A stretch of 64,000 bases of DNA, taken from contig JAHEZH010000004.1 of assembly GCA_023251155.1 (NCBI GenBank), positions 15,306-79,305 of the forward strand, in the 5' to 3' direction. The translations under genes were made by a program, and so were the position numbers. The DNA is from Flammeovirgaceae bacterium (GTDB lineage: Bacteria; Bacteroidota; Bacteroidia; Cytophagales; Cyclobacteriaceae). Of this stretch, positions 1 to 64,000 are shown one piece after another. The notes under the pieces were generated by a model, which was not told the DNA's origin, did not search any database, and worked only from the letters and a program-made list of their open reading frames with translations. How positions within the stretch are numbered: the first letter of the stretch is position 1; the number at the start of each line of letters is the position of its first letter.

Positions 1-2
1 AA

Positions 3-2390
3 GCATTACCCATTGGCAACGGCCGCATTGGTGCTATGGTGTTTGGCAAGGTCAATGAAGAACTCATTCAGCTCAATGAAGAAACACTATGGTCGGGCGG
101 GCCAGTGAACAGCAACCCGAATCCGGGAGTAGCAAACTACCTGCCAGCGATCAGAAAGGCATTGATGAATGAAGAGTTTGAAGAAGCAGAAAAGCTGACT
201 TCAAAAGTACAGGGTTTATTTACCGAATCGTACGAACCATTAGGTGACCTGATCATCCGGCACAACTTTACTTCAACACCTACTGCTTACTATCGCGATC
301 TGAATATTTCCAACGCCACTGCTACTACACGCTTTACCGTGGATGGAGTGGAGTACACACGCGAGTTTTTCATCTCTGCGCCTGATCAGATTTTTATTAT
401 CCGGCTTACGTCAAGCAAAAAAGGAGGATTGAATTTTACCGCTTCAACACAAAGTCCGCTCTATGCAGTGCATGAAACGGTAAGCACTAGCGAAGTAGTA
501 ATGAAAGGAAAAGCACCTTCGCATACCGTGCCGAGTTACATGTCATCGATGGAAATACCGGTAGTATATAACGATGCATCGAATTGTAAAGGAATGCGTT
601 TTCAATTGCGCCTGAAGGCAACCAGCCAGGACGGAAAAATCACCACCGATGCAAACGGATTACATGTAGCGGATGCAACCGAAGTGATTTTATTTCTTTC
701 TGCCGCCACCAGTTTCAATGGATTTGATAAATGCCCGGACAAAGAAGGCAAAGATGAAAACAGGATAGCCGCCAACTACCTTACTGCGGCCTCCGCCAAA
801 AGCTTTGATGAACTGAAGAAAAATCACATCGCGGATTATCAGCGCTATTTCAATCGCGTCATCTTTCAACTCAGTGCCGATTCTGCTGACCCTCTTCCGA
901 TGGACGAGCGACTGAAACACTATACCGAGGGCAATAAAGACAACGCCCTCGAAGCGTTGTACTTTCAGTTTGGTCGCTACCTGCTGATCGCTTCTTCAAG
1001 ACCGGGCGGAGTACCTGCCAACCTGCAGGGCATCTGGAACAATCACGTACGCCCACCGTGGAGCAGTAACTACACCACCAACATTAATACCGAGATGAAC
1101 TACTGGATGGCGGAGTCTGCCAACCTGTCGGAGTTACATACACCACTACTGGATTTGATTCAACATCTTGCGGTGACCGGTAAAGAAACCGCCCGGAATT
1201 TTTATAACGCCCCAGGGTGGACACTGCATCACAACACCGATATATGGGCTACTACCAACCCGGTAAGTGGAAGCCCGAGCTGGGCCAACTGGCCGATGGG
1301 GGGTGCGTGGATATCGCAACACCTATGGGAACATTTCCAGTTTACAGGCGACCGGAAATATCTAAAGGAAGTGGCTTACCCAGTGATGAAAGACGCTACC
1401 GCCTTTTGTTCTGCGTGGCTGATCGAAGACAAAAACGGAAAGCTGGTGACCGCTCCTGCTACTTCGCCCGAGAATATTTTCATTTCCGATAAAGGATACC
1501 AAGGCACTGTATCCGTTGCCACTACCATGGACATGTCATTGATCTGGGATTTGTTCACCAATGTGATACAGGCATCGGAGCAGCTGAATACCGATGCCGA
1601 ATTAAGAAAGTCATTACTGGAGCAGCGAAGCAAACTCTTCCCGTTGCAGATCGGTAAGAAAGGAAACCTGCAGGAATGGTATAAAGACTGGGAAGACGCC
1701 GAGCCACAGCACCGTCATATCTCACATCTGTTTGGATTGTTTCCGGGAAGACAGATTTCACCATTAACTACACCTTCATTTGCAAACGCATCAAAGCGAA
1801 CTCTTGAGCTAAGAGGCGATGGAGGAACAGGGTGGAGCAAAGGGTGGAAAATAAATGTATGGGCGCGACTGTATGATGGCAATCATGCGCATCAATTAAT
1901 TCGCGAGCAACTTACACTGACGGGAGTTGAGGGAACCCACTACGAAAATAAAGGGGGCACGTATCCCAACCTGCTCGATGCACATCCGCCTTTCCAGATC
2001 GATGGAAATTTCGGTGGCACATCCGGCATGGTAGAGATGCTGGTGCAAAGTCATGATGGCGTGCTCCATCTTTTACCTGCTCTGCCCGATGATTGGAGCG
2101 AAGGAAAAATAACGGGATTAAAAGCACGCGGTGGGTTCACGGTTGACCTGCAATGGAAAAACAAAAAAATCACTGAGGTAAAAATCACTTCTTCGTTAGG
2201 TGGCAACTGTCGTTTGCTGGTACATCAGCCATTGAGCGGAGCAGCATTAAGCAAAGCAAAGGGTGAAAATACCAATGCGTTTTATAAGCCGATTCAACCT
2301 ACTTCGACTGAAGTAAAAAGTAATCCATCATCGTTTTACTATGACATGGCTACTTCCATCGGTAAAACATATACATTAAAAGGAAAATAA
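3..2390 (+). CDS. Glycoside hydrolase family 95-like alpha-L-fucosidase (5' partial; reading frame enters from before the window)
   Basis: Frame opens [34 protein letters not shown], typical GH95 N-terminus; later [24 protein letters not shown] and [13 protein letters not shown]. Confidence 0.9.
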
Positions 2391-2398
2391 GAATACAT

Positions 2399-2422
2399 GC
2401 GGAAGACCAATTGATCTTCCGC
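2399..2422. terminator. Intergenic hairpin between convergent genes
   Basis: gcggaaga-ccaattga-tcttccgc followed by ttt. Confidence 0.6.
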
Positions 2423-2428
2423 TTTGAT

Positions 2429-4807
2429 TCAATCATTCCGCAATGTCATCGCTGGATTAGTTATGGCTATGTTAAAGATTGCACCACCGGTTGATGCTAT
2501 TCCAATCACAAAAACAATTACTCCGCTCATTATTAACGTCACCGGCCCAATTGCAATGTGTTGTTTATACAAGCTATTCATTAATGCGTTAGTCAGAAAA
2601 TAACCACCAGTGCCACCCAGCAAAGCTGCTACACTTAGAAGCACAGCAAATTCACGACTTAACATGCGTATGATATTGTTTACGCTTGCTCCTAATACTT
2701 TGCGAACTCCAATTTCATTGGCGCGCCTTTGAACATTAAGACTAGCCATAGCATAGATACCTGAAGATGACAGCAGGCAGCCAAGCAGTGTCATGAAAAA
2801 GAAAATCTGCCGCAGGTTAACATTGTATTCATTGGCCTCTTCATACACAATTTCTTTTTGCAGGTTACTTTCAAATGGGCGGCCAGGAAATAAGCTCTTC
2901 CAATCTTTCTCCAACTGTTTGTTAATCCCATTTAAATCAGATTCATCTGCACGCACAATCAGCGTAGAAAAAGCTTTCTGGGACACTAGAGTGTAAACAT
3001 GATCTGCATCAGAACCATGTTTGAATCCACTCAAATGATTTCCAACTACACCGATTATACGATATGGTTTTTCATCATAGATCAATTGAGTTTCCAATGG
3101 GTTTTTTAACTGATGATTAACCACAAAATTCTCGTCTACTAATATTGTCGATTCATAATCCAGCGAGTTAGCTTCAATAAAATCACGACCATGAATAACA
3201 GGCAGTCCAACTGTTTCAAGGTAATCAGCACCCACTTTATACAAAATTGTTCTAGAGGAAGTGGTATCTATTCTAATGGTTGCTTTACGTGCCGTGTAAG
3301 GGCCAATTGAATTGGCAGCCCCAGCTATTCGTTCAATCTTCGGATTCGTATTGATTTTATTTTTGAATCTCGAATACTCCTGTTCATCCAGCACATTCAC
3401 TATCAATAATTTTTTATGATCGTAGCCCAGGCCAAGTTCTTTCTGATAAGTTGCATTTTGTGTAAACACAAGTCCTGCTATCAATACCATCACAGAAAGT
3501 GAAAACTGTATTACCATTAACGACTTACTCAAAAAAGATTTTCCGGCGATACGTGTCTTTCCTTTAAGCAATTCAATCGGATTATAACGACTGTTTAACA
3601 ATGCAGGGTAAGCTCCAGCCAGTAATGCAGTAACAAAGAGTAATACACTGAGGGCAACAATCAGGTTCAGCATATTTAGGTCATGCAAACCATATTGCAG
3701 TTGCCACATCCGTGCAAACTGTGGCACAATAAACTGCGCGATAATTAAGCCCGCTGCCAGAGCAAAAAAAACAGTAATGAGCATTTCAATTAAAAACTGA
3801 GCAACAATTTGTCTCCTGCGTGAGCCCACCACTTTGCGCACTCCTATTTCCCTCAATCGTTCGCCCGCCAATGCTATTGTAGTGTTTGTAAGATTAAAGC
3901 AAGCAATGAGTAAAATCATTGCCGCCAATACACTGAAGATAATTAGCGCAATAGTAGGAATCGGTAATCGCAGATCACTCTCACTCACCTCGCCATTGAC
4001 AACAGGCGTGGAAAAAGGAACCAGCTCAAATGAGGTAGTGCGAATTTCTTTTTGATCAAGATTAATCAGCTTCACATACTTACCCAACTGCTTGCCCACA
4101 GGGGCACGTTGATTAATATCATTCAACTTAAGTAAAACTGAAGCAGAATAATCAGCATCGAGCTCATCCGACACAATTTTATGACTATCTAAAAACTTCT
4201 CTATTCTCATCAAGGCATCGATGTGAAAAGAAATATTTAACGGAAGTGTCTCGAGCACACCACCTACAACTACTTGTTGAATTATGCCGTTGATTTCAAC
4301 ATTCATCGTTTCGCCCACAGGATCAGTATCAGCAAAGTATTTTTTGGCCAAAGCACTGCTCAGAAAAATGGATTGCTGATCGTTAAAGTTCTTATGTGCC
4401 CCGCGTGACAATCCAATCGGAAACATGTTGAAAAAAGATGCATCGGCGAAGCGTATGTTTTCATGAAAGGCATTGTCGCCATAACTAACAATACCATCTT
4501 CATTATAGAATCGCGAAAAGGTTTCTATACCAGCCATTTCCCTGGAGGCCAACGGACCAATAGCCAGCGGACACACTAATGTAGGGTCATCTTTACCTGT
4601 TACTGTCTCGCGATGATGTATCACTTTGACAATATTCTTTACATCATCCTGCTCGAAGTAATCATCAAACTCAATATTGTATGCCAACAACAAATACGCA
4701 GCCATACAACAAGCCATGGCAATACCCATACCGAGGGTATTGATAAATACATACATTTTGTTTCGTGACAAATGGCGAAAAGCCAAAACGAAAAAATTCC
4801 TGAGCAT
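2429..4807 (-). CDS. ABC transporter permease, MacB/FtsX family
   Basis: Two FtsX-like blocks with EIGVRKVVGSRRRQIVAQFL and EIGVRKVLGASVNNIIRML. Confidence 0.9.
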   Translation of the reverse strand: MLRNFFVLAFRHLSRNKMYVFINTLGMGIAMACCMAAYLLLAYNIEFDDYFEQDDVKNIVKVIHHRETVTGKDDPTLVCPLAIGPLASREMAGIETFSRFYNEDGIVSYGDNAFHENIRFADASFFNMFPIGLSRGAHKNFNDQQSIFLSSALAKKYFADTDPVGETMNVEINGIIQQVVVGGVLETLPLNISFHIDALMRIEKFLDSHKIVSDELDADYSASVLLKLNDINQRAPVGKQLGKYVKLINLDQKEIRTTSFELVPFSTPVVNGEVSESDLRLPIPTIALIIFSVLAAMILLIACFNLTNTTIALAGERLREIGVRKVVGSRRRQIVAQFLIEMLITVFFALAAGLIIAQFIVPQFARMWQLQYGLHDLNMLNLIVALSVLLFVTALLAGAYPALLNSRYNPIELLKGKTRIAGKSFLSKSLMVIQFSLSVMVLIAGLVFTQNATYQKELGLGYDHKKLLIVNVLDEQEYSRFKNKINTNPKIERIAGAANSIGPYTARKATIRIDTTSSRTILYKVGADYLETVGLPVIHGRDFIEANSLDYESTILVDENFVVNHQLKNPLETQLIYDEKPYRIIGVVGNHLSGFKHGSDADHVYTLVSQKAFSTLIVRADESDLNGINKQLEKDWKSLFPGRPFESNLQKEIVYEEANEYNVNLRQIFFFMTLLGCLLSSSGIYAMASLNVQRRANEIGVRKVLGASVNNIIRMLSREFAVLLSVAALLGGTGGYFLTNALMNSLYKQHIAIGPVTLIMSGVIVFVIGIASTGGAIFNIAITNPAMTLRND

Positions 4808-4895
4808 AAGCGATGAAGTTTTTAGGTACCACTTAGACTTACGCAGCAGGAAACTGGTTACAGGTACTTTGCTTTACTATGTCAATCTTTTAGAA

Positions 4896-5960
4896 TCACG
4901 CTTCTCTTAATATGGAAGTGGCCATTTTCCACTCCTCATCCTTCTCAATTTTAAAACTGAAATCCCTCTCCAGATCAGATTGATGCAGCAATTGTTTTAG
5001 TCGATCACTTAGCGCATAGGGAGTGTTGACATGATAATAGAGCTCACGCTTTTTGTATAAAGTAACACGCCCGATGTATTGTGCGATACAGGTGGCGCTG
5101 ATCTCCTGTTCCAAAAAACTTTCAAACAAATTCAAGGCTTCAGCTTCTTCGCCAATAGGATGCCCGTTCTCATTGTATTGCAGCACCGGCAACGTGACGA
5201 GCAGCAGCCAGGGAAACTCACTCTTGTACTTATAATCGAGATAGGAAAAATTGGCGGTGATGAAAATAAGATAACCGTTGCTATCGGTGGATTCAACTAC
5301 CTGGAAACGTTCAATCGGGTATTTTAAATGCTTGCGTTCTTTGATCAGCTGGCCCAGCGAGCTCAGCATCGGGTACTCTTCTTCCTCGGCATCTTCCGGC
5401 ACAACATCTACTTCCAGGTAATCAATATCCAATACAGCAGATTGCTCTCCGATCAGGCTATCGATAACAATGTAAGTGCCGTTGAGGAAAATGTTTCTCT
5501 CTTCTTCGTTGTAATCCGGATAGCAGACCCGAATGCCAATGGACTCCGGATGTTCTTCGCTGTGGAGTGGTACAAAGAGAATGGTTTCCGGATCGAATTT
5601 CTTTCCCTGGTAATCCAGCACAAAACCGGGTCCGTTGGGTTGTTTGTATTTCACCACTCGCCATCGCGGAAGCGGAGGTGCAGCATCAACCAGTTCTTCT
5701 ACTTTTTCAAAATACTCACGCACCCCTTCCGCGGTGATCACCAGCTCTACGTCATCTTCTTTTGGATGTGCACCGATTTCAAAAAACAAGTGCTCGCAAT
5801 AGTCATGAAGGTGACCGAGCAGCTCATCCATCAGGCGCTCCTTTTCCTGTTCATCTACCTCGCTGATGAAAAGATAGCTATGATTATTGGCCGAAAACCA
5901 TTTCCAGAATGCATTGGCTTTGGACGCCCCCTCCTTCTTAAACAACATGGCTGCAGACAA
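4896..5960 (-). CDS. Hypothetical protein (acidic, about 354 aa)
   Basis: Long ORF; no recognised motif. Confidence 0.7.
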   Translation of the reverse strand: MSAAMLFKKEGASKANAFWKWFSANNHSYLFISEVDEQEKERLMDELLGHLHDYCEHLFFEIGAHPKEDDVELVITAEGVREYFEKVEELVDAAPPLPRWRVVKYKQPNGPGFVLDYQGKKFDPETILFVPLHSEEHPESIGIRVCYPDYNEEERNIFLNGTYIVIDSLIGEQSAVLDIDYLEVDVVPEDAEEEEYPMLSSLGQLIKERKHLKYPIERFQVVESTDSNGYLIFITANFSYLDYKYKSEFPWLLLVTLPVLQYNENGHPIGEEAEALNLFESFLEQEISATCIAQYIGRVTLYKKRELYYHVNTPYALSDRLKQLLHQSDLERDFSFKIEKDEEWKMATSILREA

Positions 5961-6041
5961 TCAGTGATTCTTCAAACATATTAAAAATAATTCGAATAGA
6001 AATAAGACAGCGGCAAATTGCCGGCTGTCTTATCTCCATTT

Positions 6042-6608
6042 CTATCTGTCCACTTTAGTGAGGTAAACGGGAGGAACATGATCGGTAAGCCACACCCCAT
6101 TATCGGAGCGGAAGAATTCAAAACCATTTTCACTCATTTCTAACGCACGCACCTCAAAAACAAAAGGAACACCTTGACGCTGCCCTACATTAATCGCTGT
6201 GTCCTGGTCTGCGCTAAGGTGAACGTGATGTCGTTTCTGCTTACGAAGTCCTTCTTTTAGAATAACATCAACCCATTTTGCCGCCGTGCCATGATAAAGA
6301 ACAGGCGGTGGCGTTTGCGAGGTATAGTCCAGGTCCACCTCTACCGAATGGCCCTGGCTTGCCCTGATTTTATCTTCCGCTTCATTCAGCATAAAGCGTT
6401 TCTTACTGTTGGTCTCCACCACGTGTTTCAATATCGGCAGGGTGATCGTTTTACCCGAAGCATTCATTTTTTCCATCAGGATATCCACATCGGTCCATCC
6501 GTTTTCATCCAGTCTAATACCAATTCTTTCCGGCTTATGCCGCAGCACCAGGCTCAGAAATTTGCTGAGGTGGTTGGTTTCTTTCTCGTTGATTATAAAT
6601 TCATTCAT
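6042..6608 (-). CDS. kptA: RNA 2'-phosphotransferase, Tpt1/KptA family
   Basis: LSKFLSLVLRHKPERIGIRLDENGWTDVDILMEKM; VLYHGTAAKWVDVILKEGLRKQKRHHVHLSAD; start MNEFIINEKE preferred over the ORF-track start 6638. Confidence 0.92.
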   Translation of the reverse strand: MNEFIINEKETNHLSKFLSLVLRHKPERIGIRLDENGWTDVDILMEKMNASGKTITLPILKHVVETNSKKRFMLNEAEDKIRASQGHSVEVDLDYTSQTPPPVLYHGTAAKWVDVILKEGLRKQKRHHVHLSADQDTAINVGQRQGVPFVFEVRALEMSENGFEFFRSDNGVWLTDHVPPVYLTKVDR

Positions 6609-6654
6609 TTGTTTACTTTTTTCTTTTACCAGAAGCATTTCTCCTGATCATTGG

Positions 6655-6837
6655 TTAATCGTTCTTAACTTCAAACAGAACATCCGTTCGCAGTACCTGC
6701 TTCACTCCTTCCAGCACTTCGCTTCCCTCATGCTCCAGATCATGATAGAAGAACAAAGCTGAACCCTTCCTAGGTTGGACTACGATCTTGTCAAAACGGG
6801 TCTCTCCACCTTTGAAATCATCATTGAGATAAATCAT
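6655..6837 (-). pseudogene. C-terminal fragment of a 2OG-Fe(II) prolyl 4-hydroxylase-like oxygenase
   Basis: MIYLNDDFKGGETRF...PRKGSALFFYHDLEHEGSEVLEGVKQVLRTDVLF matches a P4H C-terminal half; no N-terminal half upstream. Confidence 0.6.
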
Positions 6838-6909
6838 GAAACAACTGTTTAGTCCAGAAGTTTATCTATCTATTTTTTGCTAAAAAGTTCTTTTCCATTT
6901 TGCCAAATT

Positions 6910-7311
6910 TTACACTCCATTGAGTACACTTCTAATTTTATCCGTCATCAAAAACTGTTTTCCCACAAATGATTTTTCAATACGGATACCATTTATGATT
7001 TCAGAATTGAACTCATCCAATTGCTCAGCAGGAACCCAAAGCTCCTGGTGATAAGGAAGGCCTACTGTTTGAATTTGAAATTTCTTAAAGTAATCATCTG
7101 AAATATCAAAAGCCGTAACAAAGCCCACACCATCCGAATTTGGATCACCCCTATTCCATTGTTCAGCAATTTCGGCAGCATACTTAAAATTAAGTACAGG
7201 ATAAAAAATAGGTTGCCAGAAAAGCCGTGGTGGGAACCGTTTCATTCCTGAGTCAATAATTAAAGCGAGCTCATTTGCTCCGGTTGGTCTGTATAGTGTT
7301 ATGTTTTTCAT
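6910..7311 (-). CDS. ADP-ribosyltransferase-like small protein (family often annotated ADP-ribosylation/crystallin J1)
   Basis: LYRPTGANELALIIDSGMKRFPPRLFWQPIFYPVLN ... HQELWVPAEQLDEFN; overlaps Thg1-like gene. Confidence 0.6.
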   Translation of the reverse strand: MKNITLYRPTGANELALIIDSGMKRFPPRLFWQPIFYPVLNFKYAAEIAEQWNRGDPNSDGVGFVTAFDISDDYFKKFQIQTVGLPYHQELWVPAEQLDEFNSEIINGIRIEKSFVGKQFLMTDKIRSVLNGV

Positions 7312-8075
7312 TTAAGCTCTGTTCTTAATAATTCCCTGATCATCAAATTGTAATTCTCTCCTTTTGGAAGATCTTCTTGCATCTTTAACTGATTTCTACA
7401 AACAACAACCTCTTCATTCGTCTTTGGGTTAATCGATTGTCTATCCACTGGTGAATAGAAGAATCCAACACCTCTTTTCTGCCATGAAGGAATTGAATTG
7501 TAATTGATTCCCTGTTTAAAAAGCAATTCATTTTTATCTGCGACTGACATTCCGCGCAATTGCTCTGTTACCACTGATAGGCTCACTCCTGAATCTCTAC
7601 GCTTCCAGTAGCAATAAGCATTCAATGCATTACGATTCGCATCCTCTGCCCGCCAGCGAAAATAATCCACCACCAGGTCGCTATTCGGCAGTGGAACTAT
7701 TCTACAGTCGAAAGCACCGATTGTATTCATAGCCAACGAGAAGCGAGCACTTGCTTCGCCAGCGAGAACAGAGACGATCTTGCGCGTTTTACGCCCAAAT
7801 CCATTTTCTCCTTTATCGAAGAGCAAAGAGATTTCATCACTTTGAGTATAGCCATAAGTGATCTTAAATCCACAATCCATCAAATGCTTAACTACTTCTA
7901 TCATGGTATCTCTAAAACGCATATCAAACGGACGTGCTAATGGCAGTATTTCTTTTGTTAGTTTAGTAAAGCCACGTCCATCCAAACGCACAACGATGTA
8001 TACTTCAGGTGTCGCAATCTGATCCATGCTTAATTCAAAAGCACGCATCTTTTTATCCAACTCATCAAATTTCAT
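7308..8075 (-). CDS. tRNA-His guanylyltransferase (Thg1)-like 3'-5' polymerase
   Basis: PEVYIVVRLDGRGFTKLTKE...MRFRDTMIEVVKHLMDCGFKITYGYTQSDEISLLFD. Confidence 0.9.
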   Translation of the reverse strand: MKFDELDKKMRAFELSMDQIATPEVYIVVRLDGRGFTKLTKEILPLARPFDMRFRDTMIEVVKHLMDCGFKITYGYTQSDEISLLFDKGENGFGRKTRKIVSVLAGEASARFSLAMNTIGAFDCRIVPLPNSDLVVDYFRWRAEDANRNALNAYCYWKRRDSGVSLSVVTEQLRGMSVADKNELLFKQGINYNSIPSWQKRGVGFFYSPVDRQSINPKTNEEVVVCRNQLKMQEDLPKGENYNLMIRELLRTELK

Positions 8076-8511
8076 TTTTCCAATCGTTTATCGTGAATGC
8101 ATCTCCTTGCAAAGACACATAGTACAATTTATCAAAGCCTTCTTCGTAGGCCGGCAGCTCCAGCATTTTGTGCTTATAAAGAATTCCTTTTCGCTCAATT
8201 TTTTCCTTACCCTTTCTTCCTTCATTTCGTTCTATACACACATTCCGTTTCGATTCAAAATAATAACCTGTAACGGAGTATTTTTTCTCTCTTGCCATCC
8301 GGATGTAATCCGCTCGCTCCGCCCTTACCACATTGGTATTATCAATAACCACTCTTTGATGTAGAGACAATGCCAAATTCAAAAACTGGCGTTCTTTATT
8401 TCGCGTATTAAAAAGATCCAGGCTGATGCGCATGTACGTAGTGAAGAAATTTCTTTTATAGAAACTACTTTTGCCACTTGCCGGAATACCCATCAGTACA
8501 ATTAATTCCAT
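8065..8511 (-). CDS. P-loop polynucleotide kinase-like protein (AAA_33)
   Basis: MELIVLMGIPASGKSSFYKRNF Walker A; VVIDNTNVVRAERADYI. Confidence 0.85.
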   Translation of the reverse strand: MELIVLMGIPASGKSSFYKRNFFTTYMRISLDLFNTRNKERQFLNLALSLHQRVVIDNTNVVRAERADYIRMAREKKYSVTGYYFESKRNVCIERNEGRKGKEKIERKGILYKHKMLELPAYEEGFDKLYYVSLQGDAFTINDWKNEI

Positions 8512-8522
8512 AATTTTTCAAA

Positions 8523-8550
8523 ATAAAAAAGCCCCGCTGTTGGCGAGGCT
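8523..8550 (-). terminator. Rho-independent terminator (minus strand), just upstream of the kinase gene
   Basis: Minus strand GCCTCGC-loop-GCGGGGC-TTTTTT. Confidence 0.7.
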
Positions 8551-8577
8551 TCGTATAAGGTCTGAATTATAACTTTT

Positions 8578-8673
8578 CTAAATCATTCCATCATACCACC
8601 CCGCATACAGGCTACCGCGTTCATAGGTGTTACCTACGACTGCTTGTGCATGGATATGTAATTGGTTTAGCAT
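8578..8673 (-). CDS. Possible 31-aa small ORF or part of a short ncRNA transcript
   Basis: ATG...TAG encodes MLNQLHIHAQAVVGNTYERGSLYAGWYDGMI; TACCTTTG promoter-like box at 8681-8688; terminator at 8523-8550. Confidence 0.3.
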   Translation of the reverse strand: MLNQLHIHAQAVVGNTYERGSLYAGWYDGMI

Positions 8674-8796
8674 GATGAGGCAAAGGTAATTTAAGTTTTT
8701 GGAATTACGCTTCTTAATGAGCAAAAAAGTTAAGGGAGTTCGCGTTACTGCATCTCTATAAAAAGCTTCTCTTATTTCGACCAGAATTGAATCTGC

Positions 8797-8995
8797 CTAA
8801 GAAGAATCGGGCGCATCTGGTAAATCTGATTTTTTAAATAACTCATTAAGTAACTGAGTCTTTTCTTCTACCTCCCGGACCAGGTCTTCATACAAAAACT
8901 CACTGGGTGTTATTTGTAATAATTTTTTCCGATCGGTACGCGGCAATTCCGTTTAGTACAATCTGTTCCAACTCCTGCTTTGTAATTGGATTCAT
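8797..8995 (-). pseudogene. Short gene with apparent frameshift
   Basis: Minus strand MNPITKQELEQIVLNGIA... continues in the next frame as RTDRKKLLQITPSEFLYEDLVREVEEKTQLLNELFKKSDLPDAPDSS*. Confidence 0.4.
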
Positions 8996-9006
8996 ATTCA
9001 CCGCAT

Positions 9007-10413
9007 TTAATCCACTTCCTTAAACCGCTCATCACCACACATCCGCACAATCTTCGGCACGAATGAACCCAGTACTTGTACCAGTTCTTTCTGCGCGTCC
9101 ATTACCTGGTGAATGTCCTTATAGGCCATCGGTGCTTCATCCAAACCTGAGCCAATCAACTCCACTCCCGCCTCTTTCAAAAACTGGTTCACGGTTGATG
9201 GTGCAATGGTTTCCTTTGCTTTGGTACGTGACATGGTTCTGCCGGCACCATGTGAAGCAGAGTTGATGGACGATGCCATTCCTTTACCCCGAACAATAAA
9301 TCCAGGCGTTGCCATCGACCCTGGAATAATACCCAGCACCCCTTTACCTGCAGGTGTAGCTCCTTTACGATGCACGATCACTTCATTGCCCTGCCCATCT
9401 TTTTCCTTCCATGCAAAGTTGTGATGGTTCTCAATCATGGCAATGGGATGGGCACGAAGTCCAATGGCCATACGCTCATGGATCTGGTGATGACAGGCAG
9501 ATGCATAATCACCGGCAAGGTTCATCGCCAGCCAGTACTCTTGTCCCGCTTCGGTATTGAGATCAAGCCATGCGAGATGCTTTGCTTCCTGCGGAAGTTG
9601 ACAGGTCTCCATGGCTACTTTGGTATAATGTGCCGCGATAGCCGCACCCATACCACGTGAACCCGAGTGCGAAAGTAAAGCCAGGTATTTTCCGGGCAGT
9701 ACATAGTACTCGTTCACTGCCGAAAGAATTTCAACTACACCAAACTCCACAAAGTGATTTCCACCACCGGAAGTACCGATCTGTTTCCAGGCACGGTCCT
9801 TCAGGTCTTTTACTACTTTGATATCATTGAACTCTGCGCGCTGAAAAATTACGTGATCTTTCGGATGCCTGAACACGGCTGTGCCAAACTGGGTGTTGTT
9901 GATCAGCATCTTTTTCAACTCCTCTTTCTTCTCGTCCAGCATCGTCACCGGCAAGTCATACAGCGTAAGGCACATACGGCAACCGATATCCACACCTACT
10001 CCGTAAGGTATAACTGCATTGTTGGTCGCTAACACTCCACCAATAGGAAGTCCGTATCCCTGATGTGCATCGGGCATCAATGCTCCTGCTACAGTTACCG
10101 GAAGTTTCATGGCGGTAGCCATCTGCTTCAGCGCACCTTCTTCAATGGCTTCGGCTCCGTAGATGGAATACGAGGGTGATTGTTTATTTAAAGCGATAAT
10201 AGTATCCGCTGGTTTTCGCAGCTCATTGATGAGGTCAGATAGTTTCTCTTCTGACGAAAAAACTTCCGGAGCAGTAATTATCCTTTGCAACCATACTATT
10301 TGCTCCTCTTTCGTAAGAGTTGCATAGTGTTTTTCAATCATCCGCAAGGCGATACCGATTGCTTTTCCCTCCGGGAAACCTATGCTCTTGAGGTCTGTTC
10401 CTGTTAGTTTCAT
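9007..10413 (-). CDS. rtcB: RNA-splicing ligase RtcB, paralog 1
   Basis: MPDAHQGYGLPIGGVLA, GVDIGCRM, SGGGNHFVEFG, LLSHSGSRGMGA, NHHNFAWKE, SASHGAGRTMSR; start at MKLTGTDLKS (10413) preferred. Confidence 0.97.
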   Translation of the reverse strand: MKLTGTDLKSIGFPEGKAIGIALRMIEKHYATLTKEEQIVWLQRIITAPEVFSSEEKLSDLINELRKPADTIIALNKQSPSYSIYGAEAIEEGALKQMATAMKLPVTVAGALMPDAHQGYGLPIGGVLATNNAVIPYGVGVDIGCRMCLTLYDLPVTMLDEKKEELKKMLINNTQFGTAVFRHPKDHVIFQRAEFNDIKVVKDLKDRAWKQIGTSGGGNHFVEFGVVEILSAVNEYYVLPGKYLALLSHSGSRGMGAAIAAHYTKVAMETCQLPQEAKHLAWLDLNTEAGQEYWLAMNLAGDYASACHHQIHERMAIGLRAHPIAMIENHHNFAWKEKDGQGNEVIVHRKGATPAGKGVLGIIPGSMATPGFIVRGKGMASSINSASHGAGRTMSRTKAKETIAPSTVNQFLKEAGVELIGSGLDEAPMAYKDIHQVMDAQKELVQVLGSFVPKIVRMCGDERFKEVD

Positions 10414-10433
10414 TTCTTTTGTTATTAACATAC

Positions 10434-10473
10434 TTCAAAGGTGAGGCATGACCGCGCAGTCTTTTTGCGTAGT
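10434..10473. promoter_or_regulatory. Candidate operator site 1, upstream of rtcB paralog 1
   Basis: ttcaaaggtgaggcatgaccgcgcagtctttttgcgtagt, near-identical to blocks at 13042 and 15733. Confidence 0.7.
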
Positions 10474-10498
10474 CAACATAATGTAAAAATAAATCCTA

Positions 10499-11026
10499 TT
10501 AAAGGATAGGGATTTTTAGTCCCATTTTTTTCATTTCCAACAGTGCTTCGGCATTTCCCAGTGCATCGTTCACTGGATTATGGTCATGCTTTGTTTTACG
10601 AAGTAACTTTTTCCATTCATGTGTTCGTGATGTATCCAGTTTCATACCGCAATACAAATCACTTATCCTTCGTCCGCTAAACCCAAAAGGATTTTCTTTC
10701 AGGTAAAAGTGAAAATAATAGTTAATCCACTGCCAGTCAAAGGCTACATTATCACTAATGAAAACAGGTTTACCTAGTGAACTCACCTTGATCCATTGAC
10801 GAAACTCTTGCATTACTTTTAATGGTCCGTCAAAGTTCTCATGCTGTTGACGCGAGAATCCACTTACAGCAAGTACCTCTGGTATCCAGAATGGAGATAC
10901 TGGCTTTACCTTCCCATAAAAAGTTTTGTCTAATGTGCTGTCCAAGATAACCGCGCCAAAACTTATCATTGAATATTGATGCGGTATCGGACCATCCGAT
11001 TCAACATCTACTACTACATAACTCAT
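10499..11026 (-). CDS. DnaQ-like 3'-5' exonuclease
   Basis: YVVVDVESDGPIPHQYSMISFGAV; NVAFDWQWINYYF; HDHNPVNDALGNAEAL (Exo I-III). Confidence 0.85.
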   Translation of the reverse strand: MSYVVVDVESDGPIPHQYSMISFGAVILDSTLDKTFYGKVKPVSPFWIPEVLAVSGFSRQQHENFDGPLKVMQEFRQWIKVSSLGKPVFISDNVAFDWQWINYYFHFYLKENPFGFSGRRISDLYCGMKLDTSRTHEWKKLLRKTKHDHNPVNDALGNAEALLEMKKMGLKIPIL

Positions 11027-11081
11027 TTTTAGTCTACTAAAAGTTTAATATCTATGTTATCTGATGATAACAACTATAAGT

Positions 11082-11153
11082 ACCGAAGGAGAGATTCGAA
11101 CTCTCAAAATCTGGTTTCTAAGACCAGCACGTATCCCGTTCCGTCACTTCGGC
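11082..11153 (-). tRNA. tRNA-Leu(UAG)-like RNA lacking a long variable arm and an encoded CCA
   Basis: Minus GCCGAAG-TG-ACGGAACGGGATACGT-G-CTGGTCTTAGAAACCAG-ATTTT-GAGAGTTCGAATCTCTC-CTTCGGT: 7-bp acceptor, 5-bp anticodon stem with TAG, perfect T-arm. Confidence 0.75.
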
Positions 11154-11206
11154 GAAATTTTAATCAACTGCTCCTCTACTAATTCAATTGTAAAGGAGCA
11201 GAAGAC

Positions 11207-12304
11207 TTACTTTCGAGGCACAAAGATTTCCTTCAATTGATCGATGATCTGCGTTCCTCCTGATAAAGAAATGGTGTTGATCTTATCCGCAATCTTCTCC
11301 ACATATTCCATCTCCTTCAGTTTAAACAGCATTGCATTCTCTTCCATCAGTTTGGCCGTATTCAGCAAACTTCTTGTTGAAGCTGTTTCTTCCCTCCTCA
11401 TGATTACATTGGCTTCTGCTTTCTTCTGAGCAATCAACACCTGGTTCATGATCTCCTTCATTTCACCAGGAAGGATAATGTCTCTCATACCGCAATCGCG
11501 AAGCTCAACGCCAAGCACGGCTACTTTATCTCTTAAAGCGGACATAATATGGGTAGTCATCGATTCCTTTTTCTCCAGCAACTCATCCAGCGAAAGTGTA
11601 CCGATAAACTCTCTCAAGGCCAATTGAATCAAAATATACAGTTGCTTTTCATAATCCTTGTTCTCAATCACCGCCCTGATGATATCAGTGACTTTATATT
11701 GAGCATAAAAATTAATCCGCAACGCTGCTTTATCTCTGGTTAAAATTTCCTGTCCGGAAACCTCAAGTTGCAATTGTCTCAGATCAACCTTTGTTACAGA
11801 TACATCTTTCGCATTCTTCCAAAAATAATATTCGCCAGGTTCTAAAATCCGATCCAGCTTATTATCCACAAACAGAATTCCTTTTTCAAATGAATCTACT
11901 TTACACACCCGAATGAAGGGAACTAATTCTTTTCGTTTCATTGAGTCAAGATCGATGCTTTCAGTAATTTCCACTTTTCTCAAATCTGCTCGGACGAAAG
12001 TATAATCAATTACACCTTTCCAGTAAGCATACCTTCCTGCAGTCAATACATTCTTAAAGTTGCCGTTCTCATACAGCAATACAATTTCATGATCCTTTAC
12101 TTCCACTACAGTAAGCATATCAGCCAATTCTTTATCTTTCAAAAGAATAGTCAGCTCAATGGCTGAATGAAAAGGTTTGGTCATGTCATATTCATAAACA
12201 TCTTCACTCAGTAACCAATAGACACCGGCAGTAATCACTCTTTTGTAATCACCATTTTTAAAAACCAGCCCGACTTTACCATTGTTAATTCTAACTCTTT
12301 TCAT
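11207..12304 (-). CDS. Slipin / SPFH (band 7) family protein
   Basis: LRQLQLEVSGQEILTRDKAALRINFYAQYKVTD...LGVELRDCGMRDIILPGEMKEIMNQVLIAQKKAEANVIMRREETASTRSLLNTAKLM. Confidence 0.9.
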   Translation of the reverse strand: MKRVRINNGKVGLVFKNGDYKRVITAGVYWLLSEDVYEYDMTKPFHSAIELTILLKDKELADMLTVVEVKDHEIVLLYENGNFKNVLTAGRYAYWKGVIDYTFVRADLRKVEITESIDLDSMKRKELVPFIRVCKVDSFEKGILFVDNKLDRILEPGEYYFWKNAKDVSVTKVDLRQLQLEVSGQEILTRDKAALRINFYAQYKVTDIIRAVIENKDYEKQLYILIQLALREFIGTLSLDELLEKKESMTTHIMSALRDKVAVLGVELRDCGMRDIILPGEMKEIMNQVLIAQKKAEANVIMRREETASTRSLLNTAKLMEENAMLFKLKEMEYVEKIADKINTISLSGGTQIIDQLKEIFVPRK

Positions 12305-12697
12305 TTCACTCTTATTTTTAAATTATTAACTATCGCTTCTACCAATTTTCATCAGTAGTCAACTTCAAAAAAAGAAAGTAGTCAGCTGCACATCATCTTT
12401 AGCAAACGGAAGCATTGTTAAGTTCAATTCACCTGGCTTAGTTCTTCGAAAAAACGCTGAACCAGAATACAGATTCAATCTGCATTTCACTTCAGGCATA
12501 TCTTGCAAAGAAGTAAGTTGATTTACTGAACGGTATCTCAACACTTACTTAGTCTTCAGAAGACTGACTCTACTTGTTCATCTCCATTCCCCGAAGGCGA
12601 TGGCATGAACTAATAAGCCGGATCTGCCTCCAACCACTTTCAACATGGATGATCATTTTTAAAGAAGTGACCAACTTCTCCAACCAAAGGCTCCTTT

Positions 12698-12754
12698 AAA
12701 GGGAGTGGGGATTCGAACCCCGCTTTGTTGCTCTACCAGTTGAGCTACCCGCTA
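12698..12754 (-). ncRNA. tRNA-like element lacking an anticodon arm
   Basis: Minus TAGCGGG-TA-GCTCAACTGGTAGAGC-AACAAAGC-GGGGTTCGAATCCCC-ACTCCC: D-arm joined to T-arm by an 8-nt linker. Confidence 0.65.
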
Positions 12755-12756
12755 TT

Positions 12757-12940
12757 AACGGAGAGGGATTTGAACCCTCAACACACAAATTGAGAAAAAT
12801 AACATCGGGCGAAGCAGCATATTATTGCGCATGGCACAACAACACTACAGAGCCATACAGAAACTCTTATCAGGTCTTCTGCCTTATGTTTTCTTCCGCT
12901 CTAACCGGTCATTGACCAGGTTAAAGATTTTCTTTCCGTT
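12757..12940 (-). ncRNA. Interrupted tRNA-like element with T-arm, possible AACGGA/TCCGTT acceptor and a long hairpin in place of the D-arm
   Basis: T-arm GAGGG-TTCAAAT-CCCTC at 12763-12779; hairpin CTTTAACC-T-GGTC-AAT-GACC-GGTTAGAG at 12897-12925. Confidence 0.45.
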
Positions 12941-12977
12941 CCATTACGGAAAATAGTTTCAATGAACTTTATTCTAT

Positions 12978-13008
12978 CAAAACCTCTCCTTCACTATTGA
13001 AGGAGAGG
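12978..13008 (-). terminator. Long hairpin with T-run (terminator or attenuator)
   Basis: cctctccttca-ctat-tgaaggagagg (11 bp) with TTTT on the minus strand. Confidence 0.6.
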
Positions 13009-13041
13009 GCTGCTTTTGTTTTGTATCAATCGTTATTGATG

Positions 13042-13083
13042 ATTCAAAGGTGAAAGGCTACTGCGCAGTCTTTTTGCGTAGAG
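13042..13083. promoter_or_regulatory. Candidate operator site 2, inside the tRNA-like array
   Basis: attcaaaggtgaaaggctactgcgcagtctttttgcgtagag. Confidence 0.7.
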
Positions 13084-13130
13084 AAATTTATTTCCACAAA
13101 ATTTCATCTTCAAGCTCAGTAAAGAGGAAA

Positions 13131-13267
13131 TAGAAAAGACTAGAACTTTCCATCATCTGGTTCGTAGCCAGGGGATTTTCCAATTAATCGATGTTTCCTG
13201 ATGTTAAAAAATCAAGGCAAAAGACGAACAGCCAACAATGTGCTCTAACCAACTGAGCTACATCCAT
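13131..13267 (-). ncRNA. tRNA-Arg(ACG)-like element interrupted between the D-arm and anticodon arm
   Basis: D-arm TAGCTCAGTTGGTTAGAGC at 13242-13260; anticodon arm CTGG-CTACGAA-CCAG at 13157-13171; T-arm GGAAAG-TTCTAGT-CTTTTC at 13133-13151. Confidence 0.5.
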
Positions 13268-13284
13268 ATTCGGTATTTCCGATA

Positions 13285-13430
13285 CAGGAAGGCGGGACTC
13301 GAACCCGCGACCGCACGATCCTAATTCGAAGTAACGCTATTCTACGGCACTTGAATTTTCTTTTTAAAAACGAATGAGCAAAGAGCGTTAAGAGTTTTAT
13401 TGTTGCTCTACCAGGCTGAGCTACCTCAAA
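13285..13430 (-). ncRNA. tRNA-like element with an insert replacing the anticodon arm
   Basis: D-arm TAGCTCAGCCTGGTAGAGC at 13405-13423; GTA-N9-TAC hairpin at 13331-13345; T-arm GCGGG-TTCGAGT-CCCGC at 13292-13308. Confidence 0.6.
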
Positions 13431-13436
13431 CTTGCG

Positions 13437-13500
13437 CTCAAGAGTGGGATTTGAACCCACGACACACCGTTACCGAAGTAGCTCTTATCTACGGCATCGT
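13437..13500 (-). ncRNA. T-arm plus GTA-N9-TAC hairpin element (no D-arm seen)
   Basis: T-arm GTGGG-TTCAAAT-CCCAC at 13444-13460; hairpin at 13478-13492. Confidence 0.5.
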
Positions 13501-13703
13501 TTCGTTTATATTTTAAGCCACTGATTGCACAGATAGAATCAGTGACTATCATTTTAAAAAAGAGGTGAACAATTAACTTTTAACTATTCACCATTAACTA
13601 AGTTAAAAAAGGGCAAAAGACCATCAGAGGCTTTTAACGTGACAGGTTGAAGTAACTCTGGTGTACGGCACCTTTCTATGACGATGAAGCAATATTTGCA
13701 TAA

Positions 13704-13770
13704 AGTTCTGTGGATTCGAACCACTGGCCTTTCGACCATCAACCGATAGAAGTAGCTCTACACTACGGCA
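13704..13770 (-). ncRNA. T-arm, GAAA-tetraloop hairpin and GTA-N9-TAC hairpin element
   Basis: T-arm GTGG-TTCGAAT-CCAC at 13710-13724; TGGTC-GAAA-GGCCA at 13725-13738; hairpin at 13752-13766. Confidence 0.55.
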
Positions 13771-13821
13771 TTCATCATCACAATTATTAATAAGGAGTAA
13801 AATGCGAAATGAGAAAGTGGG

Positions 13822-13920
13822 CACTGCTATGCCGGGAATCGAACCCGGAACACTTTTCCATACGAGATGGATATGTGATTCCTCCCTTCGTGGCGAAGTA
13901 TCTCATTTCTACGACATCCT
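13822..13920 (-). ncRNA. T-arm, intermediate hairpins and GTA-N9-TAC hairpin element
   Basis: T-arm CCGGG-TTCGATT-CCCGG at 13832-13848; CCAT-CTCGT-ATGG hairpin; motif at 13898-13912. Confidence 0.5.
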
Positions 13921-13943
13921 TATTTTTTTCAAAGAACATTTTT

Positions 13944-14149
13944 GTGACCTTATCCGGATTCGAACCGAAATTCCCTCACGGGCAGTATGGCTCTAAATGC
14001 GCTTCCCTACTTTACTTCTTCAGAGCGGTATTTCGGTGCATCTGCAAATTCTATCCGTTATAGCGCGTAGCAGTAACGGAATCATCCATACACGCTGCGG
14101 AACGATCTGGACTTTTACCGCAGGCTTTTCCTTTTAAGCTATAAGGTCT
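13944..14149 (-). ncRNA. tRNA-like scaffold with about 150-nt structured insert in the anticodon region
   Basis: Acceptor GACCTT(A)/(T)AAGGTC; D-arm TAGCTTAAAAGGAAAAGC; T-arm TTCGG-TTCGAAT-CCGGA; insert hairpins CTGCGG..CCGCAG, TCCGTTA..TAACGGA, CCC-GTGA-GGG. Confidence 0.6.
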
Positions 14150-14153
14150 TTTC

Positions 14154-14183
14154 AAAAACCTCCTCTTCCATCTGAAGAGGAGG
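14154..14183 (-). terminator. Rho-independent terminator/attenuator after the Ro60 gene
   Basis: cctcctcttc-catct-gaagaggagg (10 bp) followed by TTTTT on the minus strand. Confidence 0.75.
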
Positions 14184-14190
14184 GCATCAT

Positions 14191-15711
14191 CTACAATTCT
14201 ATCTTTTCAATTTCAGCGAGTGCGTTCCCGCCTTCTTCCAATGCCGATAGTACATCGAAAATCTTATCCGACCATCCCGCTATCAAGTACACCCCATCGT
14301 TGCGCACATCGATAGGTGTAGTTCCATAGCCTGCCAGGTCAAACAAATACAACTTTGCCTTTGGAACTATCTTTCGATATTGTTTCCATAAAGAAGCAAT
14401 GTTGTCCTGCACAGCATTATCTGCACTGTTCCATAACTGACAATCCGTGAACATCATGATCTTATCCACCACCTTTTTCCGATTAATCAGATCTTTCACT
14501 ACCAGGTATCCGTTAGTTGAATAACCTACTTCACCTTCGCGGCTGTAAAACTCCTGCACGTTGGCAAGAATATTCTTACGCGACACGTTGATGATTTTCC
14601 AGGTATCGCCAAACATACCCGTCTGCACATAATCGCAGCGCGATTGCAACAGCATACCCAACATCAAACCGATATCGTAGTTCAGTATCTTGCTCTTCGC
14701 GGAAATGGCTTTCTGCATCGAACCAGAAACATCGCAGGCAATCATCACCGAAGTATCTTTTCCAAAGCCACGGATGTTCATCGCGCTTTGCTCTACTGCT
14801 TGTTCCAATGCATCCAATACCATTGCTACCGCACCAGAGTTCAATACTTTTACCTCACGGTAAGCAGCCAGAAAACGGAAAGGCAATTGCTTCGACTTCA
14901 TCACCGCATTTTTATCCGACAATACCGCACACACTTTAGTCATGGCTTCCCTGGAAACTTCCGCCTCAATAATGTTGCGCAGGTTTCGCATCAACGCCAT
15001 ATACCCCAATGCTCCGTTCAGGATCAGTTCCTCCCACTTGACACGGAAAGCCGCCTGTTTCTCCTGCTCACCGGCAAACTTGTTCTGGCCTAACATCGAC
15101 AACTCGGTCTCCCAGGTATAAGGCACCTGCAATTCATCTTTGGCAATCTTGTTGAACACCACCTGTTGCGCTTCATTCACGGCTTTGGGGTGAACCAGAA
15201 ACAATGCATCCTTCAATCTGATTTCCGCATCACGGTTATATTTTGCAAACTGATATTCATCAAAGCGATTAAATGCTTCCGCTAAACCACGTTGTATCTG
15301 CTTCGAGAGCTTATTTAACTTCTTGGTTTCTTTACGGTCGTTGGCCAATTGATAATACGCCAGCAACTCCGTGATTTCATCTGCACGCTGTACTACCCCG
15401 TTCACTGCTTTGTTTACAATACCGTTTCCGGATTTTACTTTTGCCAGTTCAACCGCCAATACCAGAGGAATGCTTCGCATATACATTTTGTTACGCGCAT
15501 ACACTGCCAGTTGTGCTACGAAAGAAGGATCGTTCTGACCAATCAGCACACGGATGCGCTCCATCCGGTCGTTACCTGACTCATAGAACGTGTTGCTCAA
15601 TGAAGTAGTCACCACCGCACTGTAGAGTTCGGCACGTTTATCTACTGAAAAAGCGGTTGCTCCCTGGTAGTTGGTGACCGGTGTTGCCTTTTTAAATACA
15701 TTGAACTTCAT
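14191..15711 (-). CDS. Ro60-like protein: TROVE domain plus vWA domain
   Basis: MRSIPLVLAVELAKVKSGNG, TROVE helical repeats; MIDAS DVSGSM; start MKFNVFKKATP at 15711 preferred over the ORF-track start 15810. Confidence 0.93.
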   Translation of the reverse strand: MKFNVFKKATPVTNYQGATAFSVDKRAELYSAVVTTSLSNTFYESGNDRMERIRVLIGQNDPSFVAQLAVYARNKMYMRSIPLVLAVELAKVKSGNGIVNKAVNGVVQRADEITELLAYYQLANDRKETKKLNKLSKQIQRGLAEAFNRFDEYQFAKYNRDAEIRLKDALFLVHPKAVNEAQQVVFNKIAKDELQVPYTWETELSMLGQNKFAGEQEKQAAFRVKWEELILNGALGYMALMRNLRNIIEAEVSREAMTKVCAVLSDKNAVMKSKQLPFRFLAAYREVKVLNSGAVAMVLDALEQAVEQSAMNIRGFGKDTSVMIACDVSGSMQKAISAKSKILNYDIGLMLGMLLQSRCDYVQTGMFGDTWKIINVSRKNILANVQEFYSREGEVGYSTNGYLVVKDLINRKKVVDKIMMFTDCQLWNSADNAVQDNIASLWKQYRKIVPKAKLYLFDLAGYGTTPIDVRNDGVYLIAGWSDKIFDVLSALEEGGNALAEIEKIEL

Positions 15712-15731
15712 AACGGTTTCGTTTAATTGAT

Positions 15732-15773
15732 GATTCAAAGGTGAACGGCCACTGCGCAGTCTTTTTGCGTAGT
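15732..15773. promoter_or_regulatory. Candidate operator site 3, between divergent Ro60 and WYL-PhyH genes
   Basis: gattcaaaggtgaacggccactgcgcagtctttttgcgtagt; inverted arms ACTACGCA-N7-TGCGCAGT (one mismatch). Confidence 0.75.
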
Positions 15774-15809
15774 GAATATTTTTTCGTTTTTTTCTGAAAA
15801 TGTTTTTCA

Positions 15810-17543
15810 ATGCCTGTCACCCGAAACGCCCTCGTTCGCTACCGTACCATCGACAACTGCCTGAGAAACAGGCAACGCAAATGGACGTTGGAAGATTTAA
15901 TCGATACGTGCTCGGAAGCACTCTATGAATATGAAGGCATAGATAAAGGAGTGAGCAGGCGATCCATACAAATGGACATTCAACTCATGCGAAGCGATAA
16001 GCTGGGTTATAATGCCCCCATTGTTGTGCTGGAAAAGAAGTACTACACTTACGAAGATCCGGACTATTCCATCACCAACATTCCATTGACCGACCAGGAT
16101 CTGGGCAAGCTCACCGAAGTAGTAGAGATACTGCGACAGTTCAAAGGCTTCAGTCATTTTCAGGACCTGAGCGGGATGGTGCAACGACTGGAAAACAAAA
16201 TCCATTCTGCAAAAACACAACAGGAACCCATCATTGACTTTGAGAGGAACGACCATCTCAAAGGATTAGAGCATATTGAAACTCTCTATCAAACGATCAT
16301 CAATAAAAAGGCCATTGAACTTTGCTATCAGTCGTTTAAGGCACGGACCTCCAACACCTTTACTTTTCATCCTTATTATCTCAAGGAATACCGCAACCGC
16401 TGGTTTGTGATTGGTATCAAAAAGAAGAACACACCTGTCATGAACCTGGCGCTTGACCGGATCATCAGTATCACAGAAACGTCAGTAAAGTATCAGCCAC
16501 GAGAAAATTTCACCATCTCTTCATTATTGAATAATGTGATCGGTGTTTCTGTAAACACGGAAGGGACTACTGAGCACGTAGTGTTTATGGCCGATTATCA
16601 TACTGCTCCTTACATCCTTACCAAACCCTTGCATCACTCACAACAATTAGTAGAGAAGCGGCAGGACGGAATCGTTTTTTCCATTGATGTACAGCTCAAT
16701 TTTGAACTGGAACGTGAGTTGCTTGGCTTTGGTGACCGAATTAAAGTAATAGCCCCGGATAGACTAAAACGCAATCTGAGAGAAATATTTTCCAATGCCG
16801 TTGATCTTTACCAGCACGAATTCAGTACTTCCAGCTTGCAGAACAACCTGCAAAAACTGAAGCACAAAGGTTTTATGATGCTGAATCATCTCTACCTGAA
16901 GAAAGAAGTGAACCAAATAAAACTGGCTGTTCATCAACATTTGCGATCAACCGGACAGCCGCCCGATACACATGCTGTGCGTTACCTGCTTAATGAAGTT
17001 CCTTCGCTCAGGAAAATGATATTTAACACTAACCTGCTACAGCTTCTTCAGCGGATCGATTCCAGATTATTTTTAACCAAAGCCATTTACTTTGATAAGA
17101 CACCGGAAGCCAACTGGTACGTTACCTGGCATCAGGACATTATTATCAATGTAAAAGAAAAAATAGAAACAGAAGGCTTCACCGGCTGGACGAAGAAAGC
17201 AGGAGTTCATGGCGTATGCCCTCCGGATGAAATATTAACCAATACGATTACTGTCCGTATTCATCTGGACGATGCGAATGAACATAATGGTGCGTTGAAA
17301 GTCATTCCGGGGTCACATCAAAAGAAGCTGAGCGATGAAGAAATCAGTGTCATCGCTCAGAATAGTTTTTCACAAACATGCCAGGTAAGTGCCGGATGTA
17401 TTCACGTGATGAAACCTTTGCTCCTGCATTCCTCTTCGAAGGCAACCAATACTTCGCACAGGAGAGTGATTCATCTGGAGTTTAATACGATGGAACTGCC
17501 CAATGGCCTGGAATGGGCCGAGAGATTGGAGTTGAATAAATAG
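15810..17543 (+). CDS. WYL-domain transcriptional regulator fused to a C-terminal PhyH-like dioxygenase domain
   Basis: N-terminus wHTH/WYL (IELCYQSFKARTSNTFTFHPYYLKEYRNRWFVIGI); C-terminus WYVTWHQDIIINV...HNGALKVIPGSHQKK...CIHVMKPLLLHSSSKATNTSHRRVIHLEF. Confidence 0.85.
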   Translation: MPVTRNALVRYRTIDNCLRNRQRKWTLEDLIDTCSEALYEYEGIDKGVSRRSIQMDIQLMRSDKLGYNAPIVVLEKKYYTYEDPDYSITNIPLTDQDLGKLTEVVEILRQFKGFSHFQDLSGMVQRLENKIHSAKTQQEPIIDFERNDHLKGLEHIETLYQTIINKKAIELCYQSFKARTSNTFTFHPYYLKEYRNRWFVIGIKKKNTPVMNLALDRIISITETSVKYQPRENFTISSLLNNVIGVSVNTEGTTEHVVFMADYHTAPYILTKPLHHSQQLVEKRQDGIVFSIDVQLNFELERELLGFGDRIKVIAPDRLKRNLREIFSNAVDLYQHEFSTSSLQNNLQKLKHKGFMMLNHLYLKKEVNQIKLAVHQHLRSTGQPPDTHAVRYLLNEVPSLRKMIFNTNLLQLLQRIDSRLFLTKAIYFDKTPEANWYVTWHQDIIINVKEKIETEGFTGWTKKAGVHGVCPPDEILTNTITVRIHLDDANEHNGALKVIPGSHQKKLSDEEISVIAQNSFSQTCQVSAGCIHVMKPLLLHSSSKATNTSHRRVIHLEFNTMELPNGLEWAERLELNK

Positions 17544-17585
17544 AAAGCGCTTGACGTTTAGACAAACACTTTCTATTTGCAACAT

Positions 17586-18689
17586 TTACCGCACTGCATA
17601 TTCCACCTCGTGTGCTTCACTAAGCAATGGTATCTCCAGCTTACTGAGTAGCCGTGATAACACCTCGTTGGGAACCACTTGCTCACGCTCCCTGTTTTGC
17701 TTCAGCCAATCCTTGTAAGGAACTTCCACATAAACAATTTTGACCCGTGCCTTATACGAAGTAAACAGATCGATCCACTGGGTTCGCAGCTGCCGTGTGA
17801 TGTTGGTTGCATTCCACACAAAAGGCTGCCCTTTCCTTAAAAAGAACTTGGCCTGCTCCTTCGCCTGCTGCACGGCCCAGCCCGTAGCGGAGGCATCATC
17901 CGGTTTGAGGTGGTGCACTCTGCGAATAGCATCCAGGCTTACCACTTCCCAACCGGGATAATGCTTTTGCAGGTACGTGTCCTTACCCATGCCGGGCAAC
18001 CCGGAAAGCATGATCACTTCACTTTTCAGATCATCAAACGGAACATAATCAGGTGATGCGTCTTCCTTTTGAAAGTAATTGAAACGCGATAATGCAGACG
18101 GAAAAGTCCGTGCTTCCTTCCAGCACTGCTGCTCTTCACAATAGGCCGCAAAGAAATCGATACGATCAAGCAATTCATTCTGATCAGCACAAATTCTTCC
18201 CACTACATCGGCCCTGGCCAGGTCAACAAGTAATCGCATATCGGTACGAAGAGCCGCTTCCAGTAATGTCTTCTTCGGATCTGTTTTCTCCATCAGCCAC
18301 AGCGGTAATCCATGATGCCGTACTAATGAAGCAATCTGCTCACGCACATAAAACGAAGTTGGAATTTCCTGGTATAAGATTCTACGCGCGGTGTATTCGC
18401 CTTTGCGCGCATGTCCTCGTGAGGTAATTCTCCCATCGTCTTCCAGAACAGTAGTTGATCTTTTCTCCACATCGTGCAGTAAGGCAGCTGCCCATAAAAT
18501 CTCCTTAGCCTGCAATTCATACGAAGCAGAAATCCGCTGAGCTTCCTTCAGTACCATTTGCGTATGTGTCGCCACATCTCCTTCTGCATGATGGAGAGCA
18601 TCCTGTGGCACCTCACGCATGTCAGCCACCCAGCGGAATGTTTTCTCCAGGTGGCTCCATTCTTTATTTTGTATCAATGACCAATTCAT
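17586..18689 (-). CDS. HD-domain phosphohydrolase fused to a P-loop polynucleotide kinase
   Basis: AAALLHDVEKRSTT and LVRHHGLP (HD); MLSGLPGMGKDTYLQKHYPGWEVVSLD (Walker A), FVWNATNITRQLR. Confidence 0.88.
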   Translation of the reverse strand: MNWSLIQNKEWSHLEKTFRWVADMREVPQDALHHAEGDVATHTQMVLKEAQRISASYELQAKEILWAAALLHDVEKRSTTVLEDDGRITSRGHARKGEYTARRILYQEIPTSFYVREQIASLVRHHGLPLWLMEKTDPKKTLLEAALRTDMRLLVDLARADVVGRICADQNELLDRIDFFAAYCEEQQCWKEARTFPSALSRFNYFQKEDASPDYVPFDDLKSEVIMLSGLPGMGKDTYLQKHYPGWEVVSLDAIRRVHHLKPDDASATGWAVQQAKEQAKFFLRKGQPFVWNATNITRQLRTQWIDLFTSYKARVKIVYVEVPYKDWLKQNREREQVVPNEVLSRLLSKLEIPLLSEAHEVEYAVR

Positions 18690-18707
18690 AAAATCAAATT
18701 TTAAAAT

Positions 18708-19403
18708 TTAAACCTGTGGATATTCCCACGTCAGCTTTGCCCTGCGCCAGTGGCGTGTCCAATGCTCGTCTGTTTTCACGTGACCTGCGCGCACGTACTT
18801 AAAAACATGCCTGGCAAAATCATCAGTAGAATACTCACCTGCATTGCGGCTTACTATACCTTCACGCGTGCAGGGCTGTTGGGAAAGCACATCATACGAA
18901 TCCAATCCACTGGGCTGCTGTACCAAGTCAAGTACCTGCTGCCGGAAAACAGCTTCCTCTTTCGGGATCACCATAGCTAACTCCGGCACTACAGGGAGGT
19001 CAAACAAGTTCGCATAAAATTTCACTTCCTCCCAGCCTAACCACATATCATTGCTTCTTACGGCAAACACAAAGTAATGATGCTCCAGTTTCCGGTATTC
19101 AATAGAATGAACCGCATACAGATTCTCTCCAAAGATTTCAATATCTCCTAAATCATTCTTCAGCAATTCCCACCGCTGCCGGATTTCTTTGGTCCATGCC
19201 GATACGGTAGGTGCTGCATGCGATCTGGCAAACACGCCGTAGCGGCTCAGACAATTGTTCTCGCCATCCAGCTTTTCCGTATGCACAATGGCACTGATCT
19301 TCTTTACATCATTCCAATAGTCGCGATTGATCCGGTCGTCACTGGTGGTGCCGGGCGAAAAGGGATAATGGTACGTACGTCCATATTTTCGTGATATACT
19401 CAT
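18708..19403 (-). CDS. T4 Rnl2-like RNA ligase
   Basis: IVHTEKLDGENNCLSRYGVFARSH (nucleotidyltransferase motif I KLDGEN); DIEIFGENLYAVHSIEY; WLGWEEVKFYANLF. Confidence 0.88.
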   Translation of the reverse strand: MSISRKYGRTYHYPFSPGTTSDDRINRDYWNDVKKISAIVHTEKLDGENNCLSRYGVFARSHAAPTVSAWTKEIRQRWELLKNDLGDIEIFGENLYAVHSIEYRKLEHHYFVFAVRSNDMWLGWEEVKFYANLFDLPVVPELAMVIPKEEAVFRQQVLDLVQQPSGLDSYDVLSQQPCTREGIVSRNAGEYSTDDFARHVFKYVRAGHVKTDEHWTRHWRRAKLTWEYPQV

Positions 19404-19674
19404 CGTAGTAAATGTTAATGTGGAATAATGAATGAAGCCGGGAGATCGTACTCCAACGATTTACTCATCCATTATCAGATAAATTTAAATGCGGTTACTT
19501 CCCGCGGCGATCACCTCACTGGCATACTCTTCCCCAATCACAACGGATTACTTTTAAGATAGTAAGCATTTTTAAGAAGGAGTAAGCCCGAACATGTTGC
19601 GCTTCTCCGGAAACCGGGAAGGACTGATGTGATCCTATGATATTAAAAGATGAGCATTTCTTAAATCCCTCTGT

Positions 19675-20541
19675 TTAAAGGGTGAAACTTATTTTATGAA
19701 GACAAAGATAACGTCTCGTGCACAGAAACGAAAGGAGGAAGAATAGGTTACAAAAAAAAGAAACCCCAGTCTCATGGGGTTTCTTGTATTCAACATTCAT
19801 AATACGGTCGGGCCAATGTTCATGAAGAACATCAGAGAAGGATACATTCCTTAAAGGATTGTCAAAAATCTTCCTTCTTTCCCATCGATAAGAACAATCT
19901 AAAATTTTCCATAACCGAGGACGAAGATGATGTGTGACAAACAAACGGCTGATCTCCCCTACTCGTCTCTCATAATGTATATTCTTTACCTGAAACTTAG
20001 TGATCATGTTAGGTTTAATCTGGAGAACAAATCGCCACGGCTCTGTAAACAAAAATACTCTTTCAACTCTTCCTTTATCATGCACGAGAGATTCATAAAA
20101 AAGCTCACGCTCGGCATCAGTAAATTTCTTGCCATAGAACTCCCTTTCTGATAACTTCCTCAGCAGTTGCTCTCGGACAACATATACCTTTTTACCAAAT
20201 CGTCTTCGCTTCTTTTTAAAATCCTTCCTCGAACTCCATTGAGTTGTATTGATCTTATCCAACACAGTCTGATATAAGGCTGCCTTCTTTTCTCTCTTTA
20301 CATCGCTGCGCAACACAAAAAGCCGATTCCATCCCTTTTGATAGGGCGGCTTTAAATCAATCCATTCCTGAGAACGAATGCGCTTTACAATCTCTACTTC
20401 TTCATCATATAATCTGCGTAACATCTTATCATGCGCTTCAATGGCTGATCGTCTTCTTCTCCGATAAGATCTAAATCTGCCATGCTGGATATACTCGCTA
20501 TCTGCCCGATTCATAACTTTAATCTTTAGCCATCCGAACAA
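19675..20541 (-). CDS. Basic hypothetical protein overlapping the 3' end of rtcB paralog 2
   Basis: Arg/Lys-rich ORF; start possibly MNRADSEYIQ at 20514; C-terminal tail reads through the terminator. Confidence 0.6.
   Translation of the reverse strand: MFGWLKIKVMNRADSEYIQHGRFRSYRRRRRSAIEAHDKMLRRLYDEEVEIVKRIRSQEWIDLKPPYQKGWNRLFVLRSDVKREKKAALYQTVLDKINTTQWSSRKDFKKKRRRFGKKVYVVREQLLRKLSEREFYGKKFTDAERELFYESLVHDKGRVERVFLFTEPWRFVLQIKPNMITKFQVKNIHYERRVGEISRLFVTHHLRPRLWKILDCSYRWERRKIFDNPLRNVSFSDVLHEHWPDRIMNVEYKKPHETGVSFFCNLFFLLSFLCTRRYLCLHKISFTL
19752..19784 (-). terminator. Rho-independent terminator within the annotated 3' end of ORF 19675-20541
   Basis: Minus AGAAACCCCA-TGAGAC-TGGGGTTTCT-TTTTTTT. 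Confidence 0.75.
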
Positions 20542-21928
20542 TCTTCGGATGGAATTTTCCTTCTGTTGCGACCAGCGTTCCCTGGCTTTTCATTACTGCT
20601 TCGATGTCTTTGTAGGCCATCGGAGCTTCTTCCGGGCTTCCGCCAATAAGTGTTACTTTCTCCGACTGTAAGAGTTTCTTCATCGCGCTTACCGTAGTCG
20701 ACTCTTTTGCTTTCAGACGCGACATCTTTCTGCCCGCGCCATGAGCGGCCGAGTTCAGCGACAACTCATTACCCAATCCACGCACAATAAAACCTGGCGC
20801 AGTCATGCTTCCGGGAATGATTCCATATACCTCCTTTGCAGCAGGCGTAGCTCCTTTGCGGTGAACGATGTATTCCTTTCCATCACTCAATGTTTCTTTC
20901 CATGCAAAGTTGTGATGGTTCTCTACCACACGAAGCACTTCTGCACCCAATGCACGGCAGATGTTTCCATGAATGCGATCGTGACATGCTTTGGCATATT
21001 CACCTGCCAGGTTCATGGAGAGCCAGTACTCCTGACCTTCGGCACTCTCCATCGTTAACCACGCCAGCTGCTTTGCTTCACGCGGCAATTTGCAGGTGTT
21101 CATCGCGATGTTGGTATAATGCTGCGCAATGTTTGCTCCCAGGCTTCGTGAGCCGGAGTGCGAAAGCAATGCGGCATAGTTAGCAGCAGGAAGTTGAAAG
21201 GTATTCCCTTCCGCTAATTCAACGATACCGAACTCCACAAAGTGATTACCCGAGCCTGAACTCCCCAGTTGCCTCACCGACTTTCCATGCAGTCGTCTCA
21301 GCAATTCCGTTTGTTGAAAGTGCGGATGATCCAGCACCTCATGCTCCTGGTGGAACTCCAGTCCGCCATCATTACCAAAATGCGTATAGTCCTGTAGCAC
21401 TTTCCTCAACGCATAAGCATTATGTTCGACATAGCTCGCCGGCAGATCAAGAATACTCAACGCCATACGGCAACCGATGTCCATCCCTACACCATACGGA
21501 ATCACGGCATTCTCAGCAGCCAGCACGCCACCAATAGGAATACCATACCCCTGGTGTGCATCCGGCATCAGAGCGCCATACACTGCCACCGGCAATCGCA
21601 TGGCCATCTCCATTTGCCTGATTGCGTTGCCTTCGATGTGCTTGTTACCAAACACTTCAAAATGTTTTTCCTCGTGTTCTAATTCATAACTTAATGAAGA
21701 TGCTTTGTCTTCGGTTTTATTGGTTAGTTTATAAGCCAGCGTTCCTAATACTTCATGATTGAAATACAATTCCGGCTCGCTCAGCACATGTGTTAATACT
21801 GATATTTTTTCTTCGATGGATGAATGCTTAAAGCCCCGGTTTATGCTATTCATAGCGAGACTGATCGCAACATCGGACGAATAGCCAATGAGACGCACGT
21901 CCCGGCTATTCAATTTTTGATTGCCCAT
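20519..21928 (-). CDS. rtcB: RNA-splicing ligase RtcB, paralog 2
   Basis: MPDAHQGYGIPIGGVLAAENAVIPYGVGMDIGCRM, SGSGNHFVEFG, NHHNFAWKE, AAHGAGRKMSR. Confidence 0.97.
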   Translation of the reverse strand: MGNQKLNSRDVRLIGYSSDVAISLAMNSINRGFKHSSIEEKISVLTHVLSEPELYFNHEVLGTLAYKLTNKTEDKASSLSYELEHEEKHFEVFGNKHIEGNAIRQMEMAMRLPVAVYGALMPDAHQGYGIPIGGVLAAENAVIPYGVGMDIGCRMALSILDLPASYVEHNAYALRKVLQDYTHFGNDGGLEFHQEHEVLDHPHFQQTELLRRLHGKSVRQLGSSGSGNHFVEFGIVELAEGNTFQLPAANYAALLSHSGSRSLGANIAQHYTNIAMNTCKLPREAKQLAWLTMESAEGQEYWLSMNLAGEYAKACHDRIHGNICRALGAEVLRVVENHHNFAWKETLSDGKEYIVHRKGATPAAKEVYGIIPGSMTAPGFIVRGLGNELSLNSAAHGAGRKMSRLKAKESTTVSAMKKLLQSEKVTLIGGSPEEAPMAYKDIEAVMKSQGTLVATEGKFHPKIVRMAKD

Positions 21929-22265
21929 AACGACTTTTTATCAGGCATCCGAAGTGATCCCACTGAATCGCATGGCTGTTTTATTTTACACAATACCATC
22001 CATGCTTGCTAAGTGAATAAACACAAAGCAAATAGCCGATCACTCCTGTTGCCAGGTTGATTTTTTAATTATTTAATTTTTTGAATGTAAGCAGCTGATC
22101 CGGTAAGAATTTTACCGTAGCTGGTTATTTGGGGATATGTAATAGTAATACCAACATAGCTTTCCTCTGATAGAGTGTTTACAGTTCAAGAGGTGAAATG
22201 CATAACAAAGATAAGCGTCCTTTTTTCATTCTCCACTACAGCGAAGGAAAATTAATTGACAAGAG

Positions 22266-23134
22266 CTAATTTGGATTGAGTCTTCTTAAATGACTGATCA
22301 GTAAAGTCACATCTTTATCACCACCTTGTGCGGCGATGATTTCTTTAAAATGATGTTGAATAATGGTTCCCAAAGGCAGCGTAGTATGATTCCGTGCTGC
22401 CGCCTCCAGCGCCAGGCGTAGATCTTTACTGGCCAGACTTGTTTTAAATCCATTCGGGTTATCATTCTCCTGAACAATCAGCCCACCATACGTTTTTATC
22501 ACAGGAGCGCCAAACACGGTGGAGGTCATCGTATCCAGAAAGGTCTGCTTATCGATACCTGACTTCTCTGCCATCAGCATCACTTCACTTAGCATCTCCG
22601 TTATCACAAAGATCATGTAGTTCATCATCAGCTTCACGGTATGTGCGATTGCCGGATCTTCACCATAGTCAAACACGCGCTGGCTCATCGCTGCCAGTAG
22701 CGTTTGTGCTTTCTCCTTTGCTTCTGCCTTACCTGACACTAAAATAAAGAGCAGCTTTGCTTCTGCCGCAGGCGGGCGGCCCAATACGGGTGCGCTTATA
22801 TAATAGAGTTGTTGCGCCTCAAATTTCGCTGCCAGTTCTGTTGATGTTGCCGCGCCTATGGTGCTCATGGACACATGAATACTTCCTTTCTTCATCGCCA
22901 CCACAAGTTTATCAGACACCTCGCTGACGGCATGATCATCACTCAGCATAGTGACGACTATAGCAGCTTCGCTCACCGCTTCTTCCACCGTGGCAAATAC
23001 TGTAGCTCCAAGTGCTTCAATTGACTTTGCCTTGCCTGCCGACCGGTTATAGGCATGAACAGTAAATCCAGCTTTAATACTATTGGTGGCCATAGGCAAA
23101 CCCATGTTGCCCAGCCCGATAAATGCGATGATCA
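22266..23134 (-). CDS. NAD(P)-dependent beta-hydroxyacid dehydrogenase family protein
   Basis: MIIAFIGLGNMGLPMATNSIKAGFTVHAYNRS; start MIIAFIG preferred. Confidence 0.9.
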
Positions 23135-23275
23135 TTATAAAAAATTTAACTCTGGTTACGAACAAAAGTAGCAAGTAATTATATTACTGATTATCAATTA
23201 TCTCGATGATTTAAAAAAGAATTCGTTGTGGGTTCAGATAATATATGGTAGTTTGAAATTATAAATTGTACTGCC

Positions 23276-26200
23276 TTGCGAATAGTTAAACAAATCAAAC
23301 TTTATTTTCAGGAAGGAACTTCCGACAAGGTATATGAAATTGATTTATGCGAATCGGGAGACGGCTTTCTGGTCAACTTCCGCTACGGAAGAAGAGGTGC
23401 GGCCCTCAAAGACGGAACCAAAACGATATTTCCTGTTGAGCTAGCCGAAGCTGAAAAAGTATTTCATGCGCTGGAGCAGGAGAAAAGAAAGAAAGGATAT
23501 GTCGCTGCTGGTGAAACAGCAATAATCACTTCTTCCGTTCCGTCACCCACTGCGGGAACGGACAAGCGGAAAAAAGCAATCGTTAAATTGCTTAAAGCCG
23601 CGGCTGCCGGAGACGAGCACGAGAGCTGGAAATTATCGCGTATGATCTGGCGCGCTGGCGATTTAAAAATCAGCGAAGCCATTCCTCATATTGTTAAAGT
23701 AGCGGATGCTTCTGATCCTTTTAATATCTATTCCGTCATCTGGGCTATTGCACGATGCGGATCGGTCAATCACATTCCTTTTTTGCAAGACCTTCAAAAG
23801 AAGGGTGGGCTGCCGGTGCACACGCAGCAATTGATCACAGAGGCGTTATTAAAGCTGACAGAAGGAAAAGAAAAAGAAGTGCTTCTGGAAACCATCACAA
23901 CACTTCTTCCGGCTCCGCTTCGTAAACATATTATAGATAAAGACTACACTGCAGTTGAGCACCAGTTACGCGAGTATTTATTTGTGATGAAGGCCGCCTT
24001 CAATGATTACCTGATCGGCATCTATCAATTATCAAGGCACGACATCGCCCTGCACGAAGTCTTTATTCGTGTACTGAACGACATTCCTCTTAGCTTCAAT
24101 TACTTTAAATACATCCGCCAGATTTTCAAAACGGCTGAAATGCTGGAAGATTATGCTGCGTACGGGATTATCGCCAAAAATGTAGAGAAGCAGGCATCTA
24201 ACTATAAGAGTTCCTCATGGATGAATGCCGATCATAAAAAGAAGCAGGCGTTCTCTAATCGCACCAAGGTGTATCTCACCAACCGTGTATTGCGCTCGTT
24301 ACAAAATTATGGCGAAGCAAACGATTCATTGTATGTAGAACTGGCTTCCGAAATCATTTTGGCCTTTGACGATACTAAAGATCTGACTGCACCGTATCAG
24401 ACTTCAGAAGTTTCTTACAAATACAACTCAGCTACGCGACAACATACGCGCGAAGAAAAAATCACTTACTTCGACAGCTATAGTCACTTTCAGGCTTTCA
24501 ATTTTATTCTGATTAAGAATAGCATACGTTACGAAAACAAAAATGGAAGCTGGGTGCGGTCTGCATCTTATGTGCCTGCTACTACACAGGCACGGGAAGA
24601 AGCGTTTCCTCACTTATGGAATAAAGCTGCGGAACAGGTAATTGAATTATTGTCCTTCAGTAAATCGCTTCGTGTACATGAATTTGCACTGAAGGTCTTC
24701 ATTGCCAATCCGGAATTTGAAAAACAAATAGAAATCAGTCATGTTATTCACTTTCTCCAGACCACCTTTTCCACCACCCAGCAACTTGGTCTGGAACTAG
24801 CCAGGAAAAAATACGATCGCAATTCGCCGCACAAGCAGTTGTTGATTGCATTGCTCGACAATTCATTGGAGGAAGCGCGCAAACAGGCAGAACAATGGAT
24901 AGGTGATCATCACCATGCACTGCTCGAAGATGCCGAATTCATTGCCTCACTGGTGAAAATGAAAAGAGCAGAAGCGCATGCCTGGCTACGCGGCTTCCTC
25001 GCGGTAACTTCCTTAAAAAAGGACCAGGCTGAAATAGCAATTGCAAAAATCATTGCGTTTGTTGTTTCGTTCGAAATTAAAACGGAGGACGATAGACGTT
25101 ATCTTGTTCAGTTATCTGACTCGCTGGTGCTGTTGTTTGGCGATCACCTGTCAGCCATCAGCCTCGATATCATTAAAGATCTCTTCCTGCATGCTTCTGC
25201 TGAGGTACATGCATTGGCAGGGAAAATTTTAATAAAGCATCGTATCAGCCCAGAGAAAATTCCTTCCGGGTTTCTCCAGATTCTGCTTCAATCGGAAAAC
25301 GCCAGCTCCCGTGGGCTAGGAATTGCTCTTTTAGGTAAGTTTCCTGAAGATGCACTATTAGAGAAAAAAGAAATGCTGGTCAGCTTTTGCCTTTCGCCTC
25401 TTGCCGATGTGCGCAATGCGGTGAAACCGATTATCTCACGGCTGACCAAAGTTTATCCTGAATTTGGAAAAGAGCTGGTCGATCTTTTTGTTCCGGCGTT
25501 CCTGATAAAAGAATCGTATGAAGGCGTACATGATGACTTGCTAAGCTTACTCTCTCACGAATTAAGTGATAGCCTTCACATTATTCCAAAAGAGCGTTCA
25601 TTGCTTTTATTGAACTCAAAGTATCGCACTTCCCAATTGATGGGACTTATTCTTTTAAAGAAGAACATCAAAGACGAAGAGTTAACAGTACCTGAATTAG
25701 TGAAGCTGGGCAGCAATGCACTGGAGGAAGTGAGACTATATAGCTGGAACTGTTTTAGAAAATATCCGGAAAAGATTAAATCGGCTAAAGATGAAGCATT
25801 AAAACTGACCGATTCCTATTGGGCAGATACCCGCCTGTTTGCTTTCGACTATTTTACAAACACTTTTACCGCAAGCGAATGGACTACCGATTTATTAGTA
25901 ATGCTGTGCGATAGCGTAAAAGAAGACGTTCAGGATTTTGGAAAAGCAATGATCACTCAATTCTTTGAAGCTGAAAATGGAACCGAATACTTATTAAAAC
26001 TAAGTCAGCATCCCAGTACCAAAGTACAACTGTTCACCACCGCCTACCTCGAAAACTATGCGTACGGAAAGCCGGACATCATTCAGCAGCTCAAACCTTA
26101 TTTCATCACGCTATTATCACACGTAAATAAAGGCAAAGCTGCGAAAGCAAGGGCTTTTGCTATCCTGAGAAAAGAAGCGTTGAAAAATGAAGAAACGGCA

Positions 26201-26356
26201 AGGATAGCGGCAGACATCTTCACCCGTGTCTCTGTTTCGATGGCCATTCATGAGAAAGCAGAATGCATTGCCGCACTTCGTGATATTCATAACACCTATG
26301 CATCGATAAGTTCACCGGTAATTAAAAAAGTGTATTCTGACTACAGCAAAGTATAA
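23276..26356 (+). CDS. WGR-domain protein with HEAT/ARM-like repeats (retron accessory protein)
   Basis: N-terminal WGR signature LYFQEGTSDKVYEIDLCESGDGFLVNFRYGRRGAALKDGTKT; long alpha-helical repeats; TTG start in ORF track. Confidence 0.8.
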   Translation: MRIVKQIKLYFQEGTSDKVYEIDLCESGDGFLVNFRYGRRGAALKDGTKTIFPVELAEAEKVFHALEQEKRKKGYVAAGETAIITSSVPSPTAGTDKRKKAIVKLLKAAAAGDEHESWKLSRMIWRAGDLKISEAIPHIVKVADASDPFNIYSVIWAIARCGSVNHIPFLQDLQKKGGLPVHTQQLITEALLKLTEGKEKEVLLETITTLLPAPLRKHIIDKDYTAVEHQLREYLFVMKAAFNDYLIGIYQLSRHDIALHEVFIRVLNDIPLSFNYFKYIRQIFKTAEMLEDYAAYGIIAKNVEKQASNYKSSSWMNADHKKKQAFSNRTKVYLTNRVLRSLQNYGEANDSLYVELASEIILAFDDTKDLTAPYQTSEVSYKYNSATRQHTREEKITYFDSYSHFQAFNFILIKNSIRYENKNGSWVRSASYVPATTQAREEAFPHLWNKAAEQVIELLSFSKSLRVHEFALKVFIANPEFEKQIEISHVIHFLQTTFSTTQQLGLELARKKYDRNSPHKQLLIALLDNSLEEARKQAEQWIGDHHHALLEDAEFIASLVKMKRAEAHAWLRGFLAVTSLKKDQAEIAIAKIIAFVVSFEIKTEDDRRYLVQLSDSLVLLFGDHLSAISLDIIKDLFLHASAEVHALAGKILIKHRISPEKIPSGFLQILLQSENASSRGLGIALLGKFPEDALLEKKEMLVSFCLSPLADVRNAVKPIISRLTKVYPEFGKELVDLFVPAFLIKESYEGVHDDLLSLLSHELSDSLHIIPKERSLLLLNSKYRTSQLMGLILLKKNIKDEELTVPELVKLGSNALEEVRLYSWNCFRKYPEKIKSAKDEALKLTDSYWADTRLFAFDYFTNTFTASEWTTDLLVMLCDSVKEDVQDFGKAMITQFFEAENGTEYLLKLSQHPSTKVQLFTTAYLENYAYGKPDIIQQLKPYFITLLSHVNKGKAAKARAFAILRKEALKNEETARIAADIFTRVSVSMAIHEKAECIAALRDIHNTYASISSPVIKKVYSDYSKV

Positions 26357-26358
26357 GT

Positions 26359-27999
26359 ATGGAGTTCGATTATAAATTTAAAGGCGACACTACGGTGAAA
26401 AGCACCGCTCATGCCACCTCCATGAGCTTTGCCCCCGATGTATATCGTGAGCCTACTTATTTTTCAGGCTACCTTAATAAACACATCCCTTTCCGTGAAG
26501 CGATCTCCGCACTTCACGATATTGTGGTTTCTGATTTTCGCTTTAAACCAAAAGATAAATCAGATTATAAAGCATGGGCACAGCAGCAGGAAGACATCTG
26601 GCTGGCCGAATACCTGAAAGGCACTACTGAAGTTGAACAAAAACTGAAAGCCGTCCGCGAAGAACTAGCTGTCATTCAAAAGCAACGTAATGACCTAACA
26701 GCTCCTTACTATAAAGCAAGAAGTAAATACTTTGAGTTCCTTTATCATGACAACCGTGATGCCTGGTTTGTACTTGACCCCGTTATCACCATTCATCCGG
26801 ACGAATTATTTTTTGAATGCTTCAGCCAGGATGAATCTTCGTATGGGAAACTGGGATGTAGTCACAATGTATTCAATAAAGTAAGTGAGTTTAAATGCGG
26901 CACCACAAATATTGACTACTCCTCTGATCTGTATAATGAATTTCAAAAAATAAGAGAATACAAAGATACGCACTTCAATGTGGATCCATCCGGATTTGAA
27001 GTACAGACCGCAAATGAGGAAAATTATAAAGAAGTAAAGATTGATGTTCCCGCCAGCTGGGTCCGTGGATTTTTACAGGTAAGCTCGGCCATGTCTATCC
27101 CAGCTACCAGTTTTACACTCCACCCGATGGATGTGTATAATATCTGTTTTCTGTTACGCCGGCACAAAGAAAAGGAAGGACCACGATCCATTCGATGGAT
27201 ATTGAAACCAGGAGAACCGGTGCGGTTGATTTTTGAACCGTGGAACTATGAAATCAAATGTGGCCGTTCATTTTATGAAGGCACTGAAGCAAAGGAAATC
27301 CGCATCTGGGGAAGACGCAGATTATTATTGTTGGAAAGATTGATTCCGATAGCCAAACAATTTAAAGTAGTACTACTCGGCTCCGGCTTACCTTCTTTTT
27401 ATATCGCTGATCTGGGTGATTTGAGTTTCACATTAGGGCTTTCCGGCTGGACAGTAAACGACTGGTCGCGGTTAGGGAACTTTGATTTGCTTGCACCACG
27501 CGCTGAAGTAGATGCGATGTCGATGCAAAAAGTATATGCCGGACTGAAAGAGAACTGGGTGGAGAAAGCGGATCATCTGGCACTGCGACTCAATATGGAT
27601 AAAGGGACTGTGTTAGGTGCACTCTCTGCATTTACACAGGCAGGCAGAGTAATTTATGATATCAACAACGGATCATATCGCATCCGTGAATTGTCCCGCG
27701 AGTCACTTCCACTCGATGAACTTCGTTTCTCCAATCCAAGGGAAGAAAGCGCCAATCGTTTTGTGCTGACCAATAAAGTAAAAGTTGCCGTAGCGATAAG
27801 AGAAGGAAAGCAAGTACTGACCGGAACGGTGATGGATGCTTCTAAAGCGTATGAGCCTGAGTTAGTGATTGATAAAGACGATCGTGCTGTGAGTGGCAAA
27901 TGCACCTGTAACTTTTATAGTCAGAATAAAATGATGCAAGGACCATGTGAACACATGCTGGCGTTACGGATGATGATGCGGGAAAAACAAAAGCAGTAA
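26359..27999 (+). CDS. SWIM zinc-finger protein (retron accessory protein)
   Basis: C-terminal CTCNFYSQNKMMQGPCEHMLAL (CxC-n-CxH). Confidence 0.8.
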   Translation: MEFDYKFKGDTTVKSTAHATSMSFAPDVYREPTYFSGYLNKHIPFREAISALHDIVVSDFRFKPKDKSDYKAWAQQQEDIWLAEYLKGTTEVEQKLKAVREELAVIQKQRNDLTAPYYKARSKYFEFLYHDNRDAWFVLDPVITIHPDELFFECFSQDESSYGKLGCSHNVFNKVSEFKCGTTNIDYSSDLYNEFQKIREYKDTHFNVDPSGFEVQTANEENYKEVKIDVPASWVRGFLQVSSAMSIPATSFTLHPMDVYNICFLLRRHKEKEGPRSIRWILKPGEPVRLIFEPWNYEIKCGRSFYEGTEAKEIRIWGRRRLLLLERLIPIAKQFKVVLLGSGLPSFYIADLGDLSFTLGLSGWTVNDWSRLGNFDLLAPRAEVDAMSMQKVYAGLKENWVEKADHLALRLNMDKGTVLGALSAFTQAGRVIYDINNGSYRIRELSRESLPLDELRFSNPREESANRFVLTNKVKVAVAIREGKQVLTGTVMDASKAYEPELVIDKDDRAVSGKCTCNFYSQNKMMQGPCEHMLALRMMMREKQKQ

Positions 28000-28041
28000 T
28001 AAATTTTTGTAATCAGAATTAATAAAATTAGTTTTAACACA

Positions 28042-28261
28042 GTAGCAGCAGAGGGTATTATGACTTGCAACCCGGGCGGTGGATCACCGTCCTTGTACAC
28101 AGCTTACTAACGCGCCACTGGCCCGTTCTTAACTGTGCGATCCTGCCACTACCCCGTCATTCCCGGTGCGAATTCTGGGAATTGGAATAACGGGGTAGTG
28201 GCGTCTCGCTGGAGTTGACCGATCCAGTCCTCCGAAAGACGAAGGATATCCTCGCTGCTAC
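28042..28261 (+). ncRNA. Candidate retron msr-msd RNA
   Basis: a1 gtagcagcagagg (28042-28054) complementary to a2 cctcgctgctac (28250-28261) with one bulge; msr hairpin ggcggtg-gat-caccgtcc; msd-like hairpin ccactaccccgt...acggggtagtgg (28146-28157/28190-28201). Confidence 0.8.
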
Positions 28262-28275
28262 TTTTCATTTTACTT

Positions 28276-29787
28276 ATGGCCGGCTCACAAAACACACGTC
28301 AGCAACTTTACGATCGCATCAAAGCTTCCACCAAAGAAGCGGTGATACTGGAAGAGATGAAACGTCTCGGCTTCTGGAAATCAGAAGAGGGAATGCCTTC
28401 ACTACCCGAATTGATCATCGAGAAGGAGGCGGTATTGATCAAAGAGGTACGTGAATTAGTTGAGCAGCAGCGCAAATACAAAAACAAAGAAGAAGCACTC
28501 AAAGAAGTAAGAAAGCTACGATTAGAAAAATCAAAGCTTAAGCGCGAAGAAAACAAGAAAACAAGAAAACAGAAACGGGAAGAAAAAGCAGCACACTGGA
28601 AAGAGCGAAAAGAAAAAGACATTCTCTACTTAGGGGAAAAAGTATCGAAAGGGTTAAATAACAAAGAGAGTGATCTCGCAAAATTAACATCACTTCAGTT
28701 ACCCGTACTTCAAAATGCAGAAGACATTGCTGCAGCGATGGGTATTCCCGTAGGGCAGGTTCGTTTTCTCTCTTTTCACCGTATCGTAAGTAAGACGACA
28801 CACTACAGACACTTTTATATTCCTAAAAAGACCGGAGGCAAGCGTTTGATTTCCACCCCCATGCCACGACTGAAAAGTGCGCAATACTGGGTGCTGATAA
28901 ATGTGTTAGATAAAATTCTTACCCATGATGCTGCGCATGGCTTTGTAAAGAAGAGATCTATTGTATCAAATGCATTACCTCATGTAAAAGCGGAAGTAGT
29001 CATCAATATGGATCTTAAGGATTTCTTCCCTTCCATCAGTTATGTGCGAGTAAAAGGATTATTCCAGTCATTTGGTTATTCAGAACAAGTCGCCACTATT
29101 CTTGGGTTGATCTGTACCGAACCGGAATCAGACGAGATTGAATTGGATGGAGAAACGTATTTCGCTGCCAATGGAGAACGCTTCTTACCTCAGGGTGCCC
29201 CCACAAGTCCTGCTATTACCAACATCATTTGCCGTAAGCTGGATGTACGCCTTAAAGGCATTGCTTCGAAATTAAATTTCAATTACACGCGCTATGCCGA
29301 TGATCTTACTTTCTCGGCATCAGGTGAGAGTGCTGCCAGCACTAAAACACTTCTCGGCTTCGTAAAGAAAATAATCAAAGAAGAGAATCTGAACATTCAT
29401 CCTGATAAGCTACGGGTGCTAAGAAAAGGTGCCCGCAAAGAGGTGACCGGAATTGTGGTGAACGATAAGCCTTCGGTCAATGCAAAAGAGTTGGATCGTT
29501 TCCGGGCATTATTATTTCAAATTGAAAAAGACGGAATAGGAGGAAAGCATTGGAAGAATTCAAACAACCTGCTCGCCTCCATGAAAGGATACGCCAGCTT
29601 TGTGGCCATGGTAAATCCGGAGAAGGGAAATCCAATTAAGGAACGGGTCAATAAAATTCTGGCGGCCAATCAATTCACTCATGTAATCAAACATAAGTCC
29701 AAAGCAATGATCGCCAAGGATGCCGCGAAAAACACGAACACTGCTTCAACCAGCGAAGTAAAAAAACCGTGGTGGAAATTCTGGTAA
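28276..29787 (+). CDS. Retron-type reverse transcriptase with charged N-terminal extension
   Basis: FYIPKKTGGKRLISTP, MDLKDFFPSI, LPQGAPTSPAITNI, YTRYADDLTFS, KEVTGIVVND (VTG motif). Confidence 0.95.
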   Translation: MAGSQNTRQQLYDRIKASTKEAVILEEMKRLGFWKSEEGMPSLPELIIEKEAVLIKEVRELVEQQRKYKNKEEALKEVRKLRLEKSKLKREENKKTRKQKREEKAAHWKERKEKDILYLGEKVSKGLNNKESDLAKLTSLQLPVLQNAEDIAAAMGIPVGQVRFLSFHRIVSKTTHYRHFYIPKKTGGKRLISTPMPRLKSAQYWVLINVLDKILTHDAAHGFVKKRSIVSNALPHVKAEVVINMDLKDFFPSISYVRVKGLFQSFGYSEQVATILGLICTEPESDEIELDGETYFAANGERFLPQGAPTSPAITNIICRKLDVRLKGIASKLNFNYTRYADDLTFSASGESAASTKTLLGFVKKIIKEENLNIHPDKLRVLRKGARKEVTGIVVNDKPSVNAKELDRFRALLFQIEKDGIGGKHWKNSNNLLASMKGYASFVAMVNPEKGNPIKERVNKILAANQFTHVIKHKSKAMIAKDAAKNTNTASTSEVKKPWWKFW

Positions 29788-29794
29788 AAGAAGC

Positions 29795-30484
29795 TTAATT
29801 CACTTTACGCTGACGTTCCTTATGCAGTTCTCCCACTTTCTTGATCTGCCCTCCGGCATTGGCCACCGAGTCTTGCGATTTTTTATTCATGTCAATCTTG
29901 ATAAGCAAGGCAGCATGCTCCAGCTTATTGGCTTCCAGTAATTTCTCTAACCGGATTTTTTCTTTTTCGTTCGCTGCCAGCTTAAATGCAAGATCTTTAT
30001 CCTGGTTGACTAGCCGTTGTTGCTGCCGGGTGACGGCATCAGCCGCCTGCTGTGCTTCATCAATCTGTACCTGTATTTTGTCTTTATAGAATTTTACGCC
30101 AAAGCGATTGACAAAAGCTTCCAGGTCTTTGTAGACCACGTGTATGTCATTCACCGCCCACTCATTCTCCTTCAGTCCAATCCACACTTTCCCCTTCTTA
30201 TCACTTCCTGTAGCAGTAGCGTAAATGATTCCTTTAGCATAAGGTGTTCCCCCAACTACAGGTTCAGCGATGGTCATCACTTCTCCGTTGTTCTTTACTT
30301 TCCCCAGTTCTTTCAGGTATTTATTCCACGCTACGCTTACCTCGGCCAGGCTTGCATCCAGTTCCGTAGCATAGCCTTCGGTATTCTCGCCTTTTACTCG
30401 CTCCTGTTGTTTATTAACTGTTACGGTTTGAGCTTTGACAATAAATAATGATAAACAGAACAGGCTGATGATAACCTTCTTCAT
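29795..30484 (-). CDS. Hypothetical secreted protein with coiled-coil C-terminus
   Basis: Signal peptide MKKVIISLFCLSLFIVKAQ; Lys/Glu-rich tail. Confidence 0.75.
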   Translation of the reverse strand: MKKVIISLFCLSLFIVKAQTVTVNKQQERVKGENTEGYATELDASLAEVSVAWNKYLKELGKVKNNGEVMTIAEPVVGGTPYAKGIIYATATGSDKKGKVWIGLKENEWAVNDIHVVYKDLEAFVNRFGVKFYKDKIQVQIDEAQQAADAVTRQQQRLVNQDKDLAFKLAANEKEKIRLEKLLEANKLEHAALLIKIDMNKKSQDSVANAGGQIKKVGELHKERQRKVN

Positions 30485-30584
30485 GGCTGGCTTGTTAATT
30501 TAGAGTTAAAAAAATAAAATGGCTCTGACAATCGCTGTGCAGGGCATCTCAAAAAATACGTTGCAAAGTTATTAAAATAAAATA

Positions 30585-31484
30585 ATGGCAAACATTCTCA
30601 TTACTGGCGCCTCCGGACTGGTCGGAAAAAAACTTACTGAGCTGCTTCTTCACCAGAATCATCGGGTATCACACCTGGTTCGTTCCCCGGAAAAGGGGGC
30701 CGTTCCTTCTTTTAAATGGGACATCAAAAAGAAATACATTGATCCCAAGACACTGGAAGGCATAGACACCATCATTCACCTTGCCGGTGCAGGTGTTGCC
30801 GACAGGCGATGGAACGAAGAATGGAAAAATGAAATTCTTGAAAGCCGCACCCTCTCCTCACGGCTACTGTATGAAACACTGAAGAACACCAGGCACGCAG
30901 TAAAGAGTTTTATTTCCGCTTCGGCCATTGGCATTTACGGATTTACATTGAGTGATCAGCTCTTCACGGAAGAGAGTGCATCAGGGAATGACTTCCTCGC
31001 GCAAGTGGTGCGCGCGTGGGAACATGAAGTCGATCAGATCGCGCAGCTAAACATTCGCGTTGCTAAAATCCGTATTGGCGTAGTGCTTGCAAAACAAGGA
31101 GGAGCATTAGCGCAAATGGCACTGCCGGTGAAGTGGTATGTGGGCTCACCGTTAGCTTCCGGCAGGCAGTACATCAGCTGGATACACATCGATGACCTGT
31201 GCGGCATTTTCATGAAAGCGGTAGAAGATCAACAGCTGCATGGAGCCTATAATGGAGTAGCTCCACATCCGGTAACGAATGCCGAACTGACCAAGGAAAT
31301 AGCGAACGCTTTACACAAACCCCTATGGGCACCCAATGTGCCCGGTTTTGTATTGAAACTCGTGGTAGGTGAGATGGCTGGTATTGTAATTAATGGGAAT
31401 AATGTGTCCGCTAAAAAAGTGGAGCGTGCCGGATATGAATTCAAATTTAAAAGTATAGGGAGTGCGCTGAACGATCTTCTATAA
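30585..31484 (+). CDS. TIGR01777/YfcH-like NAD-dependent epimerase
   Basis: MANILITGASGLVGKKLTELLL; GAYNGVAPHPVTNAEL. Confidence 0.9.
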   Translation: MANILITGASGLVGKKLTELLLHQNHRVSHLVRSPEKGAVPSFKWDIKKKYIDPKTLEGIDTIIHLAGAGVADRRWNEEWKNEILESRTLSSRLLYETLKNTRHAVKSFISASAIGIYGFTLSDQLFTEESASGNDFLAQVVRAWEHEVDQIAQLNIRVAKIRIGVVLAKQGGALAQMALPVKWYVGSPLASGRQYISWIHIDDLCGIFMKAVEDQQLHGAYNGVAPHPVTNAELTKEIANALHKPLWAPNVPGFVLKLVVGEMAGIVINGNNVSAKKVERAGYEFKFKSIGSALNDLL

Positions 31485-31497
31485 TCTATTCAAGAAA

Positions 31498-32091
31498 TCA
31501 GTTTTTAGTGTTCAGCGTATCAAATGTACTATCAATCCACATACGTGATTTCTTATCAAAGCTAAATCGTGCTCCATCAGGAAATTCGATGTACTTGTCT
31601 CCAGTGTACTTGGGATAATAAATTGTCAAGTCTCTATTTGTTACCATTCTGTCAAACAGTAAGCTTCCTCGTTCCGTCAGGTCAGCATAGGGCATCTTCC
31701 ACGTGCGAAACACTTCTTCATATTCTACCAATGAATCTGATTCATTCACTTTTAGTTTTCCCCCTATTCCTTCGTAAGCAGTTGTAATACTTTTTGCAGG
31801 CCTAGCCATTAGAAAATAAAGAGAACCATCTTCGCCTTCAAAAAGAAAAATAAAATGATAGTTGGCCACTGCTTTTCTATAATACGGATCAAACTCGCTG
31901 TCAAACTTAGTTTGATGAGTGGAGCGAGGAGGCAGCTTTTCCGAATACCGTATTGTTTTATACAACACGCTATCCTGCTCTTGCTGCGTTAAATAATCTT
32001 TGGGATTATAGCTCTTTGCCTTATTACATGCCATCAGTACAAATAAGATCGCTGGCAACAATAGCACAAGTATTTTCACTCTCTTTATCAT
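31498..32091 (-). CDS. Hypothetical lipoprotein
   Basis: Lipobox LFVLMACNK. Confidence 0.7.
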   Translation of the reverse strand: MIKRVKILVLLLPAILFVLMACNKAKSYNPKDYLTQQEQDSVLYKTIRYSEKLPPRSTHQTKFDSEFDPYYRKAVANYHFIFLFEGEDGSLYFLMARPAKSITTAYEGIGGKLKVNESDSLVEYEEVFRTWKMPYADLTERGSLLFDRMVTNRDLTIYYPKYTGDKYIEFPDGARFSFDKKSRMWIDSTFDTLNTKN

Positions 32092-32102
32092 AATTCAAAA
32101 AT

Positions 32103-32134
32103 AAAAAAGCCTCCCGAGTATTCCTCAGGAGGCT
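32103..32134. terminator. Intergenic terminator hairpin
   Basis: agcctcc...ggaggct with T/A run. Confidence 0.7.
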
Positions 32135-32155
32135 CAATTATTATGCTATCATTTA

Positions 32156-33847
32156 TTAATAAGCTGTGTTGTTGGGATCAAAGTTTGTCCATCCCGTCAA
32201 CCAGTTATTAGTAGCGTCAAATGCACCTATGTAAGCAGTTTGAGAAAGACCTGTAGGTACTGTTGTGTTAGAACCTGCTGTCAGTAATGGAGAGCTGGTA
32301 GCAAGTAAAGCAGAAGGAGTTGCTAATGTTGCAGCACCTGTTAATCCGGCTATTTTAGCTGAAAGATCCACTGTAGACTGAGTTGTCTCAATAGTTGGGT
32401 TATCCGTAGCAAAGTTTGCATCGCTGTAACCATTTGATCCGGAAATTGCTTTCAAAGTACCAACAATGCGACCCATGTAGTTTCCTTTAAATACAGCAGC
32501 CGTATTAGCGCCTTCGAAATTGATTCCATTTGTTTTACCCCATCCTACGAATACAGAGTTATAAATCTGAATGGCGGTATTTCTTCTGATGTGCAGACCA
32601 TTAATATAGTTGTTACTTACGTTACCTCCGGCCAAAGCACCGTTACTTAATGGAGCGTATACGAAAGGTCCAAATGCAGTTACGTTAGAGAATTTAGCAG
32701 CTGTGAGCGGAGTGTTTGAATTAGTACCACCGTTCATGTTATCCGATTCGAAAGCGGTAGAACCAGAAATATCTGCTACCACCGGGTCACGGAAAGAAGC
32801 CAGATATTGGTTGCTTCCACGGTAACCGAAGTCAGTATCGAAATCATCATCCCAACTTCTGTAAGCAACTAAGTATTGTGAGCCAACAGTACCACCAAAC
32901 CATTCAAATGAATCATCACCCGAATAAGACACCTGTACGTGATGAATAGTTGTACCACTTCCAACGCTACCCATAGTCAATCCATTTAATTCGTTATTAG
33001 TAGAAAGTGCTATACCAGCAAATTCAATACGTACGTAGTAAAAATTACCTGTGTTATCGGCATCTGTGCTTCCGTCTGTAACTGTACCTGCGCCATAAAC
33101 GCCATTTTCTGTCCCTGTCGCAGTAATACCTTCAATGTTTTGTGTACCCGCTTGATTATTCACTGCCTTACCTAACAACACCACTCCACCCCAGTCGCCA
33201 TAGTTACGGAAACCTTTAGGTGCAGATGATGTGAATATTATTGGAGCAGCTGCTGTTCCTTTAGCTTCAATCTTTGCCCCGCGATTAACGATCAACGCAC
33301 CTTTGGTTACTTTATCTCCAAGAATAATAGTGCCTGGTTCAATGGTGAGAGTTACTCCTGATTGAACAAAAATATTTCCTTTTACCAAGTAATATTTGCT
33401 AGCTGACCAAGTAGTGTTAGCTGTAATGTTTGCATCCACGGTCACTGTTTCCTTAGGAGTTTTTGTTACCGTTACTGCTACTGTAGTGGTACCTGTTTCA
33501 GGTGTTCCTTGTTTATCAGTTACAGTAAAAGTAAGTGTAAGAGTACCTTCAGCTTGAGTTGCAGGTACAGTATATTCGTAAGAGAAAGCATCTGCTTTAG
33601 TATCTGTGGTGTATGATTTTATTTCTGTATCACCTAATTTAATAGATCCGATATTTCCTTCTGCACTTACCGCAATGCTAAAGGTTTGTTTAGTGTTAGG
33701 AGCAAGCTGTACAGTACCAGGAGTAACCGTAATAGTAGGTGCTGCGAAATCCGCTGTCTCATCATCTTTACAAGATGAAAGTGTAAATAGCCCCACCACC
33801 AGCGTGAGCATTACCACTTTAATAAAATTGTTCCTTAGTTTTTCCAT
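32156..33847 (-). CDS. Surface lipoprotein with cadherin/Ig-like N-terminus and beta-helix-like repeats
   Basis: Lipobox LFTLSSCKDDE; right-handed repeat pattern. Confidence 0.75.
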   Translation of the reverse strand: MEKLRNNFIKVVMLTLVVGLFTLSSCKDDETADFAAPTITVTPGTVQLAPNTKQTFSIAVSAEGNIGSIKLGDTEIKSYTTDTKADAFSYEYTVPATQAEGTLTLTFTVTDKQGTPETGTTTVAVTVTKTPKETVTVDANITANTTWSASKYYLVKGNIFVQSGVTLTIEPGTIILGDKVTKGALIVNRGAKIEAKGTAAAPIIFTSSAPKGFRNYGDWGGVVLLGKAVNNQAGTQNIEGITATGTENGVYGAGTVTDGSTDADNTGNFYYVRIEFAGIALSTNNELNGLTMGSVGSGTTIHHVQVSYSGDDSFEWFGGTVGSQYLVAYRSWDDDFDTDFGYRGSNQYLASFRDPVVADISGSTAFESDNMNGGTNSNTPLTAAKFSNVTAFGPFVYAPLSNGALAGGNVSNNYINGLHIRRNTAIQIYNSVFVGWGKTNGINFEGANTAAVFKGNYMGRIVGTLKAISGSNGYSDANFATDNPTIETTQSTVDLSAKIAGLTGAATLATPSALLATSSPLLTAGSNTTVPTGLSQTAYIGAFDATNNWLTGWTNFDPNNTAY

Positions 33848-33950
33848 TGACTATATTCGTTTTATGGTTTCTGTAAATACAGCACAAAACTACTTTCGCG
33901 ATGTTAAGCCACTGTTAATGCACAGTTAAGCTTGGTATTTATGAAAAATA

Positions 33951-33977
33951 AAAAAAGCCCCTTCAGGAGCTTTTTTT
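33951..33977 (-). terminator. Terminator hairpin after the TonB receptor gene region
   Basis: Minus agctcc-tgaa-ggggct with T-run. Confidence 0.55.
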
Positions 33978-33996
33978 CAGTGTGTGATCGTATTGA

Positions 33997-36828
33997 TTAT
34001 AACTTAAACGTAACACCAAGAGTGGCATATTGGCCTGGTTTATACTTCACAATTTTTTCATCTACTGAGCTGATCTTACCGTCACGATCGGAGTCCTGGA
34101 GAATGCGGTAGGATTGATTGAGTATATCCTGTATACCAAACTTAATTTCCCAGCGTGTATTAATCTGCTTAGACACGGTCAGATCGATTTGCTGACGGGG
34201 CATTTCATACTGTGTGGCATTTTGGCTTAAATCACCCACTGCGAAAATTCGCTTCCCAAAAACATTGTACGATGCGTTGATCTGAAATCCATGCGAATTA
34301 TCCACATAGTAAATATTGGCGTTAACAACATAAGGCGATTGACCCTGCATCGGTCTTTTTTTGTCCTGATTAGTTACATCCCCCAAATTCACTCTGCTCT
34401 TTATAAGGGTAGCATTTAAAATGAATGAGAATTTTTGCAAAAATGGATTAGTCAAATCTTCCAGAGACTTACGTGCCTCTAACTCAACTCCGTAACTTAC
34501 AGCAGACGGTGCATTACGGTAAGTGTAAATAAGATTGGAGCCTCCTATTAATTCTGATTCAATCGGGTTCTTAAAATGTTTGTAGAAAACACCTACTGCA
34601 ATATTTTCACTTTGTGATGGGTAATTTTCCCACTTCAAATCAACATTATCAATTTCAGCTGTTTTTAAATTTTCATTCCCGTAAAGATTGGAGTTGCGAT
34701 CGAAATCATAAAAATTAAAGGGAGCGAGCTCTCTGAAAACCGGACGATTTACAGTTCTCCCATATGCAATACGAACCAGGTTTTTATCATTCAAGTTATA
34801 AGACAAATTCATCGATGGCAGCAAACTCGTTACTGGATTGTCTACATGCAGTGGTTCATTTTTATCATTAAAAGACATTAACTGCTGGCGATTATATTCT
34901 ACACGAACACCGGTTGCCAATCTGAATTTATCAGCAAAAGGAGTAACCAAAGAAGCATAACCGGCCGTGAGCAAATTCTCGCCTTTATACTGATCGGAAA
35001 AATTGGTACCTTCTTCCAAAAGAAATTTGGGGTTCTGTCCCTCCGAGGGATTGATATTCGCCTGAGTGAAAAGTGTCTCAAAAGATTGCTTTACCAAATT
35101 CAGATCAGGAGTAGAGAACCAACGATAAGACATCCATCGAGCAGCAAAATCACGATTCGTTTGAGCTATATAATAGCCGACTGATAATTTCGATTGTTTG
35201 TCTTCTTCCTTCTCAGGGTTCAGTTTGTAATCAACCGTGAGTGCATGGGTGTATACTTTTTCGTTTAGATCAGAATAAAAACGTCCTGCATCAAGTGTAC
35301 TAGCGTTGGGAGGAATTACTACTTCAAAAGGATCAGTTGATCCAAAAGCGCGTTGCGAACGAATTCTTCTATAGTCTGGCTGATCCGCATTGATAGAACT
35401 ATAGCCCAATACCCACGTAAGATTAAGATGATCACTTAATCCATGACGCCCCTGTAACTGACCGGAATAAATTCCACGCTGCAGGTAATTCAAAGAAAGG
35501 TTTTTCACCTCATAGCTATTGATATCCTCTACTCCTTCCAGGCCTGTACGATCGGTGACCTGAGATAATCCTTGTTGGTTATATAGGTTTCTGAATTCGA
35601 TTCTGTGTTTTGGACTGAGTTCAATATTGAAATTACTGATGATCCCGGCACGAACATTTACAATATCGCGCATGTCATTAAAGGCATATCTTCTATCGCT
35701 TTTTCCCAAGTCAGAATGAAATTGATCATAATAATAATTTTCCTGCTCAATGCGCTGACGCGTATTAGAGTAACTCACCGAAGTGACGTTGCTCAGCTTT
35801 AACGAACCAATAGAAAATTCTTTGGCATAATTCACTGTCATCCGCAGATCTGGTAATGCATTGCCCAATGATTTATTCCAGATGTTTGGCAAACTGGCTC
35901 CGGCATTTTTCAAAGCAGCAAAATTGGCTGCGTTAGAAAGATCCTGACTGTAATCACGAAGATTGTTAGTAGGAAATGAAGAAGGAAGCTGTCGCTTTCC
36001 ATTGTCAAAGCCAAGCGCATCAGTGCTGCTTCCTTTATAGGTATTAAAATCTCCGAAAGTAGTTCCGGCACGATACCCTCCTGTTATGTTTACTGAAAAA
36101 GTCTCATCACTTATTCCACTTTTGGTTTGTATTACGATATCAGCTCCGGCAAATTCTCCTGGCAGTTCAGAAGAGGCCGACTTGTAGACCAACATGCGAT
36201 CAATCATGTTACTGGGAATAAGATCAAAAGCAAATGCTTTAGTATCTACTTCTGTGCTTGGAGCAATCACACCATTCAACATAACGGTACTGTATCTTTC
36301 GCTAAGCCCGCGAACATTTACAAAACGGTTATTCAAGATAGTAACACCAGGTATACGCTTGATTACCTGCGCAGCATCTCTGTCCTGCGATAATTTTATT
36401 TGTTGAGAAGAAATACCTACAGCAACCAAATCCGATTTTCTCAAATCCGTCACTACTGAAATATCGGTATCTTTTTGACGCTGTGATGTAATTACAACTC
36501 CTTCGAGTTGCTGAACATCTTCCTGAATGGAAGTATTGATAACCGTAGTTTGATCCGGATAAACTTCTACACCGGTTATGGTCTTGCTTTTATAAGAGAT
36601 ATAAGTAATCACCAGGTTGTATTTCCCGGCTTTTACTTTCGGCAATATAAAATTACCCTCTACATCAGTGGTGTTACCTGTAGTAGTCCCTTCAATCACT
36701 ACACTGGCCCCAATGATGGCATCACCGGTCGTTTCATCCTTCAGTGTACCCTTGATGGTACCCGACTGTGCCACAGCAAAAGAGCTGATCAATAAAAAAA
36801 GCGCAAGCGTATAGAATCCTTTGAGCAT
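33997..36828 (-). CDS. TonB-dependent receptor with carboxypeptidase-regulatory-like N-terminus
   Basis: GTIKGTLKDETTGDAIIGASVVIEGTTTGNTTDVEGNF; plug and barrel motifs. Confidence 0.92.
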   Translation of the reverse strand: MLKGFYTLALFLLISSFAVAQSGTIKGTLKDETTGDAIIGASVVIEGTTTGNTTDVEGNFILPKVKAGKYNLVITYISYKSKTITGVEVYPDQTTVINTSIQEDVQQLEGVVITSQRQKDTDISVVTDLRKSDLVAVGISSQQIKLSQDRDAAQVIKRIPGVTILNNRFVNVRGLSERYSTVMLNGVIAPSTEVDTKAFAFDLIPSNMIDRMLVYKSASSELPGEFAGADIVIQTKSGISDETFSVNITGGYRAGTTFGDFNTYKGSSTDALGFDNGKRQLPSSFPTNNLRDYSQDLSNAANFAALKNAGASLPNIWNKSLGNALPDLRMTVNYAKEFSIGSLKLSNVTSVSYSNTRQRIEQENYYYDQFHSDLGKSDRRYAFNDMRDIVNVRAGIISNFNIELSPKHRIEFRNLYNQQGLSQVTDRTGLEGVEDINSYEVKNLSLNYLQRGIYSGQLQGRHGLSDHLNLTWVLGYSSINADQPDYRRIRSQRAFGSTDPFEVVIPPNASTLDAGRFYSDLNEKVYTHALTVDYKLNPEKEEDKQSKLSVGYYIAQTNRDFAARWMSYRWFSTPDLNLVKQSFETLFTQANINPSEGQNPKFLLEEGTNFSDQYKGENLLTAGYASLVTPFADKFRLATGVRVEYNRQQLMSFNDKNEPLHVDNPVTSLLPSMNLSYNLNDKNLVRIAYGRTVNRPVFRELAPFNFYDFDRNSNLYGNENLKTAEIDNVDLKWENYPSQSENIAVGVFYKHFKNPIESELIGGSNLIYTYRNAPSAVSYGVELEARKSLEDLTNPFLQKFSFILNATLIKSRVNLGDVTNQDKKRPMQGQSPYVVNANIYYVDNSHGFQINASYNVFGKRIFAVGDLSQNATQYEMPRQQIDLTVSKQINTRWEIKFGIQDILNQSYRILQDSDRDGKISSVDEKIVKYKPGQYATLGVTFKL

Positions 36829-37439
36829 ACCTGTTATTATTTACTGCAAAGGTCAGTCGGTAATATTACCCGTCTGGGTCGGGTATATTACCTAATTGTT
36901 AATAACAGAAGTTAAAGCAGGACTCAAAAACAGGCGCACTCCTGTTTTTTTATGCACCGAAAAGGAAGTAACTCAGATGAAAATGAGTGAGTTAGTCCAT
37001 CTCACCAAATAACATTGCAATAACCTGCTGATAATGAATTTAAGATTTGGTTAATAACAGCCGTTAGTTTGAAGGGCCGGTCTGGACCTTTCCATGCTCA
37101 GCTTCACTTGTCTGGGCCATTACTTTCCGCACGCGCTTTCCTCTCCTCCTCCACACTTTCCTGTCATTGGAGTGAAACGGGATAAGTATACCTGCCATAA
37201 ACACACCGGGCAAACAGATAGCACGATGTGTTCGTGTGCCAGGGGCGCATACATAAATAAAGACCAGCTGGGCTACTTTACGTATGAAGTAAATAAGAAG
37301 GACTGTCGCTAAAAAGTATAATCATGGATCATCCTTATGGTAACCCGGGAAGAAGTAATAGCAAGAACGGATAACATTTGTCGGATTAACTCCGGCCTGA
37401 TGTTAGGTTCTTAAAACAGACATGATCGTGTAAAAGCCT

Positions 37440-38468
37440 TTACTTATTGATCGGAACCTTATTCAGAATCGACTTAATGATATCGGCTGTCTTGATGTTA
37501 TCGGCCTCAGCTTCGTAGTTCAACAGAATACGGTGATTCATCACATCCTGGGCTACTTCCTTGATGTCTTCGGGCAACACAAAATCACGGCCATCCATAT
37601 ATGCCAGTGCTTTCGCGGACAGGTTCAGATTGATGCTGGCACGTGGCGATGCTCCGAACTGAATGTATTGTGCTTCGTTGGTCAGGTTATATTCCTTTGG
37701 CCTGCGTGTAGCAAACACCAGCTCTATGATGTATTTCTCCAGTGATTCGGAAATCTTCACTTTGTTGACCTCGGCCCGAATGGCAAAAATATCTTCCTTG
37801 GTAAGAACCGTGTTCACTTCATATCCAAACTGCATATTCGATATCCGGCGCATGACTTCCAGTTCCTGCTCCTTTGTTGGGTACTCTACATGTACCTTCA
37901 TCATGAAACGGTCTACCTGCGCTTCGGGCAATGGGTAGGTTCCTTCCTGGTCAACGGGGTTTTGCGTGGCCAGAACAAGGAATGGTTTATCTAATTTAAA
38001 TGTGGTTTCACCAATCGTTACCTGCTTTTCCTGCATGGCTTCCAAAAGTGCCGATTGTACTTTGGCTGGCGAACGGTTAATTTCATCAGCCAGGATAATG
38101 TTGGCGAAGATGGGGCCTTTTTTCACTTCAAACTTTCCATCCTTCTGGTTATAGATCATGGTACCTACCAGATCGGCCGGTAAAAGATCGGGTGTAAACT
38201 GTATACGCTGGAAGTCAAGATGGAGCACGCGTGCCAGCGTGGAGATCGTTAAAGTTTTGGCCAACCCGGGCACCCCTTCCAGCAAAATGTGACCATTCGT
38301 GAAAAGCCCGGCCAGCAGGCGGTTAACCATGTACTCCTGGCCGACTACTACTTTACCTACTTCATCCAGAACCTGTTTGATTTTTATCTTATGTTCCTGA
38401 TGTAATTCTGATGACGATGCCGTTTCAAATGCCATAAAATGCCTTAGTGAAAAGTGAATTAAACGCAA
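37440..38468 (-). CDS. MoxR-family AAA ATPase
   Basis: GHILLEGVPGLAKTLTISTLA; LADEINRSPAKVQSALLEAMQEKQVT; start likely MAFETASSSE at 38435. Confidence 0.93.
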   Translation of the reverse strand: MRLIHFSLRHFMAFETASSSELHQEHKIKIKQVLDEVGKVVVGQEYMVNRLLAGLFTNGHILLEGVPGLAKTLTISTLARVLHLDFQRIQFTPDLLPADLVGTMIYNQKDGKFEVKKGPIFANIILADEINRSPAKVQSALLEAMQEKQVTIGETTFKLDKPFLVLATQNPVDQEGTYPLPEAQVDRFMMKVHVEYPTKEQELEVMRRISNMQFGYEVNTVLTKEDIFAIRAEVNKVKISESLEKYIIELVFATRRPKEYNLTNEAQYIQFGASPRASINLNLSAKALAYMDGRDFVLPEDIKEVAQDVMNHRILLNYEAEADNIKTADIIKSILNKVPINK

Positions 38469-38563
38469 TTATAAGGATTTGGAGCTAAAAAAGGGAGAGG
38501 GAATTATACCGGGTTTATACGGTCGGTAAAAGGGTTGTACAAACAGCTCTGTGGCTTGAAGTG

Positions 38564-39937
38564 CTATCCAAAAGCAATAATCTCCGCTCCGCGCGGATTG
38601 GAGAGGTAAGAGTTCACCAGGTTTTGCACCACCCGGTTTTCGCGGCTCACTTTAATGTGGCCTTTGGCCGATTCAAAATCGCTTATCGATACATGGTCTC
38701 CAAAAAATCCATACCCCAGATAGTTTCCGTTTTCCACCAGCACAAGTGATTTTTCCTCCGCTTTTCTGCCTTTGCCGATGATGGCTACGGTCTCTCCTTT
38801 TTCGAAAAACGAGTCGATGGCTTTCTGGGTACGTTTGTTATATTTTTTATGCGTCTCTACCCCTTCGCAACCCCCTTTGCAGGAGCCCGACTGATGGCTA
38901 AAACATAAGCCCTTCGCCAGCTGAAGCCCTGATAACTTGGGGCACAGTTCGTATTCTTTTACTTTCTCCCACAGAAAATTCCAGGCATCTCCTTTGGAAC
39001 TGAACGTGATCAGCGGCTTCGCATTCTTACTCACCACATTCACCACAAATCGCAGGTACCCGTTACGATCTTCATAATCATAAATACCCCACTCTTCGGT
39101 TTTCAGTTTCTGGGCCAGATTATACTTTGGCCATAATCGTCGTATCTCCTGTGATTCCAGTATCAGGGCAATGAGTTCATTGCCGGTAAGCTCAAAGCTG
39201 ATGTGGTGTATCTCGTTTCGGATGTTTGATCTGTTCCACTCGCGTGCTTCGCCGGTGAAGTGGCCAATCATTCGCTTACGTATGTTAATCGCTTTTCCTA
39301 CGTAAATCACTTTTCCATGCGCATCATGAAAATAATAGACACCGGCTTTCTCAGGAAGTTTATCAAATTCCTCTTTGGGCAGGTTGGGAGGAAGTATGGC
39401 CTCGCCCGAATTGCGTTTCAGTGCTTTATCGATAACACCATTCTGATCTTTGCGGATGAGCAGATCCAGAATATGGGCCGTAGCCAGCGCATCACCACCC
39501 GCACGATGGCGGTCCGTTATTCTTATCCCAAGACTTTCGGCCAGCCTGCCTAAACTGTAGGAATGAAGTCCGGGAATAATTTTGCGGCTTAATCTTACCG
39601 TACATAATTTTTTGGGAGCCCATGCGATGCCCACTTCTTCAAATTCCTTTTTAATAAAACTATAATCAAACTGGGCATTGTGCGCTACGAATATCCTGTC
39701 TTTGAGCCAGCTATATATTTCTTTGGCTATTTCCTCAAACGAAGGTGCATTCCTGACCATTTCGGTGGTGATTCCCGTGAGGCCGGTGATGAACTGCGGC
39801 ACATTGCGGCCGGGGTTGATCAGGGTATGAAACGAATCGGTGATCTGAAGCCCGTCATGGTGATAAATGGCGATTTCCGTTACACGGTGATTTCCCGCAT
39901 ATCCGCCCGTAGTTTCAATATCAACAACAGCATACAT
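38564..39937 (-). CDS. DnaQ-type exonuclease fused to a GIY-YIG nuclease domain
   Basis: MYAVVDIETTGGYAGNHRVTEIAI; GVYYFHDAHGKVIYVGKAINIRKRMIGHF. Confidence 0.9.
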   Translation of the reverse strand: MYAVVDIETTGGYAGNHRVTEIAIYHHDGLQITDSFHTLINPGRNVPQFITGLTGITTEMVRNAPSFEEIAKEIYSWLKDRIFVAHNAQFDYSFIKKEFEEVGIAWAPKKLCTVRLSRKIIPGLHSYSLGRLAESLGIRITDRHRAGGDALATAHILDLLIRKDQNGVIDKALKRNSGEAILPPNLPKEEFDKLPEKAGVYYFHDAHGKVIYVGKAINIRKRMIGHFTGEAREWNRSNIRNEIHHISFELTGNELIALILESQEIRRLWPKYNLAQKLKTEEWGIYDYEDRNGYLRFVVNVVSKNAKPLITFSSKGDAWNFLWEKVKEYELCPKLSGLQLAKGLCFSHQSGSCKGGCEGVETHKKYNKRTQKAIDSFFEKGETVAIIGKGRKAEEKSLVLVENGNYLGYGFFGDHVSISDFESAKGHIKVSRENRVVQNLVNSYLSNPRGAEIIAFG

Positions 39938-40008
39938 GAACAGGGCGAAAGTACAGTTTGGAAAGTAGAGTTAAAAGAAGAAAATTTGATTCTTCGGAAA
40001 CGATTTCT

Positions 40009-40359
40009 ATGAACTCTATTTTGCGATTTCTTCTCTCTGGCGTAGCCGTAATGCTCGCTGCATATTTACTACCGGGCGTACACGTCACCGATTATTGGAC
40101 AGCTTTACTCGTAGCATTGGTCCTCTCCATCGTCAACCTGATTGTGCGACCCCTATTAATCCTGTTTACGATCCCGATTACCGTGGTCACACTTGGGTTA
40201 TTTCTTTTGGTGATCAATGCCCTGATGATCCTGCTGGTTGATTTTCTTATTGATGATTTCTCCGTGAGTGGATTTTGGTGGGCACTGGCATTCAGCCTGA
40301 TTCTCTCTTTATTCAACAGTATGTTTGGCGACCTAACCAGGGAAAAAAAAGAACGATAA
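40009..40359 (+). CDS. Phage holin family (4-TMS) membrane protein
   Basis: MNSILRFLLSGVAVMLAAYLLPGVHVTDYWTALLVALVLSIVNLIVRPLL. Confidence 0.85.
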   Translation: MNSILRFLLSGVAVMLAAYLLPGVHVTDYWTALLVALVLSIVNLIVRPLLILFTIPITVVTLGLFLLVINALMILLVDFLIDDFSVSGFWWALAFSLILSLFNSMFGDLTREKKER

Positions 40360-40415
40360 AGTCGCGCATCATGATGGTCAGTGGTATAGTTGTGTAATTC
40401 TCTTTTTGTGTTCTA

Positions 40416-40817
40416 ATGAAAGTTGTTGCTCTCCTCGTTTTTTTCAGTGTCTTCATTTCTGTTGCATCGCTCGCTCAGATCGACACGCTAAGTCATGATG
40501 ATAACATTGAAACCACGGCACCCGAATTTCCCGGTGGCAGTATTGCATTGCAGGAGTACATTTCAAAAAACCTGATTTATCCGAAAAAAGCAAAGCAGAA
40601 ACGCGTGCAGGGAAAAGTGTATGTGCAGTTTCTGGTAAAAGAAGATGGGAACATTACTTCCATCAAAATTTCTAAAGGGCTCAGCAAAGAATGTGATGAA
40701 GAAGTCATTCGCTTAATTAAGGACAGCCCCAGATGGATACCCGCCACCGAAGATCGGGTACCCATAGAAAACTGGATGATCCTGCCTATTGAGTTTACCT
40801 TGCGTAACGAAGACTGA
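40416..40817 (+). CDS. Secreted TonB C-terminal domain protein
   Basis: FPGGSIALQEYISKNLIYPKKAKQKRVQGKVYVQFLVKEDGNI. Confidence 0.85.
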   Translation: MKVVALLVFFSVFISVASLAQIDTLSHDDNIETTAPEFPGGSIALQEYISKNLIYPKKAKQKRVQGKVYVQFLVKEDGNITSIKISKGLSKECDEEVIRLIKDSPRWIPATEDRVPIENWMILPIEFTLRNED

Positions 40818-40926
40818 ATCCGACCGCCAACGGATCAAATTCTCTTGCAAAAATCCGTGATTTAGGGTTACTTTCCAGCCTGTTTTGCATTAAAACTCCA
40901 AAATACCTTACCCCAATTAGTTCTCT

Positions 40927-42876
40927 ATGTTAAAAGCTTTAATCGCCGGGGCGCTTGTCTGCGTCTCTGTCCTCACCCCCGTCTACGCTCAAAAATCGCC
41001 CATCAAGTTTGGCGACATCCCATTAGAAGATTTAAAAATGAAGTCCTACGATAAGGACTCCTCGGCCTCTGCGGTGATTCTTGTCGATTACGGAGAAGCG
41101 TACCTTCAGGCCAATATGGACATCCCCACCCTGAATTTTGAACGGCATGTGCGCATTAAAATATTAAGTAAAGAAGGTCTTAAATGGGCCGATGCCGCGA
41201 TTAACTTGTACAAATCCGGCTCTACCGGAGAAAAGGTGAGCAAGCTAAAAGCGGCTACCTATAATTTTGAAGGAGGCAGGATGGTACAGTCTACCATGTC
41301 GAAAGATGCTGTTTTCGAGGAAAAGTTTAATAATTACAGAAACATCCAGAAATTCTCACTGCCTAATGTAAAAGAGGGCTCTGTAATTGAATACTCGTAC
41401 ACTGTTGTTTCTGAGTTTTTCACGGAATTTCCTAACTGGCAGTTTCAGTATGAAATACCTGTACGATGGAGTGAGTATTGGGCGATCATTCCTGAATTTT
41501 TCACCTATGAAAGATACATGCAGGGGTACACTCCTGTCGATAGCTACGAAACCCAATCGAAGGGGAGTTCCGATTATCAGGCCACTGCCCATCATTGGAT
41601 AAGTAAAAATGTGCCTGCCTTCAAGGAAGAGCCCTACATGACCAACGAAGCTGATTACGTTTCAAAAATAAATTTCGCGCTGGCCTATACGCAATTTCCT
41701 AATCAACCGGTTAAGGAGATTATGGGTTCCTGGCAAAAATTAAATAATGGATTACTCGAAGATGAAAGTTTTGGTAAGGCAATCACCGGATCTCATTTTC
41801 TGAAAAAACAGGTCGAGGCAATGACTGCGGGAATGACGAATCCGCTAAAAAAGATAGATACCATCTATAATTATGTGAAACAAACACTAGAGTGGGATGG
41901 AACCAAAGACATGGTGGCCGGAAATCTCAAAAAGATATTTGAAGTAAAGAAAGGAACAGTTGCTGATATCAATATTGCTTTAGGTTCCATGCTTGAGAAA
42001 GCCGGACTGAATGTAGAGATGGTTTTACTAAGTACGCGCGATCACGGATTTATACGTCAGACGTACCCCATGACGAAACAATTCAATTACGTGATTTGCG
42101 GAGTCCGTCTGAATGATAAGTTCATTTTACTTGATGCCACTGAAAAATTTCTACCGATTGATGCATTACCCGAGCGTTGCCTGAATGGAGAAGGGATGGT
42201 GGTTTCAAGTACACACCATGGCTGGATAAATATTGAGTCCAAAACAAAAGCCCGCACCGTTACCAGTGCCGACCTGGTGATGGATAAAGAGGGAGAACTG
42301 AAAGGCAAACTTCATTTTATCCGTGACGGGTATGATGCCCAGCGCATGAGAGAGAATTACAAATCGAAAGGACATGAAACTTACCTGAAGGATTTCTCCA
42401 GTGGGAAAAGCTGGCAGATCGAAAAAACAGAATTTCAGAATATCCCTTTAATCAAACAAAGTGCGAAAGAAATTCACGATGTGACCATCTCCGACCATGC
42501 TTCGGTGGCGGGAAACCAGATCTACATCAACCCTTTCGTGCTACCACAGGTTCAAACCAATCCATTCAAACTGGAAAAGCGGGAATACCCTGTTGACTTT
42601 GGTGCCAAGATCGAAAAGATGTATATGTTTAAGTTAACGATTCCCGAAGGGTATGTGGCTGACGAAATTCCGGCTCCAAAAATTCTCTCCCTCCCCAATA
42701 ACGCAGCCCGGTATGTGTACAACTCCAGCAAAGTAGGTAATACATTAAATATCACCAGCACGTTACAGATCAATAAAAGTATGTTTGTGCAGGATGAATA
42801 CGGAGCACTGCGCGAGTTCTATAACCTGATAGTGGCCAAGCAAAACGAACAGATCGTTCTTAAAAAACGGAACTAA
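40927..42876 (+). CDS. DUF3857/transglutaminase-like protein, copy 1
   Basis: DUF3857 pattern; overlapping stop/start with the next gene. Confidence 0.8.
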   Translation: MLKALIAGALVCVSVLTPVYAQKSPIKFGDIPLEDLKMKSYDKDSSASAVILVDYGEAYLQANMDIPTLNFERHVRIKILSKEGLKWADAAINLYKSGSTGEKVSKLKAATYNFEGGRMVQSTMSKDAVFEEKFNNYRNIQKFSLPNVKEGSVIEYSYTVVSEFFTEFPNWQFQYEIPVRWSEYWAIIPEFFTYERYMQGYTPVDSYETQSKGSSDYQATAHHWISKNVPAFKEEPYMTNEADYVSKINFALAYTQFPNQPVKEIMGSWQKLNNGLLEDESFGKAITGSHFLKKQVEAMTAGMTNPLKKIDTIYNYVKQTLEWDGTKDMVAGNLKKIFEVKKGTVADINIALGSMLEKAGLNVEMVLLSTRDHGFIRQTYPMTKQFNYVICGVRLNDKFILLDATEKFLPIDALPERCLNGEGMVVSSTHHGWINIESKTKARTVTSADLVMDKEGELKGKLHFIRDGYDAQRMRENYKSKGHETYLKDFSSGKSWQIEKTEFQNIPLIKQSAKEIHDVTISDHASVAGNQIYINPFVLPQVQTNPFKLEKREYPVDFGAKIEKMYMFKLTIPEGYVADEIPAPKILSLPNNAARYVYNSSKVGNTLNITSTLQINKSMFVQDEYGALREFYNLIVAKQNEQIVLKKRN

Positions 42877-44783
42877 TGAATTTCTTCTTATATATCCCCT
42901 TCTTTCTATTTACCTTCTTTGCCAAAGATGAACCGAAGTATCCGGTGAGTGCCATTCCCGAAGAGCTGAAGAAAGACGTGAACATGGTCATCCGCGAGAA
43001 CAAGATCGAATACCGGATTATATCGAAAAGCAAAGCAGCACTTCATGTGCTCGAAGCATATACCATTTTCAACTCCAACGGAAAAGATTTCGCACAAGAG
43101 ATTATCGGCTATGACAAACTCAGCAAAGTCGCTTCGTTCAAAGGCACTGCCTATGATGTGCAGGGTAATGTATTGAAAAAATTAAAAGGCAGCGAAATCT
43201 ATGATCAGAGTGCTTACGATGGATTTAGCCTTTACAGTGACAACCGGCTGAAGGCGGCCGATCTTTCACAAGCCACCTATCCGTACACGGTTGAGTTTGA
43301 ATATGAAATTGAATACAAATATCTTTTTCACATTCCATCACTGGAACTGATACCCGAAGAAAAAGTAGCAGTTCAGAGAACAACGTATCAGCTTCTGTTC
43401 CCCAAAGAACTCACCCCCCGTTATACCACTCTTAACATCGATGCGAAACCCGTTGTAGCGAAGAGTGCAGAGGGACTGGAAGCATTGACCTGGTCTTTTG
43501 AAAATGTGAAGCCAATTAAACTGGAACCGGCAGGCCCCAGCACGTCAGAAGTAATTCCTCAAATAAAGGCATCACCTTCTCAGTTTGAATATGAGGGCTA
43601 CTTCGGAACGCTCAACTCATGGAATGAATTCGGTCAATGGATCGGGTCACTGAATAAAAACAGAAATGTACTGCCGGAGGCTACGAAACAAAAAGTAAGA
43701 GACATTACCTCTCACTTTAAAACTCAGGAAGAAAAGGTAAGAGCATTGTATGAATACATGCAAAGTAAAACGCGCTATGTGAGTATTCAATTAGGTATTG
43801 GTGGCTTTCAACCTTTCGAAGCAGCAGTAGTCGATCAGACCGGTTATGGAGATTGCAAAGCATTGTCCAACTACATGGTTTCGTTGCTGGAAGCATGCGG
43901 CATCAAATCCAATTACATATTGATCCGTGCGGGTGACGATGCATTACCTATGAATGTACAATTTCCAAGCTCGCAATTCAATCATGCTGTGGTGGCGGTA
44001 CCCAATGGTAAAGACACGATATGGCTGGAATGTACCAGTCAAACTAATCCGTTTGGATACATGGGTTCTTTTACCGGCAATCGCAAAGCAGTGGCTATTA
44101 CGGAAAACGGAGCAGCGATTGTCCGAACACCCACCTATGGCTCGAAAGACAATATACAATCAACGAAAGCAACTGTGGTGGTCGAAGCAACGGGTGACGC
44201 CAAAGCGAAAGTAAAAACGTCCTATTCGGGTCTTCAATATGAAAACGGAGGTCTGAGTTCTGTTGTGAGCAAACAATACGATGATCAAAAGAAATGGATA
44301 CAAAGCAATACCGCTATTCCCACCTTCGATATCAATTCATTCAGTGTTGCCAATAGTAAAGATAAAATACCAACAGCAACAGTAGATCTTGATCTGTCTT
44401 TGAGACGCTATGCTTCTGTCAGTGGCAAGCGAATCTTCATTACCCCTAACCTGATGAATAAATCGACGTATGTGCCCGAAAAGGTGGAAAATAGAAAATC
44501 GGAGGTGATCCGCAGAATGGCCTACACTGATTTTGACACGGTACGCTATCAATTACCGGAAGGGATTTACCCGGAATTCTTACCGGAGCCGGTAAAACTG
44601 AAATCACGATTTGGTGAGTATGAAGCTACCTTCAAAGTAGATGAAAAAGGATTGATCTATACCCGCAGAATGAAAATGGAAAAAGGAACTTACCCCGCTG
44701 AATCCTATAATGAACTGATTGACTTCTATCGGGGAGTGAGTAAAGCGGACAATACGAAATTGGTGTTTGTAAGCAAAACCTGA
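42876..44783 (+). CDS. DUF3857/transglutaminase-like protein, copy 2
   Basis: YMQSKTRYVSIQLGIGGFQPFEAAVVDQTGYGDCKALSNYM transglutaminase-like core. Confidence 0.85.
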   Translation: MNFFLYIPFFLFTFFAKDEPKYPVSAIPEELKKDVNMVIRENKIEYRIISKSKAALHVLEAYTIFNSNGKDFAQEIIGYDKLSKVASFKGTAYDVQGNVLKKLKGSEIYDQSAYDGFSLYSDNRLKAADLSQATYPYTVEFEYEIEYKYLFHIPSLELIPEEKVAVQRTTYQLLFPKELTPRYTTLNIDAKPVVAKSAEGLEALTWSFENVKPIKLEPAGPSTSEVIPQIKASPSQFEYEGYFGTLNSWNEFGQWIGSLNKNRNVLPEATKQKVRDITSHFKTQEEKVRALYEYMQSKTRYVSIQLGIGGFQPFEAAVVDQTGYGDCKALSNYMVSLLEACGIKSNYILIRAGDDALPMNVQFPSSQFNHAVVAVPNGKDTIWLECTSQTNPFGYMGSFTGNRKAVAITENGAAIVRTPTYGSKDNIQSTKATVVVEATGDAKAKVKTSYSGLQYENGGLSSVVSKQYDDQKKWIQSNTAIPTFDINSFSVANSKDKIPTATVDLDLSLRRYASVSGKRIFITPNLMNKSTYVPEKVENRKSEVIRRMAYTDFDTVRYQLPEGIYPEFLPEPVKLKSRFGEYEATFKVDEKGLIYTRRMKMEKGTYPAESYNELIDFYRGVSKADNTKLVFVSKT

Positions 44784-44810
44784 TCATTCCGGATTTTAAA
44801 ATCCCGAAAA

Positions 44811-44846
44811 GGCAGTTGCACTCTTTAGCGCAACTGCCTTTTTTTT
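44811..44846 (+). terminator. Rho-independent terminator
   Basis: ggcagttgc...gcaactgcc-tttttttt. Confidence 0.85.
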
Positions 44847-44921
44847 ATTTCACCTGCTTGGCCACTTTGCACAGGTTGTCTCAACCATTTAACTTTGACA
44901 GACACTTTCTCAATTTATTTA

Positions 44922-45583
44922 TGGACTTCGAACTCATGCTCCGGTTTCTAAAAAGCCTGGCTAAAAACAACGACCGTGATTGGTTTGACAAAAACAAAGC
45001 GAAGTACCTGGAAGCAAAAGCTTCGTTTGATGAAGTAGTGGTTAAACTATTAAATAACCTTACTGCTTTTGATTCATCACTGGCTGGTCTTGATCCAAAG
45101 AAACTGACGTTCCGCATTTATCGCGATGTGCGTTTCAGCAAAGACAAGCGCCCGTATAAAACGAATTTTGGCGCTTCCTTTTCGTCGGCAGGAAAAGGAA
45201 TGGGTACACCCGGATATTATTTACAGATCGAACCCGGAAACAAAAGCTTCGTTGCCGTGGGTATGTTCATGCCCGAGGTGGATAATCTTTCCAAGATCAG
45301 GCAAGAGATCGATTACAATGGCGACAAACTGACAAAAGTATTCAAAGAGAAAAAATTCAAAGCCCACTTTGATCAATTCTGGGACGAAGGGGCATTGAAG
45401 AAAGCCCCGAAAGGCTATCCTGCGGATCATCCTCATGTAAAATGGCTAAAGCTGAAAAGCTATATTGTTACTAAAGAATTTAAAGACAGCGAAGTAACGG
45501 ACAAGAAGTTTTTGAAGAACGTGGTAGACATACTTAAATCATCCAAGCCATTGAATGATTTTCTCAAGGAAGCCATTGCCTAA
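44922..45583 (+). CDS. DUF2461/TIGR02453 family protein
   Basis: FLKSLAKNNDRDWFDKNKAKY; FRIYRDVRFSKDKRPYKTNFG. Confidence 0.9.
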
Positions 45584-45584
45584 T

Positions 45585-46067
45585 ATGGATATCGAATCTG
45601 ACCGGGAGAAATACCTGGTTGCCTTTTTCGGCGACTCTCCGGCCTATTACCTGAAAGCAAACCGCACACTGTTTAGAGGTGAAAATGCGCCCTTCCATTT
45701 TCCTGCGTTTCTTCTTGGTCTATTCTGGTTTCTTTATCGTAAAATGTATGTGTATGCCGCTGGCATATTCGTGTTGCTTTTTATGATTGACATGGTAATT
45801 CAGATAATCGGCCGAAGCATGCCACAGTATAAAGAAGCCCTTCAGTTCTTTTCTTTCTTTATCACGCTTGCTGTTTCCATTGTCATGGGATTTAAAGGCA
45901 ACGGAATTTACCTTGGTTATGCCAACCGGAAAATAAATGAAATCACCTCCGCTTATTCAGATGAACGTCAACGCCTGGAAGCACTAAAGAAAGCCGGAGG
46001 AACTTCACCGTTACTGCCCTGGGTCATAGCTGGAGCTTTTGCCGCCCTCTTTATCCTGCAGTCATAA
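45585..46067 (+). CDS. DUF2628-like membrane protein
   Basis: FRGENAPFHFPAFLLGLFWFLYRKMY. Confidence 0.75.
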   Translation: MDIESDREKYLVAFFGDSPAYYLKANRTLFRGENAPFHFPAFLLGLFWFLYRKMYVYAAGIFVLLFMIDMVIQIIGRSMPQYKEALQFFSFFITLAVSIVMGFKGNGIYLGYANRKINEITSAYSDERQRLEALKKAGGTSPLLPWVIAGAFAALFILQS

Positions 46068-46070
46068 AAA

Positions 46071-46808
46071 TCAAATCCCCAATACGGATTTCAGTTTGGT
46101 ATAGCCACTTTGGCTTAACGGGATGCGTGTTCCGTTTTTCAAAAGCGCAACATGGTTGTCTTTTTCCAGTGGCTCTATTTTAGTGAGCTCCTGCACATTC
46201 AATAAATAGGATCGATGCACCCGCACAAAAGAAGCCGCATCCAATGTCTGCTCATAGTGCGACATGGTTTTCTTCTTCAGGTAGAAGCCTTCTTTGGTGT
46301 GAATCTTCACGTAGTCATCAAACGCTTCGATGTAATACACGGCATGAACGGGAACAATCACAATGTTGGCACCCTTCTTCACTACGATGCGTTGCCGCTC
46401 TTCGGGTGGTGCGATGGTTTCGATTAAAGCGCTGGTATTCTTTGTGTCGGCCACACGCGAACTCATCCATTTTTGCAAGGCCTTATCAAAACGTTCTTTA
46501 CTGAACGGTTTTAGTAAATAATCAATCGCATGCGCTTCAAATGCCTTGATGGCATACTCATCAAATGCAGTAGTAAATATGACCGCTGGTGGATTCTCCA
46601 ACAGCTCGAGCATCTCGAAGCCATTGATCTTTGGCATTTGTATATCCAGGAATATCAAATCCGGCTTGTGTTGCCCGATGGCCTTTACCCCTTCAAACCC
46701 ATCATTGCACTCTGCTACAATATCTATCTCCGTATGAGGTTGCAGGTATTCTTTTACCATGCTTCGCGCCAGTGGCTCATCATCAATAAGAATCGTCTTT
46801 ATCATCAC
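46071..46808 (-). CDS. LytTR-family response regulator
   Basis: MIKTILIDDEPLARSMVKEYL; LytTR domain VRVHRSYLLNVQELTKIEPL. Confidence 0.93.
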   Translation of the reverse strand: MMIKTILIDDEPLARSMVKEYLQPHTEIDIVAECNDGFEGVKAIGQHKPDLIFLDIQMPKINGFEMLELLENPPAVIFTTAFDEYAIKAFEAHAIDYLLKPFSKERFDKALQKWMSSRVADTKNTSALIETIAPPEERQRIVVKKGANIVIVPVHAVYYIEAFDDYVKIHTKEGFYLKKKTMSHYEQTLDAASFVRVHRSYLLNVQELTKIEPLEKDNHVALLKNGTRIPLSQSGYTKLKSVLGI

Positions 46809-47845
46809 TGTTGAGGAATTTTTATGGTCGTTGTGAATCTGTTCTCGTCTATATGTGTGGTGAGCAGGTCATTTCGGAAAAAGAGTAAATATAGCCTGCG
46901 TTGTATGGAGCTCAACCCGAAACCGGTACCCGATTGCGAAGATGAAGTGACGGCATCAAAAGGATTAGTAATGTTCAGCACCAGTGTTTTGTTTTCTGCT
47001 CTGGCATCAATCGAAATCATGATCTCGCCCGTAGTATCGTACAATCCGAATTTAATGGCATTTTCCACTACCGGCTGCAGCAGCAAGGCCGGCAATGTCA
47101 TCTTCACCGCGAAGTCATCATGAACAATATGGGTCTGGAGCCGGTATCCAAAGCGCACTTTCTCAATATCCAGATACAATTGCAGGTGAAACAACTCTTC
47201 CTCCAGCGTTACCATTTGCCGATCGTCTTTCTTTAATGTTCCCCGCAGGAAATCCGAAAGTTGCTGAATCATCTTACGCGCTTCTTCCGGCCGTGATCCT
47301 GCCAGCGCACTGATGGAATTTAAACTATTGAATAAGAAGTGGGGCTGTAATTGCTGTCGTAAACTGGTAAGCTCGGCTGTGCGTGCCAGTTGCTCTGCAT
47401 CCTGCTTACGCTTTTCATGTTCCCGTTGTTCGTGTAAAAAATACCAGATCCAGCTCAGCACAGAAACAAACGCAATCATCAGCCAATTGAACATGTATCG
47501 CATCATGGAAGACTGGCTGAGAAACAACAGGTAATCGGGTCGTCCAGGGAAGAGCTCTGACAACAGCCAGCGCTGTAGGAGAAACAACAAACCCGCCATT
47601 ACTATGCTCCAGATAACGATGTACGCCGCATTCTTCTGACCGGGGCGATAGTAACGGAAAGAGGTATGCATGATGTACCCTCCCAATGCAAGTACCAATT
47701 GGGTGACTACAGCATCAGCACCGGCTATCTCCCAACTCCAATCCAGCGAATGAAAAAGGTAAGCCTGCTCTACCATCCAGACCAGCCACCAGCAGGAGTA
47801 AACAAGTAATACCCTTGAGCCGGAAAGCGTTTCTTTATTCTCCAT
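46805..47845 (-). CDS. LytS-like sensor histidine kinase
   Basis: LTSLRQQLQPHFLFNSLNSISAL; LPALLLQPVVENAIKFGL. Confidence 0.93.
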   Translation of the reverse strand: MENKETLSGSRVLLVYSCWWLVWMVEQAYLFHSLDWSWEIAGADAVVTQLVLALGGYIMHTSFRYYRPGQKNAAYIVIWSIVMAGLLFLLQRWLLSELFPGRPDYLLFLSQSSMMRYMFNWLMIAFVSVLSWIWYFLHEQREHEKRKQDAEQLARTAELTSLRQQLQPHFLFNSLNSISALAGSRPEEARKMIQQLSDFLRGTLKKDDRQMVTLEEELFHLQLYLDIEKVRFGYRLQTHIVHDDFAVKMTLPALLLQPVVENAIKFGLYDTTGEIMISIDARAENKTLVLNITNPFDAVTSSSQSGTGFGLSSIQRRLYLLFFRNDLLTTHIDENRFTTTIKIPQQ

Positions 47846-47851
47846 GTTAAA

Positions 47852-48190
47852 TTAAAATACCGGCTTTGCTTCCAATTGCATGAAGGCCGCCTTCTGATGC
47901 ACTCCATGAATATAAGCGCTCGCTTCCGTTTCTTCATGGATGTGCGAATAGATTTCTACTCCGTCCTTTAATTCGTTGATGGGATACAGATCAGCTACGT
48001 TGATAAACTCCCATTTTACTGTTTTTTGTTTGTTGTTGAGGAACGAATCTTCCTCACTCAACCCAAGCACACGGGCCTTCAGAAAAGCGGCTTCAAAGTT
48101 ATCGGCTTTGATGAGTTTAATTTGCTCATCAAACTGTGGATTTCCGCCACACGAAATTTTGAATACTATTTTTGCGATGTACCAGTTCAT
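47852..48190 (-). CDS. DUF4288-like protein
   Basis: WYIAKIVFKISCGGNPQFDEQIKLIKADNFEAAFLKA. Confidence 0.75.
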   Translation of the reverse strand: MNWYIAKIVFKISCGGNPQFDEQIKLIKADNFEAAFLKARVLGLSEEDSFLNNKQKTVKWEFINVADLYPINELKDGVEIYSHIHEETEASAYIHGVHQKAAFMQLEAKPVF

Positions 48191-48234
48191 ACGTTTAGGC
48201 TTTAGGTAGTAGCAACAAGAACTAAATGTGGTGG

Positions 48235-48999
48235 TCAGTAGCTTTTGATCTCAATGCCACCGAAGATGCTGGTGCCAATCAACTTCAATACTTTGGTAGC
48301 ATCTGCACCCTCCGGGCTTTGCGGACGTTTGTCATCCAATGAGGCGAAGATGGATACTACTTCGGATTGAATCTTCCAGTTGGCAGGCACAATCAATTTG
48401 GCACCACCAAATACCTGGGTCAGGTCAAGTGTAACTGTTCCCGTAAAGTCGGCCTGAGATAAAACGATTTCTGTTCCTCCAAATACCGACACCGCTTCAC
48501 CACCTTTAAAGTTCTTCGTGATTACGTTTCTTTTATTTCCACCAAACACGGATACCATATCCAATACTTCGCCTGAGTCGTCAGTGGATGTAATGTTAGA
48601 GTCATACCTCCATGAATCCCAGCGATCGCTTTTGCTTCTTCGCGGGCGGAAGATCATAAAAAGACCGACAACGATGATAACTGCTGGCCAGATAAAGTTT
48701 CGTAAGTCAATTCCGGGAACATATTCATCAATCATAAAGGCAACGCCAACTAAAATAGCAATCATCCAGCCGCCCGGACGGAAAGATCTGCGCGCCCCAA
48801 GAAAGAATCCAATAGCAATCGGAATCATCCAGCCTGAAAAAAGCCAGTAAGGAACATCTGCCCCTGCCTGGCGTGCCATAATAACGGCACCGATAACGAT
48901 CAGTGCAACGCCTCCCCATACCCGACCTGACCGGCCATGTGGGTTATTTTCCAGGTTGTTGTCACGTAAGTCTTTGTTTCTGTTGTCTGAGGTTTCCAT
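48235..48999 (-). CDS. LiaF-like cell wall-active antibiotic response membrane protein
   Basis: LiaI-like TM region; VSVFGGTEIVLSQADFTGTVTLDLTQVFGGAKLIVP. Confidence 0.85.
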   Translation of the reverse strand: METSDNRNKDLRDNNLENNPHGRSGRVWGGVALIVIGAVIMARQAGADVPYWLFSGWMIPIAIGFFLGARRSFRPGGWMIAILVGVAFMIDEYVPGIDLRNFIWPAVIIVVGLFMIFRPRRSKSDRWDSWRYDSNITSTDDSGEVLDMVSVFGGNKRNVITKNFKGGEAVSVFGGTEIVLSQADFTGTVTLDLTQVFGGAKLIVPANWKIQSEVVSIFASLDDKRPQSPEGADATKVLKLIGTSIFGGIEIKSY

Positions 49000-49346
49000 T
49001 GCTGTGATTTTTTATTCAAATGAACGCCAAAAAGTAGCCCGGGGCCATTACCAATAGGCGGGCAGCTGTGGACAGTCGGTGAACACAGGAAGGGCGTAGG
49101 TGAATGAAGCCGTCTGCACATTACATCGGAGAATCCATAACAGCTGCCATCACTGAATTTACGTGTGCTTACCTTTTGTGAGCCCATCCACTTTGCCAAT
49201 TGCATATTGCTAACCGACAATGGATTTGTGATTACTAAAGCGGTCACGCTCACAAATTAATTGCGCTCCCCTCTCCTTTTAAATCGATTAATTCTCACCT
49301 TTACGTGGCAAAGCAAACTATCCGTAGTGGTGATTAAAATGAGCGT

Positions 49347-50552
49347 ATGGCGTTGAAGAAGGTGCTCCTGTTGATGCCCGACTATGGTGTGGGAGGAGCT
49401 CAGCGGGTGTTTAGCGATCAATCGAAATTTCTTTCCGCTCATTTTGAGGTTACCCTCTGTACTTTCAATAACGACTCCGTTGATACGTATCATTCTGCCG
49501 GGCGCAAAATCGCTTTGAATGTAAAGGCCGGTACTTCTGTTCCTGATAAGATAAGGTTGTTCTATCAGCGGGTAAAGAGACTGAGAAAAATCAAAAAGGA
49601 CTTTGATCTGTGCATCAGCCATCTGGAAGGTGCTGATTATGTCAACCTACTGGCAGGCGGCAAAGCAAAAACCATCTGCTGTATCCACGGCACCAAGTTT
49701 CATGATGGTGAAATCAAAGGCGCCATTGGCTGGATACGCAAAAAGATACTCATGCCGGTGTTGTATCAACGTGCCGACCTGATTGTGTCGGTAAGCAGTG
49801 CCATACGTGATGAGTTGATTTCTCTTTTAAAGATCGCTGAGCACAAAATCAAAGTGATCAACAACGGGTTTGATGTCAAGCAGATTGAGCGTAAATCACA
49901 AGAGCCTGTTCCCGCTGAGGTAAAAGCGTTATTCGATCATCACCTTACGGTATGCCTTTGCTCCCGGCTGGCACCTCAAAAAAACCAACTTGCCTATATA
50001 CCTGTATTTGCGGAAGTGATCCCATCAGTGGGAAGCAAACTTGTCTTTCTGGGTGACGGTGAATTAAGAGATGACCTGATCGCGCTGGCTCACTCACTGG
50101 GGCTTCGGGTTTACAGTAAATGGGGTGCTGCCCCATTCTCCGATCAGTTTGATGTTTACTTTCTGGGCAGTCAACTGAATCCGTTTTCGTATTTATCACA
50201 CGCATCTGTGTTTGTATTGCCATCGGCATGGGAAGGATTCCCGCTGGCATTGTGTGAAGCAATGGCGTGCGGGGTTCCGGTGATCTCGTCCGACTGCCCT
50301 ACAGGGCCTCGCGAAATTTTAGATGTAGCGTCTGGTGAACAGAAATCCGAGTATGGAATTTTGTTACCAATACCATCAGGGCAGAAAGGAGAAGTGCATC
50401 ACCAATGGAAAGAAGCCACCGCACGTTTGCTGAAGGACCGGAAGCAAGCACATACTTATGCGCAAAAGGCAAAGCTTCGTGTCACTGAATTCAGTATGGA
50501 GAAAATGGAAAACGAATGGATGGCGGCCATTCAATCTGTTCTTCATGAATAA
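49347..50552 (+). CDS. GT4-family glycosyltransferase
   Basis: SRLAPQKNQLAYIPVF; SAWEGFPLALCEAMACGVPVISSDCPTGPREIL. Confidence 0.9.
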   Translation: MALKKVLLLMPDYGVGGAQRVFSDQSKFLSAHFEVTLCTFNNDSVDTYHSAGRKIALNVKAGTSVPDKIRLFYQRVKRLRKIKKDFDLCISHLEGADYVNLLAGGKAKTICCIHGTKFHDGEIKGAIGWIRKKILMPVLYQRADLIVSVSSAIRDELISLLKIAEHKIKVINNGFDVKQIERKSQEPVPAEVKALFDHHLTVCLCSRLAPQKNQLAYIPVFAEVIPSVGSKLVFLGDGELRDDLIALAHSLGLRVYSKWGAAPFSDQFDVYFLGSQLNPFSYLSHASVFVLPSAWEGFPLALCEAMACGVPVISSDCPTGPREILDVASGEQKSEYGILLPIPSGQKGEVHHQWKEATARLLKDRKQAHTYAQKAKLRVTEFSMEKMENEWMAAIQSVLHE

Positions 50553-51669
50553 AATGAAAAAAGTATTAATTATAGAGAACTCGGTAGCCATTACAGGATC
50601 GCTGCATGCGGTGCTCAGAACATCCATCGCACTGCGCAACGAATACGAATTCGTTTTCATTTTACCCTTCGGATCAAAAGCCGTTGATCTGCTTCGGGAA
50701 AAGAATTTCAAAACCTATGAAGTTCCCCTCTATGAAATCAGCAAGAGCTTTCAATCAATTCTGCTTTACATCCCCCGCCTGATCCGTAGCGCTTACCGGG
50801 TACGCCAGATCGCACGCGCGGAAAACATATCGGCAATTCATGTAAATGATTTTTATAATCTCATTCTGCCTCTTTGGAAAATAGCTGGAGCTCCTTATCC
50901 CTATTTATGCTATGTCAATTTTGTGCCCGATCGTTTTCCTTTGCCATTGCGGTGGATATGGATCAATAGTCACCTGCTCTTTTCATCACACATTGCAGCC
51001 GTATCCAACTATGTACTACGCCAGTTGCCTGTTCATCAAAAAGTGATGTGCATACCCGATGCATTGCCCGATGAAGTAGTGGCCGGTTCTGAAGAGAAAA
51101 AAAACAGGCTGCTCTTCCTGGGCAACTTCATACAGGGTAAAGGTCAGGACAAGGCCATACGTGCTTTCGCATCTATTGCCGCTCACTTCCCAGATTGGAA
51201 AATGCGATTTGTGGGTGGTGATATGGGGCTTGAAAAGAACAGGGTCTATCGACAATCACTCAGCGATCTGGCTGATGAACTTGGTATCGCCACGCAAATA
51301 GAAATGAGCGGTTTTAGCAGCGATGTCGCTAAAGAATATCAGCAGGCATCCATCGCCTTAAACTTTTCTGTTTCAGAATCTTTTTCACTCACCGTGCAGG
51401 AAGCCATGTTTTACGGATGCCCGATCATCGCTACACGCAGTGGCGGCCCGGCAGAGTTAATCAAAGACCATCATTCCGGAATACTGGTAACCGTAAATGA
51501 TGTTGAGCAGATGAGTACGGCGATGAAAACACTGATTGAAAACCCTGCTGAGCGTGAGCGATTAAGATCAAATGCCTGGATCGCGATCAGAGAACAATAC
51601 AGCAAAGCAAAAACCATTGAGTTACTTGGTGAGGTCTATCGCGAAATGATCTTAAGTCACCCGCAGTAA
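50548..51669 (+). CDS. GT4-family glycosyltransferase
   Basis: LGNFIQGKGQDKAIRAFA; SESFSLTVQEAMFYGCPIIATRSGGPAELI; start MNKMKKVLIIEN. Confidence 0.9.
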   Translation, partial: NKMKKVLIIENSVAITGSLHAVLRTSIALRNEYEFVFILPFGSKAVDLLREKNFKTYEVPLYEISKSFQSILLYIPRLIRSAYRVRQIARAENISAIHVNDFYNLILPLWKIAGAPYPYLCYVNFVPDRFPLPLRWIWINSHLLFSSHIAAVSNYVLRQLPVHQKVMCIPDALPDEVVAGSEEKKNRLLFLGNFIQGKGQDKAIRAFASIAAHFPDWKMRFVGGDMGLEKNRVYRQSLSDLADELGIATQIEMSGFSSDVAKEYQQASIALNFSVSESFSLTVQEAMFYGCPIIATRSGGPAELIKDHHSGILVTVNDVEQMSTAMKTLIENPAERERLRSNAWIAIREQYSKAKTIELLGEVYREMILSHPQ

Positions 51670-51709
51670 TCCCCGCCAGGATAAAGACATGACCGTCCGA
51701 AACCGGGAG

Positions 51710-52774
51710 TTACCCGCTGTACTCACTTGCACCCCTGCACACCTGATGTATAAACTGAAGCTTTTCTATAACCGCATTGGGTACTACAAAGGGATAGAAG
51801 TCGGTATGCCCCATGCTGCGGTTTAAACTGTTTACGGCAAACGTGAGAGGAAGCCATGTCTTGAACACCTGATTGAAATCACGGATGGTGTAGGGATCAC
51901 AATTAACTTCTACATCGAGCGTGTTTACGCCCGTTCTCCTTTCAGGATGAACACCCAATCCAAAATAATACGCGGTCTCCAGCGTATCCATCATGTGCAG
52001 GTAGTGCGACCAGCTTTCGGCCCAGTCTTCCCAGGCATGTGAGGTAGCATAAGGACTGATGAACTGATCCGACCAGTTGAGTGGTGCTCCGTTAGCATAA
52101 TACGTCTTCAGGGCTTCACCATAGTCTGCGTTTTCATCTCCAAAAAAAGAACGGAACTGTTCTTGCCGTGACTGATCTCTGATCAATACATCCCAGTAGT
52201 AGTGGCCAATTTCATGGCGAAAATGCCCCAATAATGTTCTGTATTTTTCTCCAAGATCGAGCTTGTTGCGTACACGCTCCGCTTCATCCGCCTCTTCAAT
52301 GTTTAATGTAATCACTCCGTGGTCATGACCGGTAAGCACCCGTTGCTCGCGTGATACATCAGCAAGAAAATCAAAGGCTATTCCCTTATCGTTTTGATCT
52401 TGTTTGCGGTGAACAGGAAGGTTCAATCGCAAGAGTGAATACACCAGCCGGTGCTTGGCTACTTCTATCCGCTTCCAATAGTCCAGGTTCTGAGAGGTCA
52501 ATGCAGGAATAGTTCGGTTCAACTGGCAAGCGATACAAAAAGAGGAATTATCCTGCAACGGAATCAGCCAGTTGCAGGTAGCATACGCAGCATTGGCGCA
52601 AAAGCGATACGTTGCCTTTTGCATTACATCGGTGTACACCCCACCCCCATCCGGCTTCAACGTGATCAGGTCCAGGTGGCGCGCGTCAAAGCCTACCGTA
52701 TGCCCGCACTTCAAACAGATGTTGTTTTCAAAATAGAGCAGGTTCTGACATTCATTGCAGATGTATAATTTCAT
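51710..52774 (-). CDS. Putative zinc-binding metallopeptidase with N-terminal zinc ribbon
   Basis: YICNECQNLLYFENNICLKCGH; RHEIGHYYWDVL. Confidence 0.85.
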   Translation of the reverse strand: MKLYICNECQNLLYFENNICLKCGHTVGFDARHLDLITLKPDGGGVYTDVMQKATYRFCANAAYATCNWLIPLQDNSSFCIACQLNRTIPALTSQNLDYWKRIEVAKHRLVYSLLRLNLPVHRKQDQNDKGIAFDFLADVSREQRVLTGHDHGVITLNIEEADEAERVRNKLDLGEKYRTLLGHFRHEIGHYYWDVLIRDQSRQEQFRSFFGDENADYGEALKTYYANGAPLNWSDQFISPYATSHAWEDWAESWSHYLHMMDTLETAYYFGLGVHPERRTGVNTLDVEVNCDPYTIRDFNQVFKTWLPLTFAVNSLNRSMGHTDFYPFVVPNAVIEKLQFIHQVCRGASEYSG

Positions 52775-52997
52775 TTGTCCGAAGTTAGACTTTTAAAAAT
52801 GAGGTACTCCATTTAATGCTGACGAAAAAAGTCCGCATGGAATTTCACTAAATCCTGTGCCATCACTGGCTTATTCCCTTGCCCATACAAAAAAGTTAGG
52901 TCCTGGCTCCCGAATCAGAAAAAAGCGGGTCAGGAAGTATCTGCCCCTCCCTTCTTTTAAACATCGCCGATCATTATTATTTTCAAGCAAAAGACGA

Positions 52998-54326
52998 ATG
53001 AGTACCATGCCCGATTTTGATTTATCCACCCCCTCTGTATGGCCACCGTGGAGAAAAATTCTCTTCCGGTTCTTCCTGATCTATCTTGTACTTCAGCTTG
53101 CACCATGGGCATGGCAATGGATGACGGTCATTCCCGGGTTAGGATATGTTTATTCGTATTACGATGCCGCTGATCAATGGATCGTGAACTCCTCCAATCA
53201 ATACCTTTTTCACATCAAGGACGTATTGGTGCCCATGGGCGGCAGCGGAGATACTTCTTACGGATGGGCACAGTTGTGCACCTACTTCGTGCTGGCCTTG
53301 GCCGGCTGTGTAATCTGGACCATCGCCGACAGGAGAAACAGTCATTATGAAAAGGCCGACTATTGGCTACGTACTTTTGTTCGATATAACATTGCTGGTG
53401 TATGCTTCAGTTATGGAATCATAAAACTGTTTGCGCTGCAAATGTATTTCCCCAATCTCAGCCAGCTGGCCACACCGCTTGGTGATTATCTGCCGATGCG
53501 GTTTTCGTGGATGTTCATAGGCTACTCAACTCCTTACCAGGTATTCTCAGGAGCGATGGAAGTGATCGCTGGGTTGTTGCTACTTAACCGAAGAACAGTA
53601 ACCCTTGGGCTGTTTGTCGCGGCAGGTGTATTCATCAATGTAATGCTGCTCAATTTATCGTACGACATCCCGGTGAAAATTTTCTCCATGCACATGGTGC
53701 TGTATTGCTTCTTCTTACTGGCGCATGATGCACGGAGATTGTTTCAGTTCTTCGTTCTCAACAAAACAGCACCTCCCAACACTTCGTATGAAATTACTTT
53801 TTCCAAAACAGGGATGCGTGTAGCACGCATCGTCAGCAAGGTAGCTTTCATTATCCTGGCAGTGGGGCTTACCTTTTATAATTCATACATGAGTTATTCT
53901 GCGAATGCACAAGTGAGTGACGTGGGCCCAATCCAGTCGGGTATCTATGATGTAAAGTTATTCGTGCTTAATAAAAAAGACACGATTGCCCCGCTGGCCA
54001 GTGATACTATTCACTGGAAGGATGTGGTGTTTGACAAAGGTGGGCAAGGAAGCGTAAACAGCACCGACACACTATTCCGCCAGCGTTACCGCAGAGGGTA
54101 TTTTAGTTATCAGCCCGACACCGTCAATCATACCATTGGCCTGAAAAAATTCAACAGCGACAGTACTTACCTGTTGACAATGAAGTATGAATTGCCCGAT
54201 GAGAAAACGATCCGGCTATGGACAAAGCTTCGCCATGACTCGGTATACGTAGAGCTTGTGCGCAGCAAAAGACGCTTTCAACTTGCGGAAAGGCAGTTTC
54301 ACTGGTTAAGTGAATCCAACCGATGA
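52998..54326 (+). CDS. DoxX-like multi-pass membrane protein
   Basis: Several TM helices; GVCFSYGIIKLFALQMYFPNLSQLATPLGDY. Confidence 0.7.
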   Translation: MSTMPDFDLSTPSVWPPWRKILFRFFLIYLVLQLAPWAWQWMTVIPGLGYVYSYYDAADQWIVNSSNQYLFHIKDVLVPMGGSGDTSYGWAQLCTYFVLALAGCVIWTIADRRNSHYEKADYWLRTFVRYNIAGVCFSYGIIKLFALQMYFPNLSQLATPLGDYLPMRFSWMFIGYSTPYQVFSGAMEVIAGLLLLNRRTVTLGLFVAAGVFINVMLLNLSYDIPVKIFSMHMVLYCFFLLAHDARRLFQFFVLNKTAPPNTSYEITFSKTGMRVARIVSKVAFIILAVGLTFYNSYMSYSANAQVSDVGPIQSGIYDVKLFVLNKKDTIAPLASDTIHWKDVVFDKGGQGSVNSTDTLFRQRYRRGYFSYQPDTVNHTIGLKKFNSDSTYLLTMKYELPDEKTIRLWTKLRHDSVYVELVRSKRRFQLAERQFHWLSESNR

Positions 54327-54337
54327 AAAAGTCGGGA

Positions 54338-56005
54338 TTAATAACGATCGGTGCGGAACTTGATTTCCTTTGACGATTCATTGCCCAGCAGATCCGTCGC
54401 TTTCACCCTGATGGTATAGTCTTTATTTTTAGCAAAGCCCTTGATTGGCGCTACGTATAGCAACTCTTTTCCTCCATTGATGCTGTACTTGATTTCACCT
54501 GCACCTACTTCATTATCGGTTGCCGAGAGGAACACACTGGTGTACGAAGGCAGTTTACCTTCTTTACTGGGAGCTACGGCAAACTGTGCGTTGATTTCCG
54601 GGCCTTCCGCATCTACATAAAAAAGCGTGGCCTTTTCGTTCTTGTTGTTCACGTTATCGTAACCAAAATAATGGAGCGTATGCAATCCGGTAACGGTGAT
54701 ATCGATTGGCTTTCCGGAATACGTCAGCTCGTTAGTGTTATCGTCTAATAAGTAGGCAATCTTCTTTAGCCCCGCCTCCGGATCATTGCCCGACAATATA
54801 ATTTTCGTTTCAGGGCTTACCAGCACGGTATCTGCTTTCACAAAAGACGGCCCCGAAAAACCATGCGTGAGTGAAGGTCCGGTTAAGTCCACATAGATTA
54901 AACCAACACTATGCTCAAAATCATCTCTCACTTTATTGTTGGTATTATCAATAGCATAATACTTTACATTATGAATGCCCGAACGGCCCGGCAAATAGAA
55001 AGGCTCTTCATATTTCCCGAACGGGTCTTCATTGATGGAATACATCATGTCTTTGATTCCCGACTTGTTATCAACGGCAGTGAGCTTGAGTTTAGTGCGG
55101 CCGGAAAAATACACTTTGTCGCCTACAATAAACTTATCCCCCAACACATCGGCCGACATGATTGGCGCAGTTTTATCCAGGTAGAACTTAGCTACCTTCT
55201 CCGTCTCTTTGTTAGTCACATTATCAACAGAGAAATACGTGAGGGTATGATCGCCGTCAGGCAAATACTGAAAAGGAATATTACCACCCGTGTACGGTTT
55301 AACGTTTTCTTTATCAAAACGAAAGAATGTCTTCGCAACGCCTGAAAGTGAATCTGCGATAGTTAAATAAATAGTAGAGTTAGTCGAGATCACATTCTGT
55401 GAAGAGATACTGACTATGTTATGGTAGGTGGATGGAGGTGTCAGGTCTACGGTGAACGATCGGGTATTGATGGCTTCAGCATTACCGGTGCGATCTAGTG
55501 CATAGTAGGAATATTTATATTTACCTTCCTTATTTAAAACAAAGGGCTGATATTTTTCAAACTCATTTCCATTCATCGAATGAAAGATTCCTTCCAGACC
55601 CGACATCTCATCGGTAGCAGATAATGATGCGGATAAGCCCGGACCATAAAAGAATTTCTCTACTGAACCAAAAGAAGGTGCCCCGGTTAGTTTTATTGTT
55701 GTAACAGGGGCAATACCATCGGCATGGATTTGAAAAAAATCATATCCTTTGGTGGTATAGTTGAGGTGCCGGAAAGCATGTACTCCATGGCCTTCCAGTT
55801 TTATTTCTCCTCCCGTTTCTGATTTCAAAGGCACTGGTTGTCCGTCTACTGAGCTGGCTACGTAGATGTACACCGGCAAAGAGGCTTGCTGATAGTACGT
55901 GCCTGCACTATCAAGGAATGCTTTCTTCTGATGGGTAGGTGGAGTTTGATTTTGTGCCCACATCACCAGTGGTGACAGGAACAGCACGATAGACAAAGCC
56001 TTCAT
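54338..56005 (-). CDS. OmpL47-type/Ig-like repeat secreted protein
   Basis: Repeats of G(I/L)...Y.(I/L)N...F..Y..PF.....G.H...Y.A.D. Confidence 0.75.
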   Translation of the reverse strand: MKALSIVLFLSPLVMWAQNQTPPTHQKKAFLDSAGTYYQQASLPVYIYVASSVDGQPVPLKSETGGEIKLEGHGVHAFRHLNYTTKGYDFFQIHADGIAPVTTIKLTGAPSFGSVEKFFYGPGLSASLSATDEMSGLEGIFHSMNGNEFEKYQPFVLNKEGKYKYSYYALDRTGNAEAINTRSFTVDLTPPSTYHNIVSISSQNVISTNSTIYLTIADSLSGVAKTFFRFDKENVKPYTGGNIPFQYLPDGDHTLTYFSVDNVTNKETEKVAKFYLDKTAPIMSADVLGDKFIVGDKVYFSGRTKLKLTAVDNKSGIKDMMYSINEDPFGKYEEPFYLPGRSGIHNVKYYAIDNTNNKVRDDFEHSVGLIYVDLTGPSLTHGFSGPSFVKADTVLVSPETKIILSGNDPEAGLKKIAYLLDDNTNELTYSGKPIDITVTGLHTLHYFGYDNVNNKNEKATLFYVDAEGPEINAQFAVAPSKEGKLPSYTSVFLSATDNEVGAGEIKYSINGGKELLYVAPIKGFAKNKDYTIRVKATDLLGNESSKEIKFRTDRY

Positions 56006-56031
56006 AATGTTATTAAGTAGATTAAAGTAGA

Positions 56032-57840
56032 CTAACTATTTTGAGGAATGTAAATCGTAAACCGAGAGCCAACTCCTTCTTCACTGCTTACCTCCACTCT
56101 TCCACCCATTGCTTCCACTTGCGTGCGCACCAGATAAAGACCTAAGCCTTTACCACTGCCATTCATCGTCAATCGCTTGTAGGGTTCAAATACTTTTTCC
56201 AGGTTACTGTCACTGATACCGGTTCCATTATCCGTCACTGAAAGAAAGAAGTTTCCACCTTCCAGTTTCGATTCAATCATTATGATCGGGATACGCAAGG
56301 GTGCTCTGTATTTGATTGCATTGGAAAGCAGATTATAGATAATACTTTCCAGGTAAGGCTTGACCGCAAGCGCCTTCACTATTTTCATATTCGTGATATT
56401 GATCTCTGCATTGGTGGCTTCCATTTCGGTGCGCAACGAATTCGTTACGGAATCCACGATCCCTGAAATCTCCACCTCCTCCTTGGGTATAGATTGATTA
56501 TCCTGAACCTGTAAGATCACCGAAAGATCGCTCACTACTGCATCCAGGTTTTTAGTTGAGCCAAGTAAACGATGAAACACCTCTATGTTGTGAGGATCGG
56601 AAGGATTATCGAGGTTGATGACTTTACCGAGTCCCAGAATATTGGCCACCGGCCCACGCAGGTTGTGCGAGATCACATGAGAGAACTGATCCAGGTCACG
56701 ATTTCTTTTCTTCAGATCGGTCAATGTGCTTTGAAGCTCCATGGTTCGCTTCATCACCTGTGATTCCAGGCTTTCATTCAATGTTTTTATTTCCTCGTTT
56801 TGCTCGGATAACTGCAGATTCAGTTTTTTCTTCATCCAGTAATTCCGATAGAGCACTACCGCAAACAGTATCACTACGGTCAACCCTGCTATACTGATGG
56901 TCATCCACATTTTCTGCGCACTGTTCCTTGCCTGTGTTTCCGCGATCTTAATGTTATCCAATGCCAGCTGGTTGCGAAGTAAGCTTACGGCAAGCTGCTG
57001 CTTGGTGTTATTATTCAGCAGCGTTTTCATTTCATTGCTCATGGTGCTGAGTTCGCCTTCTTTTTCTTTCAGCTGCTGCGAAGTAGCCAGTAGCTTTAAT
57101 TCCTTTTGCTGTTTCTGTAGTTCGGTTTCCAGCGCATGCAGCCTGGCCGCTTCAATTTCTCTTTTTGCATCGCTGAGCTTATTGCGCTGCACCATCTCAT
57201 GAAAGGTGCGGTACAGATTAAAGTAGTAAATGGTTTTCTCCTGATTGCCTGCCTTCTCATAAGTTTCAGCCAGCATACCATAGCAGCTCTTCATTTGATT
57301 CGCATCACTCATCTCACTTGATAACCGCAGAGCTTCTTCCAGGCTTAAAATCGCTTCGTTGTAGCGCTTCAGGCTATTGAGCACAACTGCTTTATTGATG
57401 TGTGTCGATATGATCTCTGTTTTTTCGCCGAACCTTAAGCGGTATTCCAGTGAGGCCTGGAAATAGTTAAGTGATTTTTCGAATTCACGCAGGTCGGAAT
57501 AGATCATGCCCAGATTGCTGTTGAGCTTGGCGATACCGCTGGCGTTATTGATTTGCTTGTTAAGTTCTATGGATTGATTGAAATAATTAATCGCATCGTC
57601 ATAGTTCTTATCTTCCCATACTTTCATAGCCGCTTCATTGAGATAGCGGGTGGCTTCCTTAACATCTCCGGCCTGCTTGTTTTTGTCAGCTAGAGAAAGA
57701 CACTCCTCCACGGTCATTTTTTTTGAAGTTCCTTCTCCCTGCCCGGCGGCCAGTTGTGCTATGGCAAGTAACAATAAAAGTAAGATGCAGGTAGTCGGGT
57801 CAGCAAAACCGTAGCGTCCGGGCTTAACTAAGGATGACAA
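56032..57840 (-). CDS. TPR-containing sensor histidine kinase
   Basis: TPR repeats; SHVISHNLRGPVANILGLGKV; VTDNGTGISDSNLEKVFEPYKRL. Confidence 0.92.
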   Translation of the reverse strand: MSSLVKPGRYGFADPTTCILLLLLLAIAQLAAGQGEGTSKKMTVEECLSLADKNKQAGDVKEATRYLNEAAMKVWEDKNYDDAINYFNQSIELNKQINNASGIAKLNSNLGMIYSDLREFEKSLNYFQASLEYRLRFGEKTEIISTHINKAVVLNSLKRYNEAILSLEEALRLSSEMSDANQMKSCYGMLAETYEKAGNQEKTIYYFNLYRTFHEMVQRNKLSDAKREIEAARLHALETELQKQQKELKLLATSQQLKEKEGELSTMSNEMKTLLNNNTKQQLAVSLLRNQLALDNIKIAETQARNSAQKMWMTISIAGLTVVILFAVVLYRNYWMKKKLNLQLSEQNEEIKTLNESLESQVMKRTMELQSTLTDLKKRNRDLDQFSHVISHNLRGPVANILGLGKVINLDNPSDPHNIEVFHRLLGSTKNLDAVVSDLSVILQVQDNQSIPKEEVEISGIVDSVTNSLRTEMEATNAEINITNMKIVKALAVKPYLESIIYNLLSNAIKYRAPLRIPIIMIESKLEGGNFFLSVTDNGTGISDSNLEKVFEPYKRLTMNGSGKGLGLYLVRTQVEAMGGRVEVSSEEGVGSRFTIYIPQNS

Positions 57841-58111
57841 GGTGGGTAGTGATTAAGGCGGGCCAAATATTGCTAAACAATTAATAAGAATCCATACAAA
57901 TTATTACTTGTTTCGTGTTGAAAATTTTATCGTCAAGGTTAAACATTAACTACATTAAGCTGTTAGCTGCTTTTTCAAAAAGGCTAAAAATGTGTATTTC
58001 TGACACATTACACCCAAGGCCACACAAAAAAAGCAGCAGACTAACCACAATGTTAATCCACTGCTTTCAATCCGGATTTAAGAACAGCCGCTAAAACTAT
58101 TCTTTCAGGCT

Positions 58112-58957
58112 TTAAAGATACGCTATGCTTTGAGGCACCTGCGTATTCACATGGCTGCTTTCATCCTCGATAAAGTAATGCGTGATCCCAATCTTCTTTG
58201 CTTCTTTAATGATAGCCGGGATATCAATTTCACCTGTACCTAATGCCACATCATTCTCGGTAGATGTTCCGCCAGTCAAATCTTTTTTTGTGCCTTTTCT
58301 CAAATCCTTCACATGAAGAAGTTTCCAGCGATCGCCATACTTTTTCAGTAATGCTACCGGGTTGCCTCCTCCAAAATGAGTCCATAGTATATCCATCTCA
58401 AAAGACACGTGCTTAGGATTTGTTTTCGTAATGAGGTAATCCAGCAACGTTCCTTTCTCATAAGGTTGAAATTCGAAACCGTGTACGTGATAGCAGAATG
58501 TTAATCCGTTTTCAGCAAGTACTTTGCCTGCCGCATTGAAATCTTCTACTGCCTTCTTTGCATTCTCCAGACTGAATTTTCCTTTTTCGTGTGGAATCCA
58601 CGCACACATCACATACTTCGCGCCCAGCGCTTTTGCGCTCTTTACTACCGCCATCGGATCTTTCACTAATTCTTCATAGCCTGCACCAGTGGATGGAATT
58701 GTGATACCTCGTTCATCACACAGTTTCTTAAATTCTTCGGGTGTCACATTACCACCTATGCCTTCCACTTCCGTGAAGCCCATAGCTTTGATGGAATCCA
58801 GCGTAGCACCTACACCCAGGGGAAAACTTCTGCGAAACGTGTACGTCTGCACACCAAATGGTGCCGTGTATAATGGCTTACCACTTTTTTGTGCGTGAGC
58901 GGAAGGATGCAACAGCACTGTAGCAGCCACAATAATCATTGGAATGATTTTTTTCAT
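58112..58957 (-). CDS. Sugar phosphate isomerase/epimerase (xylose isomerase-like TIM barrel)
   Basis: FGVQTYTFRRSF; NGLTFCYHVHGFEF; FEMDILWTHFGG. Confidence 0.9.
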   Translation of the reverse strand: MKKIIPMIIVAATVLLHPSAHAQKSGKPLYTAPFGVQTYTFRRSFPLGVGATLDSIKAMGFTEVEGIGGNVTPEEFKKLCDERGITIPSTGAGYEELVKDPMAVVKSAKALGAKYVMCAWIPHEKGKFSLENAKKAVEDFNAAGKVLAENGLTFCYHVHGFEFQPYEKGTLLDYLITKTNPKHVSFEMDILWTHFGGGNPVALLKKYGDRWKLLHVKDLRKGTKKDLTGGTSTENDVALGTGEIDIPAIIKEAKKIGITHYFIEDESSHVNTQVPQSIAYL

Positions 58958-59068
58958 ATAACTCTTTCAATTTGATCAAGTGATCAAGGTATCAAGTTAA
59001 TGCTGGATTGAAAAGATAAATGATACGTCTGTTTCAAAATCCACTTTTCTTCCTAATTTAGCATTCCC

Positions 59069-59632
59069 GTGCGTTACAAACGTTTGAAAAAGTCCGTTTC
59101 CATTGTCTTATTACTTGCCCTGCTCTTTAACATAGCCGGGTATAATTTGCTTTTCCTGGCGCTGAAGTATCAGGCCAGAACGGAATTGATTGAACACCTT
59201 GACGCCAATACCTACACTGCCGACAGAACGATAATCATCAAAATTCCGCTCTCCATTCCTTATCAGGCTGACTGGACTGCGTATGAGAGAGTAGATGGCG
59301 ACTTTGAGCACCAGGGTGAGTTTTACAGACTCGTGAAACAAAAACTGCATCACGATACACTTTATGTCGTCTGCATCAAAGATCATAAACAAAAGCAACT
59401 GACCAGCGCCATGGGCGATTTTACTAAACTGGTGAATGATCTTCCCGGCACCTCAACTACACTCAAGCTTCTGGGAAGTTTTCAGAAAGAATACAGGTTT
59501 AGTTCAGCCATTGAATTATTTGCTCATCAATCGGGCTGGTTCAGAAAAATAAACTACCCTGTGGCAACAGCATTTTCCCCGCTTTATAATGAACAGGAGC
59601 TCGTCGCTCCTCCACCGGAATCATTCTCCTGA
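59069..59632 (+). CDS. Hypothetical protein
   Basis: ORF with N-terminal TM segment. Confidence 0.65.
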   Translation: MRYKRLKKSVSIVLLLALLFNIAGYNLLFLALKYQARTELIEHLDANTYTADRTIIIKIPLSIPYQADWTAYERVDGDFEHQGEFYRLVKQKLHHDTLYVVCIKDHKQKQLTSAMGDFTKLVNDLPGTSTTLKLLGSFQKEYRFSSAIELFAHQSGWFRKINYPVATAFSPLYNEQELVAPPPESFS

Positions 59633-59735
59633 TTCCTTTTATCGTTAAGAACATTTTTTCAAATGAGTAACAACTACTACTGAGTTGCTTACCTCATCAC
59701 CTGCATTATAACGTTTACACCTCATCATTCTTTTT

Positions 59736-60872
59736 ATGAAAATAAAATTTTACTCCACTATTATTGTTTTTCTTTTATCGGTTTACGCTGTCAATTCATT
59801 TGCGCAAGGATGTGTTGCCGTTCGCAACATGAACACCGCCTCCAACATGTATGACAGTTCTCAAAATGGCAGCTGGCAATTTTCCATGAACTATCGTTAC
59901 TTCCGTTCGTACAAACACTTCGTTGGTGATGAAGAACAGAAAGAACGCACCGAACAAAAAACGAACGTCATTAACCATGACAACTCCTGGTTATTGGGAA
60001 TCAATTACACCCACAACAAGTACTGGAGCTTCTCTGCAGTGATTCCTGTTTTATATATCGATCGCTCATCGCTATACGAGCACCTGGGTAATGCCAGTGG
60101 CGAACGTTATCATACACAATCCAAAGGACTTGGCGATATCCGTGTATCCGGATATTTCAATGCCCTCTCCGGCAAACGTGGTCGCCTCATGGTAGGCCTT
60201 GGGGCCAAACTTCCTACCGGCAATTCCAATTACGCTGATTACTTTCACAAGAAAGCAGCCGATGGAACAACTACTGTTCTTCAGTTACTTTCGGTTGATC
60301 AGTCCATACAGCCTGGTGATGGTGGCTTTGGTGTAACCACCGAACTCGATGCCGTAGTGAGCATCACGCACAGCGCATTTCTGTATGCCGGTGGTGTCTA
60401 TTTATTCAACCCTCGTAATACCAACAACACGTTGAGAAGCTCGGCTTCTACGGCTCCGCTTAACCGCTGGTCATATAACTCGGTTACGGATCAATTCTTT
60501 GCCCGTGCCGGCATCCGCTATGTTGTGCGCAATTTTCAGCTAGGTGTTGGTGGTCGTGTGGAGGGCATTCCTTCCAAAGATGCAATCGGCAAGAGTGACG
60601 GCTTCCGCAGACCCGGCTACATTGCTTCGGTAGAGCCTTCTGTTTTTTATAACACAGGAAATCATACGTTCGGATTGAATGTGCCCGTTGCTGTGGTTCG
60701 CAACAGAACACGTAGCCAGAATGATATTGAAAAAGGGTGGGATCCTAAGACCGATAAACTCGCTCATGGTGATGCAGCCTTTGCCGACTACCTGATCTCA
60801 GTGACGTATGCCTATCGTCTGAACAAAAAAGCAATAAGCCCATTTGGCAAAAGTCAGTCTGCGATTAAGTAA
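59736..60872 (+). CDS. Hypothetical outer-membrane/transporter-like protein
   Basis: Signal peptide and amphipathic beta pattern (GRLMVGLGAKLPTGNSNY). Confidence 0.7.
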   Translation: MKIKFYSTIIVFLLSVYAVNSFAQGCVAVRNMNTASNMYDSSQNGSWQFSMNYRYFRSYKHFVGDEEQKERTEQKTNVINHDNSWLLGINYTHNKYWSFSAVIPVLYIDRSSLYEHLGNASGERYHTQSKGLGDIRVSGYFNALSGKRGRLMVGLGAKLPTGNSNYADYFHKKAADGTTTVLQLLSVDQSIQPGDGGFGVTTELDAVVSITHSAFLYAGGVYLFNPRNTNNTLRSSASTAPLNRWSYNSVTDQFFARAGIRYVVRNFQLGVGGRVEGIPSKDAIGKSDGFRRPGYIASVEPSVFYNTGNHTFGLNVPVAVVRNRTRSQNDIEKGWDPKTDKLAHGDAAFADYLISVTYAYRLNKKAISPFGKSQSAIK

Positions 60873-60893
60873 GATCATTATTTTCTCATAATC

Positions 60894-60918
60894 AGAGGAG
60901 AGCGAAGGTCTCTCCTCT
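60894..60918. terminator. Intergenic terminator hairpin
   Basis: agaggagag-cgaaggt-ctctcctct. Confidence 0.6.
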
Positions 60919-60930
60919 CTGATTACTTAT

Positions 60931-61485
60931 CTAAAAAGAGAAATCACCCACATAATTATATCCTAAAAAACCCTTTGCCTCTTGCATTTTTATATAAGGA
61001 TTCAAGTTCATTTGTTTTGCTGATTCAGAAGAGATTTCCAGTTTGATTAGCTGCCCGTTCTTATCCACTGTTAGCTTGTATAAATCAACCTCTTTATCAA
61101 TACGCACTATAAAATAAGATTTATACTCTAATGACTTAATGCTGTACTTATAATTAAACATACCTGCCAGTGAAACAACACTTAAACATGTAGCTATGGA
61201 TATGATTAAAAAATCTTTGCTGCTTATCTGCTCTATCCAATTGATTTTATACATCACAATTATTAGCCCTATGCTAATAATGAATCCAATCAATCCGAAT
61301 TGCAATAAAAAAAAGACTGGATGGAAAAGATTGAATATCAGTTTTACCGTAAACAAAAAAAACAAAGCGCCAATACATAGGATTAGAACGAAGAGAGAGA
61401 TAATCAACCTGTTCTTTTTCGAAATTTTATCATTTCTAATTGATAGAAATTCCGTAATAAAATCTAATCCATCCAAAAAACTCAT
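60931..61485 (-). CDS. Hypothetical membrane protein
   Basis: Several TM segments. Confidence 0.6.
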   Translation of the reverse strand: MSFLDGLDFITEFLSIRNDKISKKNRLIISLFVLILCIGALFFLFTVKLIFNLFHPVFFLLQFGLIGFIISIGLIIVMYKINWIEQISSKDFLIISIATCLSVVSLAGMFNYKYSIKSLEYKSYFIVRIDKEVDLYKLTVDKNGQLIKLEISSESAKQMNLNPYIKMQEAKGFLGYNYVGDFSF

Positions 61486-61489
61486 GAAC

Positions 61490-62278
61490 TCAATTTATAT
61501 AAATACTTCCAATCAAAAACGTTTTTGCCTGCCCGGAAATCAGCACACGATCACCGGCATCAACACACATTATCTTCCCTACACGATCGGACAGCTGTAA
61601 TGCATTCATTTCTTTTTTATTTAACCGCTTGCTCCAGAACGGAATCAATGAACAATGCGCTGAGCCGGTTACCGGATCTTCAAAGATAGTGGACTGCGTA
61701 GTGAAGAATCGGGAAACAAAATCGACTGTGTTGCCAGGCGCTGTAATGATGATGCCTCCCGGGTCAAGATTGATCTGATCAAGAATCGCCCGATTCCATT
61801 TGATCTGAACAATGTCTTCCTCTTTATCAAACACCAATACATAATCGCGCGACTTATATACTTCCAATGGTTGCCGGTCCATTCCCTTCCGGATCGCGTC
61901 GGGAAGCACACATCGCTCCGGCATACGTGACGGAAAATTCAACGTATAGCGGTCTGATTGCTTTTCTACTGTAAGTAATCCGCTTTTACTTTCAAATGTA
62001 ATATGCGAGGAAGTATAAGCAAGATGACTTTTCAAAACATGAGCCGTAGCTAACGTAGCATGACCACAAAGATCCATCTCAATATCGGGTGTAAACCAGC
62101 GAATATGAAAATGATCTCCCACCGGAATGAAGAAAGCCGTTTCCGTTACGGCATTCTCTTTTGCGATATTTAACAATACATCATCGGGCAGCCAGTTGTT
62201 GAGCGGAACAACGCAGGCCGGGTTACCACCAAAAATGCGATCGGTAAAAGCATCGACCTGGAACACTTTTAACTCCAT
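61490..62278 (-). CDS. PhzF-family isomerase
   Basis: VDAFTDRIFGGNPACVVPL; WFTPDIEMDLCGHATLATAHVL. Confidence 0.93.
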   Translation of the reverse strand: MELKVFQVDAFTDRIFGGNPACVVPLNNWLPDDVLLNIAKENAVTETAFFIPVGDHFHIRWFTPDIEMDLCGHATLATAHVLKSHLAYTSSHITFESKSGLLTVEKQSDRYTLNFPSRMPERCVLPDAIRKGMDRQPLEVYKSRDYVLVFDKEEDIVQIKWNRAILDQINLDPGGIIITAPGNTVDFVSRFFTTQSTIFEDPVTGSAHCSLIPFWSKRLNKKEMNALQLSDRVGKIMCVDAGDRVLISGQAKTFLIGSIYIN

Positions 62279-62294
62279 ATCAACAACTATTTGA

Positions 62295-62750
62295 TTATTC
62301 TGCTTCCACCAGCTTCTTTATTTCAACCAGGATGGGATTCCATCCTTCTCCATTATTGGAGGCTTCTTTATATCGTCTTTCACTATCAGCAACCCTGGCA
62401 TAGTCGCCCTGAGTTACGGTCAAAATAGTTTGACCATCTTTCTCTTCCAGGCCGTAAGTTACCACCAGGTAATTTTCCGGAATGTCATCGATGGAAGACA
62501 TCGGATCGATGGTAGTATAAGCAAGAAATTTATTGGGTTGAATGTCTTTGATCGTCCCCTTTACAAATACGGTTTCCTTTCCTTCATACATGGCCGACCA
62601 TAGCAATGAACTTCCTTTCTGCCAGTCAGAGATGGTCTCACAACCAAACATGTATTTTTTAGTCTGCTCTGGATGGGTCAATGCATTCCATACTTGGGAA
62701 GCAGTGGCATTAATGGTAATGGTATTCGTAATAATCAATGGCTGGTTCAT
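62295..62750 (-). CDS. SRPBCC/AHSA1 family protein
   Basis: INATASQVWNALTHPEQTKKYMFGCE. Confidence 0.9.
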   Translation of the reverse strand: MNQPLIITNTITINATASQVWNALTHPEQTKKYMFGCETISDWQKGSSLLWSAMYEGKETVFVKGTIKDIQPNKFLAYTTIDPMSSIDDIPENYLVVTYGLEEKDGQTILTVTQGDYARVADSERRYKEASNNGEGWNPILVEIKKLVEAE

Positions 62751-62820
62751 GATGTTGTCGGTTTAGGCGACAAATAACCATCACACTACTGACAACAGTA
62801 TGTCAGCAGCAAAACATTAG

Positions 62821-63930
62821 TTATGACTTTGCCGCTTTTGTCTTTGCTTTGGCGATAGTCCTCTTCGCTTTGGAACTATCCGTATCATCGCCTAATATGA
62901 TACCCCAGGGCTTCAACGCGTCCACACGATCAAAAATGACCTTAAGCACTGCAATGCCAGGTATGGCCAGGAACATGCCGGATACACCACACAGCGTACC
63001 TCCCACTACCACGCCAAGTATCGTCACCAGGGCATTGATCTTCACTTTATTTCCCACAATCATGGGCATGAGAAAATTATTATCCACCACTTGCACTACC
63101 CCGAGTATAACAGCCACCCAGATTACATCTCCGGTGCTCTCGGAAGAAATTAAGGTAATCACCATGCAAAAAATATTGGCGATGAGCATACCGATATAGG
63201 GAATAAGGTTGAGCATGGCTGCCACCAGCGCCAGGAAGATGGCGTATTTTATACCCAAAATAAGAAAGCCTATACAGTTCAATGTAAACACAATCGCCAT
63301 ATCGATACCTAAACCCAATACATAGTGCTGGCCAATGAAACGGGATTCGTTCAGAATCTCTTCCACTTTTTCAGGATTCGCATTTTCAAAAACAGAAACA
63401 AGAAATTTCTTTATAAGACCACGATAAAACAAGATAAGGAAAGTATATACCGGCAGGAACACGACATACGATAGCATCTCCGTGAGCGTACCAAACGTTT
63501 TACCTACAATGCCCACACCCGATGCTTTCATATTCTTGATTGCGTCTTTCACATATTGCCTTTGCGTAGAGCTGTCAATATGAAACTGATCATCGACCCA
63601 GCCTTGAAGAGAAGTAATCAGATCGGCAAAACGTTCTTTAATTGCGTCCGAATCCTTGATGAACAAGCCTACCTGATGAGAAAGTAAGTAAATCACTCCT
63701 ACAATCAGCAGCAGCGAGACGAGAATGGATACGACAATCGCCAGTACGTTGGGGAATCTCAGTTTTGCACTTAAAAAACGGGTAACCGGAAGTAGTAACG
63801 TGGCCAGCAGAATGGAGAAAAGCAGCGGAACGATAATACCCTGGCCCAGATAAAGTAATGTAGCCAGCAAAGCGAGGCTGATCAGGTTAAGACTTAGTCT
63901 TTTGTAAAATGGTTCCTGTTGAGTAGTCAT
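62821..63930 (-). CDS. AI-2E family transporter
   Basis: IPYIGMLIANIFCMVITL; VDNNFLMPMIVGNKVKINALVTILGVVVGGTLCGVSGMFLAIPGIAVLKV. Confidence 0.93.
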   Translation of the reverse strand: MTTQQEPFYKRLSLNLISLALLATLLYLGQGIIVPLLFSILLATLLLPVTRFLSAKLRFPNVLAIVVSILVSLLLIVGVIYLLSHQVGLFIKDSDAIKERFADLITSLQGWVDDQFHIDSSTQRQYVKDAIKNMKASGVGIVGKTFGTLTEMLSYVVFLPVYTFLILFYRGLIKKFLVSVFENANPEKVEEILNESRFIGQHYVLGLGIDMAIVFTLNCIGFLILGIKYAIFLALVAAMLNLIPYIGMLIANIFCMVITLISSESTGDVIWVAVILGVVQVVDNNFLMPMIVGNKVKINALVTILGVVVGGTLCGVSGMFLAIPGIAVLKVIFDRVDALKPWGIILGDDTDSSKAKRTIAKAKTKAAKS

Positions 63931-64000
63931 GCAAATGGTCGCCGGGAGTAAGTTAGCAGAAAAGGTAGTAAAAAGAGATGCCAGCTCAACGTATAAAAGC

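Follow-up and report, generated by a model that had tools for sequence, protein, structure and literature searches.

A conserved 23-nt dyad as the likely operator of a WYL-domain activator of RNA-repair genes in Bacteroidota

Three near-identical blocks at an RNA-repair locus of a Flammeovirgaceae bacterium are, judging by their sequence, very probably sites for one WYL-domain regulator that jointly switches on RNA-repair genes. We consider it likely that they are the activator operators and promoters of a DriD/PafBC-like WYL protein governing a phylum-wide RNA-repair regulon, for which we infer that the protein binds directly, that it activates and does not repress, and that its ligand reports nucleic-acid damage.

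The operator dyad and its locus

Within the window (the whole 64,000-nt stretch of DNA analysed), all three blocks of the original prediction were found where it had placed them, at 10434-10473, 13042-13083 and 15732-15773. They share a dyad with the consensus ACTRCGCA-N7-TGCGYAGT, of which the 6.44-Mb genome holds three copies, all at this RNA-repair locus: before rtcB, inside a Y-RNA-like array, and between Ro60 and a divergent gene coding for an HTH-WYL-WCX-PhyH protein.

10451..10473, minus strand: operator dyad 1 (ACTACGCAAAAAGACTGCGCGGT), before rtcB
13060..13082, minus strand: operator dyad 2 (TCTACGCAAAAAGACTGCGCAGT), within the Y-RNA-like array
15751..15773, minus strand: operator dyad 3 (ACTACGCAAAAAGACTGCGCAGT), between the divergent Ro60 and WYL-PhyH genes

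In + strand coordinates, the 23-nt cores are ACCGCGCAGTCTTTTTGCGTAGT (core 1, 10451-10473), ACTGCGCAGTCTTTTTGCGTAGA (core 2, 13060-13082) and ACTGCGCAGTCTTTTTGCGTAGT (core 3, 15751-15773). The inverted repeat ascribed to this core does exist, being imperfect in this genome and perfect in relatives such as L006 (ACTGCGCA-N7-TGCGCAGT); here the arms are unequal (CTACGCA vs CTGCGCA) and the rtcB copy carries an additional C in place of T. The 18-mer CGCAGTCTTTTTGCGTAG matches three times in the window vs 0.04 times expected from shuffles, and a pattern search of the whole 6.44-Mb genome for exact 19-mer matches returned only the three window copies. The many unrelated copies that would have spoken against a dedicated operator were thus not seen genome-wide. 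A fourth match (L004), with 2 mismatches and lying within an MFS transporter gene, was taken as chance.

The genes and RNAs of the locus are the following.

15810..17543, plus strand: regulator of 577 aa, an HTH-WYL-WCX protein with a fused PhyH-type 2OG-Fe(II) oxygenase domain (Pfam WYL, WCX, PhyH)
14191..15711, minus strand: Ro60/TROVE-vWA protein (Pfam TROVE, vWA_Ro60)
13084..14165, minus strand: ncRNA array, Ro60-proximal half, with YrlA-like and Deinococcus-Y-RNA-like RNAs (below Rfam gathering cut-offs)
12340..13040, minus strand: ncRNA array, second half, downstream of operator 2
11207..12304, minus strand: slipin/SPFH-Band_7 protein (Pfam Band_7)
11080..11153, minus strand: tRNA-Leu, anticodon TAG
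10499..11026, minus strand: 3'-5' exoribonuclease, Rv2179c-like/RNase_T
9007..10413, minus strand: RtcB RNA ligase

The Ro60-proximal half of the array contains five copies of the repeat GAAGTAnCTCT-N-CTACGgCAT, and the second half a YrlA-like RNA at 12724-12787; against YrlA (RF02553) the best array RNA scores 45.2 bits, below the Rfam gathering cut-off of 69 bits. Translation probably starts at the ATG at 15711 for Ro60 and at the ATG at 10413 for RtcB, the latter probably lying downstream of the predicted promoter.

Conservation across Bacteroidota

In 68 of the 80 homologous WYL loci from Bacteroidota, the dyad is present in the 700 nt preceding the WYL gene, always with a gap of 7 nt (none at gaps of 3-6 or 8-12), and is absent from the 80 coding controls and from 659 kb of downstream flanks of these loci. 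Chance or a mobile repeat, for which nothing speaks except three copies standing close together, is refuted by the 0.04 matches expected in the window and by the presence of the dyad in those 68 loci, in other genera and between divergent flanks.

Occurrence of the motif follows that of the WYL gene. In a class sample of 396 genomes, the strict motif was found in 24 WYL-positive vs 1 WYL-negative genomes (Fisher 3e-23) and the relaxed motif in 42 vs 8 (Fisher 1e-39), while among 58 relatives the numbers were 15 and 1 (Fisher 8e-12); these p-values overstate certainty because related genomes are not independent. The reversed-pattern control gave no matches in three scans and 2 in another. The relaxed motif was absent from 9 of the 63 WYL-positive genomes, and near some close WYL homologs (e.g., at loci L058, L061 and L124) no recognisable dyad is present. 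As side observations, the site in G044/L046 lies at the far end of a distant WYL gene, and a scan of viral contigs returned only distant WYL homologs (28-36% identity).

Promoter geometry

A Bacteroidota -7-like element of the form TAnnTTTG had been proposed next to the dyad. The sequence itself is CACCTTTG rather than TAnnTTTG, and strong conservation is confined to its TTTG.

10436..10439, minus strand: TTTG of the -7-like element (CACCTTTG) for rtcB, 11 nt past the dyad core
13045..13048, minus strand: TTTG of the -7-like element for the array's second half and, probably, slipin
15736..15739, minus strand: TTTG of the -7-like element for Ro60

Of 125 sites collected with a search model containing no TTTG, 106 have a TTTG exactly 11 nt past the 23-nt core. 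The full TAnnTTTG occurs at only 4 of these 106 phased sites and a TTG at the -33 place at none. The canonical sigmaABfr-type promoter of Bacteroidota (TAnnTTTG at -7, TTG/TTTG at -33) was accordingly rejected, with TTTG alone kept. By its position, the dyad appears to stand where a -33 box would be expected, keeping a constant distance to -7, as sites of the DriD/PafBC type do. On the WYL side, many genomes have the dyad about 36 nt before the start codon. Its phasing to the promoter on that side is different and weaker; autoregulation of the WYL gene is plausible.

The same operator could instead serve a repressor sitting over the -33 region and released by a ligand, as with BrxR and CapW. 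The dyad does cover the -33 region of Ro60 and rtcB, its position just upstream of the WYL gene would permit autorepression, and the BrxR and CapW structures match the regulator as well. We nevertheless judge repression unlikely: the invariant 11-nt phasing of TTTG, the absent -33 TTG and the weak -7 are needed by an activator-dependent promoter, not by a repressor, and the best structural matches are activators, namely DriD and PafBC.

The inverted repeat might also act as RNA (i.e., as an attenuator, terminator or processing hairpin), being near ncRNA genes with copy 2 inside the array. This is hardly credible, since the dyad lies outside the target transcript, upstream of the -7 element, and core positions 3 and 19 show no pairing preference (39 A-C vs 19 A-T, Fisher p 0.33), a lack of covariation which argues against a hairpin. 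The dyad moreover precedes protein genes with no ncRNA nearby.

Genes downstream of the sites

Of 69 sites, 57 are followed by an RNA-repair gene within 1.25 kb, and the other 12 have no recognised repair gene downstream; among the 27 sites without a nearby WYL gene, 19 are followed by such a gene. Where the WYL gene is remote, sites are found before rtcB, Ro60, slipin, Hen1-Pnkp, RlaP and RnlA. Downstream Hen1 (TIGR04074) and Pnkp (TIGR04075) score above the cut-off, RlaP is among the identified downstream genes, and the RnlA-like ligase scores above the Pfam cut-off and below that of NCBIfam. The suggested WYL-bound operator shared by Ro60, rtcB and part of the ncRNA array has strong comparative support, to which the RNA-repair genes downstream of sites, whether in cis or in trans, contribute.

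The dyad might instead be read by some other regulator or by an alternative sigma factor, the WYL gene being one further target. A conserved upstream block at fixed spacing from a -7 element does resemble a sigma-factor promoter, and in a few genomes no close WYL homolog accompanies the motif (one, G091, has a distant homolog of 31% identity adjoining its site). Such a reader is nonetheless very unlikely, as 8-7-8 dyads typically belong to HTH dimers and the motif goes with the WYL gene also where sites are distant from it. Operator and protein also change together in two loci, L094 and L097, where Q54 of the recognition helix is replaced by R and both operator arms become CTGTGCA-N7-TGCACAG, which may reflect a single evolutionary event.

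The candidate regulator and a proposed mechanism

The WYL protein, already named as the candidate binder, is favoured by the conserved dyad and its spacing, by co-occurrence and by its match to DriD. It has the N-terminal HTH, WYL and WCX domains of DriD/PafBC-type regulators (Pfam WYL and WCX above cut-off; the structure model matches DriD and PafBC over its full extent), and the symmetric dyad with its 7-nt gap is that of DriD. When the model of its residues 1-343 is compared with structures, DriD (8tp8) is the top Foldseek match and PafBC the next, and BrxR and CapW match with weaker scores. A PafBC-like single -26 motif was also considered and set aside, the symmetric dyad fitting DriD better.

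We propose that an HTH-WYL-WCX homodimer would bind the dyad, which would stand in for the -33 box with its fixed 11-nt spacing to the TTTG in a weak -7 element. With an inducing ligand on its WYL domains, the dimer would then anchor RNA polymerase at the site, as DriD and PafBC do. Three units would be induced jointly. One comprises Ro60 and the first half of the Y-RNA-like array, another the array's second half (probably including slipin and the exoribonuclease), and the third RtcB. In other Bacteroidota, the same operator would serve RtcB, Ro60, tRNA/Y-RNA arrays and slipin, Hen1-Pnkp, RlaP and RnlA, and this sharing would therefore make the regulon phylum-wide.

Sensing of RNA damage in bacteria is known mainly from RtcR in enterobacteria. 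The recurrence of the operator before RNA-repair genes across Bacteroidota therefore offers a handle on the sensing of broken RNA: the 23-nt operator would mark the RNA-repair regulon of a whole phylum, name its likely regulator, and tie to one signal pathways usually studied apart (RtcB-Ro60-Y RNA, Hen1-Pnkp, RlaP, RnlA). The inducing signal becomes testable using one reporter. Under the same site also stand candidate RNA-repair parts, all uncharacterised: the RING_SCO0854 family, a 187-aa protein before Hen1, and bpX4-MoxR systems. While the operator's kind is already known from DriD, the regulator-regulon pair appears new within the literature that could be searched.

Comparison with known systems

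DriD of Caulobacter crescentus is a WYL activator (PDB 8tp8, 9pfq, 9pfv) that responds to ssDNA and controls DNA-damage genes; its site, ATACGAC-N7-GTCGTAT, overlaps the -35 at a fixed distance from the -10 and serves a divergent promoter, only the divergent operon being activated (PMC12340889). The system described here shares with it the HTH-WYL-WCX fold (profile match E 8e-9), two 7-nt arms around N7 with TRCG at the same place in both half-sites, and a site that takes over the -35/-33 position at a fixed distance from a weak -10/-7, within a divergent promoter next to the gene of the regulator. It differs in its half-site sequence, in its RNA-repair targets, in a -7 element of Bacteroidota type, and in that about 40% of the WYL proteins (32/79) are long enough for a C-terminal PhyH oxygenase.

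The mycobacterial PafBC is a heterodimer with a single -26 motif, an ssDNA ligand and a DNA-damage regulon (PMC11804915). It is a WYL activator that uses sigma adaptation in place of -35 recognition in a damage response (PMC11804915), as we propose for the protein here; the present system has a symmetric dyad and a single regulator gene.

In the Salmonella rsr-yrlBA-rtcBA operon, the sigma-54 CARF/AAA+ activator RtcR is switched on by tRNA fragments (PMC7790460). Both systems gather Ro60, Y RNA and RtcB at a single locus, the window's Y RNAs scoring below the Rfam cut-off. In Salmonella these are governed by one ligand-controlled, divergently encoded activator (PMC7790460), as they may be here by the WYL protein. 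Unlike RtcR, the protein here yields only WYL, WCX and PhyH in Pfam, with no CARF or sigma-54 AAA+ domains, and the sites are several and dispersed, with extra targets and no sigma-54 element seen. The array RNAs resemble YrlA-type Y RNAs (RF02553) in having D-arm/T-arm modules without an anticodon arm and in scoring against YrlA, but all scores fall below the gathering cut-off and several RNAs stand in tandem with an internal promoter.

Finally, TrcR of Anabaena is a ribbon-helix-helix repressor acting at an 8-bp site over the -10 box (PMC10272220). It controls rtcB together with a slipin gene and an array of tRNA genes (PMC10272220), a set of targets like that proposed here for one regulator, but its 8-bp site is unrelated to the dyad of the WYL loci.

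A probable operator shared within an RNA-repair island

The three near-identical blocks of about 40 nt that the original prediction took for the operator of a WYL-controlled regulon are present in the window, exactly where it placed them, and lie within an RNA-repair island that comprises the following features.

10451-10473 (-), dyad core of operator 1, upstream of rtcB
13060-13082 (-), dyad core of operator 2, within the RNA array
15751-15773 (-), dyad core of operator 3, upstream of Ro60
Thg1-like protein gene
AAA_33 kinase gene
RtcB gene (rtcB)
exoribonuclease gene
tRNA-Leu gene
slipin gene
12340-14165, array of several tRNA-like RNAs resembling YrlA and Deinococcus Y RNAs, all scoring below Rfam cut-offs
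Ro60 gene
15810-17543 (+), divergent HTH-WYL-WCX-PhyH gene, the presumed regulator
HD-AAA_33 protein gene
RNA ligase gene

An 18-mer common to the blocks occurs three times in the window (0.04 expected), and a genome-wide search found the exact 19-mer at only these three places in 6.44 Mb. A fourth genomic match, with two mismatches inside an MFS transporter gene, was rejected as chance. All three operators share one orientation, the minus strand reading dyad, 11 nt, TTTG, target. Translation of rtcB probably starts at ATG 10413; ATG 10431 would coincide with the predicted start of transcription or precede it.

Operator 2 marks the beginning of one array half; the five copies of the repeat GAAGTA..CTACGGCAT all fall in the other, Ro60-proximal half. 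The array also has a predicted internal promoter, and in relatives the same place is occupied by tRNA genes (Arg, Pro, Leu, Tyr, Lys). The island also encodes a second RtcB paralog (20519-21928; identity to RtcB homologs about 49%), which is not preceded by any of the three operators.

Conservation of the dyad and its link to WYL proteins

Homologs of the regulator in relatives are preceded by the same dyad. Nine of these served to derive a position-weight matrix for the 23-nt core, which was then applied to 80 named loci spread over Cytophagales, Flavobacteriales, Sphingobacteriales, Chitinophagales, Saprospirales and one Balneola. TRCGCA-N7-TGCGYA was found within 700 nt upstream of the WYL gene in 68 of the 80, never there with a gap other than 7, and was absent from matched coding stretches and from 659 kb of downstream flanks. 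The start codon of the WYL gene lies 33-58 nt downstream of 41 of the sites, most often at 36 nt.

Among 396 sampled genomes, a WYL homolog was encoded by 24 of 25 carrying the strict motif (Fisher, 3e-23) and by 42 of 50 carrying the relaxed one (1e-39); among 58 relatives the figure was 15 of 16 (8e-12). Reversed-pattern controls gave no match in three scans and two in a fourth. The association is kept in genomes whose sites do not adjoin the WYL gene (G043, G051, G012 and others). In genome G091, which has the relaxed motif and no close WYL homolog, the site adjoins a distant WYL gene. Residue Q54 of the recognition helix is kept in 136 of 140; in two loci where it is R, both arms have changed together to CTGTGCA-N7-TGCACAG, and the Q54R case may represent one event. 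No canonical dyad was found at a third locus with R54.

Genes behind the proposed operator

Across the first 83 loci, rtcB follows a site within 150 nt 34 times (plus paralogs) and Ro60 18 times; slipin genes follow too, after several hundred nucleotides that contain, in the loci checked, tRNAs and Y-like RNAs. Whole-genome scans of WYL-positive genomes placed an RNA-repair gene (RtcB, Ro60, slipin, Hen1-Pnkp, RlaP, RnlA-like ligase or RING_SCO0854) within 1.25 kb downstream of 57 of 69 sites, or 53 without the four RING_SCO0854 sites, a family counted as repair-linked though not a proven repair gene. For sites lacking a nearby WYL gene, the count was 19 of 27. At L096, a locus of Mucilaginibacter sp. 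PPCGB 2223, the site lies 105 nt upstream of Hen1 (TIGR04074, 690 bits, cut-off 340) and Pnkp (TIGR04075, 1392, cut-off 750).

RING_SCO0854-like proteins stand behind the operator at L203, L205 and L244 (also L200), and its recurrence before them in several genomes suggests a role in RNA repair. A 187-aa protein without Pfam match separates operator and Hen1 at L238 and L245. At L220 (genome G108) a bpX4-bpMoxR operon (MoxR-vWA-beta-propeller ternary) follows the operator, as does an RtcB gene.

Promoter geometry

The primary Bacteroidota promoter consists of TAnnTTTG at -7 and TTTG at -33 (PMC7366714). TTTG occurs exactly 11 nt past the core in 106 of 125 sites, which were retrieved with a model that did not include it. 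The -7-like element originally proposed holds for its TTTG; the full TAnnTTTG appears in only 4 of the 106, and TTG is absent from the -33 place in all 106. Reckoned from the usual TTTG-to-start distance, the dyad is centred near -33, a layout by which these promoters would be activator-dependent. On the WYL side, 15 of 40 cases (about 1.2 expected) have a TAnnTTT at a distance of 13-14 nt from the dyad; the WYL promoter is therefore probably back to back with the target promoter, in a different phase. WYL autoregulation is plausible.

Comparison with known regulators

The HTH-WYL-WCX model (pLDDT 80, pTM 0.51) matches DriD best, followed by PafBC, then CapW and BrxR. The window regulator carries a fused 2OG-Fe(II) oxygenase domain of the PhyH type; among 79 homologs whose length was measured, 32 could accommodate such a domain and 46 are short HTH-WYL-WCX forms. 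From sequence and layout we infer binding to the dyad, activation and a ligand. DriD recognizes ATACGAC-N7-GTCGTAT and covers -35, with constant spacing to the weak -10 elements; where it binds beside its own gene, the divergent operon alone is activated (PMC12340889). This logic also fits the window regulator; PafBC offers another precedent (PMC11804915).

Among the papers searched for WYL with RtcB, Ro60, Hen1 or Pnkp, none describes the operator or the regulon. The gene neighbourhood itself may already have been described by Burroughs and Aravind (2016). Functional parallels in target set are offered by RtcR (PMC7790460) and by TrcR of Anabaena, a repressor of rtcB, a slipin gene and a tRNA array (PMC10272220), although both are unrelated to the WYL protein.

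What the first reader, a model, noticed from the sequence alone, without database searches (positions are those of the whole stretch)
12698..14149. Array of degenerate and interrupted tRNA-like RNAs between the Ro60 and slipin genes
Seen directly: about 1.5 kb with no convincing ORF carries T-arms on the minus strand at 12707-12721, 12763-12779, 13133-13151, 13292-13308, 13444-13460, 13710-13724, 13832-13848 and 13955-13971. Canonical D-arms are seen at about 12730-12747, 13242-13260 and 13405-13423, with a weaker one near 14124-14142. Most elements lack a normal anticodon arm or have it replaced by an insert, so they are unlikely to serve in translation. They are co-oriented with the flanking Ro60, slipin and RtcB genes. 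Known background: bacterial Y RNAs lie near Ro60 (rsr) genes and contain tRNA-like modules, and tRNA fragments regulate the Salmonella rsr-rtcBA operon. Inference: these are a diversified family of Y-RNA-like or tRNA-mimic ncRNAs that act as substrates, decoys or sensors for the RNA-repair proteins encoded here. I cannot tell whether such an array has been described before.
Basis: partly seen in the sequence, partly recalled or inferred. Interest (0 to 1): 0.88.

Follow-up and report, generated by a model that had tools for sequence, protein, structure and literature searches.

The report
Ro60 Y-RNA array in RNA-repair locus
The 1.5-kb stretch is a real, conserved cluster of small RNAs (five bacterial Y RNAs that should load onto the neighbouring Ro60 protein, most of them mimicking parts of tRNA, plus other tRNA-shaped RNAs, one of a kind not in the RNA database), which suggests that many Bacteroidota keep a toolkit of tRNA mimics and spare tRNAs beside their RNA-repair enzymes.

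Summary
In detail: seven good T-arms on the minus strand (shuffles average 0.27), with three D-arms. The elements are not decayed tRNAs. Five are Y RNAs: a terminal stem with a 21-nt motif (GYCGUA-N9-UACUUC) and, in two, a T-arm, acceptor 3' strand, loop, acceptor 5' strand and D-arm, i.e. a circularly permuted tRNA with capped acceptor. That is YrlA architecture.

The five are distinct and keep order and type in relatives (Chryseolinea and allies). Comparable arrays lie at Ro60 in all 80 Bacteroidota loci fetched (1-7 units), yet no Y RNA passes Rfam's cut-off in the window or four loci tested.

The stretch also holds a ~200-nt tRNA-scaffold RNA (element A; 34 of 45 pairs covary; no Rfam match), a tRNA-Arg-like gene and, in a separate unit, permuted tRNA modules in the slipin leader. 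A ~20-bp element occurs three times in the 6.4-Mb genome, only before Ro60, the slipin leader and RtcB.

Verdict: Y RNAs are a known kind; the array, element A and spare-tRNA arrays in related loci make it a new variant. Mechanism is inferred; there are no expression data.

The parts
14191..15711 (-). Ro60/TROVE gene (rsr-like), upstream in the same direction
   Evidence: Pfam TROVE 6e-28 and vWA_Ro60; profile matches solved TROVE/Ro60/Rsr structures 9l5y, 9kop, 1yvp, 2nvo
13946..14148 (-). Element A: ~200-nt tRNA-scaffold RNA; acceptor GACCTTA (14148-14142) with TAAGGTC (13952-13946), D-arm, T-arm 13953-13969, ~120-nt conserved insert in place of anticodon and variable arms
   Evidence: 23 full-length copies in repair loci, window included; 45 pairs, 34 with compensatory changes, 97.5% of cells paired against 78.4% shuffled; no Rfam match at E<5
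13789..13924 (-). Y RNA 1 (Deinococcus-type: T-arm module, no D-arm); motif GTCGTAGAAATGAGATACTTC starts at 13915
   Evidence: RF01053 34.7 bits, below gathering; alignment of 8 orthologues and fold; fold z -3.6
13678..13779 (-). Y RNA 2 (short, T-arm only); motif starts at 13769
   Evidence: Ro-stem motif, five of seven genome-wide matches here; orthologues in collinear order; fold z -2.8
13605..13677 (-). Y RNA 3 (minimal, no tRNA module); motif starts at 13669
   Evidence: motif; orthologues in L032, L039-L046; P2 stem CAGAG/CTCTG read directly
13366..13503 (-). Y RNA 4 (YrlA-type: T-arm, acceptor, D-arm in permuted order); motif starts at 13495
   Evidence: RF02553 36.1 bits over the whole model; acceptor halves TCTTGAG / TTTGAGG pair 7 of 7 in permuted order; alignment
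13204..13357 (-). Y RNA 5 (YrlA-type, permuted); motif starts at 13348
   Evidence: RF02553 31.6 bits; 9 orthologues, permuted acceptor helix with compensatory changes in 6 of 8 pairs
13126..13198 (-). tRNA-Arg(ACG)-like element; intact Arg(ACG) genes sit in the repair locus of relatives
   Evidence: ARAGORN relaxed and Rfam 27.1 bits; intact in L028 and L032
13060..13080 (-). operator/promoter-like element TACGCAAAAAGACTGCGCAGT before the slipin leader
   Evidence: 3 copies in the window, 0 expected; the 19-bp core occurs only 3 times in the 6.44-Mb genome
15751..15771 (-). same element before Ro60
10451..10471 (-). same element (1 mismatch) before RtcB
12677..12787 (-). slipin-leader RNA: tandem tRNA-like modules in permuted order (module 1 T-arm 12763-12779 and D-arm 12728-12747, acceptor halves TCCGTTA/TAGCGGG pair 7 of 7; module 2 T-arm 12706-12722)
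   Evidence: RF02553 45.2 bits, E 2e-8; permuted module upstream of slipin in 25 of 36 slipin loci; alignment
11207..12304 (-). slipin (SPFH/Band 7) gene
   Evidence: Pfam Band_7 3e-30
11080..11153 (-). extra tRNA-Leu(UAG) without long variable arm (class I, 74 nt)
   Evidence: the genome's other Leu(UAG) is an 83-nt class II gene
9007..10431 (-). RtcB RNA ligase
   Evidence: Pfam RtcB 2e-82
15810..17543 (+). divergent WYL-domain regulator fused to a PhyH dioxygenase domain, candidate regulator of the locus
   Evidence: Pfam WYL, WCX, PhyH

Best explanation
The core of the stretch is an operonic array of five bacterial Y RNAs encoded just after the Ro60 gene. Each RNA's 5' and 3' ends pair into a two-part stem around a conserved internal loop (5' GYCGUA ... 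UACUUC); this is the presumed Ro60-binding handle. The other end differs between the five: two present a tRNA elbow with a capped acceptor stem (YrlA-type, circularly permuted tRNA), one a Deinococcus-type T-arm module, one a short T-arm, one no tRNA module. Most likely the Ro60 ring is loaded with one of several interchangeable adaptors, which gate its cavity or tether different partner enzymes for decay or repair of damaged structured RNA. The set is probably switched on together with slipin and RtcB through a locus-specific operator, plausibly by the divergent WYL-domain regulator, when RNA is damaged. Shown: the RNA-like architecture, its conservation and the gene context. Inferred: that the RNAs are made, Ro60 binding, partner identity, inducibility, and the regulator. 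Element A, the tRNA-Arg-like gene and the slipin-leader modules are separate tRNA-derived RNAs of the same repair locus.
For: Rfam models: YrlA at 45.2 (slipin leader), 36.1 (Y4) and 31.6 (Y5) bits and Deinococcus Y RNA at 34.7 bits (Y1) in the window; similar hits in syntenic L032. The 21-nt motif occurs 7 times in the whole genome, 5 of them here (reversed-pattern control: 5 in all). In 80 Bacteroidota Ro60 loci a slightly looser motif occurs 302 times within 2.5 kb downstream of Ro60 against 31 in the 2.5 kb upstream; with the strict motif every locus has 1-7 units and 77 of 80 have at least one with a T-arm. The P2 stem pairs at 5.75 of 8 positions against 4.57 +/- 0.08 when partners are reshuffled (max 4.87 of 1000). 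In Y5 the permuted acceptor helix has compensatory changes in 6 of 8 pairs. 35 of 36 units in nine relatives best match a window unit in collinear order, while paralogues within the window match each other poorly. The strongest YrlA arrays found elsewhere in the phylum (G641, G620) also lie just after Ro60 genes. Published YrlA structure: end-pairing stem for Rsr, D/T/acceptor-like domain for PNPase (PMC8394870).
Against: No expression or binding data. All Rfam scores are below gathering, and the YrlA model also gives weak hits in 6 of 14 control genomes, so the 31-36-bit scores alone prove little. Minimum-energy folds of Y3, Y4 and Y5 alone are not clearly more stable than shuffles. For Y2 and Y3 the case rests on the motif, the stem and orthology. 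The helix counts for Y5 come from a structure predicted on the same nine sequences. The 3' tail of a Y unit was located by motif and P1 pairing in only 122 of 327 units.
Confidence: 0.8

Rival explanations
1. Decaying tRNA pseudogenes left by an old tRNA cluster, without function.
For: Some elements are weak (tRNA-Arg-like 27 bits); many related loci carry real tRNA arrays, so decay products would be expected; single-sequence folds of Y3-Y5 are unremarkable.
Against: Five distinct units keep order and identity across nine related loci; compensatory changes in the permuted acceptor and in element A (34 of 45 pairs); the same 21-nt motif downstream of Ro60 across Bacteroidota.
Confidence: 0.03
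2. Decoys, sensors or substrates for anticodon nucleases and the repair ligase: the tRNA-like RNAs report or absorb tRNA damage.
For: tRNA fragments regulate the Salmonella operon, and its authors suggest that the YrlA tRNA-like domain could competitively inhibit the nuclease (PMC7790460); repair loci here carry extra tRNAs with intact anticodon loops.
Against: I find no tRNA anticodon arm and no free acceptor end in the Y units; in Salmonella YrlA fragments were not detected (PMC7790460); the conserved features are the Ro-type stem and the elbow.
Confidence: 0.12
3. Circularly permuted tRNA genes that are cut and religated by the neighbouring RtcB into working tRNAs.
For: Permuted order with paired acceptor halves; some slipin-leader second modules also carry an anticodon-arm-like hairpin; RtcB is next door; permuted tRNA genes that are processed and religated are known in algae and an archaeon (PMC3978253).
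Against: Loops between acceptor halves in the slipin leaders are often only 1-6 nt; the Y units are closed by the Ro-type stem instead of an anticodon arm; module 1 of the slipin leader has no anticodon arm; the genome already has a broad tRNA set elsewhere.
Confidence: 0.04

Closest known systems
Bacterial Y RNA YrlA (RF02553) and the Salmonella rsr-yrlBA-rtcBA operon
   Same: End-pairing stem plus tRNA-like D/T/acceptor domain in permuted order; encoded between Ro60 and RtcB genes
   Different: Five distinct Y RNAs instead of two; sequence differs enough from the YrlA model that none passes the Rfam cut-off; no RtcA or RtcR was seen among the neighbours examined; a WYL regulator and slipin instead
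Deinococcus radiodurans Y RNA (RF01053)
   Same: Y1 matches end to end at 34.7 bits, including the CCG..AG ... UACUUC region and the T-arm block
   Different: Below the gathering score of 80; one of an array
SPFH/Band-7-linked 'novel tRNA-like molecule' of Burroughs and Aravind 2016 (NAR, gkw722; known to me from memory of the abstract, paper not held)
   Same: tRNA-like RNA linked to a slipin in RNA-repair loci; may be the slipin-leader modules described here
   Different: Could not be compared; tandem permutation and the five-member Y array could not be checked against it
Anabaena trn operon / TrcR regulon (PMC10272220)
   Same: Spare tRNA genes, rtcB and a slipin gene controlled by one repressor relieved under translational stress
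   Different: There the genes are dispersed and no Ro60 or Y RNA is mentioned; here they are physically clustered
tmRNA
   Same: Element A has a tRNA-like acceptor and T-arm around a large structured insert
   Different: No tag-peptide ORF identified; keeps a D-arm; no tmRNA model hit over element A

Membership tests
Bacterial Y RNA (Y1-Y5) | encoded next to a Ro60/TROVE gene | tested here: met
   directly downstream of Ro60 in the window; units at all 80 Ro60 loci fetched
Bacterial Y RNA (Y1-Y5) | 5' and 3' ends pair into a stem with the conserved Ro-type internal-loop motif | tested here: met
   motif 5 times; P2 complementarity above reshuffled partners, P1 used to locate the 3' end
Bacterial Y RNA (Y1-Y5) | at least one Y RNA per species with a tRNA-like domain | tested here: met
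   Y4 and Y5 full, Y1 and Y2 T-arm; T-arm in 77 of 80 loci, full permuted module in 62
Bacterial Y RNA (Y1-Y5) | binds Ro60/Rsr | not testable with these tools
   needs a binding assay or CLIP
Rfam YrlA RF02553 | score at or above gathering (69 bits) | tested here: not met
   best 45.2 bits (slipin leader), 36.1 (Y4), 31.6 (Y5); so filed as Y RNA by architecture, not as RF02553
Rfam Deinococcus_Y_RNA RF01053 | score at or above gathering (80 bits) | tested here: not met
   Y1 34.7 bits
Functional tRNA | collinear cloverleaf with free acceptor and anticodon | tested here: not met
   Y4 and Y5 are permuted with capped acceptors; only the Arg-like element and the tRNA-Leu at 11080-11153 are collinear cloverleaves
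tmRNA (for element A) | tag ORF with stop and a tmRNA covariance-model match | tested here: not met
   the only tmRNA model hits are 14-16-bit T-arm fragments at Y1, Y4 and Y5, none over element A; ARAGORN, which also looks for tmRNA, reports none in the window

The most novel reading that the evidence does not exclude
The stretch is part of a clustered tRNA-damage response island of Bacteroidota in which Ro60 with a kit of several Y RNAs, an undescribed tRNA-scaffold RNA (element A), permuted tRNA modules in the slipin leader and a bank of spare tRNAs (including Leu tRNAs stripped of their long variable arm) are deployed together with RtcB, Thg1, Tpt1 and kinases; element A is a new class of structured RNA with its own function in that response.
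Probability: 0.4. Interest if true: 0.85.

Novelty: new variant of a known kind. Interest (0 to 1): 0.7.

Why it matters
What bacterial Ro60 and its Y RNAs do, and why several Y RNAs are needed, is open. Here a Ro60 operon carries five Y RNAs of several architectures that are individually conserved, which makes 'one ring, several adaptors' directly testable by deleting them one at a time. Multi-Y arrays are the rule in the Bacteroidota Ro60 loci sampled, yet no Y RNA passes current Rfam cut-offs in the five loci checked (the window and four others). Element A is a well-supported structured RNA with no match in Rfam. The link of Y RNAs, spare tRNAs, slipin and RtcB in one locus ties the bacterial Ro60 system to tRNA damage and parallels the Anabaena TrcR regulon.

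Tried and rejected
Collinear reading of D-arm then T-arm as tRNAs with deleted anticodon arms: rejected, because the acceptor halves pair in permuted order (7 of 7 in Y4 and slipin module 1) and, where I compared the collinear alternative by eye, not in that order. Weak YrlA scores as proof: set aside, since the model also rings in control genomes. Element A in phages or plasmids: no match; one IMG/VR pattern hit (L150) lies in a GC-rich stretch with overlapping ORFs and no other resemblance, and looks like chance. Covariance model R1 of element A across the phylum: four genomes at 192-209 bits; the 21-38-bit tail I take to be ordinary tRNAs, from the ~75-nt length of most of these hits, without checking each; the strict filters may miss true copies. 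Papers on tRNA arrays with RtcB: only the Anabaena paper is held; Burroughs and Aravind 2016 and Chen 2014 are not held.

Full report
Setting. The window lies in a 6.44-Mb genome (G000, contig C275). The array sits in a minus-strand RNA-repair locus: Ro60/TROVE (14191-15711), the array, slipin (11207-12304), an extra tRNA-Leu, an exonuclease, RtcB (9007-10431), then an AAA_33 kinase-like protein, Thg1 and Tpt1, with a WYL-PhyH regulator diverging from Ro60 and an HD-AAA_33 protein upstream; a second RtcB-like ORF lies at 20519-21928.

Observation. Seven T-arms lie on the minus strand and none on the plus strand; 300 shuffles of the region average 0.27 and never exceed 3.

What the elements are. 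Read on the transcribed strand, the array is: element A (14148-13946), Y1 (13924-13789), Y2 (13779-13678), Y3 (13677-13605), Y4 (13503-13366), Y5 (13357-13204), a tRNA-Arg-like element (13198-13126), then an operator-like element (13080-13060) that probably starts a new unit, the slipin leader, with tandem tRNA-like modules (12787-12677). Rfam models, below their cut-offs, recognise Y4, Y5 and the slipin module as YrlA and Y1 as Deinococcus Y RNA, and Y1, Y4 and Y5 likewise in the syntenic locus L032, Y1 there only marginally.

Architecture. Each Y unit starts with a P1 strand, then GYCGUA, nine bases of P2, UACUUC, a variable module, the P2 complement, a U-rich internal-loop strand and the P1 complement. 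In Y4 and Y5 the module is T-arm, acceptor 3' strand, loop, acceptor 5' strand, UA, D-arm, that is a circularly permuted tRNA with a capped acceptor stem. The acceptor halves of Y4 pair 7 of 7; those of the window's Y5 pair less well, but in nine Y5 orthologues the permuted acceptor helix shows compensatory changes in 6 of 8 pairs, and the whole structure has 95.1% of cells paired against 88.0% after shuffling and at most 53.3% when slid. This matches the published description of YrlA: a basal stem made by the two ends that holds Rsr, and a domain resembling the D, T and acceptor arms that binds PNPase (PMC8394870).

Conservation. In nine related loci (L032, L039-L046) 35 of 36 units best match a window unit in collinear order, and paralogues within the window score far lower. 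A scan of the GTDB genomes gave 80 Ro60 loci, nearly all labelled Bacteroidota. The loose 21-nt motif occurs 302 times within 2.5 kb after Ro60, 31 times in the 2.5 kb before it, 81 times elsewhere on that strand and 118 times on the whole opposite strand of 1.26 Mb. With the strict motif each locus has 1-7 units (317 in all); 77 loci have a unit with a T-arm and 62 a full permuted module. Choosing the 3' end by motif and P1 only, P2 complementarity exceeds 1000 reshufflings (5.75 against 4.57, sd 0.08, of 8 pairs). At gathering thresholds Rfam reports no Y RNA in the window or in four such loci. In the window's own genome the motif occurs 7 times, 5 in this array.

Caution on Rfam scores. The YrlA model gives weak hits in control genomes, including E. 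coli and B. subtilis; neighbouring tRNA genes, where one T-arm is followed by the next D-arm, are a likely reason, which I did not check. The decisive evidence is the Ro-type stem and the covarying permuted acceptor. Independent support: the two genomes with the strongest YrlA arrays in the phylum (G641, G620) carry them directly after a Ro60 gene.

Element A. A ~200-nt RNA with a complete tRNA acceptor, D-arm and T-arm but a ~120-nt insert with conserved blocks. nhmmer finds 23 full-length copies among the loci fetched, the window's included (one locus appears twice under different ids). On 18 of them RNAalifold predicts 45 pairs, 34 with compensatory changes; counted against controls, 97.5% of cells pair (shuffled 78.4%, slid at most 42.5%) and 163 cells change on both sides (shuffled 43.7). 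The structure was derived from the same alignment, so the slid control is lenient, but the acceptor stem, expected beforehand from tRNA, covaries at all 7 pairs. Rfam has no match. The fold of the window copy alone is not unusual (z -0.8). In a sample of 378 genomes of the phylum four have it at 192-209 bits; phages and plasmids have none. In one genome (L152) it follows a WYL gene without tRNAs nearby.

Slipin leader. In 25 of 36 slipin loci examined a permuted T-acceptor-D module with at least 6 of 7 acceptor pairs lies a few hundred bases upstream of the slipin start; several have two in tandem, the second in places with an anticodon-arm-like hairpin. Three relatives (L028, L029, L031) keep it with no Ro60 in the stretch fetched. 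This may be the 'novel tRNA-like molecule' that Burroughs and Aravind tied to SPFH/Band-7 proteins in 2016; I know that only from memory of the abstract.

Spare tRNAs. Many of the 80 Ro60 loci hold tRNA arrays within 8 kb (up to 17 genes), and one further locus has over 20 (L155). 272 non-redundant tRNAs from 37 such loci (which may include some ordinary neighbours) average 6.8 of 7 acceptor pairs and keep discriminator bases (His C73 15 of 15, Asp G73 13 of 13, Cys U73 8 of 8), so they look chargeable. The Leu genes are mostly class I in length (74-76 nt), while the window genome's 34 other tRNAs include a class II Leu(UAG) of 83 nt.

Regulation. TACGCAAAAAGACTGCGCAGT occurs before Ro60, the slipin leader and RtcB (none expected by chance); its 19-bp core occurs nowhere else in the genome with up to one mismatch. 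The divergent WYL protein is the obvious candidate regulator, by inference. Precedents: tRNA fragments activate the Salmonella operon (PMC7790460; PMC8394870), and Anabaena TrcR represses a tRNA operon and rtcB, with a slipin gene among those strongly raised in its mutant (PMC10272220).

Mechanism. Most likely Ro60 is loaded with one of several Y RNAs whose distal modules gate the ring or tether different enzymes. The stems, modules and gene order are shown; transcription, binding, partners and induction are inferred. Decoy or sensor roles remain possible for the collinear tRNA-like genes; processing of permuted modules into tRNAs by RtcB is unlikely given the short loops and missing anticodon arms.

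Limits. No expression data; related loci come almost only from Bacteroidota; motif-based counts include some chance hits; the literature search covers open-licence papers only, so 'undescribed' means not found there or in Rfam 15.

Noticed in passing
window 13946-14148 (-); copies in L029, L032, L035, L041, L043, L044, L048, L066, L069, L077, L088, L104, L107, L151-L155: Element A: undescribed ~200-nt tRNA-scaffold RNA with strong covariation and no Rfam match, one full copy per repair locus.
   Followed up: yes
L048, L051, L053, L054, L057, L062, L072, L095, L151, L154, L155, L157: Large arrays of extra tRNA genes near or interleaved with Y RNAs at Bacteroidota Ro60/slipin/RtcB loci; the Leu genes mostly lack the long variable arm.
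   Followed up: partly
window 11080-11153 (-): Class-I tRNA-Leu(UAG) with A37 beside slipin, while the housekeeping Leu(UAG) is class II with G37.
   Followed up: partly
window 12677-12787 (-); L010, L011, L013, L044, L119-L130 and others: Slipin leaders with one or two tandem circularly permuted tRNA-like modules.
   Followed up: partly
window 10451-10471, 13060-13080, 15751-15771 (-): Locus-specific operator-like element, three copies in the whole genome.
   Followed up: partly
window 15810-17543 (+): WYL-domain regulator fused to a PhyH-type dioxygenase domain, also full length in L028, L029, L032, L037; function of the fusion unknown.
   Followed up: no
window 14184-14155 and about 13009-12978 (-): Hairpins followed by T runs just after Ro60 and early in the slipin leader, possible attenuators or processing sites.
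   Followed up: no

Follow-up and report, generated by a model that had tools for sequence, protein, structure and literature searches.

The window analysed here, a 64,000-nucleotide stretch from a Flammeovirgaceae bacterium, contains three co-directional ORFs and a predicted ncRNA on the forward strand, in the order WGR-HEAT, SWIM, ncRNA and reverse transcriptase (RT) (Table 1). When the proteins were scored with PADLOC, the type XIII retron models were the best matches for all three by a wide margin; the RT scored 637 bits with RT_XIII versus 310 bits with the next RT model, and the HEAT-ARM_XIII model scored 98 bits. A preliminary description of this DNA had assigned it to the ARM/WHSWIM class, type XIII, of the retron classification reportedly published by Mestre et al. 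in 2020, and had placed co-directional WGR-HEAT and SWIM genes, separated by a 2-bp gap, upstream of the RT; the PADLOC matches bear out the assignment, and the genes lie as described. Type XIII retrons have the same three proteins as found here, with the order WGR-SWIM-ncRNA-RT in most linked relatives, and nothing in the present locus departs from the type. We conclude that the locus is almost certainly a complete retron of type XIII, and it adds one member to this already classified type.

Table 1. Features of the type XIII retron locus (positions are those of the window).
Feature	Positions	Strand	Details and basis
WGR-HEAT/ARM accessory protein	23276-26356	+	1026 aa, TTG start; PADLOC WGR_XIII 1086 bits
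SWIM zinc-finger accessory protein	26359-27999	+	546 aa; PADLOC SWIM_XIII 784 bits
Predicted Bacteroidota-type promoter of ncRNA	28006-28036	+	TTTG (28006-28009), 19-bp spacer, TAGTTTTA (28029-28036); consensus scan
msr-msd ncRNA	28042-28261	+	fold z −7.7; covariance model match 28063-28245
a1 arm	28042-28054	+	pairing runs on towards 28066; native versus swapped duplex energies
Candidate priming (branching) guanosine	28067	+	nearly invariant CTTGC, beside CTT/AAG pairs; by analogy with known retrons
msr hairpin P2	28074-28092	+	8 bp, loop of 3; covariation
Long-range helix P3, 5′ strand	28117-28128	+	ACTG and CGTTC; covariation
Predicted minimum msDNA template	28117-28241	+	about 125 nt or slightly more; inferred from tolerated mismatches
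msd stem P4, 5′ arm	28137-28163	+	GCGATCCTGCCACTACCCCGTCATTCC, contains CTA core; pair counts over 62 stems
msd stem P4, 3′ arm	28184-28209	+	pair counts over 62 stems
Long-range helix P3, 3′ strand	28217-28228	+	GACCG and CAGT; covariation
a2 arm	28250-28261	+	native versus swapped duplex energies
Retron reverse transcriptase	28276-29787	+	503 aa; PADLOC RT_XIII 637 bits

The start position of the WGR-HEAT protein is common to its relatives, several of which likewise begin with a non-ATG codon, and among 16 relatives the Pfam domains WGR and HEAT_2 were found in 15 and 13, respectively. WGR domains elsewhere bind DNA breaks. In Xanthocytophaga, the RT adjoins a WGR-beta-propeller gene that replaces WGR-HEAT. 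The SWIM finger (CxC-x12-CxH; C515, C517, C530 and H532) is present in all 21 relatives examined, with its four ligands invariant, and the sole sign of a winged helix was a weak HTH match in a few SWIM homologs. The yehF-yehQ cluster of E. coli K-12 (WGR, MoxR ATPase, VWA and SWIM proteins) likewise pairs WGR- and SWIM-domain genes, but without an RT or ncRNA. Homology of the partner proteins to yehI and yehQ (WGR-DUF4132 and YehQ-type SWIM) was considered but not supported (hhalign E of 0.24 and 0.055, probabilities ≤1%); profile comparison with the yeh proteins showed no homology beyond the short SWIM finger.

The RT carries the YADD (TRYADDLTF) and VTG (EVTGIVVN) motifs noted in the preliminary description, as well as the NAXXH motif of retrons (SNALPHV); among 23 relatives, residues N232, H236, V390, T391 and G392 do not vary. 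Its best PDB matches are retron RTs, the closest solved relative by sequence being that of Ec86 (Eco1, type II-A; E about 1e-70 over the RT domain). In contrast to Ec86, whose partner proteins differ, the type XIII RT has an N-terminal extension (residues about 1-135) and an aromatic C-terminal tip, here KKPWWKFW; WW occurs within the last 12 residues in 20 of 41 relatives. An Asgard MAG homolog is an RT-BRCT fusion, BRCT being another DNA-break-associated domain.

Upstream of the RT, the folding energy of region 28038-28268 is −104.8 kcal/mol, compared with −71.4±4.3 kcal/mol for shuffled sequences. The a1/a2 complementarity and the short msr hairpin proposed earlier were both recovered as written; for the msd hairpin, which had been given as 12 bp plus a further 5 bp, the 5 bp (ATTCC/GGAAT) were found, but the Watson-Crick run that precedes them is 13 bp (28145-28157 with 28190-28202) rather than 12. 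Four elements had been missed, namely an inner extension of a1/a2, in which CTT (28064-28066) pairs with AAG (28242-28244), the covariation-supported helix P3, which encloses the msd stem, the candidate priming guanosine and the predicted promoter. The sequence TTGC around G28067 is invariant in 21 relatives, and by analogy with known retrons G28067 is a candidate for the priming guanosine. The promoter candidate agrees with 9 of 10 consensus positions, a score matched by none of 50 shuffles, and ends just before a1, so that the transcript is predicted to start at or near a1; perfect versions occur at the equivalent site in L003 and L059-L062, although a promoter was not found in all relatives.

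To our covariance model, built from 21 relatives, the window sequence matched with 150.4 bits and E of 4e-39, values that include the contribution of the window sequence itself as one of the 21, and a search with the model found a single copy in the genome. The window thus shares a type-specific ncRNA with other type XIII loci; Rfam 15 has no retron family that matches it. Because the msd stems cannot be aligned by sequence, the structure that RNAalifold derived from sequence alignment alone was poor, and it was replaced by a named structure together with the covariance model. Across the ncRNA pairs of this structure, 89.9% of cells were paired and compensatory change was strong, with a covariation score of 0.544 compared with 0.197 when shuffled and ≤0.136 when slid. 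In the preliminary description, a lack of conservation of a1/a2 and of the msd stem among close RT relatives was to count against the reading; both are in fact kept, with compensatory change: a1/a2 complementarity is retained in 62 loci, and native duplexes averaged −19.2 kcal/mol versus −8.0 kcal/mol when arms were swapped between loci. The inner CTT/AAG pairing is formed in 184 of 186 cells, P2 is paired in 99.4% of cells with both-side change in 5 of 8 pairs, and the pairs of P3 are formed in 96% and 89%, with both-side change in 8 of 9.

The mismatches tolerated in each helix differ. P2 contained 70 G.U and no A.C pairs, whereas P3 contained no G.U and 22 A.C, and the 62 msd stems (P4) gave 1580 Watson-Crick, 1 G.U and 41 A.C pairs. 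The P4 counts come from an inverted-repeat alignment that scores G.U and A.C alike; an earlier count from ViennaRNA folds gave 87 G.U, which we judged to arise mostly where the folds extended the stem at its base or apex, and that count was replaced. Avoidance of G.U with tolerance of A.C, the reverse of the P2 pattern, is expected under selection on the cDNA strand, and these counts suggest that P3 and P4 are selected as DNA. From this signature we infer that the template would begin beside AAG and reach back beyond the 5′ P3 strand.

Comparison of about 60 relatives indicates that the ncRNA is a conserved scaffold bearing a fast-changing hairpin. Among tandem ncRNA copies the scaffold is near-identical (16 of 657 positions differ) and the msd stem differs at 48 of 169 positions; in the tandem pairs compared, about 110 scaffold bases held 0-6 differences and about 28 stem bases held 5-11. 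Among the relatives, S. grandis alone was represented by two strains. This pattern suggests diversifying phage sensing, and we regard the msd stem as a serious candidate for the phage sensor, while stopping short of calling it probable. A competing explanation, which we find credible at somewhat less than even odds, is that in this type XIII retron the msd stem is a structural spacer that drifts under a pairing constraint and senses nothing, with the trigger acting elsewhere, for example on the RT or, via the WGR domain, on free DNA ends. Compensatory change alone shows only selection for pairing, so stem variation could arise because only pairing matters, and the almost identical stems of g263 (L059-L062) show that change is not always fast. 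However, a simple spacer fits poorly with the concentration of differences in the stems of tandem pairs and with the CTA/TAG core present in 54 of 56 distinct stem arms (30 expected), which indicates that stem sequence is not free; if pairing were all that mattered, the core would need a separate explanation. We also asked whether the stem copies a target site elsewhere in the genome and rejected the idea: apart from the two arms, the genome contains a single match, with three mismatches.

We propose that the ncRNA transcript begins near 28042 and that the RT would prime from the 2′-OH of G28067, copying from 28241 back past 28117 to give an msDNA that is joined to the msr RNA and consists of a long hairpin (P4) with a further DNA helix (P3) closing it. 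The locus very probably produces msDNA, for which the mismatch pattern of P3 and P4 offers indirect support. As in other retron types, the RT-msDNA particle would keep the SWIM and WGR-HEAT proteins inactive, a DNA-binding part of one or the other contacting the msDNA stem, and a phage protein able to bind, cut or modify the stem would release or activate these partners and growth would stop. Sensing would then fall to the variable stem and its CTA core, and the rapid change of the stem would track phage proteins. Our working model is the likeness to retron-Kva2 (type IX), in which a winged-helix accessory protein binds msDNA and the phage T5 protein D5 mimics msDNA (PMC13405049), although the Kva2 effector is a HEPN RNase, which is absent from the present locus; Retron-Eco8 is triggered by a phage SSB (PMC12887533). 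The proposed account is also supported by the co-occurrence of the RT, SWIM gene and ncRNA in some relatives even though they are unlinked, and by the stem changing far faster than the scaffold between copies while the CTA motif remains common. The scant sign of a winged helix and the WGR-beta-propeller neighbour of the RT in Xanthocytophaga weigh against it. By analogy, phage defence of the abortive-infection type is the probable function, and we consider the overall account, leaving aside the sensor step, to be likely.

The RT and ncRNA might instead work in a role other than defence, such as a DNA-damage or stress response, which we consider unlikely. The WGR domain of the partner protein and the RT-BRCT fusion noted above would fit such a role, and ten other ORFs of the window gave no defence-system matches except WYL; on the other hand, the distribution within the order is patchy (29 of 390 genomes), which fits defence, and to our knowledge every retron type with a tested function is anti-phage. 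No close relatives were found in IMG/VR, named phage records gave only distant RT matches covering ≤57% of the query, and one plasmid record was found, from Methylobacterium bullatum. That the locus is decaying or silent and no longer makes msDNA is very improbable: decay does occur in relatives (breaks in SWIM and RT in G656 (L101), a broken RT in G577), but each of the three window genes keeps an uninterrupted, full-length frame, no damage is seen in the catalytic motifs, a1/a2 or the msd stem, and the promoter-like sequence is conserved, though not throughout the relatives.

Type XIII appears uncharacterised, as we found no experimental work on it in the literature searched, which covered few subscription papers, and no enzymatic domain is recognised in either the WGR-HEAT or the SWIM protein. 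Predicted msDNA boundaries follow from the ncRNA family reported above, and the mismatch signature offers a purely sequence-based indication of which helices function as DNA. As a tentative idea that we would rate below an even chance, type XIII retrons may be modular phage sensors, in which a fixed RNA scaffold carries an exchangeable DNA hairpin diversified under phage selection; some genomes would carry several hairpins, either in tandem or scattered with a single RT acting on them in trans, and one effector set would hear several triggers. How retrons recognise phages is a central question, and should the stem prove to be the sensor, tandem copies that share a scaffold but differ in their stems would be natural swaps for studying this recognition.

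The retron in the window comprises an ncRNA and three co-directional genes, with a gene resembling 3-hydroxyisobutyrate dehydrogenase on one side and an unrelated convergent gene on the other, in a genome of 6.44 Mb. Judged by their matches to the PADLOC models (1086 bits to WGR_XIII, 784 to SWIM_XIII and 637 to RT_XIII, with the second-best RT model at 310), the three proteins are those of type XIII, and the locus belongs to this already known retron type. The RT, whose nearest solved structure is the Ec86 RT, retains the YADD, VTG and NAXXH motifs. The SWIM ligands C515, C517, C530 and H532 do not vary among relatives, and no recognised enzymatic domain was found in either partner protein (WGR-HEAT or SWIM). 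In most type XIII RTs, the window RT among them, a low-complexity linker leads to an aromatic tip at the C-terminus (20 of 41 have WW among their final 12 residues), and four proteobacterial RTs (L028, L035, L042, L050) carry hydrophobic, membrane-helix-like C-terminal segments; a docking or membrane-anchoring role is possible. A WYL-domain protein was the sole defence-associated match among ten other window ORFs tested. What the sequences establish is the anatomy of this retron and its evolution; its priming, msDNA, inhibition, sensing and toxicity would be as expected by analogy with other retrons (PMC8989520, PMC13405049, PMC12887533).

The ncRNA is present in one copy in the window, and its region folds with a z of −7.7. 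Relatives were collected using the RT as query, and 21 ncRNAs were aligned before the structure was named (P1 inner pairs, msr hairpin P2, long-range helix P3, base of the msd stem P4, and apical hairpin). Although 89.9% of cells in this alignment were paired, that percentage is favoured because the helices were picked by scanning the same 21 ncRNAs, and the covariation counts carry more weight: 25 of 32 pairs changed on both sides, and the covariation score was 0.544, compared with 0.197 for shuffled and at most 0.136 for slid alignments. The arms a1 and a2 were left out of this model; their mean duplex energy was −19.2 kcal/mol natively and −8.0 kcal/mol with arms exchanged between loci, and 98% were better than their own median swap (Wilcoxon p 9e-12, an optimistic value given the non-independence of related loci).

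Several loci (L009, L010, L012, L014, L026, L046, L066, L067, L083) carry the ncRNA in two or three tandem copies near a single RT; within a locus the scaffolds resemble each other and the msd stems differ. Using one pair per locus from six loci, we counted differences at 16 of 657 scaffold positions and 48 of 169 stem-arm positions (Fisher p 7e-23, which is only descriptive because the pairs were chosen by hand). At three-copy loci a pair with a divergent stem was entered: 11/27 for L026, where 6/25 and 16/31 were also on offer, and 10/29 (scaffold 1/110) for L083, where 2/25 and 8/29 were. More diverged pairs were excluded (L009, scaffold 40/118 and stem 13/28; L046, 21/98 and 19/43). The copies at L014 differed at 0/114 scaffold and 6/28 stem positions, and two Saprospira grandis strains at 0/98 and 6/36. 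However, near-identical stems across L059-L062 are a counter-example to fast stem change.

A CTA/TAG core, spotted by eye and counted afterwards rather than specified in advance, was present in 54 of 56 distinct stem arms, where shuffles gave 30.4 ± 3.5, and 32 of the 33 lineages had it. A motif search on the stems returned cACTAC (log-likelihood 93.6 versus 12.5 ± 2.3).

Coordinates of features, in the window or in relative loci
Feature	Locus or genome	Position
Split-system loci	L085-L090 (G110, G125)	
Tandem ncRNA copies	L026	7063-7854
Tandem ncRNA copies	L083	1228-1929
WGR-beta-propeller gene	L025	6155-7651
WGR-beta-propeller gene	L085	6652-8151
Type XIII-like set, Asgard MAG	L044	3162-10163
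RT aromatic C-terminus	window	about 29764-29784
WYL-domain protein	window	15810-17543

In two genomes (G110, G125) some 65 kb separate the RT from an RT-less WGR-SWIM-ncRNA unit, and an extra solo ncRNA sits amid housekeeping genes at the same site in both species. RT and SWIM are on separate contigs in G550 and G602; contig breaks limit the distance claims for some split-system genomes. Nine genomes checked contained RT in nine cases and SWIM in eight, the SWIM-less genome (G577) being 72% complete. These arrangements suggest that unlinked RT, SWIM and ncRNA may act in trans. The RT-proximal gene in Xanthocytophaga encodes a WGR-beta-propeller protein instead of WGR-HEAT, a possible partner exchange. 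Gene order is ncRNA-RT-WGR(-SWIM) at L036, L038, L039, L104, L097 and L040, in contrast to WGR-SWIM-ncRNA-RT in the window. Apparent breaks in SWIM and RT at L101 (G656), and in RT at L095 (G577), leave the ncRNA intact and could be sequencing errors. An Asgard (Sigynarchaeota) MAG, possibly contaminated, encodes a set like that of type XIII (520 bits to SWIM_XIII and 513 bits to RT_XIII) whose RT is fused to a BRCT domain; no ncRNA match was found at that locus.

Mismatches within the helices were polarized among 62 distinct ncRNAs. P2 contained 70 G.U and no A.C, most of the G.U falling at two positions, while P3 contained no G.U, 22 A.C and 15 others. For P4, an inverted-repeat alignment scoring G.U and A.C alike gave 1580 Watson-Crick pairs, 1 G.U and 41 A.C, many of the latter seemingly one recurrent C.A beside the apical part. 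An earlier P4 count on ViennaRNA folds (87 G.U, 25 A.C) was discarded, since the folds introduce extra pairs at base and apex and programs of this kind are biased towards G.U. When each of the 33 lineages (defined at 85% scaffold identity) was counted once, P2 had 40 G.U and no A.C and P3 no G.U and 11 A.C; the basal P4 pairs retained 5 G.U and the apical hairpin 2. Because an A.C in RNA is a T.G in cDNA, and a G.U a C.A, P3 and P4 look to have been selected as DNA and P2 as RNA. From this polarity we predict that the msDNA would extend past 28117.
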